A stretch of DNA of 64,000 nucleotides, taken from positions 35,504 through 99,503 of the forward strand of contig JADGJT010000036.1 of the NCBI GenBank assembly GCA_027604005.1, read 5' to 3'. A model generated the notes under the pieces. That model worked only from the letters and a program-made list of their open reading frames with translations. It was not told the origin of the DNA and did no database searches. This DNA is from Dinochytrium kinnereticum. Its lineage: Eukaryota; Chytridiomycota; Chytridiomycetes; Chytridiales; Chytridiaceae. Positions 1 through 64,000 of this stretch are shown here, one piece after another. The first letter of the stretch is position 1. Each line of letters opens with the position of its first letter. A program made the position numbers and the translations under genes.

Positions 1-2786
1 CTTACTACCAGGCTTTCGTCGGCAAACAGTCCGTCAATGTATTGGCAGAGTGAGATTAGAAGTTCCCTTGCGCATGTCTATTAAATTTTAATTTAATTAA
101 AGGGACATTATGTACTAAGCCTAAGATATAGATTGGTAACAAACAGCATACCTTATTCCCATGATTTACATACTTCCACAAAGCTGTCAACTGCGAAAGC
201 GATTCTAAAGCGCACGCCAAAACATCCGCCTGCCAACTCGTCCTCACAGCAATCTACCAAAAACACACACATCAGAATACTGCCTTCCTCGAGAAAATAA
301 AAAGCAAAAGCACAATAATAACTTAAGGAGATTACGGTAAGAAAACAACCTTTTCCTTAATCGCTCCAACGACTAGCACGGGAGCACCAGGACAAAAGGC
401 TGCTTCCTCAAATGCGAAAGAACAAAGTAGGTTGATAATGAGTTTGCTGTTTGCTGCCGAAGTCTCAACTTTAAGGGAAGCGAGGAGCATTTCCAGGAGT
501 CTAGGTTTGAGAATATAGAAGACGGATGAAGTTGAGGGGTCAAAATGGTGACTTGTGTCGAATCGGTGATAGTATGTGAGTATCTGTATTGTATTATGAA
601 TACAGCACAATAAAACAAGAATGGCATGAGTACTACTATGGTTTAAGAAGCCACAATGTGAAGGCATTAAAAGCGATCGGCATACCCTCTTGATCAAAAT
701 AGACTCCTCAAGTATCAAATCCGGATTCGTGAGAGCCAAACGATCCATCTCCGTAACTCCCAACACACTAACACCATCTAAAAGATTAGGCACAGCAAAA
801 ACCGTGCCGATAATTTTAAAAGCCGCTCTCCTCAATTCATCCACCGGAAAATTCAAAATGAAATCTTTCTCAAGTTTTGGTAAGATCCTCTTTAGCCCTA
901 TTACGAAATGAGGAACAAGCACTCTTATCCCTTCTAAGTCTAATGTGAATAGGGATTCGGAATTCATGATGATAGAGGTGAGGGACTGAGAGTCGCTTTT
1001 AAGACCCGATTTGAGGGATGTGTAGAAGCGCTCGAGATGCGATCTGCTGAAGGGATTACGAGTTTGAGGTTTTGTGAAGATACTGCAGAGAATTGCATAG
1101 GCCTGGGATACGCCGTCTTCGTATCTAATATGAATTTTTTTCGTTAATATTCATCATTTTGCGAATGATAATAGCTTACTTAGGGGAAGGTCGTAGGATT
1201 GCTTCGAATAGCCAGTCCCCGAACATGTCTAAGATGGTGTTGCCGTCCGGTGGGCTTGCGGAGGAAGAGTTGCGTTCGGTGGTGCTCCCAATAGAATGAT
1301 ATGCATCGACAATGCGGGCCAGCCCCTTTAAATATTTATGCATAATTAATAGAGATGCGGTGAAGAGAATAATGAATCGTCCAAACTAAACCTACGAGAA
1401 TTGCCACTTCGAAATTCTGAGGAGAGTCTACAGCGTTCACGTTTCCAATGATATCTAATTAGTGTGAGGCAAAAGCATTATGACATATATATTTTTACAT
1501 AGAAGACGATGCCAGGAATAAATGACGAATCGCGGTTTTAAGTCGAGGTTAACGGTGTATCCGTTTCTAGTCAACAACAGTTAAATGGCGGAGACAAAGA
1601 TATACAAACATATTGATAGAAACTTCTTCATTTCCCTCTGGTTCATTATACATTAATCGAATCAGGCGATGAGTTAAAGCTAAATTAACTGCATTCCAGT
1701 GTTGAATAATTTCTATCCGGTGGGTCCATTTTAAGAAGAGTCGCTGGGAAAGAAGTAAGAAAGGTCCAATACAAGCTGAAGGGATATAGTTTTCTCACGT
1801 TTAAGCAGTACCACATCTCCGAATTTTGGGTTTCTGATCGGAGCCATACCTCTATAAGGACCTACTCAAAGAGCAACCAATGAAAAAACTTAGCCATTCA
1901 TGCTTGCCGTCTTATAAGAAAAGAAGGACAAACCCTGATTAAATCCTCGCAGAGAGCATCAGCCATTTTCGGTCCAGGATCATCAGCCTCCTCTATCCGT
2001 TCATTAAACGACCCTCGCTCCCTCCCCCCTCCGTTCCTTGCGCGACCCGTCATCCCACAAGGCTCCGACAAAAGACAATCAGCTACGCCAAGAGCGACCT
2101 TTAATACAATCGTCCAAGTCTCCTCCGAGAAATCACGACCTAAGGCTCTAACTGAGTTCAAGTAAAGTTTCAAGGCGGTTCGACAAAGGTCGACATGGGT
2201 ATCGATAACGTGTCCAGATTCGTCTGATCCTTTTTGGGAGTTGATCCAGGGAGAAACATGGCTTTCGTGCTGCTTTCTTGGTTCGAAAACCAAGGATATG
2301 TGTTTGTAGATGGCCTAAATAGCAAATACACAAAGGAGTTATAATCTGAAGAGTTCCAACTGCGATGTGTTCTTCTCCACGCGCACCTGCCAAAACAATT
2401 GCTCAAATGAGGTTCCCGTTGAATATCTCACAGCAGCAGGCCTTGCGGATGTTTCCATGAGCCAGGAAGTGTACACCAGCATGCAGCCATTGATGATGCT
2501 GACGTCCTCGATGGGCAAGGAGAATCCATGCCCGATCAATTCCATGACCCATTTCACATGTGCAGGGGAGGTGAGAGTGAGTGATGGATCAAGCATCACA
2601 GTCGATGTTGGTATCAGGCACTGGACGACCTCCCATATCAGCTTCTTCTTGACGATGATGGGGAATGCATGGATGATGTCGGATTCTTTTTTCGCCCAAG
2701 GAAAAAAAAGCAGAAAGTGCGGGCTGGTTAGCGAGGGAGAGTGAGTGTCGCAATGTGTGGATGGGATTAAATCTCTTCCGCAGCAT
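1..2786 (-). CDS. RALGAPB: Ral GTPase-activating protein subunit beta, N-terminal part (runs off left edge)
   Basis: Regulatory beta subunit of the RalGAP complex, which in animals pairs with a tuberin-like alpha subunit to switch off Ral GTPases. The exons match the animal protein in order. They read DIIHAFP, then VKWVMELIGHGFSLP and VYTSWLM (about 2390-2690), then LCRTALKLYLNSVRALG and EETWTIVLKVALGVADCLL (1900-2314), then HRIEIIQHWNAVNLALTHRL (about 1600-1760), then LEGIRVLVPHFVIGL and DELRRAAFKI (332-967), then WQADVLACALESL (56-247). A clear intron lies at 2315-2386. The C-terminal GAP-like domain is beyond the window. The best start is the ATG at 2784-2786, but the first exon only joins the conserved frame if one base of an A6 run (plus-strand T run 2687-2692) is ignored. 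Several exons between 970 and 1900 are not precisely placed. Family assignment is strong; exon detail is partial. Confidence 0.85.
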
Positions 2787-3255
2787 ATCTGCCAGGCAGT
2801 GGACGTGTGGCCATGTTCTCACCAGGGTCGTGTGCCAGCAGCTTCAAGCTGCAGATGCGCTCGAGGAACATTCCTCTCCTCCGTTTTTTGACAATCTGTG
2901 ACAATTCTCAGCAGGAGGATTCAATGCACCATGCGAATCCCTGCCCCGCATGCCCTCCACCTCGACAAGGCCCCAAAGGTGTTTGCGCTCACCCCTGCAG
3001 CTGCTTCCATGCACGTAGTATGCTGCAGATTGCGCGATGTCTGGTGGCGCATATCGGCATTTCATACTAGTATAATCTATTTAGATATGGGTGCAGCGAA
3101 CAACATCGACGTTGCTGAAGCCTGCGCTGTGCGCACGCTCCCTCCAGCAAGCTCGAAGAGCCGCCATCCAAAGCGCAACTGCAGCAACCTCTGCATGCCA
3201 TCCATCGTCCTCCTTCCCAAAAAAATTTACTTTCGGCTCCAATAAGAGGCATGAC
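2787..3255. promoter_or_regulatory. Divergent intergenic region RALGAPB / S2P
   Basis: A relatively GC-rich stretch of about 470 bp lies between two divergent start codons. It contains small open frames on both strands but none with a recognisable domain. It most likely carries both promoters and the 5' UTRs. No canonical TATA box stands out. Confidence 0.4.
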
Positions 3256-5818
3256 ATGGCGCTCCTCCTCTTCATAGCAGGCGTTATCGCCTTCTGGGCA
3301 ATCATCTTCATCACATTCAGGCTGCTGCAGGTCTTTGCCGTAAGTTCTTTTGTAGCTTTGCAGAATGCCAAAGATGGTGGGGATGCGCATCAAAGATCCA
3401 CCGTTCCTTTTCCCTCCTCTTTCAGTTCCCATGAGGTGCTAACTACGAGGCCTCAACCTCCAGCCAAGATCCTACGAAAAGATCTGCGGCGAATCTGAAT
3501 CCAAATGGGTGAACCAGACAGCACCCTTCTCCGGCATCCCAATGCCACGAACAGGCACATTTCACAGCATCGAGCATTCCTTTGGCACCCTCCGTCTGAC
3601 CACCAATGTCTTCACACCATTCATGAGAAGTCTAGGCTCGCGGTTTCAGATATTCTGGCAGACATGGTTCACTATTGGAGCTCTGTTTGGAATCGCTGCG
3701 TTGGTGTTGAGCATGGCGTTGCTGATATTTGGGGGGTGGACGATGGCCTGGGGTTTGATGAATGCCTCGATGGATGCGTTAGTGCCAACAAAAAGCCCAT
3801 CAGAGGTGCTTAATGGTGGGTTGAGGGAACCAGTTGAGGAGGAGATGGCCGAGGCCCATAAGAAGAATAGCTCGTTTATTTATTCGACAGGTCCAGCATT
3901 GGATCATCCCACTTCTGGGAACAAGCAGTTTCTTGTTTCATTGGTTAGTAGAAGCTTTCTTTTTCTTTTTCATATTTGATTCCCTCCTTGATATCTTTTA
4001 GGTGTGGAAAGTGTCGCTTCTTCACTATTCATTTTCTCTAATTAATTAGCTCAGATTCCGGGAGTAAACCTTCCCCTCTATGCATTAGGCTACTACTTTT
4101 TAACACTGGTATTCTCCGGCGTCCTTCACGAATTTGGTCACGGTCTCGCCGCAGCCTGGTATGTTCTCAAGTAACCACCTTTTCAAAGAATATTATAATG
4201 ACAATATAGTCGCAAAATCAACTTCTAACAATAACTTGACAAAAGTCACCAAGTCCCCGTGCTCTCAGCCGGCATCCTAATAAAATATATATACCCCGGG
4301 GCTTTTGTTGACATCCACGAAACATCTCTTGGTCTCCTCTCCCCATTTGCGCGGCTCCGAATCATCTGTGCAGGAGTTTGGCACAACCTCATGATGGCGT
4401 TATGGGCTTGGCTTATGATCATTTCATTGCCTATTGTTCTTTCCTGGGGCTACCGGAATCTTGCTGAGGCTGGGGCCGGGGGTGTGGTTGTCCTGGAGGT
4501 TTCGAAGGTATGTCTTTTTCTATCTCTTCCTTTTGACTTTTCCCCCCTCCTTTTCTCTCTTGCGCTTGGAAATGCTGGTGAAGTCTTTGATTAGTTTTGA
4601 TATTTTTGATAGGTTTCACCTCTAAGGCATCATCTTACACGGGGCTCGTTTATTGTTGGAATTGATGATGTGATGATTTCGCGAGGGATTGCGGGTTGGG
4701 AGTCGGCATTGCTTATGAGTTTAGCAAACCAAAGTACCTCAAAGCCTGGCTATTGTATACCCAAATCGCGAATGGAAGGTAATTGCTGGCGACTTTTCAG
4801 TTTTGTCCGTTTTCATCAGAAGCAATAGTTGGCATCGTGACGCTAACAGTCTAAAACACAACACAAACTGCAGAAAACCCCCTCACTTGCTGCACAACCC
4901 CGACTCTTACCACTGTTGCCAATCTCCAATGTTTCAGCTCCCTTCCTTCCCATCTCTCACCTACGCAACCCATGCAAACCTGTTTACACGTTTCCGACAT
5001 CCTATTCCAATCCCCGGGTTGTCAAACCGACTCTGACTGCACATCGCAAACCACGAATGAAACAAGCACATGCATGTCCCCTCATGTGACAGATAATCTT
5101 TTTGTGAGGGTTGTTAGGTTGAGAATTGTTGAAAGTCATCAGCATGGGAGGTTTGGGGTTTTGGAGGGGGGAAAGTTGAAGGAGACGTTGAGGAGTGAAG
5201 GGAGAAGATGGGAGAGGAGAACTGTGCTCTATATGGGTGATCCAAGGGAGATTTGGATGACGGGTAAGAATTTGAACCCCCCTCCCTCTTTCTTGGACGA
5301 TGTTTAAGATTCTTTATTTTACTTTTATTTATGTTTAACGGATGATGAGGCTTTTTTTTTTTTTTCAAGCCTTTGTACTTACTCATCACCATATTAGTTC
5401 GCGTTGGCACCCTCTTCCCACGTATTAAAATCGCCCCTCTCAGTCTTCCCTACCAATTCGAACGTTTCCTACAGTAAGTGCCCTTTCCTTTCCATCCTCT
5501 AGAATCTAATCCCTTCCTCCCCCCTCCCCATGGGAAAAATCACAAAAAAATCGAAAAAAAAGCTTTATGCTTTCCTTCAACCTAGCCCTCTTCCTTCTCA
5601 ACATGGTCCCAGCGCCAACCCTCGATGGGCATCATGCGCTTTCCGCCCTCATCGATCTTCTCGTCGAGTCGTCAACCTGGGGAGCGAGGATCAGACGAAG
5701 AAAGAAGGTTGCCGTTTTTTGGATTGGACGCGGGGCGGCCGTTCTTTTGGGGGGTGTTATGGCTATGGGGTTTGTTGGGGCATTTTTGGGAGGTGCTGGG
5801 AAGAGGGAGGAGTTTTGA
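3256..5818 (+). CDS. MBTPS2: Site-2 protease (intramembrane zinc metalloprotease)
   Basis: M50-family intramembrane metalloprotease that makes the second cut in regulated release of membrane-tethered transcription factors of the SREBP/ATF6 type. The model has eight exons: 3256-3339, 3464-3943, 4055-4158, 4246-4507, 4613-4778, 4874-5263, 5398-5473 and 5563-5818. All phases close and give 605 residues. Diagnostic features in order are an N-terminal membrane helix, the zinc-binding HEFGH (about 4130), the S2P signature [21 protein letters not shown], a cysteine-rich lumenal loop of the PDZ-like region ([16 protein letters not shown]), and the second active-site motif [12 protein letters not shown] with its aspartate. 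The gene ends in a hydrophobic helix. The ATG at 3256 is chosen because it opens directly on the first helix; an in-frame upstream extension to 3091 lacks support. All catalytic residues are present. Confidence 0.92.
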
Positions 5819-6782
5819 GATGAGGTGCTTTTCGAGACGTGATTGGACGGGTTTTTTTGTATAGGATTCCTTTTTTTTTTTTTTTTTTTGTTCCCCACTC
5901 GATTATTTTTATTGGAGATTTGGTTTTTTTGCAGCACTCGTCTTGGTTGACCGAAGCTGGGGGGTTTCTTCTTTATTTCTTTATTTCTTTCTTGTTTTTC
6001 TCACACGCTTCAGCTACATCTTCATTTTAGCACCCCATTGGAACCACACTTTGCTTGTATAGAACCGCATTTTTCTAGTTCATCTGGTTGATGATACGGA
6101 AAGAAAACAACAATAAAAATCACGGAAAAGAGATAGACATGTTTACTTCTTTGTATTTATTTAATTATTGAGGGAGGAATGGTGGGTTTGTGAGTTGGCG
6201 GGTTTTTTATTCCTCTAAATACCAATATCAGGACCTCTTCATTGTTATTGTTAACGTCCATGAATGTCAATGAAAAAAGTCGATGATCGAAACAAAGAGT
6301 GAGCAATGAAAAGCGTGAGTACAGTGAGTGCAGGAATATAGAAGCCAGGAAAGACAAAAAGTGATTTATATTCAAAGATTATTGCAATGCAGATTAATTA
6401 AAAAGGTAGAGAGAGATTAAAAGCAATTGACGAATGGTGACTGAAGCGCAAAGACTGTGGTGAAAGCAAAAAGGGGGAAGGGTGAAAAAAGAAAAAACAA
6501 AACAAAAAAACAAAAATTCAAAAGGCAATCTAATCAATGAAGAATATGGGGTAAATGGTAAACTATGGCACGAACAAACGAAAGGGGGTAACTGAAGACG
6601 CAAAGAAAGAGCCTGACAAATATACGATTAAAGCAAACCCGTCCCAAATAGCAAGCAACACAAAAATCAAAAAACCAAAGCTCACCAACAATACTCTTCA
6701 TCAAGCACTCCCAAAACAAGACTCCAACACCACCAAAACCAACCACCTACCCACCCAACCTTACATCGAAGAACCATCCCAA
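5819..6782. other. Convergent 3' flanks, no gene seen
   Basis: This is AT-rich sequence between the convergent ends of the S2P and Sel1-repeat genes. It holds an almost pure T run near 5872-5889 and a long A/G-rich plus strand from about 6100 to 6600. Read on each gene's own strand, both 3' flanks are pyrimidine-rich. No ORF with recognisable content was found. Confidence 0.5.
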
Positions 6783-8566
6783 CTAATCCTCCTCCCCACC
6801 CCACTTCTTCTTCCAAATCCAACTCTCACCAATAACTTTTTTCCCAGTCTTATCAGCCTCACGAAGCCACATGGCGGCCAGCTGGCGGTTACTCATCTTC
6901 TCAGAGGCGTTTAGAGTCACGCCTGGGGTGTGGTTGAGGTAGCAGTATCCAAGCTCGTACATGGCGTCAGGATCGCCAAGCCGCGCGGCTATGCCAAAGT
7001 AGTACTATGGTAGGTGGTTAGTTTATTTCGGGGGCTATGAGTGGCGGGCAAATAGAGGAGGGGGTATGTGGTGCGGACTCTGGAGATGCATAATAAAAGA
7101 GTGAAAGTGGAAGGAATGCATAGAGCGCAAACAAATGAAAAATCAACAAATAAGTTGTGGAAAGGGTTATGGAGACGGACAAGGAAGAAGTATAGACAAC
7201 GTAGGGTGACCCATAACCTTCCAAAATGTAAAAAAATAACAACGACTAAACTCACCACAGCAGCCGGATAACTCTTCAAAACCCCCCACCCCTGTCGAAA
7301 GCACATCCCAATCTCAAAAAGAGGTAACGGCAATAATGCCGTGGCAGTATGGATATCCTCAGGAAGAAGTGAAGCCACTGTCGCATAACTTCTCAAAGAC
7401 CTCAAATCCGCCGGTCGAGTCTTCGTCGAAGATCGCTTGGCGGAGGGGTCAGATGTGTCAAATGGAGATGAGGGACCTGATTCTGCTTTCAGTTTGCGGC
7501 GGTCGGCGATCTCGGGGATCGTCATTAGGGACGATTCGGCGGATTCTAGGAGGCAGCGGAAGGCTGTAGGAATGTGGGGTGATGATGAGACATAATAATG
7601 TAGAATGGTTTAGGGTGAGGTAAGGGTGGTCGGTAGACAGCATCGAGTGTCGGTAAAAATATGCTTACCAAGCTCCTTGTTCTCTGGAACTCCCCAACCA
7701 TGCCTCAAAGTAAGTGCCCTCAAATACAGTCCAAGGGGGTGCCCCTCGTTCGCCGACTTCTCCAGGTAGATGGCCGAGATCTCCAAATCCTCTCTCTCAT
7801 GATAAAAAATGGCCAAAGTAAGGTGATCATCTGCATGAATATGCTGAGGTGGGGCCGGCAAAGTTTTTGCACCAGAAGCGTAAGCATTGGGTGTAACTCT
7901 CTGCGTCCCCATCGGCGGCGAGTCCATCGAGATTGATGAGCTATCCTGAGAGAGTCCTAGAGCCTTTCGAAATGCAACAGCGGCTCTTTTGGCCATGGAC
8001 GGCGGCTTGGGCTTCCCCTCGTCATCACGATACCCTGATGTCGCAGAAGAGTCTGATGGTCCCGCGGGATCATGAAAGAGGTGTTTGGATAGATCACGCT
8101 TTGAGTCATGAAGCTCTGCGGATTGCCCCACGGGACCTCTCTCACCCCTCGCCCAAGCCTCTGAATTCTCGCGAGTTCGTTCAAGCCGAGAAAAGAGTTC
8201 ACGGACGTTGATATCTCTTCCCAAAATCTTGTTCAGGGCCTCCACAATGTCATCAGGAAGGTCGGAAGGCTTTCCGTAGGTGGAGAGATTGTTCAAGAAT
8301 GGCTTGCTGGGTGGACCGGGTTTGACGGCGGAAGTTACTGCTGGGGAGGTGTTGATCGGGGATGGTTGGGAGGCGGGGGGCTTGAGAGGCTGCTGGTAGG
8401 CGGTTGTTGCGAGAGGAGCGTGGGCGTGTGGGGCTGGGGTTCGCTCGAGGTCGTCGTTCTCGTTCTCATCGCTGAAGGGGTCGGCCACAAAGGGATTGTC
8501 GGCGTCCGGGAAGTCGTTCTTGAGCAGCTCTGTTGAGGCAAAGGGGTCTGGAGCGTAGGCTGGCAT
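6783..8566 (-). CDS. Sel1-like repeat protein with disordered N-terminus
   Basis: The model has three exons: 7669-8566, 7256-7563 and 6783-7004, coding 475 residues with consistent phases. The first 160 residues are Pro/Ser/Asp-rich and probably disordered. The C-terminal half carries Sel1-type tetratricopeptide-like repeats with the usual A-x-G-xx-LG spacing: ISAIYLEKSANEGHPLGLY, then ATALLPLPLFEIGMCFRQGW, then IAARLGDPDAMYELGYCYL. It ends with a short SWIWKKKW tail. The layout resembles fungal Sel1-repeat proteins related to the chitin-synthase regulators Chs4/Skt5 and to Dsf2/Cfh1, which act as scaffolds. That subfamily link is inference from the repeat pattern and the C-terminal consensus. 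No enzymatic motif or CaaX box is visible. Confidence 0.75.
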
Positions 8567-8891
8567 TCCCGCGGCAGGGTTGGGTTAGGAGGGAAGGAGA
8601 GACTATCGTGGGATCGCTGGGGGAGCTGCAAGAAGGGAGTCGGTCAGGATGAAGAACTGAGGAAGCACAAGACAGCCGCAAGTTCCAAAAATAAAATAAA
8701 GCGCAAAATGGAAATAATTAAACGTTTTTTGGTAAAGTGTTTTTCTCTATTAGAAAAAGATATATACAAGGCACACGCTGCGGACGACGGCTAAAGACGT
8801 GGACGCAAGCGACCGCATCACACACGCGTTCGTCGCAAGGAGGGGGAGAGGGGGGAAGGGTAGATGGTGGCGGGTGGTAGTGCGGTGCGGC
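8567..8891. other. Flank between Sel1 gene start and H3 end
   Basis: This region holds the promoter and 5' UTR of the Sel1-repeat gene, read leftward, and the 3' UTR of histone H3. An A/T-rich block at about 8685-8765 includes AAATAAAATAAAG. No gene was seen. Confidence 0.4.
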
Positions 8892-9373
<482 letters not shown>

Positions 9374-9817
9374 CTGGAATGACTTGAATGAGTGATTGAG
9401 TAGAGACGAGAGGGTGCTGAGGGTTGCGAGTTGAGGGTCTCGAAGGGATGGATGCTGAGGCTGGAGAAGGGGAGACACGGGTGCCTTTTATCCTGCCTGC
9501 GTGCCTGATGAAGTTCACCTTTGAAATAAATTCAAATTCGAAATCTGGCGAACTTTTGCAGGGCGCTGATTGGCGGGTGCTGTTTTCTGGCTGCTTTTTT
9601 GGATTTATTTCTGAGCATCCATTTCCAGCCAATCAGCATGCTTCATTTGCCTGGCCAAGTGGGGAGCTCCCTGCTTCGGACTTCGGACAGCACGCACCAG
9701 CAATCTGTATAAATAGCCTGCCACTCCCCCCTCGCCTTCAACCCAACTCAACTCGCTACCTCAGCAACACCTCCTCCTCCTCCACCTCAACAACAACAAC
9801 AACTACTTCTTGCTGCA
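9374..9817. promoter_or_regulatory. Shared bidirectional H3/H4 promoter
   Basis: This region separates the divergent H3 and H4 start codons. Visible elements are a TATAAATA box at 9708-9715 about 100 bp before the H4 ATG, and a TTTTATCC sequence near 9487 (GGATAAAA on the H3 strand) about 115 bp before the H3 ATG. Two CCAAT boxes in opposite orientation lie at 9569-9573 (ATTGG) and 9629-9633 (CCAAT). The near-symmetric spacing fits balanced H3/H4 supply. The H4 5' UTR contains a run of CAA repeats just before the ATG. Element roles are inferred from consensus and position. Confidence 0.7.
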
Positions 9818-10298
<481 letters not shown>

Positions 10299-10823
10299 TC
10301 AACCACTTTCATGCTTTTTTCTGCCTGTGTTCACGGCATCGTCTATGCTGTTGGCAGTGGCAGTGGGGTGAAGGGAGAGCGGGTGGGGTTGGGTGTTGGA
10401 TAGACATAGCAACGACTTGTATATATACCTTGGAAATAATTAAAGCCATTTATCACAGTTCAACTTCTTGTTTGACGCCAACACTGATAAGCGTTTATTA
10501 TTCTTTTTTTTAAAAAAAGAGAGGGCCAATTCACCATATCACCTTCCGCTTCTAACCGGTAGTTGTTGTTCTGCTCCAGTGAGCAAAACCATCCCCCCAG
10601 AAGGATCGAAATAATAAAACTCTTCCACTTTGTTTTGTCAAGTATACCTACCCAACCAACCAACCCTCTTACTCTTAAACAGAATAGAATACCCGACAGC
10701 CTGCCTTAACCCTTCTACCCGCTCTGCTGAGAAGTCAAAGGCCAGCTCAACAATGAATGTGGTTTTTTGCCGTCCCGTGCAACTCGATCGACCTTGACAA
10801 ATCAAGAAAAAGGTTTTATTTGC
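10299..10823. other. H4 3' flank and promoter of reductase
   Basis: No gene was seen. The left half is the H4 3' UTR. The right half is the upstream region of the glutathionyl-hydroquinone reductase. A T-run/A-run inverted pair (TTTTTTTTTAAAAAAAGA) lies near 10503-10520. Confidence 0.4.
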
Positions 10824-12662
10824 ATGCTCCTCCGTGGCCCCGCATCCCTCTTCTTAAGAACCGCATCGCTCGCCCGTCTTTCTCGACATCATCGCTTCTG
10901 CATCAGCACCATCTCACAGCCTCTTCGTCTCTTTTCAACCTCACGACTAGCCATGACCACTGCAGACACTAGGTTGGTTGGAGTCTGGCCGTCATGTTCC
11001 CTAGAACCGTATATCTAACCACTTCCTCCCTCTTCCCGCAGCGCGCCCTTGTACAAGGTGTGCCCTCATTCATCACCACTCCTTTCGTTTTTCTCTTGTT
11101 TAACTCCTTACCCGTTCTTTACCTGACCAAAAAAAAAAAACAAAACAGTGGGCCGATAGCAAAGACGGCGAATTCCGCCGGCAGGTCTCTTCTTTTCGTA
11201 ACTTTATCGGTTCCCCCGAGTTTCCTGCCGAGAAAGGACGATACCATCTCTATATCTCTTTAGCTTGGTAAGCATCTTCCTCTCCCTCTTCCTTTCTAAC
11301 CGATATTCTCATTGGGAACATTTAGCCCTTGGGCTCATAGGACTTTGATCTTTCGCGACCTCAAGGGACTTCAGGATGTGATCTCGCTTTCGGTTGTGGA
11401 TTATCTTATGACGAAAGATGGTTAGGATCTGATGTTGTTTTGAAGGCGGTGATTAGTGGTGGCTAATGGTAGGGTTTCTATGGTTGATTTAGGATGGCAT
11501 TTCAGCTCACCCGAAGAGACCCCTGGTGCAATTCCGGATACCGTTAATGGAGGTAGATAGAGATTTATAATTATTCTCTGTCACTCTGGCATGACCTTTC
11601 TTGGATGCGTTTACTATTAACAAATTGTGAACTCTTTGACTGATCCTATTCTAACTTACTGATCTTTCTAATCATCCCTCCAGCTAAATTCATTCGTGAG
11701 GTCTACTTTAAGGCCAACCCGAACTACTCTGGCCGATTTACTGTGCCTGTGCTATGGGACAAAAAGACTGAAACTATTGTAAACAACGAGTCTTCCGAGA
11801 TCATTCGCATGTTTAACACTGGGTTCAACGAATTGTGAGCCAATACATCCCCTCCCTACGCAACTCCTTTCGTTCTTCTTTCAAGCTATACTTTCGCTGT
11901 ACTAACTAAACTATCAGCGCCATGAACCCCGCTCTGGACTTCTACCCTAAAGACCTTGCCTCTCAAATCGACGAAGTGAACGCTTGGGTGTACGATCAGA
12001 TTAACAATGGCGTCTACAAATCTGTCAGTTGCACTTATCATCTATCCTATCTTTTCCTGACCCGTTTTTTTTAATAGGGATTTGCGACAACCCAAGATGC
12101 CTACCTTAAGAACGTTGAGATCCTCTTTGACGGTCTTGATCGGGTTGAAAAGATGCTGGAGGGGAAGACTTGGCTTGTTGGTGATAGGATTACCGAGGTA
12201 ACATTGTTTTTTGCTTGGTTTTTTAGCAGGTATTTAATGGTTTGTTTTGTTGTGATTAGGCCGATATTCGACTCTTTACCACTATTGTTCGATTCGACCC
12301 CGTCTACCACACCCACTTCAAATGCAACAAGAAGACCATATCCGACAACTACCCTAATGTAAGGATTGGCTCTTTGCATATTCTCCCTAACTAACCCGTT
12401 TACCATATCCATTAGATCCTTCGCTGGACGCGACAAATCTATCAGATTCCTGGGGTGAGTGATCAAAGCCTTTTTTGTCAAGCTTCTATTGTCTGACTGG
12501 ATATTTTTTGGTTTCTCTTTTAAGGTCGCCCCAACCGTTGACATGACCCACATCAAAAGACACTACTACATGTCCCACCTCCAGATCAACCCTTACCAGA
12601 TTGTTCCAGTGTGGAATGGACCGGTGCTTGATGAGCCCAGGTACCCCACCAATGTTGTTTGA
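10824..12662 (+). CDS. ECM4: Glutathionyl-hydroquinone reductase (Xi-class GST, ECM4/GTO-like)
   Basis: This enzyme uses a catalytic cysteine and glutathione to reduce glutathionyl-hydroquinones. The model has eleven exons coding 363 residues with every phase closing: 10824-10972, 11042-11057, 11149-11267, 11326-11420, 11493-11552, 11684-11834, 11918-12023, 12078-12197, 12260-12358, 12416-12454 and 12525-12662. Exon 2 is a 16-nt microexon encoding APLYK. The family hallmarks are present: [12 protein letters not shown], the active-site CPWAHRT with the catalytic Cys split across an intron, LPVLW-type and [12 protein letters not shown] segments, and the helical C-terminus with [10 protein letters not shown]. 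The first 40 residues ([20 protein letters not shown]) are Arg/Ser/Leu-rich without acidic residues and look like a mitochondrial presequence. An internal Met at about codon 41 could give a cytosolic form. Confidence 0.93.
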
Positions 12663-13270
12663 AAGAAGCCATTAGGGATTTGGTGGATTTTGGTTTTTTT
12701 TTTGCTGGAAGGACGTTTTATGGTCGCTTGTGTTTGTACTTTCGCTTTTGTGGCTCTTGCTTTTGCTGCGACTTGGTCTCGGCGTTTTTTTTTTGGTTGA
12801 TTTTCTGTTTGCTGGGTTCTTCATTACCGAAATACAATGAACATATGTATCTAGTGATGACTCATGCTGTGGGCTGGCTGTTCCAAAACAATTTCATTCC
12901 AGACCAATTCTAGACCGAAGAGCACGCGAGAAAAAGAATCATCACCACACCATAAATAAGGATATGCTCCAAGCTTTAATGTTTAAATAAATATTGTTCT
13001 GATGTTAGGTTAAAGGAAAATGAGACGGAGCCAAAGGAAAGAGAGAAGAAAGAACGTGAGGAGGGGTATGACAACTATTCACATATGCAAAAAAAAAAAA
13101 AAAAAGAGTGAAAAATAAAATAACATTATTGAAGGCGAAACGGAACGCTCGTGAAAAAATGGTGAAAAAGAAGTGTGTACAGTTGGAGACAAACGGAACC
13201 CAACAAAAACTGAAAAAGGTCAACTGAGAGAAAGAAAGAAAAAGGCAAAGAAAATTCACGGTCAGATCCC
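12663..13270. other. Convergent 3' flanks, no gene seen
   Basis: This lies between the convergent ends of the reductase and the first OPT gene. Around 13005-13260 the plus strand is strongly purine-rich with a pure A run at about 13089-13105, so the OPT 3' flank is pyrimidine-rich on its own strand. No coding signal was found. Confidence 0.5.
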
Positions 13271-16200
13271 TCAAACATTTCCACCCTGAAAATTGATCCC
13301 ATAACAAAACGGATCCTTCTCCTTACTCTGCACATAAGTTCCATTAAACCCATTCCCCCACCTTCGATGCTCCATACAAGTTAAATACGCTTCAGGCGCA
13401 CACACCTCCCCATCCGCCCTGTTCAACAACCAAGCCGGGAACGGCACCTGAAACCAAGCGTTCCCATGAAACGCCGCAAACACAAAAGTCAGTGAAATGG
13501 CCAACCCAGAATCAAGCGCCGCGCTTAAAACATAGGAATGCCGTCTCCACCATCCGTGACGGTACTTTTTAACAAAATAGTTCATCAGAATTCCTATGAC
13601 CAATGGGGTGATGAGGTCGGATCGGACTGAACCAACGCCGCTGCCGGGGACGATGGCAATGAGTGGGACGTTGACGAGATGCCAGTACGAGTTGGGGAAG
13701 GCCCGGTGAAGGAGGTAGGGAATGATGGGGGCTAGAAGCCCGATGACGAATCCGAGGAGGGTTCCAAAGTAGGGAGAGCCAGGGCCGAAAAAACGAGCAG
13801 GACCTATTGCACCCCAGATTGCACCGGCGTTCAGGAAGATATTGTAATTGTTGGCTGGTTATTTGAGAAAGAGATTTGGTGTTAAGGGATGTAAGATGGA
13901 TGCTTGAACGCCACGTGAATCCGCAGTACCCAAAAGGCTGTTAAGGCAACTCACCAGTCCAGCCTAAAGGTGGATCGCTTTGGATCCTCCAAAGGTATGG
14001 TGACGATAGGTCGTCTTCCTTCAGTCTAACCCCCAAATCTCTTCCAAAAGACTCATATATTCTGAACGCGACAAACACGTTGATAATCGAGGACATGACG
14101 GTGGCCACCAGCTGTGCAATGAACATAGACCTTGGTGGCACTTTCACATAATGTCCCAACTTCAAATCCGACACAAGCAAAAGCCCCTGATACATTGCCA
14201 TGTAAGACAAAGTCTTGAAGGCCATGACAGCAGCAATCCTCCCAGGCAAAATCAACCCAATGATAAACTCCGACATCACGTTCAACCCAATCTGCTGTCC
14301 GGAGATCGCCTGAATGATCCCAATCGGAAGAATCGACACAACAGCCAAAGCAAGGCCCAACACAACTCCCCACCACGGAAGGTCAAACCCACCAAATTGA
14401 CAAACACAGATCGCAGCAATCGCATTGACCAACAAAAGACCAGCGTACCATGCATCAGGAACATCAGGGTACCGATCCATCAACCTCGCGTGCAAGTCAT
14501 GAGCGTCCAATTCCTTCATGGCGGATGAAAACCTATGCCAAATATCTTTTCCGTACCACAGCGCCGCGTGAACAAGACTTGCGGAGAACGCGACAAACCC
14601 TGCAGAGTATTCGATAGCAAAGAAGGTCGTGATGTAGATTGGACGCTGAGATTCGTAGTAGGGGATATTGAGAGTGAGGTTCTGGCGAAAGACAAAGTTG
14701 CGGGCGGAGATTGCCGTGCCGTTCTTGTTGAACAGGTCAATGGAGTTGAGGGTGCGGCCATAGGGATAGATGAAGAGGGAGTCAGTGCCGTTTGGGCCTT
14801 GAGTAGGATCGGTGCCGAGCTTTTGGTCTATGCCAAAGGCGTTACGGGACCAAAAGATTGGGGTCAAGAACCAGAGAATGAGCCAGACTTTGTACAGAAG
14901 GGGATTTAGTTCTAAAATTCTCTATAAAGCGAAGCCAAAATACTTACGTCCAAAAACCTGATTTAACAAAGCCCACAAAGGCGAGGTAATAGGCGCCAGC
15001 GGAGCAATAACGCTCCAATCAAATGATAATGAGAACAGCCCGATCCCACCATCTGGCATTGCGCTTCCCAAGAAGTTCGCCATCCTCGGATTAGGCATTA
15101 TCGGCGCAAAATAACAAAGAACCGATACCGCTGACAGAATCGGCATGATGTAATTCGGAAGCAAGTGGTAAAGGGCAGCCACTCCCGTCATGATCCAATA
15201 AAACCTAAACCTCGAAATCCCCCATGCCGATCGAACAGATGGAAACGTCGGATCAGAAGTTGCCCTGTTCCTAGATAGCATCCTCTCAAAGTTTTCTATA
15301 ATTCCTTTCTTGTTGGACTGCATTGGAATAACGGATCCAGGCCTAGGAGAAGCTGGCAACTCAGACCTCCCGACTATCGTAAAGGAGCAGTCTACGATAG
15401 ACGGTGTCATAGACCTTCGATTCAAGCTCCCGCTTCTAAGAGTATCCGAAGAGCCCTCGCCTAACTCGCCATCGTGAACCGATGGAGGACGAGGCACTGG
15501 TCTGTTATCTTCGTCCTCATCCTCAAAAGCCTTAGTAGGGATGTTGTGAAGGGAGTTTAGCAGGGCTACAATCGATAAGTTTGAGGGCCAGAGCATTGCA
15601 GCTGGACGGACAAGGTAGCGTCGACAGAGACCGGCTAACCCATAACCCGAGATTTGGGTAACGATGGCAAAGGTAATGCAGGATAAGGTCGTTAGATCTT
15701 CTTGGTAAAGTTGGTATTTCTGGCCAATGATATTGTAAAGGGCGTAGGCTGTTCACAATTAGAAAAGAAAAGCAATAAAGAACCAGAAGTGAAGTAAAAA
15801 TAAGTAGCTAACCTGTATTCGCTCCAGAGTTACAAAACACATAGATTAAGGCGTGCTCTTTGTGGTTAAAGCGTCCAGGGTTGAAGGTGAACTCCTTGCC
15901 ATAAGGCATTTTGTACTTTGTGGTTGGAAGCGTTGCAGCCATAAATAGCCCACACGGGTAAGCCAAAAGAACACCGATGAAAGGGCTAGCATACTTGAAC
16001 GAAAAACGAATCAACATTCTGTCTACATCAAAGAAGCGACGGCGAATGAACTAAGGGTTTGCCAATCACTCACGAAAACATTGGTCCTGAACGAAAAGAG
16101 GGTGTTCGCAGCCGCTAAAACTCCGCAAAAAATAATGCCCAAGAACCACGCCCGGAAGGTTCCCACTGGAAGTTCATGATCATCCGACCTCGACACAACC

Positions 16201-17918
16201 GCGTCAACAATATCATAAATCTCATCCACATAGTCCTCCTCTATCTCTATCTCCTCCCCTTCACTAGCCTTATTGCCCTCATCTTCTACCGGTGATTTCC
16301 GATGAGAAGTAGGAGGAGCTGAGGCTGGGAAATATGCAGACCCAGGAAACGCGCTATCAATAGGAGCGGGGCCGGAGGAAGAACTGGGTGCACTTTTGCA
16401 ATCGGGGCGATCGGAGGTGGTAACAGCCTGTGGAGGAAATTTGAGCAGGTCGACTGTGGCTTTCTTCGGTGCTGAGTTCACGGGGGTTGTGGGTGGATTA
16501 GCGCCTGTGGAAGACAGCGGTTCGGCTGAAGGCTTAGTCGAGTAGGAGGTGTCGGTAGATGAAGTAGAGGTAAAAGATGATATTGGACCAGAAGAAGATT
16601 GGTTTCCTCCTCGCTCCTTCCTCTTTTCCCGGTTCTCCCTCTTTTCCCTCTTGTTACTCTTCTTCTTCATCGCCCCAATCTGATCAATGCTTGGATTCTG
16701 TAGAATCATTGTCGGAGGTGTTCGGCTCATCCCACCCGGCTTTTGCGACGCTTTGCGTGTGACGATTTGAGGGACTACTGGCTGCTCGCTCGCTGGCGTC
16801 AGAGCGTTCGAGGTGCAGCCATTCGATTCGGCGGATGGCTGACTCTGATTCACACCACTGGTGGCGATGTTTGGGGAATCCGTTAAAGATAATTGTGAGG
16901 GTATGGAAGGTAGGCTAGCTGCCGGTATGGCCACGTTGGATGCAGAGTGAATATCAGAGATCGGAGCCTGATGTGCAGAAGGGGTGGACGGGACTTGGTT
17001 GGGTAAATACATCGAAAGTAAATGCTGTAGGGTATCAGGTAACATGGGTCCAGAGGGAATGGCGCTCGCTGGGGCAGAGGGTGGACCGGCATGCATCCCC
17101 AAAATTGATTGCTGAAGTTGGAAGAGCTGCTGCTGTTGTTGCTGAAGGTTTGCTTGCAGCAATTGGAGTTGAAGTAGCCTGTCCGAGTCCAGCTGTGGTT
17201 GAGAGTGTTGCAGAGAACTAAAGGCAGATTTTGAGATGGGAGGATGTGTCGAAAGCAGGTGATGCCGAGAGAGGTCTCCCGAAGACTGTGGATGCGCATT
17301 GGGAGGACTCGGCAGAGTCGGTTGAAACATGACTGGCTGTTCCTTCTGCAAATGCACCGCTGCTTGTACAGATTTCGCCATCGACGTTGTAGAAGTAGGT
17401 ATTTGATCAGGCATCAGGCTCGGGGTTGGGGTCTGCAAAGACAGAGCAGGCTGAGGCGATGGAATCAAATGGATAGGAGAGAATGTCAATGGTTGATGAT
17501 GAAGGACAGCAGTGTCGGGCATTCCGAGAACTTGAGGAACCTGCATAGTCGTTTGCACCATCTGAGCCACGATAGGTGCAGAGTGCACCGGCGAGCCAGA
17601 CACTCCAGGCTGCTCCAATGTGTTCCTTGCGCCATGGGCAGCCTCATTAGACATGGACAAATGTTGTGTGGCCCCGACGGCTGCCTCCAGCTCCAGCTTT
17701 TTCATAGAAAGCCACCGCTGCGCCATTACATGAGCCTGCTGCATCTGCTGAACATTCATGGAGGGCCCAGCCCTCAAGATTGAAGAGTGGTTTACCGTGG
17801 AGGACCCATCTCCAGATACTCCATTGCCCTCAGGTACCGATGCAGCCATCATTCGCATGATGAGCATCATCTGCTCATCAATGCTGTCAGCACCTGCCGA
17901 CCCCCCTGATGAGTCCAT
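13271..17918 (-). CDS. Oligopeptide transporter with giant low-complexity N-terminal extension
   Basis: OPT-family proton-coupled peptide transporter of the plasma membrane. The model has five exons: 16074-17918, 15813-15993, 14948-15748, 13955-14887 and 13271-13854. It is 1447 residues with all phases closing. The transporter proper begins near residue 570 (DAVVSRSDDHELPVGTFR) and shows the family signature NPGRFNHKEHALIYV, then GLNVMSEFIIGLILPGR, LKLGHYVKVPPRSM, GAIGPARFFG and HGWWRRHSYVLSAALDSGL. The preceding 570 or so residues are Ser/Gln/Pro-rich with a Gln-rich segment (residues about 255-285), a dense basic patch (KKKSNKREKRENREKRKERG) and a final acidic stretch. They are in one uninterrupted frame with the transporter. 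OPT proteins are normally 750-900 residues with a short soluble N-terminus, so this length is exceptional. A downstream internal start is possible. Confidence 0.88.
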
Positions 17919-18377
17919 GGATTCCCTGAAAGCGTCTCAATTTCGTACTTTCTCTGACTGGTATCCAGCAACTAAAGTGTCCGGAGCACGTTGCAGCGAC
18001 TCGCTTCGCTTAGGAATAATATCCTTCGATATGCGATCACGGCTCGTCTTGCGCAGATGACGGCCGCATGCGCACACACACGAACAGATGACTTGAGCAG
18101 GGGCGGTTGGCGTTGCTGTTGGGCGTCGTTAGGCGCTGCCGAGACCTGGGAGCGTTTGATAGGCACAGTGAGTGTGACAACACCGTGGGAATGGAGCAAT
18201 GCGCCAGCCAATCAAATAATCCATTCGCAGACGCGCTCGCGTCCCGCGTGTCATCACTGTGACAATTCAAAGTCCGAAAAGACATCCTCATCCAGATTCC
18301 AGACGACTACGCAAAACAAACGATTTCCTTTGACGAGTTGACGCCCTCCCATCGACTCGCATTGATCAGCGACTGCC
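17919..18377. promoter_or_regulatory. Divergent promoter between two OPT paralogues
   Basis: About 460 bp separate the start codons of the two head-to-head oligopeptide transporters. No TATA box is obvious. The region likely carries shared regulation of the pair, which is inference from the arrangement. Confidence 0.45.
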
Positions 18378-21375
18378 ATGGCCGCTCGCCTCTCACCTCT
18401 CCGCAGGCTTCCGGTCTCAGAAACCGAGCAACAGCGCGGAGAGTCTGAGCTCACGCTCGAGGACATTGATCCTTACTACAGCACCCAAGAACTCACCAGC
18501 GAATCCGCCAACGCACCACTAGAAGACCTTTCATTCAAAAAGCGCCGCTCTCGAGTTACAGTTGCAGAAACTGCCGCTCCCCAGCCACCTCCCAATGAGA
18601 GCCCTTTTGACGACCTCACGGATATCTACGATACTGTTGACGCAGTCGTTCCCCGTCATGACGACCCTACTCTGCCGGTCTTAACGTTCCGAGTTATCCT
18701 TCTCGGAGGGTTTTTTTGCGTTGCTTTGGCTTGCGCCAACACTCTGTTCACTTTTAGGACCAATTACTTTTATGCCAACCCCTTTATCGGGGTGCTGATT
18801 TCTTACCCGTTGGCAAAGTTTATGGAGAAGGTCTTGCCAAAAGGAATCTTGAATCCTGGACCATTCAATCACAAGGAGCATGCATTAATCTATGTTGCTT
18901 GCAACTCTGGAGCGAACACAGGTTTGGAGTTTTTATACCTTCATAACTATTTGTCTCTTGTTTCAATAGCAATCAAAGACATTCCCTCCCTTGCTATCCC
19001 TCATCTCCTGTTGCATAACTAACTAAATCAATGTATACAGCCTACGCACTCTACAACATTGTTGGACAGAAGTACCAGCTATATCAGGAAAACCTTACGG
19101 ATGTCTGGGCAGTACTCTTTGCCATCAACACGCAAATCTTCGGCTACGGTCTCGCTGGTCTTTGCCGTCGCTATCTCGTTCGTCCTCCCTCTATGCTCTG
19201 GCCCTCCAACCTTTCCGTCGTGGCCATGCTTAATTCTCTTCATGAGTCTCAAACCCTTTCGGCATCCTCTTCCAACCCAGGATCAAGGTTTAGGTTTTTC
19301 TGGATTGTGACAGGGATCGCAGCATTATGGCAGATTGTCCCTGGCTACATTGCTCCAATTTTCACGGCCGTCAGTGTACTGTGCTGGGTCGCACCGTATA
19401 CTCCGAGACCAGATTTAGTGAGATTGATGGGGAGCGCGCAGCAGGGATATGGGATGGGGAGTCTTTCCTTTGACTGGAATACGATTTCTGTGCTTTCACC
19501 CTTGACCACTCCTTTGTGGGCATTGATTAATCAGGTCTTGGGACGTACGTAATACCATGGACCCACTGTCCCTCAAAAGGCCTTTTTTTCTCAATATCGT
19601 TTCCTCCCCCTTCAATATCTCTTTCTCTATATTCACAAACCTCCCATTTATTAAAAACAGTCTGGCTTTTCGTATGGATTATCACACCTCTCCTCTGGTA
19701 TAATAACGTCTTTGGCAAAGACTACGACCTGGGCTCCCTCCCCAGTCAGGGCCCGAACGGCACCGGCCGTTTCTACCTCTCTCGAGCAATCAACACCCCT
19801 GCTCTCTTCGATAAGACTGGTCGAGCAATACCTGCGCGAAGTTTCGTTACGCTCCCCTCCCTAACCCTCAACGAAACTCTTTACGAATCCGCTCGCCCTA
19901 TTTATATAACCACTTACTTTGCGATGGACTACTTTTGCTCTTTTACTGTGTTCACAGCCGCGTTAGTCCATGTTGCGTTGTGGCATGGAAGAGATATTGT
20001 GAGGAGGTTTAGATCCGCATTGAGGGATTTGGATTCGAACGATATCCATGCTAGGTTGATGGATGTTTATCCCGAAGTGCCGGATTGGTGGTATTGGGGA
20101 TTGCTAGGGCTGAACACGGTAGGCGCGGGCGTTGTTTGCCATTTTGGCGGGTTTGATCTTCCTTGGTGGGGAGTCTTGCTAGGATTGGCTTTGGCGATGG
20201 TGTCTGTTCTTCCCATTGGGATTATCCAAGCTGTATCGGGTCAAGCCATTGGTTTGAATGTCATGTCGGAATTCATGATTGGTTTGATCCTCCCTGGTCG
20301 TATGGCAGCCGTCATGGCCTTCAAAACCCTCTCCTATATGTCTATGTATCAAGGCCTTCTCCTTGTTTCCGACCTTAAACTCGGCCACTACATGAAGATT
20401 CCCCCCCGGCACATGTTTGGAGTTCAACTGGCCACAACGATTGCTTCCTCTATCCTCAACGTTTTTGTTGCCAAAACCATCTACGAGTCATTTGGGCGGA
20501 CCTGCGTCGATAAAGAAGACGGGTCACGAATTTGTGATTTGTGGAAACTCCAAGAGAACCCCCCCCTTGGTTGGTCAGCAACCAACTACAACGTCTTCCT
20601 CAATGCTGGAGCAATCTGGGGGGCAATTGCACCGGCTAGGTTCTTTGGGCCTGGATCTCCTTACCAATGGACGCTACTTGGTTTCGGTATTGGTCTCGTT
20701 CTTCCAGTGATCCCATGGTCACTTCACAAGGCCTTCCCGAAAAGTGGCTGGCATTACGTCAACATCCCTCTTATAGTCATCTTCCCTGGACTCGGGGCGG
20801 GATCAACACGGTCAGAACTGATCACCCCCCTGCTCGTCGGAATCATTGTGAATTACTTTATCAAAAAGCATCGACATGGGTGGTGGAAAAAGTACGCTTA
20901 TGTCATGTCTGCGGCTTTGGATTCCGGCCTTGCAATCACGTTGACTTTGCTGTTCTTGGGATTTCAGAGCGGAATTGGGGCTAGAACTGAGAGTGAGACA
21001 AATAGACTTTTCCCTTTCTGGGCGCTCAATCGTGTTGGTAAGGACAATACTCCTTTCACCAAGTCTTGACTCAATCGCCTTTCCGTTTCTATTCCTCTTT
21101 CAATACCCAACCCCTCACTAAATTCTTTTTTTGCCCCTTCTTGATCTGATATGAACGCCAACTATTTCACAGACGGTGAAAACTGCGCCGAAGACTGGTA
21201 CCTCCGTTGCAGCGAAAATGCAGCCTGGGGAAAAGCATGGGGCAAAACTGGTTACTACCAAATCAAAGAAATCGACCCATTCTGTACAAGTATCAACTTC
21301 CAAAATGGAAATGCTCGAGCGAGACAAGCTGCTTTCGAGAGTGGCATCGTCACAAATGCAACAGATTATTATTAG
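18378..21375 (+). CDS. Oligopeptide transporter (OPT family), standard length
   Basis: Paralogue of the neighbouring minus-strand OPT gene. The model has four exons, 18378-18921, 19041-19544, 19661-21037 and 21173-21375, coding 875 residues. The soluble N-terminus is about 85 residues and leads into DAVVPRHDDPTLPVLTFR. Family signatures follow: NPGPFNHKEHALIYVAC, the long central loop with DIHARLMDVYPEVPDWW, GLNVMSEFMIGLILPGR, LKLGHYMKIPPRHM, GPGSPYQWTLLGFG and HGWWKKYAYVMSAALDSGL. Three intron positions (after SGANT, after QVLG and before WLF) coincide with those of the paralogue. The paralogue's intron in the TG/A site before NNYN is absent here. This gene instead has an intron before DGENCAEDW that the paralogue lacks. 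It probably imports tetra- or pentapeptides or glutathione-like peptides; substrate is unknown. Confidence 0.93.
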
Positions 21376-22093
21376 TTGCATGCCGGGAATACTTCATGGA
21401 ATATGTGTTTTTTGAAGTTGGTGGAGATGAATATAATAATATTTTCCTTTTTTAATTAATTCCTGCATCGCAATTTGCGCCTGGACCACACAGCATTCTG
21501 GACAACGGTGTTCTCAACCCACAGTAAAACCTCAAACGACCACAACATTTCCTCGATGCATTCTTTATCCTCAACCCTGGTTTTAAATTTCTTTCTTTTT
21601 ATCCTCGAGACTTTAACAAGAATATTTCCATGAGTTCCTGCCGTTCAGCCAAGAATCCAAAAGCTATCACAATTACGCCTCTCAGTCCATTTGACACATC
21701 CCCATTCTCCCACCATGACAGTCAGAGAGCTCTCCAGAAAACATATTGTTCAGAATCCCGGGAACTATGAAGAAGGCAAAAAAAAGTAAAGGGTCGGATG
21801 TGAAGAGTTTTGGCAGGGCATTTGGTGGTTGAAGTTGATAATCGCAAATGAGGGGATGCCAGCAAATGCGGTGCATCTGCATATTTTATTCCATGCGATC
21901 TTCTATCCGCGACTTGCTCATATATTGTATTGTAACAAGCGGCTGGAATCTTTGTAGGCCTCGCTACATCGAAATTTATCTGTTCTGCATGCAGATATGA
22001 GCACATAACCCCTCTGATATATTGGAGGTGCCAAGTGACTCTCCTGTTTGTATTTGATAATTGGTTGGTACTTGACAACTCTCATAAAAGTTG
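21376..22093. other. Intergenic, no gene seen
   Basis: This lies between the OPT paralogue and the DNA methyltransferase, which are in tandem. It holds OPT 3' UTR (AATATAATAATATTTTCC near 21430) and the methyltransferase promoter. Small open frames on both strands have no recognisable content. Confidence 0.4.
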
Positions 22094-24247
22094 ATGAACA
22101 AAGCCAACTTGCGTTTCGATGGTGTCCCTGTTGGTACGTAAACTCTGCATCCCTCATATCAGGTCCTGATTCCCTTCAAGGTGGTTTCGTAGTGGAGGCA
22201 CGTTATGCCAATATCCTGGCAAAACTTCTTCGGGTGCATGGATGGCTCAAGACCTCAGGCGTGAAAGTGACGCCATTTAAAAGTGACCGCTTGCCAGGTT
22301 GTCAACCTCCTGGTGATGATGGCCAGGTTAATGCTATTTATGTGATTGATATTGCTCGGGATAGATGGAAAGATCTCGTTTGTGATGGTGAGAGGGATGT
22401 GGCGTTGGAGAATGCAGAGGATGACTCCAGGAAAGAGTGCACACAACAGGGCTTGATTGCTGTTCACCTCAATACTAAGGGAGCTGCCGTAATGGAGAGT
22501 ATTGTCTTTGATTACCGTGGAGCTTCATCGGATGACGACCGGAAAGGCGGTTCAGGGATTGAGGAAGAACGGGAGATTCTCTCAGTGGCCTCTTCCATTG
22601 GGGCATTATGGGTTCCTAAGCTCCGAGTTCGATCAAAAGAATGTCTTGGAGCATTTCGAAGCAAAGCAGTCTTATCTTCAAATCCAAGCTCAGACACAAG
22701 CCAATTCAGGTGATCTACCCTTTTCTCATTCTTTCTTCCTCTAAGTGTACTTAGATTCATCGAGCTCTTTGCTGGCATCGGGGGATTCCGATTGGGGTTG
22801 GAGCCGTTGGGTGGAAGGTGTGTTTTTGCATCGGAGATATCGGATGAGTGTAGAAAAGTTTATGCTGCCTTTCACCGGAGAAGGGGAAGGTGCAGTGGTA
22901 TGGCAGATGGTTGTGGTCTCACAACGGGACCAGTAGATAGATTGGGATGCCAGCTCAATGCGGTGGCAGATGAGGTTGAAACTACAGATGGAAGAAGGGT
23001 TGGGACGTGCAAGGAAGCAGTAACTTCTTTATCTCTGGGCGACAACAAGGATAGCCGTGGTAATTTAGCGCTAGGAGAGGCTGGCCAAGAGATTCTTGTT
23101 GGGGATATCACGGAGATTGATGAACAGGATATACCCGACCATGATCTTCTTACTGCCGGATTTCCTTGCCAGAGTTTTTGCAAGGTCGGGCCTAAAACAG
23201 GATTATCCGACACACGTGGGGAACTGTTTTTTGAGGTGAGATTTTTCACTAATGTTGGCAAGGAATACGTTGTAATATGCCGTGTTCTTTATCGTTTAAG
23301 ATTGTGCGTGTCTTGCACGGTAAGAGACCGAAAGCGTTTTTGCTAGAGAATGTGGCAAACCTTCTGGAGTTTGATGGTGGCGAAACGTTTGCGCTAATCC
23401 TATCGCATCTTCGAGGTGAAGGATACCAGTGAGTTGCTTGTTTGTTTTTTTGTTTTTGTTTTTTTTTTTTGAGGGGGGGGGGGGGGGGGGGGGGGGGTTA
23501 TAATTATAAAATTGGGAAAAACAAGTAAATTTTAATTTTTAAATGTGTGGTCAANNNNNNNNNNCCCCCCCCCACACGTCTGCAAGGGGCTCACACTACT
23601 TTTTTTTCAGTGTTCATTGGAGGGTCATTGATGCCGCAGACTTTCTTCCACAGGTTAGAAAGCGGGTATACTTTGTAGGGCTGCGTGAAGACTTGGCAGC
23701 CAGTGCAGACGCATTCGAATGGCCCATTGCTAAACCCTCCACACAAACACTTCGCGATATTTTGGATCCAGATCCACCCGCTGCAGACTTGATCTTGACC
23801 GACAGGCAAATATCTGTCGTTATGTCCACACGCGCATTTCGTCCTAGCAACGGCCACGCTCACGGAGGCTGGACGTGGAGGACAGCAGACGTGGATGGAA
23901 AAGCAAGAACCCTTATGTCTAGCTACAAATCCGCTTTTCGCCTCTGCTCTGAGTTTGTTCCTGTCCCTCTTCCACCACTCTCACCCTCATCCAACCGAAA
24001 TGATCTTATTCGACCATTGCGCTTTTACTCTCCGAAAGAGTGTGCGAGAATAATGGGATTTCCTGACACTATCTTTGGTGAACTTTGGGCGAAGGATTCT
24101 GAGCGTCGTGCATTGCTCGGTGAGGAGGACGGCCCTCTACCAGCCCCCAACGCCTTCTACCACATGATTGGGAATGCCGTATGCCCTCCTGTCATCCGAG
24201 CTATTGGAGAACCGCTGGTCGCGCAGTGGTTGGCCCACTGCTGTTAA
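22094..24247 (+). CDS. DNA (cytosine-5) methyltransferase, bacterial-type, with unrecognised N-terminal domain
   Basis: S-adenosylmethionine-dependent C5 methyltransferase. The model has five exons, 22094-22121, 22163-22709, 22755-23235, 23301-23428 and 23611-24247, coding 606 residues. Motifs occur in standard order: I (RFIELFAGIGGFRLGLE), IV (TAGFPCQSFCKVGPKTG, catalytic Cys), VI (KAFLLENV), VIII (QVRKRVYFVG), IX (YSPKECARIMGFPD) and X (MIGNAVCPPVIRAIGEPL). The wording DTRGELFFEIVRVL and the compact size resemble prokaryotic restriction-modification methylases more than DNMT1, DNMT5, DIM-2 or TRDMT1. The first 192 residues (with GGFVVEARYANILAKLLR and HGWLKTSG) are not recognised. The large insert between motifs I and IV is Asp/Gly-rich. 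Introns 1 and 2 are only 41 and 45 nt. An assembly gap interrupts intron 4 but not coding sequence. All catalytic residues are present. Confidence 0.88.
23473..23573. repeat. Poly(G) tract, assembly gap and poly(C) tract inside an intron
   Basis: Within the last methyltransferase intron there is a run of 25 G (23473-23497), an AT-rich spacer, ten undetermined bases (23555-23564) and nine C immediately after the gap. The gap is thus bounded by homopolymer and its true length is unknown. It lies between the exon ending at 23428 and the acceptor at 23610, so the reading frame is unaffected. Confidence 0.9.
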
Positions 24248-24627
24248 CGGAGTGAGTCAGCGTGCAGGGGTCCGTCGACAGTAAATCCGCCGACATGGCT
24301 ACCAGCCTTTCGGGGGTCAGGGGTGTCACCAATACGTGTTCTCCAGAATTCTAAAAATCCGAATGGAAGATTCACGGTTTATTAGAGTATGCTCCGCCCA
24401 ATAACAAACAGAGGATTGCCAAGAACCATAAAAAGAACAAAGTGTCAATTCCACCGTGCGGCGGCACCTTCATCAGCGCAGCAACGGAGGACTGACCGGC
24501 CGCGCCTTGATCCCATCCTCGTTGTACACCTTGGCACGTCCAGCACGACCAGCGGAGATATCTTACCCTTTCCCCCTCAACCTTTGCTGCTGCACACTGT
24601 GCCTCAGGACTTGCCTTGCAAGCGGCA
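24248..24627. other. Intergenic, promoter region of transporter
   Basis: This is the methyltransferase 3' flank and the 5' region of the TPT-type transporter. Short open frames are present on both strands without a recognisable product. Confidence 0.35.
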
Positions 24628-26396
24628 ATGAGCATGGGTGTTGAAAGCGGTTCGCTTTTTTCAAGCCCGCCTTCCTCAACTTTGCAAACCAACACCCCAC
24701 ATAGACATCCCTTTGACGGCGACCCCAGGTCCATCATGAATCAATCCACACCATCCGTGAACTATGCTGGTGATGGGAAGTTCAGTAAACCCAACTCTGT
24801 TGCTGTGTCGATCGATATCACCAAACGCTCGAGGTTCGATCAGTGGATGTTTCAGCAGCAGCATCAGCGCCTGCAGCTCACTGGACTCTTGGAAAGGGTT
24901 TCAAAGTCCCTTCTGTTTCTTCAGTCCATTGGTTCTGGCATCCTGAGAGCTGTGGAGGCCATTGATAACCCACATGTCATTGTGGTCATTTACTTTCTTC
25001 TCAACCTTTCCATGACCATGTGTGAGTAGACGATGGCTTGATTCCGTCGTGGTGATATCGTATGAATGGTGGCTCATGTAATCTGCAGATAACAAGGTCA
25101 TCATGAAGCTCCTTCGATTCAACTACCCTTGGCTCTTAACTGCCATCCATACCCTCCTCTCTTGTGTTGGATCTCGCATCTTCCTCGGCTTCATGGGATC
25201 TTCGTCAGCATCGACACAAGTAGGATTTGGTTACGAGGCTGCACCCATCTCCCCGTCACCCAATCACTCCACTCACTTGCCTCACCCAACCTCTGCTGAC
25301 CACAAAAGGGATATGAGAAGAAAGAGGAGAAGGAATCTTATCACCATTCTTCTCTTCTCTGTGCTCTACACTGTCAACATTGCGGTTTCGAATGTCTCCT
25401 TAAGCATGGTATCGCTGCCGTTTCATCAGGTGGTGAGAAGCACGAATCCAGCTGTAACATTAGCGCTAGAGCATTTATTGTTTTGCAAGAGAGTGAGCAA
25501 CCGCAACGTGTACCTTGCTCTTTTGATGGTGGGAATATTTTTGCTTTCTTCAGCGACACTGCATGCGGACTCTGACTTCTTTGTTTGTTGACTTAAAAAT
25601 TGTACAGGTCATCATCGGCGTCGCTCTAGCGACACTAGGAGAATACGAGTTTTCGATGCCGGGCCTTCTGATGACGCTACTTGGAGTCTTCCTGTCATCT
25701 CTCAAAGGAATCTTCACAAACCGTCTCCTTGTGGGATCGCTCAAGCTCCACCCTCTTGAGCTCCTGTGGCGCATGTCTGGCCTAGCCGCTTTCCAATGTA
25801 TTTTTGTTTCATGGTGGTCAGGCGAGTTCGCCGCCTTCCTCCATTTCATCTCGAGCATCTCTGCCAAGTCAACATCCCTTGTAGCGAGGTCCGCAGCCAT
25901 TATCTCCGCGGCAACCGCTGCTTTAGCAGCATATGGCGGGGTCGGCGTTGAGGTTCGCTCGGACGTGGTGGGACCACTTGAACGACCAATTTCTATGAAT
26001 GGAACCGCGTCGTTTGCGATGGATAGTTCACGAACTTTTATCCCAGTCTCTGTTTCCACACTTTTCATTGCGTTGCTTATGAATGGTGTTTTGGCGTTCT
26101 TCCTAAACTTTATCTCCTTCATGGCTAACCGTCGGGTCGGAGCGCTTAGCATGACAGTTGCTGGGAATGTGAAGCAGAGTATGACTATAACGTTGAGTGT
26201 TTGGGTATTTGGCTATATAATCACGACTTTGAATGGCTTAGGTGGGTGTCCTATCTCTCGCTTGTATATCAATTCTATTCTCCAATTAATTAATTTCCGC
26301 ATTTCGTTTCCAGGTATTCTATTGACCTTGATCGGAGGCGCATGGTATAGCTTCATCGGTCTTGCCAATCGCAAAACCTCTTCAAAGCCGTCCTAA
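24628..26396 (+). CDS. Nucleotide-sugar / triose-phosphate-type transporter (DMT superfamily)
   Basis: Multi-pass membrane carrier of the TPT/nucleotide-sugar transporter group, probably in Golgi or ER membranes. The model has four exons, 24628-25021, 25089-25528, 25608-26241 and 26314-26396, coding 516 residues with closing phases. After an approximately 100-residue soluble N-terminus come the helix pair ending in YNKVIMKLLRFNYPWLLTA (the family's NKxxL..F.YP..LT pattern), NVSLSMVSLPFHQVVRSTNP, the ATLGEYEFSMPGLLMTLLGV stretch with the conserved Gly-Glu, SSLKGIFTNRLLVGSLKLHP, and the final NVKQSMTITLSVWVFG. Two insertions of 50-80 residues between helices are unusually long and Ser/Ala/His-rich. 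Substrate cannot be predicted. The closest fungal relatives by pattern are Sly41/TPT-type carriers. Confidence 0.85.
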
Positions 26397-26887
26397 AGTA
26401 CCCGTCTTCTGGAAGATTGTGAAATACCCCTCCAATTTTGTATGCGAATTCTCTTTACGGCAAAACGGAAGTGGTGGATTTTCAGGATCAGTGCTGTCCA
26501 ATTTTTCTTTCTTTCTTGTCTTCTCCTGTCTAATTGTTTTTCTGCCGCCTATGTGGCATATTGTTTATTAAACGCATTCCTTTCATCTCTCTGGTTTTTA
26601 CTTTGGGGCTTTGGGCTAAATATACACTCGGTTATCCACATTGGGGTTTGCTATTAATCCTATTTACTTCTTTCTCTCTTGATGACCTCGATAATGTAAA
26701 TTACAATAATAATAGAGGCTTTGTTGTCTATATCCATTGTACTTTGATACTATGTAGGTATTTCATGTTTAAGCATATAGTTTGCACTGTATTTATCGGT
26801 CAGTAATGTAACAAATTTCCTATATACTGATGAAAATGCAGTATACATGCATTAAAAAAAAGATAATCATATTAAATACATATCACA
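26397..26887. other. Convergent 3' flanks, AT-rich
   Basis: AT-rich sequence lies between convergent gene ends, with T-rich stretches on the left half and ATTAAAAAAAAGATAATC near 26850. No gene was seen. Confidence 0.45.
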
Positions 26888-28541
26888 TCACCTCAAGGAC
26901 CTCTCCGCACTAATATCAAGAGCCGAGCTTTGATATTTGAAATTTATCAGCCCACTTCTTTTAGGTGCTGGTCTAGATTTAGCTTGACCAGAAGAAGCCT
27001 TAAGGTTCTCAGCATGTTTCAGCCATGTCCTCATTTCACTCTCCAATTCGGCTCTCCTACTCGAGTCCGTCTCTTTAGAAATCGCTCCAAAGAGTATCGT
27101 CAAGGCCTCTTCAAGCTCGGCCAAAGCTTCGCCCGATTTTCCCTGAGACTCAAGAGAAAGACCTCTTCTAAACCCCTCACGGGCACATTGGATATCGTTA
27201 TTCTCGAGTCCTAAGATTGCTTTAAACCACGGCATCGCAGCCCCAAACTGCTTCAGCGTAGTATAATATGACGAGAATTCGTTAATTTGAGAGGATTCTT
27301 TCGGTTGGGAGAAAGAGCTCCGAAACTCCTCGGCATTTTTCAGTGTCCCCTCGACTATCTTGCGAACAATGGTGCCTTTCTCGCTGGCGGCGCCGAGGGG
27401 TCCAAGATAATCGAGAAATGACATGAGATGGCTTAAAGCGTCAGCATATAAAGTGAGGATAGTCTTCTTATCCTCCACTGATGAAGACTTTTTTTTTAAT
27501 GTCTCGGCATCATTAAGCAAAGACATTCCTCGGGCTTCGGACAAAGGTCCTGGGACATACTCTAGGTTCAAGTATTTTTCGGAACGTAACCCCACGCCAT
27601 CGATTCTGTCCGAAGGCTCACGTCTCAAGGTCTTACTGAGTAGATTCTTGGCGTCAGTAGAAAGTTCGATAGAAGGTGGTGGTAACGGGTCAGGTTGGGA
27701 TTCAATAATCAACTTCAAAAGTCTGTCTAAGGACTTCGCCGCCGCGAATGGGGGAGCCCCTTGAAGCATCTCGAAAAAGATAATCCCCAAAGACCAGATG
27801 TCACTCCGTCCATCGTGGGGTTGCTTCTTTAATATCTCGGGCGCGACATACATCAACGTGCCAACGGCTCCTTGATTTGTTGGACCCGCAGAAATCTCAT
27901 CTGTCCAATCTGCAATTCCAAAGTCTGATATTTTTAAAATAGGGCGGTGGCTTTTGTCGGTATTCCCTGAGAGCAATATGTTTTCGGTTTTCAGGTCTCG
28001 GTGGATGATGGAACGATCGTGCAGGAATAAGACTCCAGCTGTCAGTTGGCGCAAAAAATATCGGGCTTCCTGCTCATTAAGCCTTCCACCTGATTTACTG
28101 ATGTAGGTCTGGAGGTTACCGAGATTGCAAAACTCCATTATAATAAACACGTTCTTTGAATCCCACTGAAAGGCCAGTCAGTTGCGCTTATTCGCAAATG
28201 GTTGGCTAACCTCCAAATCTTCGAATTCGACAACATGGATATGTCGCAGGCTCTTCAATATCGCAACCTATCTGATTATCAGATTATGGAATAAAATGAT
28301 ACCTATGCGTCACCTCTTGAAGCAGTCGTTCCATCCGTTGTTCAGACTGTCGAAGCCTCTGGACGGGCACAACTTTTGCCGCCACTAACTTTCCATTCAG
28401 CTGTGATCTTTCGAAAACTCACTCAGCACCAGGATCCAGTTGATAACCTCACCTGTGCCTGCACAAAAACACCTCGCCGGAGGAGCCCTTGCCCAACCTT
28501 CTGACGAGTGTGAAGGAGGGAATGTATGGGAGGTTGTCCAT
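26888..28541 (-). CDS. ULK3: ULK3-like Ser/Thr protein kinase with C-terminal MIT-type region
   Basis: Protein kinase of the ATG1/ULK group, probably acting in autophagy, Hedgehog-type or ESCRT-linked signalling. The model has four exons, 28453-28541, 28314-28407, 28211-28267 and 26888-28165, coding 505 residues. The three introns are 45, 46 and 45 nt. Kinase motifs are complete: glycine loop GKGSSGEV, VAAK catalytic Lys, HRDLKTEN, DFG in ISDFGIADW, APE in YVAPEIL and DIWSLGIIFFEML. After residue 270 two helical segments (LYADALSHLMSFLDYL and CAREGFRRGLSLESQGKSGEALAELEEAL) fit MIT repeats, which in ULK3 bind ESCRT-III. The MIT layout separates it from canonical ATG1. The start codon lies 41 bp from the divergent eIF2B-gamma start. 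Confidence 0.87.
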
Positions 28542-28582
28542 GAAGACTGTATCAGTGTTACATCAAACGAATCATAACGATC
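28542..28582. promoter_or_regulatory. 41-bp divergent start-codon interval ULK3 / eIF2B-gamma
   Basis: The two divergent initiation codons (28541 minus, 28583 plus) are separated by only 41 bp. Both first exons are supported by conserved protein sequence: the kinase glycine loop on one side and the GIILAGRGTR nucleotidyltransferase loop on the other. The 5' UTRs must therefore be tiny, or the transcripts must overlap. Confidence 0.7.
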
Positions 28583-30392
28583 ATGTTTTCGTACAGCGTC
28601 GTTGATCCGCAAGTCTCGGTGTCCGTGTCGGCCCTAAGCCGCGAGCTGAAGGTACGGTAATGGCTGCATTCGAATGCGATCTAACTCCTTACTTAGGGAA
28701 TCATACTCGCTGGGCGTGGAACGAGGTGAATTCTTGACTTTGCCTTTTTGACCTCTTTTTTTCTGACTCGGTTGGAAGAATGTTCCCGCTAGCCGAGGAG
28801 GAGAACCTCCCGAAGGCGCTATTGCCAGTTGCTAATAAGCCTATGATACATTATCAACTTCAGTGGCTTGAAGATGCGAGAATAAACGGTAGACTTTTTT
28901 TTTTCCCTTTCTTTGCTGGCTCTTAGTTTATCTCTGGATCTGTGCTTATGTTGATACGATTCTCTAGATATTATTATCGTTTGCCATGACACTGCATATA
29001 AGAACATTAGCAACTTCGCTCACAATGTTTATGAAAAAACGAATGATGCTTCAAAGATTGAGCTTGTGAAGGTAAAGAGTGAGGATGATTTGGGAAGTGC
29101 CGATGTTCTTCGGCAACTCGCAAACAGGATCAAGGTCGGTGCTTTTTATTTGAACAATATTTCTTGTTTACAGCGAAATACACTGAAAGGAAATATTACT
29201 TAACCTTTTTTGGGCACAGACCGACTTCATCCTCCTGAGCTGCGATATCATCACCAACTTTCCTCCTCACCAACTCATTGATGTGTATCGCATGCAAGCT
29301 CCAACCGTCACAGCCTTGTTTTACGAGAGCTTGAAGGCGGAGGAAGCGTCAACCTGGAAAAAGGACGACGACGCCCTCCAGGAGTTTGTCGGGATTGATC
29401 ACCGTACATGCCGACTCGTCATGACAACAACGCTGGATGAACTCGACGACGATGAGCTTCCTGTTAAGATATCCGTTCTAGAGTCCTTCCCGACTGTGAA
29501 GATCCACACAAAGTTGAGAGATGCGCACATGTATATATTCAAGCGATGGGTGCTTGATCTTATCATTGCAAAGCCTAAGATCAACAACGTCAGAAGAGAT
29601 TTGATCCCTCTACTCCTGAAAGCTCAGTATTCTGAAAAGTTCATGCAGAGGGAGGGTATTGACAAGTGTGAGTTGTGTTTTCACAGACATTTTATGTCCT
29701 AACTTTTTTTTATTACCTAGTTTTACCATTGACCCAAGATACTTTCCAACCGGCTCGGGATCTTTCATCCACTGGAGGTGGTTTCGTTGGATCGGACCCG
29801 TCGCCTGGGATTGTGTGCACAGCTATCGTTCCAGGGCCGACTTCGAGTTACATTTTCAGGGCAAATACTCAATGGGCTTATCTGGAAGGAAACAAGCAGA
29901 TGACTAAGCAGTTGACTGAAGGATTGGTGGCGTCTTCCGCTGAGATCTCTTCAAGGACTCAGGTTTGCCTTTTTTAATTCTTGCTCGTGTTGTGTAGGTT
30001 GGGCCTTCATGTCACAAGCTTACTCTTCGTTTTACATATAGGTTGGGCCGGATTCCATGGTTGGTGTAAGTACCAAGATTGGCGAAAGAACCAGCGTTAA
30101 AAAGTCGGTAATTGGGAGCCATTGCATCATTGGAAAGAACGTTAAGATTGCCGGTTCTATTATCATGGACCATTGCATTGTTGAGGACAAGTAAGTTTAA
30201 AAGCACTATATTTCGTTTCCGTTTTACTTTCCAACCATTTCTTTTAGTGTGAAATTGGACGGTACCATTCTTTGCGGCTCTTCAAAGATTCAGGAAGGGG
30301 CACAGCTGAAGGATTGTTTGGTCGGCGCGAGTTACGTAGTAGAAAAAGAAGGTAATTTTATCAACAGCCGACTTCGATCTGACCCATCCTAG
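28583..30392 (+). CDS. EIF2B3: Translation initiation factor eIF2B subunit gamma
   Basis: Subunit of the eIF2B guanine-nucleotide exchange factor that recharges eIF2 with GTP (yeast Gcd1). The model has eight exons, 28583-28651, 28697-28725, 28779-28888, 28968-29134, 29220-29667, 29739-29962, 30042-30190 and 30248-30392, coding 446 residues. The N-terminal nucleotidyltransferase-like domain shows GIILAGRGTRMFPLAEEENL, LPKALLPVANKPMIHYQL, DDLGSADVLRQL, DFILLSCDIITNFPPHQL and RDAHMYIFKRWV. The C-terminus carries hexapeptide (left-handed beta-helix) repeats: VGPDSMVGVSTKIGERT, KKSVIGSHCIIGKNVKIAG and GSSKIQEGAQLKDCLVG. The first intron is 45 nt. The tail after the hexapeptides is short, so an additional small 3' exon cannot be excluded. 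Confidence 0.92.
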
Positions 30393-30433
30393 CGCAAGCA
30401 AAAGGAGAAAGCTATATTTAAACTCCGTTTCTG

Positions 30434-31337
30434 TCATTCCACTTTTGATCTCTTTGCCTTGGAGCTTCCAAGCGTAAATTTCCTCTTCTCTTGTTTGGAA
30501 TCAATCGGAATAGTGGCTTCAGACTCTGGCTGGCACCTCTCATTTAAGGCGCCAGGCAAATCATTGAGCGGAAGGTCTTTTTGAGTGGTAGACGTCGATG
30601 CCGATACCGAAGTGGATGGTGCGGGTGAAACCTTGACGCGTTTCGAAAAGTCTCTCGCTTTTTCTATGAATAAAGAGCGCGAATTGATATACTCCTCGGC
30701 CTTGTTTGGTTGTTAAAAACACGTCATCGCTTCTCATATTAACGTACTATCTGATGTTCGAGCGGATCGTCTGGATTTGGTTCCGCGAGAAGCATCCGCA
30801 TGGCTCCGAAAACGATGTTCAGATTCATGGTTGGAGACCAGGAGCCCTTTAAATCGCTTGAGCTCTCAACTCCTCCTCAAAATTCAGGCCCTTACCTTTG
30901 GTGGCATTTTTAACACGTCAGAGCAAATTCGGCCTTCCGAGTCGACATTGGGATGGTAAACGGGAGTTTTGAAGGAAACTTGTGGCGGCTCGAAAGGATA
31001 TCTGGGCTTTGCTTAATCTTACTTTTATTACTCTTAACTTCGCTTACCTGTCGGGAAGTTTGGCCAGCAGTTGAAATGTGCATCCTTCGTAAGGACTATC
31101 CGCTGGCCCTTCGATTTCTATTAAAGGGGTCAACGAACCATCCATTGTAAACTCGTATGTCCCACCAGCCTGGAATATCCTGCCATCAGAATCATCCACT
31201 GGCCATGCAGTAACCCCCAGAGGACAGTCTACAAATATTCAGTTAACGTGATCCATTTTACCTATAGAGCATCCTCAAGCCTCACCGTTCGAGAGCAGCT
31301 CAATCTCTCTCTTGATTCTGGACAGCAGAATTGACAT
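30434..31337 (-). CDS. UBE2T: Ubiquitin-conjugating enzyme E2, UBE2T-like
   Basis: E2 enzyme that carries ubiquitin on a cysteine. UBE2T in animals partners FANCL in the Fanconi anaemia crosslink-repair pathway. The model has five exons, 31286-31337, 31048-31228, 30896-31001, 30748-30846 and 30434-30700, coding 234 residues. The UBC fold is complete: [14 protein letters not shown] helix, [20 protein letters not shown], active site [16 protein letters not shown] (Cys in the GRIC position) and [13 protein letters not shown]. The GRIC-DVLK-PPKGSW wording is closer to UBE2T than to other E2s. An approximately 90-residue C-terminal tail (RDFSKRVKV onwards) is Ser/Lys-rich and ends in a basic nuclear-signal-like patch (KRSKVE). 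Its stop codon is about 41 bp from the end of the convergent eIF2B-gamma gene. Confidence 0.87.
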
Positions 31338-31380
31338 TCAAATTCGACTTGCCTAAATTCTGCTCCACCAAGACTGTGAA
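31338..31380. promoter_or_regulatory. 43-bp divergent start-codon interval UBE2T / RBM42
   Basis: Divergent ATGs at 31337 (minus) and 31381 (plus) are 43 bp apart. The N-terminal helix of the E2 supports the first. The uninterrupted frame into the conserved WEDPTLNEWD segment supports the second. This is the second extremely short bidirectional interval in this compact block. Confidence 0.65.
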
Positions 31381-32259
31381 ATGTGGCCACAGCAGTTCCC
31401 ACCCAGCGACCCCAACGCTGCCCAATCCTACTATGGCGGCGAGTACTACAGGCCCGAAGGCGGAGCTCCCTATAACCCCATGGAAGTTCACATGGCCAGC
31501 GGCTTTGTCAGCGCAGCCCCACCAACTTTGGCATCACATCACCAACCTCCCACTACATCCAGCCAGCACCACACGTACACACAGTTCTCAGCATCATCTA
31601 CAGTCGGAGATCAATTTGACCTGAAGGAGATTCCTTATCCAGAGGGTTATGAGCCAAAGTCAGCAGCCTCCTTGGAGGAAAAGGCAAAGAAATCGAAAAC
31701 TGCGCTTAACAATGCTGCTGCGATTGCGCAGAGGTATATTGCATCAAAGTACTCGACCCCCACCAACAAGTTTGATGGAAAGAAAAAGAAAAAGATTATG
31801 CGAGCGGCTGGAGGGGAGGTTTGGGAAGATCCGACTCTAAATGAATGGGATCCCAGTAAGTTTTTTACACCGTTCTCTGTTGAATGAAACTGATTGAAGC
31901 GTGTAGACGATTTCAGGCTATTTTGTGGAGATCTCGGTAACGAAGTAACAGATGATATGCTCTTTCGGTTTTTCGCAAAGTTCCCTTCTCTTATAAAGGC
32001 GAAGGTAGTTCGCGACAAGAGATCCTCAAAAACGAAGGGCTACGGTTTTGTGAGCTTTAAGGATCCAAACGATTTCGTCAAAGCTCTGAAAGAGATGAAT
32101 GGTACAGCTGGCTTTTTCTTAGATTTCTTTTAACGTACAAACGTAGGTAAATACATTGGAAATAGGCCAATTAAGCTAAGGAAGTCAAATTGGGATGACC
32201 GGAACGTAAATCCCAAGCAGCTTCACAAAACTATTGACGGCGCGGTAATAAAGAAATAA
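31381..32259 (+). CDS. RBM42: RNA-binding protein RBM42 homologue
   Basis: RNA-binding protein with a C-terminal RRM, associated with splicing and mRNP regulation. The model has three exons, 31381-31855, 31907-32101 and 32147-32259, coding 260 residues. The N-terminal 80 residues are Pro/Ser/His-rich. A basic KKKKK patch then leads into the family-specific AAGGEVWEDPTLNEWD, followed by the RRM with FRLFCGDLGNEV (RNP2) and KGYGFVSFKD (RNP1). It ends in IGNRPIKLRKSNWDDRN. This string of motifs is diagnostic for RBM42. Introns are 51 and 45 nt. The gene converges on the acyltransferase 67 bp downstream. Confidence 0.93.
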
Positions 32260-32326
32260 TGAGACATGGGAATGCAGTTTATTTCCCGCTTAGTTCAAAT
32301 GAATGATTGAATTCTCCTTCTGTAAC

Positions 32327-35300
32327 TTATAGTTTGGATTTCCCCTTTTTCACCCCCCAAGAAAAGCTCTTGCCGGCAACTGCTGACTCACTACCCTCAT
32401 CTTGCACCAGAATACCGGCTAGCTTTGCAAGCCGCATGACCCGGATCGCAACCGTGGCAGTATCACGACGGTTCTTTCCCTCCCTTCTAAACCTCCCTAT
32501 CTGCTCGCACATTTCCCAAAGACGACCATCAGGCATAAATTGATGCCAGGGTGCAAATTGCTCTTCCTCAGGGCAAACTCCCTCATCTTCGTCATCGGAC
32601 TCTCGAACCATGAGGCCTGTTTGTGGCTTTTCATCTCCTTCAGATGACTTCTTCCCAATACGGTCATGAGTATTGGCGTGATTGTTGTGATGGATAGCAA
32701 AGGATGAAACTGTCGTCCTTCTGCGTGAAGCCTCATCGTCCATGGCGCTAACAGGAGTAGATGAGTTCTGGGCAGCGAGGGTTGCGGCGGACTTTTTCTT
32801 TTGGTGAAGGAAGTGCTGAGGAATGGCAGGGAGGGGTTGCTTTGGATACCATTCACGGTTAAGAGCGACCCAGGTAATGTTCTCCGCTTTTGCCGAGGTG
32901 TTCGCACCGGGAGCTGGCCCTTTGCGGTATTGAATGACGCCCATTTCCTTCAACCGAATGAAAGCATTCTTCAGCGTCTCCTTATTCACTGCTTCAAAAT
33001 ACGACAAGTCTCCTAAATAAAAATTAGCTACAGCGTCTCTGATACATCCTTGCCTTCATAATAGAGACTTTTCCCAAAAAACTGCGCTCTGTTGTTAAAA
33101 ACACGGTCATCGAACCAGGCAAGGTCGTCCGTGAATCGTTCAGGGATTAGTGTAAAGCAGGCAATCGCCGCCAGCCAGTATGTCTCTAAGAAAGGCCAGA
33201 GAAGGAAGCAATAAAAGTCTACGCACGAGAATGAATATTAATAAATTGTGACTTAACCAGCCTAAAAACTCACCAAATGTTTCTCGACCTATTCTGCGCT
33301 CTTCTGGACTCAAACTGATCCATCGCCTTCCCGTAGGAAGCCCATCTGTTCCGACTTCGTCCTCTACGGCAAAGACATCAAGTGCGGTCATTTGTTCGAC
33401 AGTCTTCTCAAGATTCTCATGCAAACCACCAGGACCGTAAATAAACTCGGATTTCAGCAGTTGGGAGATAAAGGATACATCATTTTCAAGGTTAGGAGTA
33501 ATAACGATACGTTGATTATGGACCGGACCACCGGCTTTCACAGTGGCATACATGGCCGTAGAGAGAATAGCTTAATGCATAAAATGCCTGTTAGGAAAAA
33601 AAAAACAAAAAACTATACAACAAATAAAATACCTTCATTAATGAACAAATGGATAACTTGGTTTCGATAAAAGCTGAGCTCAAAGCGCTTGACAGGATAA
33701 TAAACAGGTTCCAAAAGATCTTGGCGTTGCCCAATAAGATCTCGCAGTACTTGAATTGCTCGGTCAACAACCCAAGTTGTCGACTTTCCACCGAAATCAG
33801 CAACATTTCCGCCTTTTAGATTCACTGTACGCCTTAACTGGTTGACTTTTCTTATGAGCTCGTCACGGCCGACCCCCCGACCACGAAGCGTCAGAATAAC
33901 AGTCCCAACTACAAAAAAAAAGAAGTAAATGCTAATTTGTTCTGCGTTCCTGAATTTCCTACCTAAAGCCGTAGGCATAACTACACTAACTGCGTTGATG
34001 GAAGACAGAACTTGGTAACCTAAGGTCTGCAATAGAAGATTCTTGTGGTCTACATTTGAAGCAGGACTGAAGCCCACCCCTCGTCTTGTTGACTCCGAAG
34101 AAACGTATTCCCTTAGGTAAAAAGGTTCGGCAAAACGGACATCAATTCTACCCCATTTAAACTGAAAAATATCCGTTTAAGCACTTCATAATATACGAGA
34201 GAGAGCATGAATTACCTGTAGAATATTCAGGTTATTCATGAGCTGCATCAGACTCTCCTTTTCTTTCGGCGTTCCCAAAAGCTCGCTTACATAACTCTCC
34301 GTTTCAATCACCTTATCATAGCCAATACTCATTGGCACGATAATGCAGTCTTTCACACGTTCGCTCAAAATAGCCTCAAGAACAATCTTCAAAATGCCGA
34401 ACTTCGGCTGAAGGAGCTTTCCAATGCGCGAACGCGTACCTTCAATAAATGCCTCAATATTATGGCCCCTCTGGAGGAGAAGCTAGAAGGCCAATTAGCA
34501 TTCATCATTCTCAAAGATTAATAAATAATTGAAAGATGAACCTCAATATACTCTCGCATGATTGTAATATACATCGAATCATCACCCCACTGTCGTCGAA
34601 TAAAAAAAGCGCCGGAATGCTTCAAAAGACTGCCAACGACGGGAAGATTAAGATTGTCCCCCGCAGCAATGTGGGGAAGAGCCAGACCAAGGCGGAAGAA
34701 TATGTATGAAATAACCAAGTAATCGACATGTGATTTGTGGCATGGAAGAAAAATCAAGGACATATTTTTCTTTTCCGCAATCTCTGCCCATTTTCTCAGC
34801 TAAAACGTACTTAATGAAAAAAATAGGAAAGTGAAAAACCTCGAAAAACTCGCTTTCTCTTATATGTATTCCTTGATGATACATGCGAACTAAGATATTG
34901 TTGACAGTAAATGCGACAAATCTAAATGATTAGAAGAAATGCGAATATGTTCGTACTTTATGACGCTAAGCCTGTTCATATCAGCAACCATCCCATCAAT
35001 CACTTTTATGGCTAAAGTCCAAATCTCATTCTCGACATCATGCATTCTCGGCTTTTTCGCGTTCCTCCCCTTCTTGGCAACGGTGGGAGGTATCGCCTTA
35101 TACCTTTTCTCGGCCAAGCTCTTTACAACAGCTCTGACTATTCACCTCAGATGCATGTAGAGTAAACCTCATACCTCGGTCTGATGTCATCAATGCATTA
35201 CGTATCTCTATAGAGTATTCGGGGTAGAAAATGCGGGCACCGATGTAGTTTTGATATGATCGCCATCCCTTATTTTCAACATCAAGGAACATCGCTTGTG

Positions 35301-35546
35301 GAAGATACTCACCGTGCCAGTGTAGAATGCAGAAGATTCAGCAGTCAATCGAATGATGAACCCTACAGGATCCGACCGGAATCGCCCCAATTTTGCACCA
35401 CTACTGGATGATATTCAGACGTGATTGCTTTCGAAGGAAAAAACTTACGCCAGATTGGTGCTCTCCTTGCTTTTCGACACCTCTCCTCCCACCAGAGACT
35501 CTAAGCTCCCGGCAATACTGTCGGAAGATGGTTTGCTGCCTGCCAT
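32327..35546 (-). CDS. Glycerol-3-phosphate / dihydroxyacetone-phosphate O-acyltransferase (GPAT/PlsB type)
   Basis: Membrane enzyme that acylates glycerol-3-phosphate (or DHAP) in the first step of phospholipid synthesis. The model has twelve exons coding 897 residues: 35449-35546, 35313-35403, 35175-35268, 34957-35137, 34840-34921, 34542-34799, 34216-34482, 33963-34161, 33633-33908, 33274-33570, 33054-33218 and 32327-33012. The acyltransferase blocks are in order: I LPCHKSHVDY (HX4D), II GDNLN to GAFFIRR, III FIEGTRSR and IV CIIVPMSIGYDK. The HKSHVDY/EGTRSR wording and long C-terminal half match mitochondrial GPAT and peroxisomal GNPAT. No terminal peroxisomal signal is obvious (ends KGKSKL). 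Introns are 35-62 nt. The last (33013-33053) is a 41-nt GC-AG intron. The start at 35546 rests on a 45-nt intron joining the first two exons. Confidence 0.88.
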
Positions 35547-35634
35547 TTTCTGGGGAATTGGATGTGACAACAGTACAAGACAATACTTGATATCTGCCGA
35601 ATCTTCAGTGGACCCCAAAAACAAATTTGTCACG
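35547..35634. promoter_or_regulatory. 88-bp divergent interval GPAT / hydrolase
   Basis: This separates the GPAT start (35546, minus) from the most plausible hydrolase start (35635, plus). An earlier in-frame ATG for the hydrolase at 35425 would run antisense through the first GPAT exon, so it is less likely. Confidence 0.45.
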
Positions 35635-36564
35635 ATGGGCCGAGTCGCTGATGTGTCATTTGGCACTGACCCATTCCAAGGGACGGACTTTTACTTCCCC
35701 GAGGTCGCGTCGGATACATCTGAGAATGCCAGACAGCACAAATCTCAACGCATGGTGGTCTTCGTACATGGCGGAGCTTGGAGGGTGAATGCACGATCGG
35801 ACTTCACGTTTATTGGGGAGACGTTCAGCAAGAAGCACCTCATGCCAGTCGCCATTGCGGGATACAGGCTTTCTGCTATCGATAAAGAAACAGGAGTTCC
35901 TAAAGTGCGCCATCCTTCGCATGTATCGGATGCTGCATCTGCGATTGCGTGGATTCTGGCCTCAACAGTGCATCGGCTGCCTTCAGATGGCTCTTTTCCA
36001 GAGTTGGCTATTCAAGCAAACAAGGCGATTCATGATATGGGTCTTAAAGAACTGGTTGTAGTTGGACATTCTGCTGGAGCGCAAATTGGAGGACTTATTG
36101 CTTTGAACCCTAAGTTTTTGGAGGATGCTTTAATCTATCGCTTCAACGAGTGGAAGATTCCACAGCATGATGAAAATATGTCCTTGATCAATAAGATTAT
36201 AGGCTACGTTGGCTGCGAGGGCATCTATGATATTCCCAAGCTCGTTGAGGAGTACTCTGATTACACTGGCTTTGTTGTTCAAGCTTTTGGAGAGAAGGAA
36301 GGTGGGCTCTGGGAGGATGGGTCACCGTCTCGGGCAACACCAAAGCTTTCAACTCAGCAGACCGCTTTTCGCCCTCATCTCGTCTTGCAAAGCCAGAAAG
36401 ACGAGTTGTTGACATCGCGGCAATCAGAGATCTGGATGGACCACTTAAAAAGGTTCCAGATTTCATGTGCTTACGATGATCACACTTTGGTTGGACTTCA
36501 CGATGATGTTTTGAAAGAACCTCTTTTTTACGACGCGATTATGCATTTCTTCCCTACTAAATAA
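35635..36564 (+). CDS. Alpha/beta hydrolase, kynurenine formamidase-like
   Basis: Intronless 309-residue alpha/beta hydrolase. The oxyanion-hole motif HGGAW (after RMVVFV) and nucleophile elbow VVGHSAGAQ match the arylformamidase/esterase-lipase branch. The triad Asp probably lies in LQSQKDELL and the His in VGLHDDVL. Fungal kynurenine formamidase (Bna7) has the same HGG and GHSAG spacing and acts in tryptophan degradation, but related carbamate and prenylcysteine esterases share these motifs. The specific substrate is therefore inference. The gene is in tandem with the SAC-domain gene 89 bp downstream. Confidence 0.75.
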   Translation: MGRVADVSFGTDPFQGTDFYFPEVASDTSENARQHKSQRMVVFVHGGAWRVNARSDFTFIGETFSKKHLMPVAIAGYRLSAIDKETGVPKVRHPSHVSDAASAIAWILASTVHRLPSDGSFPELAIQANKAIHDMGLKELVVVGHSAGAQIGGLIALNPKFLEDALIYRFNEWKIPQHDENMSLINKIIGYVGCEGIYDIPKLVEEYSDYTGFVVQAFGEKEGGLWEDGSPSRATPKLSTQQTAFRPHLVLQSQKDELLTSRQSEIWMDHLKRFQISCAYDDHTLVGLHDDVLKEPLFYDAIMHFFPTK

Positions 36565-36653
36565 ACAAAGTGGACTGCCCAATCAAGTCCAACCTCCAAT
36601 CATATGGTGATTGATCTCATAATAGAATTGCTATCCAAAGTCTTGAACTTCAT

Positions 36654-38932
36654 ATGGCAGACTCATCGAGCTATGACGACGGTGAAGCCATTAACTATAG
36701 GCTACCTAAACACTTACATCCTGACAGGTGGTTACTATTATCTGACAAATGACAACGAAACCATATTTGGTGCAGTTCGAGGGGCACCAGACAGCGTATT
36801 AATATTCAATGGACAAGATGGTTCCTGGACTGTTGACAGTTAGTACTTGCTTACAAAGTTAAAAGGACATGATTAAAGCGGATATTGATGCGTTCATTCT
36901 GCATCTCGCAGCACGCTATGATGAGTTTACGCCAACCGCCTCAAAGGTGTTGGAAGAGCAAAAATACTTTGGGATCATTGGTTTGCTTCGTTGCAAATGC
37001 CTTACCTGATAACAGATAGGCCTTATTGATCTTGACTTCGAAAAGTTGGTTATCGTTGTTACCGATAGAGAGCTGGCAGCACGATTGAAAGGACGATCTG
37101 TTTGGAGAGTGGCTGGTATAAAGTTCATTTCTGTGTAAGTGGCTTTTTTTTGAGTGCTTTTGATGTAGCTAATATGATCTTTCATCCGTCCAGGTTCAAG
37201 AAATCTGTTTTGAGTCTCGATCAAGTAGGAGCATGCTTTCCCATGGCCTTTTGTTTAATCTGCTAGGAAGAGCATGTTAAGGTTACTAGTGAAGCGCTAA
37301 CGCGTCTCTTCACCGCTGGGCAATCATTCTATTCTATTGACGTCGATCTTACAAACGGCCCCCAACGCTTTCTGGCCAAAGGATATCGCCAACAATCCAC
37401 ATTAAACTTCCCAAACTTCGATTCCGAAAGCGTTTTGCGTCATATGGAACGTCGATTTTTATTCAATCGAAACATTTTGGCACCTATTTTAAGACCGAAG
37501 GCGGGCTCGTTTATTCTACCGATTGTCCATGGGTTTGTTGGTTCCACGACATTGGCGATAGGAACTACCAAGATCCATATAGTGGTCATATCTCGTGTAG
37601 GTACAGGACGGGCTGGTTTGAATTTTCGGGGAATTGACGAGTTTGGGGAGGCTGCCGGCGAAGTTGAGACGGAGACAATTATCTTTTCAAGAAAACGTAT
37701 TTCGGCCTTTCGTATAGTGCGTGGCTCTGTTCCTCTGTTCTGGATAAGCGACGATATCGACGATCCTGATGGATTCCAACATTTAAATTCACCCGAAAGC
37801 ATAAGCGCGCTGAAAGCACACCTGGAAAGATTACGAGAATTCTACGGCGGAGATGTATCTGTAGTCGATCTGCTTCGACTTGATGTGAAACACGAAGTTA
37901 CGTTAGGCAAGGCACTTGAAGATTCGCTATTGGAGTTAAACTGCAAAGATGTGGAATACTTTCACTGCAATGGTTCTGCCATAAACCCCTCCTCTGATAG
38001 TCTTATTCGATTTTTGAAAGAATTGCAACGATCCTTATCAAAACAGCACTTCTTTAGTTGTGCTATTGATGGCCAGGGTGCCTTCATCGGAAATGCTGAA
38101 TTGCAACGAGGTATATATAGGTAAAATTTACTTTATACGGCGTCGTTAACCTTTTACCAGGGTCAATTGTATCGACGGAATGGACCTCTCTAACCTTGTC
38201 CAATATAGCCTGACTATGGAGGCAATTGGCAAAATGCTCGAATTCATGGGGCTTCCGAGCAAAATCTCAAAAGCCGAACGAACGAAAGTCGGTCTACTAT
38301 GGGCGGCCAATGGTGATTCACTGTCCATGAACTTTCTGGGAACATACTCACTTAACTCAAGTCGGATTCTTTATACTTCATGGAACTCAAACGTCTTTTC
38401 AAGATCGATCCAACGAGCTCGTGACGCCTTTATTCAAATATCCCGTACTTATTTGGACAAAATCCAAAGTGATAACCGTCAAGAGGCTTATGATATATTG
38501 TTTGGAGGAGAAAGTTTATTCGATGGAGAACCCATTGAAGATCTCGAAAGCGGAGACGACGAAACTTCAGCATCTGAGAAAACAAAACGCGCCATAATGA
38601 AACGGAAATGCATCACACTGAGTGAGCACTCACAGGCAACACCCATTGCTGCCCTACTTTTGCTACGCCGATTGCTAGCCCCAAAGGAGGTTAAATCTGC
38701 TGGCACTTTCGGAGCCGCCTTCGTCTGGGTGATCATGTTCAAGATACTAAAGAAAATCAACCCCGATGCTATGCCATTCCAGAAATCGACATGTACCGGA
38801 TCAGTTTCTCTGTCAAATGGACTAGGTAAAGGCGCCCCTTACCGAAGCTCCATTGCGGATATTCTTGATACTTTCACTGCACAAACAACATCAGTATCTG
38901 TTCAAAGACCGCGGAAGATGTCCCTATTTTGA
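36654..38932 (+). CDS. SAC-domain protein with disrupted CX5R motif (predicted inactive phosphoinositide phosphatase)
   Basis: Sac1-like phosphoinositide phosphatase fold. The model has seven exons, 36654-36681, 36728-36838, 36879-36980, 37020-37134, 37194-37224, 37267-38120 and 38161-38932, coding 670 residues with all phases closing. SAC landmarks are FYSIDVDLTNGPQRF, FNRNILAPIL, RAGLNFRGIDEFGEAAGEVE, TETIIFSRKRISAFRIVRGS with VPLFW, and LLRLDVKHEVTLGKAL. The active-site segment reads RVNCIDGMDLSN at about 38162-38193, whereas active Sac enzymes have RTNCIDCLDRTN. The catalytic Cys (38168-38170) remains but the essential Arg of CX5R is Leu (38186-38188) and the second Cys is Gly. No 5-phosphatase domain follows. 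A hydrophobic segment near residue 610 may be a membrane anchor. The fold is well supported; loss of catalysis is predicted. Confidence 0.85.
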
Positions 38933-38965
38933 ATGTCACACAATTAATAAATGTACTGAGACTGG

Positions 38966-39603
38966 ATGGGCAGTGGTGGTCAAGGCAGCCTGAGCGACTC
39001 TGTGGTAAATGCTGGCTTTGCCGGGCATCAGGATCGCAATCAAATCAGCTAACATACGTATCAGACTGATCTTGTGTACGATGATATAATTGAGCATTGC
39101 CTCTACGAAGTGGTGTTCGAGACCCATAGGGAGGATAGGCTCTACAAGGCCCCATGCCAGATTTGCCAAACGCGGTAGGCTATCGCATCGATTAGATTAT
39201 CGAAAAAAGCTCATGAAATATCTACTACTATGTGCGGTAGATGCCGTTGTTTTGGTATAACTTCACCTACTCTCCTACTTACTGTGCCTTAGCGTCCGCG
39301 CCTGGCTTTGACATATTTGGAAGCAACTCCTCAGCAACAAACGAAAAGTACAAATGTGTCAATTGCAATAGCTCATACCCCGCAACTCGCTATGCTCCAC
39401 ATTTGGAAAAATGCCTTGGACTAGGACGGCGATCGAGAGGCACTAGAAAGTATTTGGCTTCTGAAAAGCCAAGCTTACGGAAACTTAGGGCTGCAGCGAT
39501 GTCAACCGAAAGAAATTCATCGCCGATTCATAACGATTCAGAACCTGATGAGACCCCAGAGAAGAAGAGTACGAACGAAATATGTTTAAATATCACCGAT
39601 TAA
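38966..39603 (+). CDS. SGF11: SAGA complex DUB-module subunit Sgf11
   Basis: Zinc-finger subunit that anchors the Ubp8 deubiquitinase in the SAGA coactivator. The model has four exons, 38966-39004, 39065-39174, 39241-39254 and 39293-39603, coding 157 residues. The N-terminal helix (DLVYDDIIEHCLYEVVFETH) matches the Sgf11 helix that packs into the DUB module. The C2HC finger is exact: KCVNCNSSYPATRYAPHLEK followed by CLGLGRRSR. The 14-nt third exon and the first exon rest on splice logic only. A Cys-x-x-Cys (CQIC) just before it is unusual. The C-terminus is Ser/Glu-rich and may extend into downstream exons between 39780 and 40270. The start is 33 bp after the SAC stop codon. Confidence 0.78.
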
Positions 39604-40325
39604 TCCTTGCTTTTTTTTATGTGTGTTGTACCTTATGCTTATTATAGAGAAGAGAAAGGTAAATAGTTGCAAACTTGTTGATTCTCTGACCGAAGAAAGA
39701 CTTCACCTTTGCGCGAATACAACATCAAAAAAATACGGATAGGTTAGCAAACAGCATTTCTTTCTTTAACCGTGATAGACGACAATGCTTCCAATAGCGA
39801 CTCTAATAGTACGAAGGTAAGTCAAATCCATTTGATGTTTATTCGATAGACAAGACATTCGTGTTGAGAAAGTACTTGCCTGATATGATTCTTACCCGCA
39901 TTATGTTGATTTGGGACTGGCGTGTCTTTTGATCGAAGAGAGGTTGGTCTACCTTCGAAAATATTTGAATATCATCGCATACTCATCAATATTGTCATTA
40001 TACATGACAATAGGGGCATCGGGCTCTGGCCAAGGAGTGAAGCAATTACCTTCCAGTATGACTGAGTCAGGCTTTGGACAGGGATCTTTCGCAGGAAAAA
40101 CGAGGCCTTCCAGCGCGGCAAAGAAGATTGGTGGGAAGGGCATCAAAGGCAAAAAACTACCTGTTCCGACGCAGGCTTTCATGAGGTAAGCGTTAGTGCC
40201 TTCCGAGACACTGCTGACACGCAAAAGTATTGATTCGGACTCGGACAATGTGGATGATATCTTCCAATAAACAATAATAGAAGGTTGTAGTCTTTTTACC
40301 CATATTTATTTAAGGCCGTGTAACC
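39604..40325 (+). other. Unresolved region with possible coding exons
   Basis: No complete gene could be built. A plus-strand frame at about 40014-40270, if a 42-nt intron is removed after PTQAFM, reads through a Gly/Lys-rich stretch (KKIGGKGIKGKKLPVP) to an acidic end (SIDSDSDNVDDIFQ) and a stop at about 40270. A possible exon ending STK with a good donor (AAG/GTAAGT) lies at about 39780-39818. These could be extra 3' exons of SGF11 or a small separate gene. Confidence 0.25.
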
Positions 40326-43156
40326 ATGGCTGCCCCTGCACCAGAAGCCAGCGTCCGAGCCAGGATGGGGCAGATGTACAATAATGCCAAAGGCTGGGGG
40401 TTTGCATCTTGCCAGTGATGCGAAGCTAAGCTATTCCTAGGGTCACGCCTCGTCGTTTGCTTACAGTGGCTGCTTTGGGATATTTGTCCTACAGCTATCT
40501 TCGTATGAATGCAGAACAAAAAAAGGTAATCGCCCTCATCCTGCCTCATCATTAACACATAAAATGATAGCTACTTGAAGTGCATGACGGAACAGTGTTG
40601 ACATGGAAACTGGACAAGACCTCCATAATTGAAACAGTCCCAAGTCAGAGTAAACTTATAGGGCTGTTCAGTCGTCAAACGCAGTACATTTCCTTTCTCG
40701 ATGCCTTGCGCGTCATTAGATGGGCAAAGAATGATGATCGTATCAAAGGTATCAGGGAAAAGATTCGCAGTTAAGTTAAATTTCCCAGGCTTGGTCGTCG
40801 ATCTGAGTTCTTCTGGCGGGGGACGTAGTTCAGGATTAGGTTTTGCACAGGTTTGAGGAATACGCCAGTGATATTTTCTTACATAGTTTTCATAGACTCA
40901 AGAGCTTAGAGAGGCCATCAAGAGCTTTTCTCAAGCAAAGAAAGAACGTTTTGGGTCAGAGGGAAAGGCAATGGTTATCACGGACACGTTTGGTATTAGG
41001 TCTTTTTTTGTTTTTAAGAACGAAATTAAAGCATCTAATCAAATTGATGCCAACCTAATTCCTCAGAAAATCAGCTCCTCTATTTTTTCGCAACTGCCTT
41101 CGACGAAATACGAATGGAGCCTTTAGGTTCCATACCCCTCGTCGGCTTTCATATAGTTCAGCCTTTCTTTAGAAATGTTCTCGACAAGCTTGGCATTGTT
41201 TTCAGATCTTACTCCCTTGGGCCATGGAAATCAGTTAATGGAACATTCACTGAACCAAATGGCTGGACACCTCCTCAACGGGAGAACCTTACCGATGTTC
41301 TGGGAGATCTTAATGACCAACTGATTACTGATATTGAGGGATCAAGAGGTGGTTTGATGGAGTCAAGGTTGAAGGAGAATGCGGATGCTATTAAGGAATT
41401 ACTAAAGGACACCCCCGCCTCCATTACAACGCCTATAAAAGGGACAGACACAATAGAGAATGCAGATTCTGCAGAACAGAAAGAGGAGGGGATCTCGTCT
41501 AAGGTTTTTAAAAGCTTTCTATTGCGTTGTATGGGAAAAGAGCTTTTTGGTATATTAACAGAATCTTAATTTGTTTTCAGCTGCGAACATTAATGGACAT
41601 AGCTCCCCTCTCCGCCGAAGAAAGCCACAGCATAGGTCTCGTAGACCTCTTAGCCTTTAAGCTCAGTCCGTTCCGAGACCGATCTAAATCTGCAGAAAAT
41701 GATAGCACCATCCCTACAATGCCTTTTAGGCGATACATGATTGCTAGGATGGCAGAGGTAAAGGACATGCAGCAAGGTCTTCAGCTTCCCTCTGGTTTTG
41801 ATGGCGATGAAGTTGGGGTTGGAAGGCTTCCGGTGACAGTTGGGTTGGTTTACCTTGTTGGTACTATCATGAGGGGGGATGGGCCGTTTGGTAGCAATAC
41901 AGTTGCTAGAGCTATTGTAGATGCTGCGAGGGATAAGCATGTAGACGCTATTGTGTTCCGTATTGGTCTGTACCTTACGTTTTGAGATGCCCCTTATTCA
42001 TTCGTTGCTGTTTGTGATAAATGATGCGAACTAATCACCAATGCGAATTAGATTCTGGAGGTGGCGACGTGGTTGCGACTGAAACATTATGGGATGCTGT
42101 TCGAGTTGCTCAGAAGATTTTGAAAAAGCCAGTAATCGGTATAAAGAAATTTGTATACAATGATTCTGATGCTCATACTTTTTTTTCAAGCATCGTATGG
42201 CAATATCTCAGCAAGTGGCGGTAAGTAAACATGCCACCTTATTTGAGGCAAGCATATCACTCAAGTTTCTAACCGCCATTTTTAATTTTTAAAAAAATAA
42301 TAGGCTATTATGCTAGTTCAGGGTGTGATCGAATCTTCTGTTCCCCCGGTACCATTACCGGCTCGATCGGAGTGGCGGCAGCCCGTCCCCACATTACTCC
42401 CAAAACCCTAGCCATATTAGGCGACCTGCATGTCGACGAGATAAACTTTTCCGAAGGCGCCAAAACCCTCTCGGTCCTCCACGACATTGGTAGTGACGAA
42501 GATCAAACAATCGCTTGGAAGAGATTTAAGGCTACGGCTGAATCTGTCTATCGCGTTTTCAAAAGGCGAGTGATGGAGGGGAGGGGAATTTCTGAGCAGA
42601 AGATTGAGGGTATTGCTGGAGGACGGATTTGGAGTGGATTGCAGGCCAAGGAGAATGGATTAGTCGACGAACTTGGTTAGGAATTGAGTGAATTGGGTGG
42701 ATTTTCTCTTGACCCTTATGTTTTTTTTATGATATAGGTGGCTTAGAAAAGGCGATATCGGTGGCTGCGAAACTTGGCCTTGTTGCCAAACACGGTAGCC
42801 CCGAAGCAGCCATCACAAAGCTGAAAGAATACCAAAAATCACACTTGCCACCCGTCGAAGATTCTCACCGCTTCGAACACGGTCACCCGACAATGAGGAA
42901 GAAAGAAAAGCCCCAAGATAAGCAGCTTGAAATTCTGGACACGTTAGAGATGGATCACGATGTTGACGTTCGAATCTTTCCCCGACCGCGATCAATTTTT
43001 AAACGGTTGGCGGAGGGTGACATTTTGGAGGATGTTATTGGAGATGTGACAAAGGATGTTTCGGTTGTGGTTGCTTCATGGGTGGAGGATATGGTTCGGG
43101 AACGGGTTGAACAGCAGTGGACCGCGTCTCAGGAATTGAATTGGGAGTTACGATGA
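40326..43156 (+). CDS. SppA-type signal peptide peptidase (protease IV, S49 family)
   Basis: Membrane-bound serine protease of the S49 family with a Ser/Lys dyad. The N-terminus has a single membrane helix (LLTVAALGYLSYSYL). Two tandem S49 halves follow, as in the long bacterial and chloroplast SppA. The first half carries LVVDLSSSGGGRSSGLG and the Lys site YSLGPWKSVNGTFTEPNGW. The second half carries DSGGGDVVATETLWDAV and the nucleophile ASYGNISASGGYYASSGCDR followed by CSPGTITGSIGVAAARPHI. Both dyad residues appear intact. The Lys and Ser exons are joined by several introns, including one at about 42138-42190 and one at 42221-42303. SppA is classic in bacteria and plastids and uncommon in fungi. 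An N-terminal organelle-targeting segment is possible but not clear. The exact exon structure at the 5' end (a 41-nt intron around 40403) is tentative. Confidence 0.85.
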
Positions 43157-43386
43157 GTTTTTGCCCAGGAATTTATTCTATAATGGTAAAGGGGATTAGG
43201 TAGCGAACCTTTTTTCGGACGGTTGGCATCCACAGTTTTCCCTCATGGAGAGCGATACAGAATCAATCCTTTTTTCACCAGCAAATAGTAATAATGAAAA
43301 GAACAAAAGCAAGAAAAAGTAGCCTGTTATTAGTAGTCCTTCGCCAAAAGAGCAAAAAAGAATTAAAAATTGCAAAAAAAAATACC

Positions 43387-44007
43387 ATGTTCACGATCAT
43401 ACCAACTTGGCTCCGGCGGACAGCACAGACCATCCTCCCCGTCACTCCCCCCTGCACCACAACCACCGCCTCATTCCTTCCCACCATTCAGCAAAGAAGC
43501 TACCGAGTCCATCCGTCCCCTAAAGTCAACGGAAACCAAGGACGATCCGTCTCAGCTCAATCCATGCCTGTGACGGCGGCTTACTTCAAGCTGAAGACGG
43601 TGCTGCAGGAGTCGAGGGTTCGGGAGATGGCGAGGTACCAGGAGAGATTCGAGAGAAACCATGATAGGAAGAGGAGGAAGCAGAAGCAGGCGGAATGGAG
43701 GAAGTATTTGGCTTTTGTTAAGTCGCAGGTTTCTGAGGCCAAGGATTTGAGTTTTAGGTGAGCGATTTTGTTTTGGTTCTGCAGGGCATTCTATTTTTAT
43801 GGTTTGGTTGTGGTGACGGTGGTGTTTATCCGTTTCTGTTTTCTGTTTTGTTGTTGTTTTTTCTTTTGGTGGTTAAGGACAGGATCCTTTTCCTGCCCTA
43901 TCCCAATTTTTTGTGTGGAGCTAGTTTCTGTCTCTAATAATTAACTACTCGCCTCAAATTCCAAACACAGGGCTTACCTTGAGAGAAAGACATACCAGGA
44001 CATTTAA
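43387..44007 (+). CDS. MRP21: Probable mitochondrial small-subunit ribosomal protein bS21m
   Basis: The model has two exons, 43387-43757 and 43971-44007, coding 135 residues. The N-terminus (MFTIIPTWLRRTAQTILPV) is basic and hydroxylated with no acidic residues, typical of mitochondrial import. The C-terminal half is a strongly basic helix: TAAYFKLKTVLQESRVREMA, then RYQERFERNHDRKRRKQKQA and WRKYLAFVKSQV. It resembles the S21 pattern of a leading helix followed by an Arg/Lys-rich tail. Assignment rests on pattern and size, not on a unique motif; another basic mitoribosomal protein is possible. Confidence 0.55.
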
Positions 44008-45441
44008 ACATCACCATACGATTTCGCTGGTCTTCATCTGCCATCCCTCGCATGGGTCCGAAAGCCTGAACCAATCTCTCTCTCGTTCTTTTTTCCCGAA
44101 AAAAGTGAAGTCGAGAATGCGATTTGTAGGGAGGAGTTATCATTGGTTTCTTGAGCTTGGCAATTCGTTTGCTTCAACAAGAGCAAGCCTTTTCTCCCCT
44201 AACCCCAAACCAATTTCAAATACGTTGTGAAGAGAAAATAAAAGCGGTGACTGCGTTAAAACTGATTTGGACGTGAAAATGTCGTTAGGAGGACGTTTTA
44301 TCTGGAAATAAAAAGGGGGAACAAAAGCGAATAAATATGGTGAGGAAGGGGGTCTGGTTTGTTTTTTTAAACAATGTAGGTTTACTTTTTCTTTTTCTTA
44401 AAAGGAATGGATATGAATAAGCAGTTAGAAGTCACGCATCGCGAGCCCAACAACTGGTTGCAAAAAAAAAACAAAAAAAGAAAACAAATAATAATAAAAG
44501 AAAAACATGGAAGAAAGAAGAATTGTTAACCTAGCCCTCAAACCTCCTTTACAGCAAGAGAAGAATATACGGAGATTAAAAGTAGTAAAATAAAAAAAAT
44601 TCAACCGCCTGCACCCGACAAAGCTAGCCCTCAAGAGGAAAAAAAAAAAGGAAAAAGAAAGAAGGAAAAAACCAACAAAAACAAAAACAAAAACGAAGAG
44701 CACTTCATAACTGACGGAAAGGCACCTAAACGCCTAACCCCCAAAAATGAAAGATTACCACACATAATTAATCGGTTTTACTTTTCTGTCCTAAAATATC
44801 TTAAAAAGGTTCACGAAAGCGAGGGAAAGGAGGCGGAAAAAGAAAAGAAAAAAAGTAAACCCTGCATGAAGAGCACCCAGGTCATTCTTCCTGTAGGGAA
44901 AAAAACCCCATCCATCAACAACAACACAAAAAGTAGGAATGATGCAAAGAATAAGAAAGAAAAAGAATAAGAATAAAGATGTGGGTTTGAGGTGAGGTGA
45001 AGAAGGAGTAGGTGGGTGATTTCTTGCAATCAATAGTTTTTTAAAAAAGAAGGAAAAAAGGGAAAAGATAAAGGAAGAAGGAAGAAAAACAACCAACAAT
45101 GGATTGCGAAACAAAACAACACGAAAAAAAATTTAAAATTAATAATAATACAAAAGAACACTCTCCCGAAAACCAAACCAAAGAAGAAGGAAAATAAAGC
45201 AAACAAATAAACAGGGATAGACAAAAAAAAAACAAAAAAACCCAGCAGAACCAGTAGAACCTCCAACCCAACTCTCGACTTCCACCCGCTCCCGACATGA
45301 TTACCCCTAATTACTCCAAAAATATCCATCAACCGTTCCCCAAACAATAATAAGAAGAAAAGGAGAAGAAAAAAAAAATTCAACTCTAGAATAAAAAGCA
45401 CATTCCAAAACCGCCTGCATGCACAGTGAAACTTTCAATCT
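44008..45441. other. Convergent 3' flanks, long purine-rich plus strand
   Basis: There is no gene in 1.4 kb. From about 44450 to 45380 the plus strand is dominated by A and G (AAAAAGAAAG-type sequence) with few pyrimidines, so the minus strand is a long pyrimidine tract. It forms the 3' flank of GSK3. Open frames on the minus strand here are Phe/Leu/Ser-rich artefacts of this composition. Confidence 0.6.
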
Positions 45442-47210
<1,769 letters not shown>

Positions 47211-49274
47211 GTTGACGGAGTAGTGCGATGGGGAAATGTGTGAATGGATGAATTGCTATCTCCGCTCAATGTGGGTGTGGTCCAAAACAAACTTTCCCAA
47301 GTCGTTTGACCTTCTTGCTAAGAGAGACAGTACGGTTCCGAACGTTGTTGAAGAGAAAGCCAAACGGAGTGAGATGGGTGAAGAAGAAAGACAACAAGGC
47401 GAGAAACCAAACGCAAGAAAGGATGATTAAATCGCAAACAGCTAGCGTGTGCTCAAGACAGCAGCCGTCAGCGACGAGGAAAATAAGAAGGAGCCAGAGG
47501 AGCGGGGGATTTGCAAAGCAAAGTGATTGGGTGAGAGGGCACCAAAATAGAGAATGGGTCATCAACAAAGTAAGTGTGCGGAGGGTGGCGATCTCGCACT
47601 TGTGCCTCCTAAACGAGTCACCGCAGGAGTTGTTGTGGCAACGAAAAGATGGACAGAGAGAGGAGGGGATGAGATAACCAACCTGATGCTCACACAGAGC
47701 AGCCAGAGAGAGAAGGGTTGGAATGTGAGGCGGCAAGGCGGAGATGCTGGGTGGGGTTCAGAGACGTCCGCGTTTCTCCCCAAACAGCGGTCGACGGAGG
47801 GCGAGAGGAGTCGAACGAACACAGCTGGAGCAGTGTGGTGGGGTGGAGGTTGGACTGGCTGCAGCGGCTGTTGCGTGGGTGGGATTGGGGGGAGGGGAGG
47901 CTCCGTCGCTCTGAGCGTGAGCAGGCGGTGTTGACGGTTTGAAGTTGCCTTTGAAAAAGTTTTTTCTTTGTTTTGAGCTGAAATTCAAACACAAAATGTG
48001 ATTAATGTAAAGGAACTGTATCCTGCACGGGATATTCACCAGCTGCTGCATATTTTTATTTTGGCCGGCGGCAGCAGGAGATGCAGATTCGCTGCATCCG
48101 CTGTTCGGAGGGCTTTTGAGAGTGATCGCCAGCAGCGAGATGGGGCGAAAAGGCGTCCGCCTGCCCTGCGGTGGTAGGTAGGAAGGAGGCTGTCACTCTC
48201 CTGCGTGCAACGCTCAAGAGCTGCCTGTCCATCTCTCCCCCCGCATGCAGGCATTGATTGCATGGGTGGTCCATTCTCCTTACCTCAGTGGCGTCACGCC
48301 GTGGCAACAGCAGCGACGGAGGGGGGGAGGTGATTGGCAGCTGAGGGCCGTTCATCCGTCTCTGCTTTCCGTCGGTTGGTCATTGAGGCAGGTTGGTGAG
48401 GGATGAATACACTTGTGGGTGGGTTGGTTCGATGCGCGTGACATTTGACAATTCCTGCAGCCTTGCTATGCCAGCCATCGTCTGTGCGATAAGCAAAGGG
48501 AGATGAATGGATGGATGCACGCATGCCTGTGCCGCTGGCTGGCTGGTTGACTGACTGACCGACTGACCGACTGACTGGTGATTGACTGACTACCTGGCTG
48601 CTGGCTGGTCGGTGCGTGGATACTGGCTGGGATGAGGGATCGATGGGATGCAATGCGTTTCATGGACAACGCGCTCGCTCGACGGGTTTTTTGCCTCACA
48701 GGTGTCTCTCTCTGCCTTCTTTGCTCTCTTCATCACTCTGCTGGCATTTCTCTTTCACCACATTTTTTTAATATAGCCGCTGATGAATCATGCTCAGCTG
48801 CCCGTATTTAAATTGACGCGGACGTGGGGTGATTGTGAACGGCCGTGTGCTTGGCCTTGCCTTTATCTCCACTCTCCAGCGCCCCTTCAGCATTATTATT
48901 CGGCCCAGAGGCCACACCGGCTACCGAGTGCTATCCAAGCACACAGGGCCACAGGCACCACCACCTCGCCTTCCTGCGCTGCGCAACATATGCCAATGAG
49001 CGTGTGTCCTCATGGGTGCGCAGAGTTCGATTGGTCGGAGCACGTCCCAAAGGTCCCTCCCTGATGGTGAAACTCTACATTTATTTTTATTGAAAAAGAC
49101 ACGCTGTTCTGCCTGGCCCTGCACGCCCTTTTTGGCCAAGCTGACCTGATCACCAAAACTGAAATGGCAATAAAAACAAACGTGGGGGGAAGTCCCTAGA
49201 GCTGTGTGTTATCTCCCCAACTCCCTGAGGCCATCGTTGTCGCCGTCATCCGTTCCATTGTTCGTGCGTTCATC
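47211..49274. other. 2-kb divergent intergenic region GSK3 / GPCR
   Basis: This lies between the GSK3 start (leftward) and the class C receptor start (rightward). It is GC-richer than average and repetitive, with several 60-125-codon open frames on both strands but no recognisable domain. It includes the GACT/GGCT array at 48535-48609. It probably holds both promoters and long 5' UTRs. Confidence 0.4.
48535..48609. repeat. Degenerate tandem tetranucleotide array (CTGG/CTGA type)
   Basis: About 75 bp consist almost entirely of CTGG, TTGA, CTGA and CCGA units in a 4-bp register. They begin with CTGGCTGGCTGGTTGACTGA and end with CTGGCTGCTGGCTGGTC. It looks like an ageing microsatellite. Confidence 0.8.
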
Positions 49275-52200
49275 ATGCTCATGAACTCTCTGCTCAATGC
49301 TCTCGCGTGCGGATGCTGGATCGTGCTGTTGATGCATGCTCGTCTGGTGGTAGCGCAGCAGAATGTGGTTAACATTGGGGTCATCATCCCTTACAAGAGT
49401 ATGTTTTTGTGACTGGTGATTGGACTGCACCGTTCCTTGCCATCTTCCTAATCTTGAAGGCACGCGATGCATTCAGCTCACCTTTACATCACCTTTAAAA
49501 CCAATTTATGACCGACCCTCACGCCACACCATTCAAGATCCCGTTTTGAATGGATCAGCTCGAAAGTTGTTAGAAATCACTCAGGAGGACATCAACAGTG
49601 ATCCTATTTACAGGGTACCCAATGTGGAATTCCGTCTTTTATGGAGAGATAGCGAAGGGAGCAAGGGCAAAGGGGTTAACTCTGCCATCGAGTTAGCCAC
49701 CGCCAACAACATGGTTGGCCTGATCGCAGAATACACCTCTGGCGTCACCAACCCTGTCGCGCTTGCCATGGGCAGTTTTGGGGTGAGTTCTGTGTTCTTT
49801 CAGCTGCTTTTCATTTTCTTCATTTTCGCGAACCGTTTGTTGCTAACTTACCATGTTGATTAGGTATATCAATGCTCTGCAGCTTCGACTAGCCCTGAGC
49901 TTAGTGACAAGAACGAATACCCTTACTTTTTTCGAACACTTCCAAGTGACAGATACCAGGGAGCTGCTTTGGCTCGCTTCGTCCAATTCTTTCAGTGGAA
50001 AAAGGTCGCCCTGCTTACCGTCAACACCCCTTATGGATTCGGAAGTGAGTAATGCAAAATCAATGTTCCAATCTAACTGAAAACGCATTTCATTTCCAGT
50101 CGCATCGAACTTCCTCCCGGAAGCCGAAAAGGCCAACATCACTATCCTTCGAAACGAGGCTTTCACCGAAAACGGTCTAGACTTTCGTCTTCAGATTCAG
50201 TCCATTCGTCGATCGGATGCTCGAATCATCATTGTGATTGGTTATGATAATGATGTTATCGTCATGCTGCGGGAAGCTAAAAGGCAGGGAATCTTTGGTC
50301 CGGATTACGTCTGGATTGGCACGGACGGTGTCTTAACTATGTACAATTTGCTGAACGGTACGTAGCAGGGGGTTTTGAATGCTCTGATCGCCTTTCTCGC
50401 CTATTGACTTGCCCATCCCCCTATCCGTTTGTTACCAAAACAACAACAGAGGTCGATACTCGCGGCAACTACACCGACGAAGACCGATCCAACCTTGAAG
50501 GCATGCTGTTTACCTTCCCCAGCGAGAAAGGAGGCAAGGAATGGGACGCCGTCAACTCTCGATACGCAGCCAGAAATAATGGAGAGTTCCCAAAGCCTTT
50601 TTCATACTTTTTCCGTGATTGCCTCTTGACTTTAGCACTTGGAGTGAAGAGACTAGTCACGACCAGGGGGTTTACGATTCAGCAGGTTTTGGAGAGAAGG
50701 ACGAATGTACCAGTCTCTGATTTTATTAACACGCCGTTCAATGGGTCGAGTGGGCCTATGGAGTTTGATGAGAATGCGGATCGTGTTCCGTGAGTGCACT
50801 TTCGTTCTTTTTGCTCAGACGCTTTTGTAATTGGCATATTTGTCAGTTTTTCCCTCTGACACGTTTGTAATTGTTTTTGACCTACCGCAACAAACCCTCA
50901 CCCCATAGCAACTTCATCCTCTACAATGTCGTAAGAAACGCCATCGTTGGCACAATATCCCTAGACTCCAAAGGCGTCATGACTCCAACCATTCCAGTGA
51001 CATTCCGCAGCGGTCTCACGATCCCCCCAAAAGACGGCATTATCCTCCAACGTGAACTGATAGAAATTCTCTCCCCGATCGGCATCTCCATTCTCACCCT
51101 TTATGGTCTTGGAATTATTGCATCTATGGTGTGCTGTGTCATCTTGGTGCTGAATCGAGGAACTGCACCGGTCAAGCAGATGAGTCTGGTGTTTTTAACG
51201 TTGAAGGGGGTTGGTGTTTGTTTGGTTTATGCGTCGGTTTTGGGGTGGGTTGGAAGGGTTGAGGAAACAGGGGGGTGTGCCGTGCAGCAGTGGGTTGGAT
51301 GGGTTGGGTTTTCGTTGGTTATGCAAGGTGTGTAGTTGTTGTTGTTTTCTTTTTCCTTTCTTGCTCTTTCTGGCGGAGCTTCTGTGCTGGTTCATAATTG
51401 CGATATCATATTCCCTTCTAATTGTCCTCGCTGTGGTGTTCTAGGCATCCTACCAAAATGTTGGCGAGTTTTCCGTATCTTTGGTGAGTTGGGGTTTTTA
51501 TCTTTTCCACACTATTATATGATGTATGGTTTCTAAGTGCTTCGTTCCATACGACATTTTACTGTGGTTCATTTTTTCAACAGAGAATAACCGATTGAAG
51601 GTGAGGCCCCAGTTTGTTTTCCGCCCTGTTATCTTGTCAATGGCATATTTAGAATGAAGCAGGATTTGTACTATTTACTAACTTCATTTTGTCTCTCTTC
51701 GAAACCACGCCCAGTCCGTAAAATACCTCAAAGACCCCTTCCTCTTCTCTATCTCATTCATCATAACCCTTATCAACCTCATTATCCTCTCCACCTGGAC
51801 CTACCTCGACCGCCTCGTCCCAACGGAAATGACCATCCTTAACGCTGGTTTCTTTCACTATGAATGTCGCTCTACCTCTTTAGCCCTCCAAAACACATTC
51901 ACCATCCTTCTCATGTCCTATAACGGGATTTTGTTGTTGGCGGCTATTGTCTTGGCTTGGGTTTGCCGGAATGTTCATTCGGCTTACAGGGAGACGAACT
52001 TTATTCTTTATGCTGCCCAAAATATTTTGATCTGTAGTATTGTTGTGGTGGGTCTTGTTTTCGGGGTTTCGGGAGCGGCCTTTGGGGCTGTGCTTTACTT
52101 AAGGGTTTCTCTGACTTGGGTGGCTACTACGTTTGTCATGATCGCTACGGTAACTTTCCCCCCTCTCCCGTTTTCTCTTACGGTGACGCCCACCCTAATT

Positions 52201-53041
52201 CGTATTTCGCTTGATGATCTCCCGACAGATTGGCCGCGTCGCCTTTGTCAGCCTTTTCGCTCGTGACAGCGTGCTCAAAAGATCTAGCCAGAAGGGTTCA
52301 TGGGGCGGGTCCAGCGAGAACAGGGGCTCAAACCGTCGCGCCAATGGGAACCCGGAGGAGTCTGGTGAATTTGAAGTCGCAGACGAGAGAGTTGTTGTGA
52401 ATGGGTACGGGCAGATGGAGCTTTTGTTGGCTGTTAAGGTGATTTTTTTTTCTCTTTCCTTTCTTGTCCCTTTTTCTCATGTCTTTTGACCGGGGTATGG
52501 GATGGGGTCGTCAGTTTTTCGGAGTTTTTTCCTGACATTTGCTTGTTTGTTTTATTTTGTTCTAGGACGGGAATCGCACTTTGGCGAAATGGGAGAAGAA
52601 GAAGGTGATTTATTCACCAACATCCCGAAGCCTTGGAATCCTCCACCCTGATACATTGGTAAGCTAATAGAAAACAACAACAAATACACTAAACAATCCA
52701 ATCACCACTAGATCGGCGAGATGGTACTCGTAAACAATACCGTAACCATCGCCGAGTCCATCAGCATCGAAGACTGCGTTGAAATCCGCTTCGGCAACAA
52801 GATCCGTATCCTTCAATTCACCTCCCCAGTCTCCCTCGAAAAATTCCTCGATATCACCACCCCAGGACTTAAGTTCATGCCGGGAGTGGGACTTCAAAAT
52901 CGAAAGACCATGTTGAGGTCTATCGATCAGGGGATGGAGTTGCAGACTCCTTCAACGGCTTTAACGTCCCCGGTCACACCGCAGGCTTCTTACTTGGGTC
53001 AGCCTGGGGAGAGTCGGTGGGCTCCTGCGCCTGGATGGTGA
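49275..53041 (+). CDS. Class C G-protein-coupled receptor, GABA-B-like
   Basis: Cell-surface receptor with a periplasmic-binding-protein-like ectodomain and seven helices. A signal peptide (NALACGCWIVLLMHARLVVA) precedes QQNVVNIGVIIPY. The Venus-flytrap domain shows VGLIAEYTSGVTNPVALAM, YPYFFRTLPSDRYQGAALA, FFQWKKVALLTVN and DARIIIVIGYDNDVIVML. The heptahelical part begins SPIGISILTLYGLGIIASMV and continues through the ICL2 segment CWRVFRIFENNRLK, the LFSISFIITLINLIILSTW helix and YRETNFILYAAQNI. There is no cysteine-rich linker domain, which favours the GABA-B subgroup. A C-tail of about 200 residues follows, containing SSQKGSWGGSSENRGSNRR. About a dozen exons. Ligand unknown. Such receptors are typical of early-diverging fungi and amoebae rather than yeasts. 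Confidence 0.88.
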
Positions 53042-53540
53042 GTGACGCGATGATTAGTTGTGAGGATTCGTGCTGAGGGGTTCGGATGGGTACTTAAAGG
53101 CTGGAGGTTTCTTTTTCCTTTTCCGTTTTTTGGTGCATTTTTACATTTTCTATCATGCTTTTCAGTGCTGTCTGTACCTTTTCGCTTCACCTAGCTCCTC
53201 TTTATTTTCTTTCGTCGTATCGTTCTTTGTACATTCCCATATCATTTTTTCTTGGATTACATAATGATTATAGGCAGCTAAGTTCATTAAAGACCTTTTC
53301 TTTTTTTCTTAATCTTTCGCATGCATTGAGTATCTGTAGAAAAATGCTTTTTGAAGAAGGAAAAAAAGAAGATTTGGCGATAAAAAATGACAACATGCAT
53401 AAAAGAGCCATGGCCACTTATACAGCCTAAAAAAATCTATTGTCACATGTAATGTCTACACAATGCCCATCATCTCATTCAAAATGCACCGGGTTCAAAA
53501 TCCACAGGGCATCGTCCATCAGGTACGACTACGAGCTCCA
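53042..53540. other. Convergent 3' flanks, pyrimidine-rich
   Basis: This holds the GPCR 3' UTR, rich in TTTC/CTTT on the plus strand (53100-53330), and the end of the DDX52 gene. No gene was seen. Confidence 0.45.
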
Positions 53541-55906
53541 TCATTCTATGGAAGCTTGAGATGATGCCTTCCCCTTCTTCTCCTTAGTCGCCTCAACCAT
53601 TTGTCTTTAAAGCAGTAAGCTAAAGTGGAAAGATATGAAAAAAAATACCTCTTGTGATTAATCTTCTTTTTGTCGTAGCCAGACATTGTACTGATGGTTT
53701 TACGCTCAATGGCTTTTTTCTTGAGGTTCTTTTTGGCATTTTTGCTGGTGAAAGAAAAAGGAATGGGTAAAAAAACCGCATGTTAAAGTGTCTCAATATT
53801 AGAGAGGGATGACAGAATGTAGGAGGTATAAGCTTACTCGGTCTTCATCGACAGCATCCAATCAGGTATCTCGCATCCAGATTCCCGCATAACGTTAACA
53901 ACGCTGAAAAAAACCAAATACCATCAGCTTTTTTCAAAGGGACTTTGTGAGGTAAACCAAAAAAGTCTCCTTACATCTTCAAAAAAGGCGCATCGTCCTT
54001 CGTGAAGAATGTGACAGCCTCGCCTGCACGACCAGCACGACCCGTTCGTCCAATTCTGTGGATATAACTTTGAACGCTCTGGGGGAAATCGTAATTGATG
54101 ACGAGCTGTACACCCTTAAAATCGATACCACGCGACATGAGATCTGTCGCAATCAGTACCCAAGTCTTTCCAGTTCGGAAGGCCTCGATTGCGGCGTCAC
54201 GCTGTTAAGAGTCACGTCACATTATGTAGAGAGGAATCTTTCAAACCTGGGCCTTTGTTCTCTCAGCATGCATGACGTCTACATTGATGCCGTCATAAAT
54301 GAGCTCGTGGAATAGTTCTCTTGCTCTGTCCACACTTTGGACGAAAATCAGGACGGGTGGTTTGAGCTGGCCTGCTTGAACCATTTGCCGCACTTCAATC
54401 AGCTTTCCGGATTCTTCGCCGACGTACTTCAGACGCTGTGTGATTGTTTCTGTCGCAGAGTTTCTGTGTAGACATAATTGAATATGAGGATAAGAGTTTG
54501 CATCTGTGGCAAAAGAGAAGAGAGCAAAGTATAGCAAACATACGCATGCCCAATAATAATTCGAATGGGATCGTCCATAAATGTTCTCGCAAGTGATTCA
54601 ATTCCGGAAGGCATCGTCGCGCTGAAAAGAGACTTCCGAAGTTTGGGATGAGTGCAGGCTGCGAAAATCTCATCCATCTGCTCCAAGAATCCAAGTTCCA
54701 AAAGCTTATCGGCTTCATCAAGAATAAGATGCTTCACCCTATACACTTGAGTCATGTGTCGTTATACAATATTATACCTGTCAAGTCGAATCAGGTCCTC
54801 CTGAATCGCGTGAACAAGTCGCAAAGGGGTTGTAATCACAATGTCATATTTCAAAACAGGGGCCTTTTGGTCATCGCTCGCTGATACCATAGACTTGGCC
54901 AAGACGCAAACTCTGAAAGGCTTCCCCTTCACCAGTAGCTTTATTTGCCGCTCAATCTACGGGGGAAAATGGCTTCAGTCGGGCTGATTCAAAAATAGAA
55001 TCATCTAGCAAACCTGCAACGCAAGTTCACGCGTGGGTGAAACAATCAAAGCCCTAATCCCATCCTTGGAAGGAGCGCCGAGATCATGCAATATGGGAAG
55101 AACAAATGCAAGTGTCTTTCCGGATCCAGTGGGTGCTATACTCATAACCTCCCTTCCGTGTATCAAAACAGGAACACTTTGCATTTGAATCGCAGTGGGA
55201 ATAGAGTGGCCAAGCTCTTCGAGGTTTCTCCGGAGAAAGGGCTTGAACCGGAAGCGTTTTGCTAAGGCATCGAAAGTTTTTGACGGTGCGGGCACGTCAG
55301 ATCCTTGCACTCCGATGCGATTCTTTTTCCTAAATACAGAAACCTGAAAATAGATACATAAAACAAATGTTAATGAGATCACTTGTCTTATTTGCAATAG
55401 TTCAAACCTCTTCCTCGTCTTGAAATTCCTCCTCGTATACATCTTTCGCCATTAAAGAATTGTAAGCCACAATGCATCTTCCAGAGCATCGTATTTTTCT
55501 ACCCACCATTATCTTCATCGACTTTTGATTCCTCCTGAGTTTTCGCTCTTTTCCTTGATCCTGTCGTCTCTGCTTCACCATTCTCAGACGGCCGGCTCCT
55601 GTTCTTTTTTGATCCCGCACCATCCATCTTCTTTGAATTCCCATCCTCCTTTGGTAATGATCCAAAAAAGTCCACCTCAGGTGCTATGTAATCCGATGCA
55701 AATGCAGCATCTGCCTCCGCTTTCTTGCTCGCCCTTCCAGCGTCCTCCTTCAATAAACAATCACATTAACGTCAGATATTTTGCCCGTGTGCAAGCAACG
55801 ATGTGATTTATCGATGATTCCTAACTGCTTTGAATACTTGGAGGTCCTTCTCAAAGCGCCTCTTGTCGAAGCGGATGCCCGCACCAAGAATGTCGAAGGG
55901 ATTCAT
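53541..55906 (-). CDS. ROK1: DEAD-box ATP-dependent RNA helicase DDX52/Rok1
   Basis: Nucleolar helicase for 18S rRNA maturation in the small-subunit processome. The ATG at 55906 opens [20 protein letters not shown], which matches the DDX52/Rok1 N-terminus. A Lys/Asp-rich linker follows ([16 protein letters not shown], with acidic EEFQDEEEV further on). Helicase motifs are the Q motif region [29 protein letters not shown], Ia PTRELALQ, Ib [57 protein letters not shown] and [15 protein letters not shown]. It ends in a basic tail ([13 protein letters not shown], then [14 protein letters not shown]). At least six introns. The [11 protein letters not shown] wording fits Rok1. Confidence 0.9.
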
Positions 55907-57697
55907 GGCCAGGAGATGGTTGAGGAATGTCAGGATGAGAAAAAAAAAAAAGTTCCCACACTTGATGCAAAGGCGGTATTTTGGAAGCTTTGCAAGAATA
56001 TTCAGAGGTATATCTCGGGGAATGTTCTCCCCATCAAGTACATGAAGAGGCAGATATGCATACGAATGCCGCGTCAAGCCTTTCTGGTTGCTGGCCTGCA
56101 AAGTTATTGATGTGCATCAATCGATTCCAGCCATCACTGTCTTTTTGCTGCTGTTGCTCTAAGAAGCTTTCTTGTCGAGGTCACCATCCCGCAGAACGTT
56201 CGCAATGTGGTTTTTATTGATTGCTTATGAGGCCAAGTGCTGACCAGAACATTTTTATCAGAGGACAGCAGAAAACAACGGAAACGCCTTGCCACCGTGC
56301 CATGGCCCATCGACATGAAGATAAGGCTGAGGTGAGCAGAGGAAGCTCTGTATTTCTGCAGTCGAATGGACATTTTGGGTGAATTAGACATGTAGTTCTC
56401 GGACGAGACCTTGTCCACCGTGGTGAGGCGGGAAACGCACTTCCTTAAGGTAAATACCATCTGAAAGCGGACATGACTCGGAAGTGAGGGATCTTGAAAC
56501 AATTGCACAATACGGAAACGGTTTGGGGGTCTGCAGTTAAGGGGAACTGCAGCTGGAGAAAGTCCAATTGTTCTTGAGTTAGTGGTCAACGATCAAGGTT
56601 TGAGAGCATGCGAGCTCGCATGGGGAGAGCTTGCTGATGCATATCGTGCCGACGACCTCGTTGATCGAGTAGAACCTATAATTGTTTAAGTGGAGCATAT
56701 CACAACAAGCGGAACTGAGAGATTGCTAGAGAGGAGATGCCTTTCAGGATACTGATTAACGGATGAGGATGGAGGCTCGCTAACGTTTTTATTGTTCTTG
56801 TGGTCATCTTCTCTGAACTCTTGATCTAGCCGTATCATGGTTAACAGCGATCCACATGCATTAGCCCAGATCAAATTCTAAACCTCCGCGGCGCAAGTCC
56901 CGCTGAGCACATAAGCTCTTCTGCTCTAAGGGAAAAGGAAAACACAACAAATGTTGCAGCAAGACGATACCACATATGGCTTAGCACGGTTTGCTCACAA
57001 AAGCAAGCATTGAGAAGCGAGGGAAGATATTTCTTAGGTGATCATTTTCAAGAAAACAGCGCGTTTGTGCTCCAGCGGAGGATACGCAGGAAACGGAAGG
57101 TATACAGCTGATTCTTCTTAACTCGAAGGATCCCAGCGGCATGATTAGGAAAAGAACTAAGCCATTTTACTGCTGCAGTGTTCCTGTCACTTCGCAGCTC
57201 TCAGGTATATGAAGAAAGATAGACGGGAAAAGTATGGGTCGTCTGTTTATTGAATTATAAAATTGGCCATCTCGTCTTTCATGAAAGCATAAACACACCT
57301 CCCTTCACTGGAAGTAATCGTCTCCTTGCATTACTTCCTCACATCTCAATCACGGCTGAATGGCCTAAACATTCAGAGTTATTCAGAGGACAAGGTTGGT
57401 CGGAGGCCGACGCGAAGTGGGTGAAACGCAACTGGCCTTCTTGACCTGGATGGTGGCCAAGTAAAGAGATTTTCGCCCAATTGACGTGCCATATAGTGCG
57501 TCGAGCTCACTTGAGAGATCAAATGCAGAGAGGAGTGCCCTGCTTAGTGTCCGGGGGTGTTAAGGAGAATGAATGGTCGTGACAGTCCCCCAGCCGTCCT
57601 CAACGAGTGGGATGCTCAAGGCTGATGAATAAAAATTGATCCAGTTGCTTTGTGGAACTCTTGCAACCAGGCCAACGAAGCCCCCATCCAACCATCC
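55907..57697. other. 1.8-kb divergent intergenic region, no confident gene
   Basis: This lies between the divergent DDX52 and SRP-receptor genes. The longest open frame is 151 codons on the minus strand (56134-56589), Ser/Arg-rich with no recognised domain. A 64-codon plus-strand frame sits at 57250-57444. Neither has a clear start context or splice continuation, so no gene is called. It may conceal an unrecognised small gene or long 5' UTRs. Confidence 0.35.
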
Positions 57698-59880
57698 ATG
57701 CTCGACCTCGTAACCGTGCTCACGAAGGGAGGACTCGTCCTATGGTCGAGGGAGTTTGCCGAGATTCGCTCATCCGCTAACCATCCGGTCGATGCTCTTA
57801 TTGCTGATGTGCTGGTGGAGGAGAGGGCGGGTCTGGATCACTACGACAAGGATTCTTACAGGGTGCAATGGACGTTCGCCAATGACCTCGGCCTCATCTT
57901 TGTGGTGCGTGCGCCAAAGGATTCTAGATGTACCTTTATATGAACTGCATGACCGTAGGCTTTGCCCTCTTAGCTAATACTGCTGCATCTCCCTGCTAGG
58001 TGGTCTACCAAAAGATCTTGCAACTGACGTACATTGAGGAGCTTCTGGAACTTGCCAAGGACTCATTCATCAGCCTGTTTTCAGATCTTGTTCGAGACTC
58101 ATCTGCCCTGCATATCTATGATTTTGATGAGGCCTTCGACATCATTCTTTCCGGTCTGGAAAATAAGGCGACTATGGTGGGATCAAACCCATCTATCGCC
58201 ATCCACTTACTTTGTTACTGCAGGAAAAAAAGACCAAAGCTCCCAGAAAGTTTCAGGATTCGAAAAAGTTCTCAAATACACTGGAAGGTTCAAAGGCAAA
58301 AGGTTTCTTGCGCGGTGTGTTAAGTGGTGATGCTAAAAGATTGAAAGTAGACACAGCAAAGGAAAAGGTGGATTCCGGCTCTGAATCTGCCCCAGCTTCT
58401 CCTTCAACTGACATTGCTGGGAAACTGAAAAAGCTGCAGCTTTCGCGCAACGCCAAAAAATCACCCGCAAAGAAAGACGATGTGCCAGATCAGTAAGAGC
58501 TTGCTATCATAATGGGTGTTAACGCTATCTTTAGAAAAAAGAAGAAGATTTTGAGAAGCTGGGACGGTGCAGTACCTCAGGATGGAGGCAAGAAGCTTGA
58601 CTTTAGTGAGGAGCTAGATAACTCTGAAGTCCAAGTCGACCAATGGGTAAAAAAGCATTTGACTTAATCTCACTGACAACTTAAAGGTCGATCGAAGTGC
58701 GATGGGTGGCAGGACTTCGGATGGTCTGTACGAAGCGGCAGAAATGGACGACGTAGAGGTAGATGAGGAGGAGGATGAAGAGGAACTCAAGGTTGCGAAG
58801 AAAGCCGAAGCGAAATCCTCCGGTCTCTTTTCGTTCCTAAAGTCTTTCACGGAACAGAAGTCTCTCACGACAGAGACTCTTTCGCCCATCCTGGCTAAGA
58901 TGAAGGAGCATTTGATTACAAAGAACGTGGCCTCGGAAATTGCAGAGACTCTTTGCTCCTCTGTCACTAGCTCCCTCATTGGGCAGAAACAAGGATCCTT
59001 TACCTCAATCGCCGCGACTGTCAAAATTGCAATGGAGCCAGCCCTTAGGAGAATATTGACGCCAAGAACGTCGACTGATATCCTGCGCGACGTGATGGCG
59101 GCCAAATCTCAAGGACGGCCGTACTCGTTTGTGTTTATTGGCGTAAACGGTGTGGGGAAAAGCACGAACCTCAGCAAAGTGTGCTTCTGGTTACTCCAGA
59201 ATGGACTCAAAGTGCTTATTGCCGCCTGCGATACGTTCCGTTCTGGGGCCGTTGAGCAGCTTCGAGTGCATGTCAGAAATCTGAAGGCATTAGAGAGTGG
59301 GGCCGTTATTGATCTTTATGAACGAGGATATGGCAAGGATTCTGCCACAATAGCGAAGGATGCGATCAGCTATGGTACTATTTTATTTTTTTTGCGTGGA
59401 TGTTGTTTGTAACCGTTTTTTTAGCGAAACAGAATAAATACGACGTTGTCTTGGTTGACACTGCTGGAAGAATGCAGGATAATGAACCCCTTATGCGAGC
59501 ATTGGCAAAGGTAAGCATCAGTTTAAGAATAAAGGCCATAGGCTGTAAATATGATTCTCATGAATGTTTTTTTCTAGCTTGTTGCAACGAATACCCCAGA
59601 TAAAATTATCTTTGTCGGTGAAGCCTTGGTTGGGAACGAGGCGGTGGATCAACTCACCAAGTTTAACCAGGCTCTGCGCGATTTTTCAGGGATGGCCAAT
59701 CCACGACAAGTGGATGGGATTATCCTGACAAAGTTCGACACTGTCGATGATAAAGTTGGGGCAGCCCTCAGCATGACTTACATCACAGGCCAACCCATTC
59801 TTTTTGTGGGTACGGGCCAGACGTACACTGATTTGAAGCGGATGAACGTTCGCAGCATCGTTTCCACATTGCTGAACTAA
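57698..59880 (+). CDS. SRPRA: Signal recognition particle receptor subunit alpha
   Basis: ER-membrane GTPase that receives SRP-ribosome complexes (yeast Srp101). The N-terminal SRX domain opens [20 protein letters not shown] and includes [21 protein letters not shown] charged linker follows ([15 protein letters not shown], then [19 protein letters not shown]). The NG GTPase domain has G1 [27 protein letters not shown]3 [16 protein letters not shown]4 [13 protein letters not shown] and a G5-like [15 protein letters not shown]. It ends STLLN. Several introns are present, including one after AISY (about 59373) and one at 59510-59578. Length and domain order are standard for the eukaryotic alpha subunit. 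Partner SRPRB is not in the window. Confidence 0.94.
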
Positions 59881-60068
59881 TAATAAATCGATTGAAGACA
59901 TGATTTCATGATAAAGTATGGGACTTGGACAAACTGACAAGCCAACTTTTTTTTTTTTTTTTTTTTTTCTGTTCCATTTTGTCAAGTATAAAAGAAGGCC
60001 CTTTCTCCACTTTTTTTTTTTCGTTGTTACCCACCTCTTCCCCATCCAACTCCTCAGTCTCATCCGAT
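59881..60068. promoter_or_regulatory. Poly(dT)-containing promoter of spermidine synthase
   Basis: The short 188-bp interval between tandem genes contains a T22 run (59947-59968) and a second run of about eleven T (60012-60022). Such dA:dT tracts commonly exclude nucleosomes at fungal promoters. That role is inferred here. Confidence 0.45.
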
Positions 60069-61539
<1,471 letters not shown>

Positions 61540-61971
61540 ACCGTCCCCACTCTTCCTCTCATCACAGCAATTCCCCCCACCAACACACGTCTATAATCAT
61601 TTTCATGTTTTCTTTTTCTCAATTCCTTTTCAGTTTATCATTTCGCGGCAGATTTTGTTTGTGACTGCCATAAACAACCAGAATATATTTAAGTTTCGTG
61701 GCAATTCTCTTCAAATTGTCTTGGGTGAAGTACTTTTTTGAGGGCCTCATTAACTTTCAACTTGATTTTTATCATCGTTCCAGCGCAGATGAATGTACTC
61801 AACGATAATAATACCAGCAAGAAATATATTAAAAAATCAACATGATTTTTAAAATCGTTCCAGCGCAGATGAATGTATTCAAACAATAATAACACCAGCA
61901 AGAAATATATTAAAACAAAAAACAAAAGGACGGGGTCGGTCCATCCATCCATCCCAACCCAAATATCATAC
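61540..61971. other. Convergent 3' flanks with tandem duplication
   Basis: No gene was seen between spermidine synthase and the SUZ-domain gene. Most of the right part is the two-copy direct repeat at 61763-61915. Confidence 0.5.
61763..61915. repeat. Two-copy 80-bp tandem direct repeat
   Basis: The unit starts TGATTTTTA and contains TCGTTCCAGCGCAGATGAAT and ACCAGCAAGAAATATATTAAAA. It begins at about 61763 and again at about 61843. The copies differ at only a few bases and small indels, so the duplication looks recent. It lies in the shared 3' flank. Confidence 0.85.
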
Positions 61972-63752
61972 TTAACCTCTATGAGGAGGACGAACCCCAA
62001 TCGCCTCCGGCCTGGATTCATAGCCCCTGAATCCAGCAGGAAACTCTGAAGACTGCCCCACAAAACTCGCGTCTCCCAACGACCGCTGCCCAATCACACC
62101 ACCACCACCACCTCCCCCCGCCTGGTTCCCACCATGATCATAAGCAACAAACCCCACATTAGGAGGATACCCTTGCGCGGCGGCACCATCATACATGACA
62201 AACCCCCCCCCGCCAGGAACGTGAACGGCGTGGACCGAGGAAGAAGAAGGGTACAAGTGAGTTGCCCCTCCTCCACCTCCAACGTCGTTCATCAAGTAAG
62301 GTTGGTTGGAAAAATCACCACCAGCAGAACCGAGGGGGGTTGGCATGCCACCACCACCTCTGTAAGAAGACGCAGAGGCCACAGGGATCATGCCGCCATT
62401 CTTGTGCATGGAGGAGGAGGAGGAGACTTGGTTGGGTGAGCTGATTGGGCCTGGGTAACCGGGGTAGTCCGGGAATGAGAAGCGGTTGAGGTGGTGGGGG
62501 TGGTGGTGGTGATGCTGATGAGAGAGGGAAGGATGGTGCGTGGTGGGGGTGGTGGTGGAGGAAGGGTACCTCATGGGATGCTGATTGGCGTTGTTGGGAC
62601 GCATTCCCATGGCCGTGGGGTCAACACCATAGCTCATGAGCATTCCAGTGCCAAGAGTCTGCGCAGGGATTCCCACGAATGGGGCTGAGGTGGGTCCAAG
62701 CTGACCACCATAGGGAAGAGGATGCATGCCGTTCCGTCCGGGACCAAGCATGCTCTGATTTGAAGACGACATGACGCCAGCCCAACCGATGGAAGGATGA
62801 TGGTTGGTTGGTGGAGGAATGGGCTGTCTCGAGAGCCCATACCCGCGATCGGGACCAGAAGCGGTGGGATTGACCTGGTTCGTTGGTGTCCATATCCTTG
62901 GGTTGTTGTCAACCATGTTGTTGGTGTTGTTGCTGTTGCTGCTGTTGTTGTTGTTGTTGTTGTTTCGAATGGGTGGTGTCGATGTGCGGGAGGGGCGAAC
63001 GCTTGGAGCGGTGCCGGACGACACCTCGCCTGGACTCGCAGAACCCCCAGCCTCCTTCTCGGGTTCGGGCTCTTCCTTTCCAAAGATGCGCATACGTGCG
63101 GCGCGGTACTCGGCCTCTCGTTCGGCGAGGGTCCTTGGGCCGGATGCTGATGATGATGTGCCGGGGGATGAAGGACGTCCTGAGAGGCCCTTTGAGGTCG
63201 CGGTGGGGGATGAAGTGGATGATGATGAAGATGATTGGCCTTGGTTGCCAGACTTGCTCTTTGGATCTCTCCGCATTATCTTTATCTGAGGGACGTATTC
63301 CGTTCGAGTGCTGTTCACGTTCTCCACAATTTGTGGACCAGGCGGTGCTTGCTTCCTGGAGCGAGTGTTAGAACAACATGCTCTTGGCAACGAGCAAATG
63401 AAAGATTGTTGGAAAGGGGACTTACGAAGGCGGTGGGATGACCGGGGTGGTTGCGACTGGGATGGCCACTGGCACCGAGTTTTCCCACTACAAAGAAACA
63501 TCATCAGCACACAACGGGCTATCAGAACCTCATTCAACATAACCAGAGAGACAGAGAGAAGGAATAAAAAAAAACCCCCCTTACATCGTCTTCCACTGAA
63601 TCATTGGTCGTTGAGGCAGCAACAGCAGAGATTTTGGGTTCCTGTCCATCCTTTGCAGGTTGGTGCTGAATGCTTGTTGACTGTGAATCATCCGAGACTG
63701 CCGCTGCGACGGCAGACGGCGACTCCAATGACGAAGAGGTTGCAGAGCTCAT
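61972..63752 (-). CDS. SUZ-domain protein (SZRD1-like) with long low-complexity C-terminus
   Basis: The first exon is 63584-63752 (MSSATSSSLESPSAVAAAVS). A short second exon encodes WENSVPVAIPVATTP. The last exon from about 63355 to 61972 encodes the rest, roughly 550 residues in total. The recognisable part is a SUZ-type RNA-binding motif: YVPQIKIMRRDPKSKSG, then RTLAEREAEYRAARMRIFG, a phrase typical of SUZ proteins such as SZRD1. The remaining 350 or so residues are disordered: an Asn run (NNNNNNNSSNSNN), His repeats (HQHHHHHPHH), Ser runs, Gly-Gly-Gly blocks and Met/Pro-rich segments. It probably binds RNA and may phase-separate. That is inference from composition. Confidence 0.7.
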
Positions 63753-64000
63753 TCCGCCGGCAGCAGGATGCAGGAGGAGGGGTAAAGCGAGATCACGAGA
63801 GGCTCTTGATGCAGAGAAGCATCCACGTCCTTCCTTCCTTCCTTCCTTCCCAGTTGGGTGGTTGGTAGACGTCCGCTTTGTTCGTCCGAAGGGTCGCTTG
63901 GTCCTCCAGATGTTCTTCTCTCTCTCTCTCTCTCAAGTGCGTGCAGAGCAGCGTCGTCCAGACAGACAGGGGGGCTAAAGGGTAAAGGGGGGGGGGAGGG
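63753..64000. repeat. Right edge: simple-sequence-rich 5' flank of the SUZ gene
   Basis: This contains a CCTT/TTCC tetranucleotide run (63829-63850), a CT dinucleotide run (63917-63934) and ends in G-rich sequence. No gene was seen. It probably contains the promoter and 5' UTR of the leftward SUZ-domain gene. Confidence 0.5.

What the first reader, a model, noticed from the sequence alone, without database searches (positions are those of the whole stretch)
16074..17918. Oligopeptide transporter fused in frame to a 570-residue Gln/Ser-rich, prion-like N-terminal extension
One uninterrupted 615-codon exon runs from a low-complexity region (Gln run, dense Lys/Arg/Glu patch, acidic end) straight into the first OPT helix. 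The paralogue next door has only about 85 residues before the same helix. OPT family members rarely exceed 900 residues; this one would be 1447. The composition resembles a nuclear or condensate-forming regulator, so this may be a transporter-regulator fusion, a transceptor, or two genes whose boundary has been lost.
Basis: partly seen in the sequence, partly recalled or inferred. Interest (0 to 1): 0.75.

Follow-up and report, generated by a model that had tools for sequence, protein, structure and literature searches.

The report
Peptide transporter with very long tail
A chytrid fungus has an ordinary-looking peptide transporter whose gene also encodes an unusually long, floppy tail, probably on the inside of the cell and used to control the transporter; the public gene model seems to have cut most of that tail off.

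Summary
Exon 17918-16074 (-) is one open stretch of 615 codons ending at a GTGAGT donor; spliced, the gene gives 1447 aa: a tail of about 556 residues, then a complete OPT transporter. The genome is Dinochytrium kinnereticum. Its public model, HDU67_006448, starts at Met404 and has 1044 aa. The DNA suggests that model is truncated: the in-frame composition changes at Met1 and runs past Met404 unbroken, and 0 of 2000 shuffles gave 403 open codons. A synonymous-codon test was inconclusive and start-codon context favours Met404.
The tail looks disordered; no homologue or second copy was found. It misses the recalled Q/N threshold for prion-likeness, which two other OPT tails reach. Of 119 relatives 27 have 200 or more residues before the body, but only 3 of the 79 closest. 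The transport core is intact.
Best reading: a working transporter with a lineage-specific expanded tail, whose conserved acidic end next to TM1 may serve arrestin/Rsp5-type endocytic control (inferred). A transceptor is possible but unsupported. New variant of a known kind, modest interest.

The parts
16074..17918 (-). Exon 1 of OPT-A: 615 codons, tail plus first OPT helix, ending at a GTGAGT donor
16710..17918 (-). Distal tail, aa 1-403: Ser/Pro/Gln-rich, no homologue found, absent from the public gene model
16251..16709 (-). Proximal tail, aa 404-556, present in public model HDU67_006448, which starts at Met404
17091..17186 (-). Leu/Gln-rich segment with the Gln run, aa 245-276, predicted helix (10-residue block means up to pLDDT 90 in a single-sequence model)
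16614..16688 (-). Basic helix, aa 411-435 (KR/E-rich); overlaps a short 9/18-bp tandem repeat at 16620-16661
16230..16286 (-). Acidic patch with nearby lysines, aa 545-563
16188..16238 (-). Pre-TM1 helix, aa 561-577, with DEIYDIVDAVV, the first conserved OPT element
15813..15993 (-). Exon 2 of OPT-A
14948..15748 (-). Exon 3 of OPT-A
15231..15521 (-). Second low-confidence stretch, aa about 752-848; 81 of its columns are gaps in more than 80% of the 48 aligned sequences
13955..14887 (-). Exon 4 of OPT-A
13271..13854 (-). Exon 5 of OPT-A, to the stop codon
18378..21375 (+). OPT-B (HDU67_006449, 875 aa), divergent neighbour with a short tail

Best explanation
OPT-A is a working OPT transporter of the fungal peptide/glutathione kind. 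Its N-terminal tail, cytosolic by family knowledge (recalled), has expanded to about 556 residues in the Dinochytrium lineage. Shown here by sequence: one uninterrupted open exon joins tail and transporter, the transport core is intact, and the tail is predicted disordered with a few short helices. Inferred: the conserved end of the tail (acidic patch, nearby lysines and the DEIYDIVDAVV helix just before TM1) is the regulatory core. It would be bound by an alpha-arrestin that brings an Rsp5/Nedd4 ligase to ubiquitylate tail lysines, so the transporter is taken in and degraded when substrate or nitrogen status changes. The Ser/Pro/Gln-rich distal part would be a phosphorylatable spacer or interaction platform that tunes this or the transporter's place in the membrane.
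For: One frame and one exon; 0 of 2000 shuffles reach 403 open codons. The share of C+W+Y+F in the frame is 5.4, 13.8 and 10.2% in the three 60-codon blocks upstream of Met1 (the farthest of which runs into OPT-B's first exon) and 0-3.3% in the eight blocks from Met1 on. For aa 1-403 it is 1.7% against 9.5 (sd 1.5) in shuffles and 8.7-16.5% in the other five frames. No intron fits a strict rule in exon 1. OPT core: 597 of 1044 residues of HDU67_006448 at pLDDT 90 or more, its tail mostly below 50; the two Foldseek hits at E below 0.001, of 267 at E up to 10, are barley YS1 7wsr and 7wst. 2 of 125 near-invariant columns deviate, rank 23 of 48. 7 or more D/E in the last 30 residues before the motif in 44 of the 48 OPTs aligned. 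Long tails poor in C/W/Y/F recur in fungal OPTs. The same genome has 5 Arrestin_C matches, one over the cut-off, and a HECT match with three WW matches close together on contig C152. In yeast, Mup1 and Can1 carry an acidic patch close to TM1 recognised by Art1-Rsp5 (PMC7449699, passages; PMC6597760, passages and one section).
Against: No RNA or protein evidence. The public model starts at Met404, and Met404 has A at -3 while Met1 has T. The synonymous-codon test does not single out the frame (aa 1-403 z 1.8, other frames up to 4.4; aa 201-403 z -0.5). The acidic feature is weak in 4 of 48 aligned OPTs, one of them the neighbour OPT-B, and no [PL]PxY motif lies in the first 600 residues. OPT-A's terminal branch (0.31) is longer than the median (0.23) and than those of P0002 and P0003 (0.15 each). 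I have no functional evidence for arrestin control of any chytrid OPT.
Confidence: 0.55

Rival explanations
1. The protein really starts at Met404, as in the public annotation, giving 1044 aa with an ordinary fungal OPT tail of about 155 residues; the upstream 403 codons are untranslated or used only by a minor isoform.
For: Public HDU67_006448 begins at Met404; A at -3 of Met404, T at -3 of Met1; the tree neighbour P0003 has a tail of 144-154 residues; 76 of the 79 closest relatives have fewer than 200 residues before the body.
Against: Codons 1-403 carry a strong in-frame composition that starts at Met1 and does not change at Met404. An open stretch of that length is not expected by chance. 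The basis of the public model is not known to me.
Confidence: 0.2
2. Transceptor: the long tail signals peptide availability to a downstream pathway, as the roughly 280-residue N-terminal domain of the yeast sensor Ssy1 does.
For: A transporter body with an outsized tail, the pattern described for Ssy1 (PMC12958826, passages). OPT-A also has a second insertion, 81 columns in the alignment and about 97 residues of low model confidence.
Against: The conserved residues of the core are kept (2 of 125 deviations, rank 23 of 48; root-to-tip rank 46 of 90), although the terminal branch is somewhat long. No known signalling domain. Tail length alone does not mark a sensor, since 27 of 119 OPT relatives have 200 residues or more before the body.
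Confidence: 0.1
3. Two genes: a separate Gln/Ser-rich regulator gene lies upstream, and the apparent fusion is an accident of a shared frame, an unseen splice or a lost boundary.
For: Entries that join OPT to other proteins exist and may be gene-model fusions: P0082 with Ufd2/U-box, three Penicillium entries with PF04063/PF04064, and P0012 with a 692-residue part of folded-looking composition.
Against: Here one DNA exon is open throughout: no stop, no intron by a strict rule, and by a relaxed rule 4 candidates where shuffles average 10. No separate homologue of the extension was found.
Confidence: 0.08
4. A neutral expansion: the tail is made as part of the transporter but has little function beyond the conserved last 30 residues.
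For: No phmmer match of aa 1-560 to any of 119 OPT relatives at E up to 10; a short tandem repeat in the basic patch; tail length varies widely in the family.
Against: The distal 403 residues hold one Cys, one Trp and one Tyr and no stop, which suggests selection on composition; a single-sequence model predicts several tail helices.
Confidence: 0.07

Closest known systems
Fungal OPT transporters (PF03169; S. pombe Pgt1 = P0089)
   Same: Complete OPT body, up to 64% identical to listed relatives; acidic stretch before the first helix
   Different: Tail of about 556 residues against about 121 in Pgt1 and a median of 47 in the 79 closest relatives; extra loop of 81-97 residues
Other long-tailed fungal OPTs (P0058 Cladochytrium tenue 396 aa, P0088 Sporisorium graminicola 359, P0092 Kwoniella newhampshirensis 333)
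   Same: Long N-terminal tails; Pfam reports only OPT
   Different: Shorter; no phmmer similarity to this tail
Q/N-rich-tailed chytrid OPTs (P0063 Physocladia obscura, P0049 Obelidium mucronatum)
   Same: Gln/Ser-rich tail before the OPT body
   Different: Tails of 218 and 197 residues, richer in Q/N (37 and 35 in 80, against 21 here)
Yeast Mup1 and Can1 N-tails (arrestin-Rsp5 substrates; passages read)
   Same: Acidic patch close to TM1 with lysines nearby
   Different: Different transporter superfamily; arrestin recognition shown there, only inferred here
Yeast amino-acid sensor Ssy1 (passages read)
   Same: Transporter body plus an outsized cytosolic N-terminal domain
   Different: APC fold, unrelated to OPT; sensing established there, no evidence here

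Membership tests
OPT family (PF03169, fungal kind) | OPT domain match | tested here: met
   Exon-wise PF03169 matches over cut-off at G000:C36:49552-51252, 48975-49361 and 51293-51511; hits at up to 64% identity to OPTs
OPT family (PF03169, fungal kind) | Conserved transporter residues kept | tested here: met
   2 of 125 near-invariant columns deviate, rank 23 of 48; NPG and K[IV]PPR motifs visible in the sequence (motifs recalled)
OPT family (PF03169, fungal kind) | OPT fold | tested here: met
   AF2 model pTM 0.77; best Foldseek hits barley YS1 7wsr/7wst, TM 0.71/0.70 by target and 0.43 by query length; that YS1 is an OPT-superfamily protein is recalled; no PDB match by sequence at E up to 1
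OPT family (PF03169, fungal kind) | Peptide or glutathione uptake | not testable with these tools
   Needs an uptake assay
Prion-like domain | At least 30 Q+N in 80 residues (threshold recalled) | tested here: not met
   Maximum 21
Prion-like domain | Self-propagating assembly | not testable with these tools
   Needs an experiment
Arrestin/Rsp5-regulated transporter | Acidic patch near TM1 with nearby lysines | tested here: met
   aa 545-562 acidic, K541 and K550 close by; 10 acidic of the last 30 residues
Arrestin/Rsp5-regulated transporter | Arrestins and a WW-HECT ligase in the genome | tested here: met
   5 Arrestin_C matches, one over cut-off; HECT match at C152:4-543 and three WW matches at C152:932-1714; that these form one gene is inferred
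Arrestin/Rsp5-regulated transporter | Ubiquitin-dependent endocytosis | not testable with these tools
   Needs an experiment
Transceptor/sensor (Ssy1-like) | Outsized cytosolic domain | tested here: met
   About 556 residues if translation starts at Met1; cytosolic side recalled
Transceptor/sensor (Ssy1-like) | Nutrient signalling through the tail | not testable with these tools
   No genetic data

The most novel reading that the evidence does not exclude
OPT-A is a peptide transceptor: its 556-residue tail and the extra loop form a docking platform that reports external peptide to nitrogen signalling, a case I found no precedent for in the OPT family, and a parallel to Ssy1 built on an unrelated transporter fold.
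Probability: 0.1. Interest if true: 0.7.

Novelty: new variant of a known kind. Interest (0 to 1): 0.28.

Why it matters
It points to a public gene model that probably lacks 403 residues. If the tail is made, it shows how far the tail of a fungal peptide transporter can grow while the transport core stays intact. A few other chytrid OPTs have long or Q/N-rich tails (P0058, P0063, P0049), so tail growth may be a recurrent, testable route to new regulation in early fungi.

Tried and rejected
Prion-like domain: rejected by the Q/N count. Known domain in the tail: none by Pfam or NCBIfam at E up to 10 apart from the OPT start, none in the PDB by sequence at E up to 10. Homologues of the tail: none at E up to 10 in the extension-alone search (candidates of about 308-980 aa, only the 7986 sharing most words scored); only the public OPT-A itself in the full-length search (7977 candidates scored). 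Low-complexity words may crowd out weak relatives in both. A second copy in the genome: none found. A hidden intron: none by a strict rule, though that rule's donor pattern would miss 3 of the 7 introns of OPT-A and OPT-B; 4 candidates by a relaxed rule, where shuffles average 10 and 63 of 500 have 4 or fewer, so no more than chance. Codon bias as a coding test: inconclusive; the training set of 2747 codons included OPT-A's own body. Paper searches for long-tailed OPTs, chytrid OPT expansion or OPT transceptors gave nothing on point in their listings; two listed papers were opened for passages. The species name gave one paper on another subject, seen as a listing. A search for how this genome was annotated listed 8 of 586 papers, none holding the genus name.

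Selections: tail-length counts use 119 of the 120 listed hits of 162 (the protein itself left out), and that search admitted only proteins of about 796-2532 aa. The Q/N count covers the 58 of those with 80 or more residues before the body. The tree used 90 rows: OPT-A and P0002-P0090. Alignment A1 used 48 of the 120 listed hits, chosen by me to leave out the fused and most of the very long entries, so its 44 of 48 is not a random sample.
Full report
What was claimed and what is there. This is exact. On the minus strand the frame opens 6 codons before ATG 17918, stays open for 615 codons and ends at a GTGAGT donor at 16073. With exons 15993-15813, 15748-14948, 14887-13955 and 13854-13271 it gives 1447 residues and one terminal stop. 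I placed these splice sites by eye against the paralogue; the public protein matches the model from Met404 to the end. The divergent neighbour OPT-B (18378-21375, +) encodes 875 aa and is 59-62% identical over the two aligned parts of the transporter.

Where it is. The window lies in a 22.4-Mb, 558-contig genome. OPT-A, OPT-B and a third OPT on the same contig match proteins named HDU67_006448, _006449 and _006440 of Dinochytrium kinnereticum (_006440 placed), a chytrid of the order Chytridiales. The public OPT-A has 1044 aa and begins at Met404 of the long model, so its tail is about 155 residues, not about 556. The locus tags of OPT-A and OPT-B are consecutive, so no other gene appears to be annotated between them (inference).

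Is the upstream part coding? First, 0 of 2000 Markov shuffles of the exon gave a stop-free run of 403 codons in any of six frames (maximum 370, median 139). Second, the amino-acid composition of codons 1-403 is far from chance: C+W+Y+F 1.7% against 9.5 (sd 1.5), Arg 2.0% against 7.2, S+P+Q 37.0% against 25.7. 0 of 2000 shuffles were as extreme for these three; Lys alone was not unusual (244 of 2000). The other five frames of the same DNA show 8.7-16.5% C+W+Y+F. In 60-codon blocks along the frame, C+W+Y+F is 5.4, 13.8 and 10.2% with 4, 2 and 1 stops in the three blocks before Met1; the farthest runs into OPT-B's first exon. It falls to 0% with no stop in the first block after Met1 and stays at or below 3.3% for eight blocks, with no change at Met404. 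It is 8.3% in aa 481-540, still tail, and 11.7% in aa 541-600. Third, synonymous codon usage was inconclusive: z 1.8 for aa 1-403, 2.6 for 404-556, -0.5 for 201-403, with other frames as high as 4.4. The first two tests make a coding origin from about Met1 likely. They do not prove that Met1 is the start, and they cannot tell one transcript from two.

Start-codon context runs the other way: T at -3 of Met1, A at -3 of Met404. Intron signals inside the exon are absent by a strict rule, which itself would miss 3 of the 7 introns of the two genes, and no more frequent than chance by a relaxed one (4 against a shuffle mean of 10; 63 of 500 shuffles at 4 or fewer).

What the tail is. No Pfam or NCBIfam domain apart from the OPT start, no solved-structure match by sequence, no second copy found in the genome, no homologue in two scans of the large protein set apart from the protein itself, and no phmmer match to 119 OPT relatives at E up to 10. 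A single-sequence model is mostly below pLDDT 50 (443 of 615 residues), with helices at 13-26, 56-101, 114-122, 245-276 (the Leu/Gln segment), 296-303, 411-435 (basic) and 561-577, then the first hydrophobic helix. Such a model is weak evidence. In the aligned model of the 1044-aa protein the tail is again mostly below 50, while 597 residues reach 90; the helix before TM1 has block means of 57-88. A second low-confidence stretch lies at aa about 752-848, where 81 columns are gaps in more than 80% of the 48 aligned sequences. Max Q+N in 80 residues is 21, below the recalled prion-like threshold of 30. Of 58 relatives with 80 or more residues before the body, two reach 30 (P0063 37, P0049 35) and three more have 21-24.

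How unusual is it? Among 119 listed relatives, 27 have 200 or more residues before the aligned body and 5 have 400 or more. Of those five, four carry other Pfam domains (P0082, P0091, P0094, P0100). The fifth, P0012, has no extra Pfam domain but a composition more like folded protein (C+W+Y+F 9.2%). Some may be gene-model fusions (inference). Leaving these five out, the 556 residues here are the longest; next is P0058 with 396. Most of the long tails belong to more distant relatives: of the 79 closest entries only P0012, P0058 and P0063 have 200 or more, and the median is 47. In the same genome I could read the exon before the body for four other OPT copies; it is open for 60, 145, 45 and 48 codons upstream of the match. 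Earlier exons and the remaining copies were not read. In a tree of 90 sequences OPT-A groups with P0012 (support 0.85), then P0003 and P0002 (support 0.997), with tails of 702, 154 and 76 residues. The long tail is therefore best seen as lineage-specific.

How it most likely works. The transport core looks intact: 2 of 125 near-invariant columns deviate, rank 23 of 48, and the root-to-tip length is at the median (1.18, rank 46 of 90), though the terminal branch (0.31) exceeds the median (0.23). The closest solved fold found is the barley YS1 transporter. The N-tail of an OPT is cytosolic (recalled). The last 30 residues before the DEIYDIVDAVV motif hold 10 acidic residues here and 7 or more in 44 of 48 aligned OPTs; the exceptions are P0006 (OPT-B), P0013, P0017 and P0029. 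In yeast Mup1 and Can1 an acidic patch near TM1 is recognised by Art1, which orients Rsp5 to nearby lysines (PMC7449699, passages; PMC6597760, passages and one section). This genome holds arrestin-C matches, most under the curated cut-off, and a HECT match near three WW matches on one contig. I infer that the acidic end is an endocytic signal and that the distal tail modulates it, for example through its 12 Ser/Thr-Pro sites. No step of this is shown for a chytrid OPT.

Alternatives. A Met404 start, a transceptor, two genes and neutral growth are weighed in the rival list. Ssy1 shows that a transporter relative with a roughly 280-residue cytosolic N-terminal domain can be a sensor (PMC12958826, passages). 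Tail length is not enough to claim this here. Passages of one yeast transceptor review were searched for peptide cases and gave no OPT-family example (PMC3824880).

Verdict. A real and correctly described feature. The fusion is real in the DNA, the public model is probably truncated, and the nuclear, condensate or prion reading is not supported. On checking, the statement that long tails are common was narrowed: they are common among more distant fungal relatives, not among the closest ones.

Noticed in passing
window 16710-17918: Public gene model HDU67_006448 starts at Met404; about 403 codons of coding-like sequence upstream are left out of it.
   Followed up: yes
window 15231-15521: OPT-A has a second disordered-looking insertion (aa about 752-848) in the transporter body, with an acidic start.
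   Followed up: partly
window 13855-13954 and 15994-16073: OPT-A has two introns (after FRTNVF and after LGWT) that the neighbouring OPT-B lacks in my models.
   Followed up: no
window 22714-24247: A C5 cytosine DNA methylase gene (PF00145; TIGR00675 under its cut-off in each half taken alone) with a poly-G and N assembly gap near 23476-23565 inside it; closer origin not examined.
   Followed up: partly
window 26888-28177: Ser/Thr protein kinase with a C-terminal MIT match below the cut-off, an ATG1/ULK-like layout (the likeness is recalled).
   Followed up: no
G000 contig C36: Three OPT genes lie on one contig (about 22-25 kb, 49-53 kb, 54-57 kb), two of them head to head.
   Followed up: partly
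P0012, P0064, P0075, P0076, P0077, P0082: Several public OPT entries carry unrelated Pfam domains or a long folded-looking stretch and may be gene-model fusions.
   Followed up: partly
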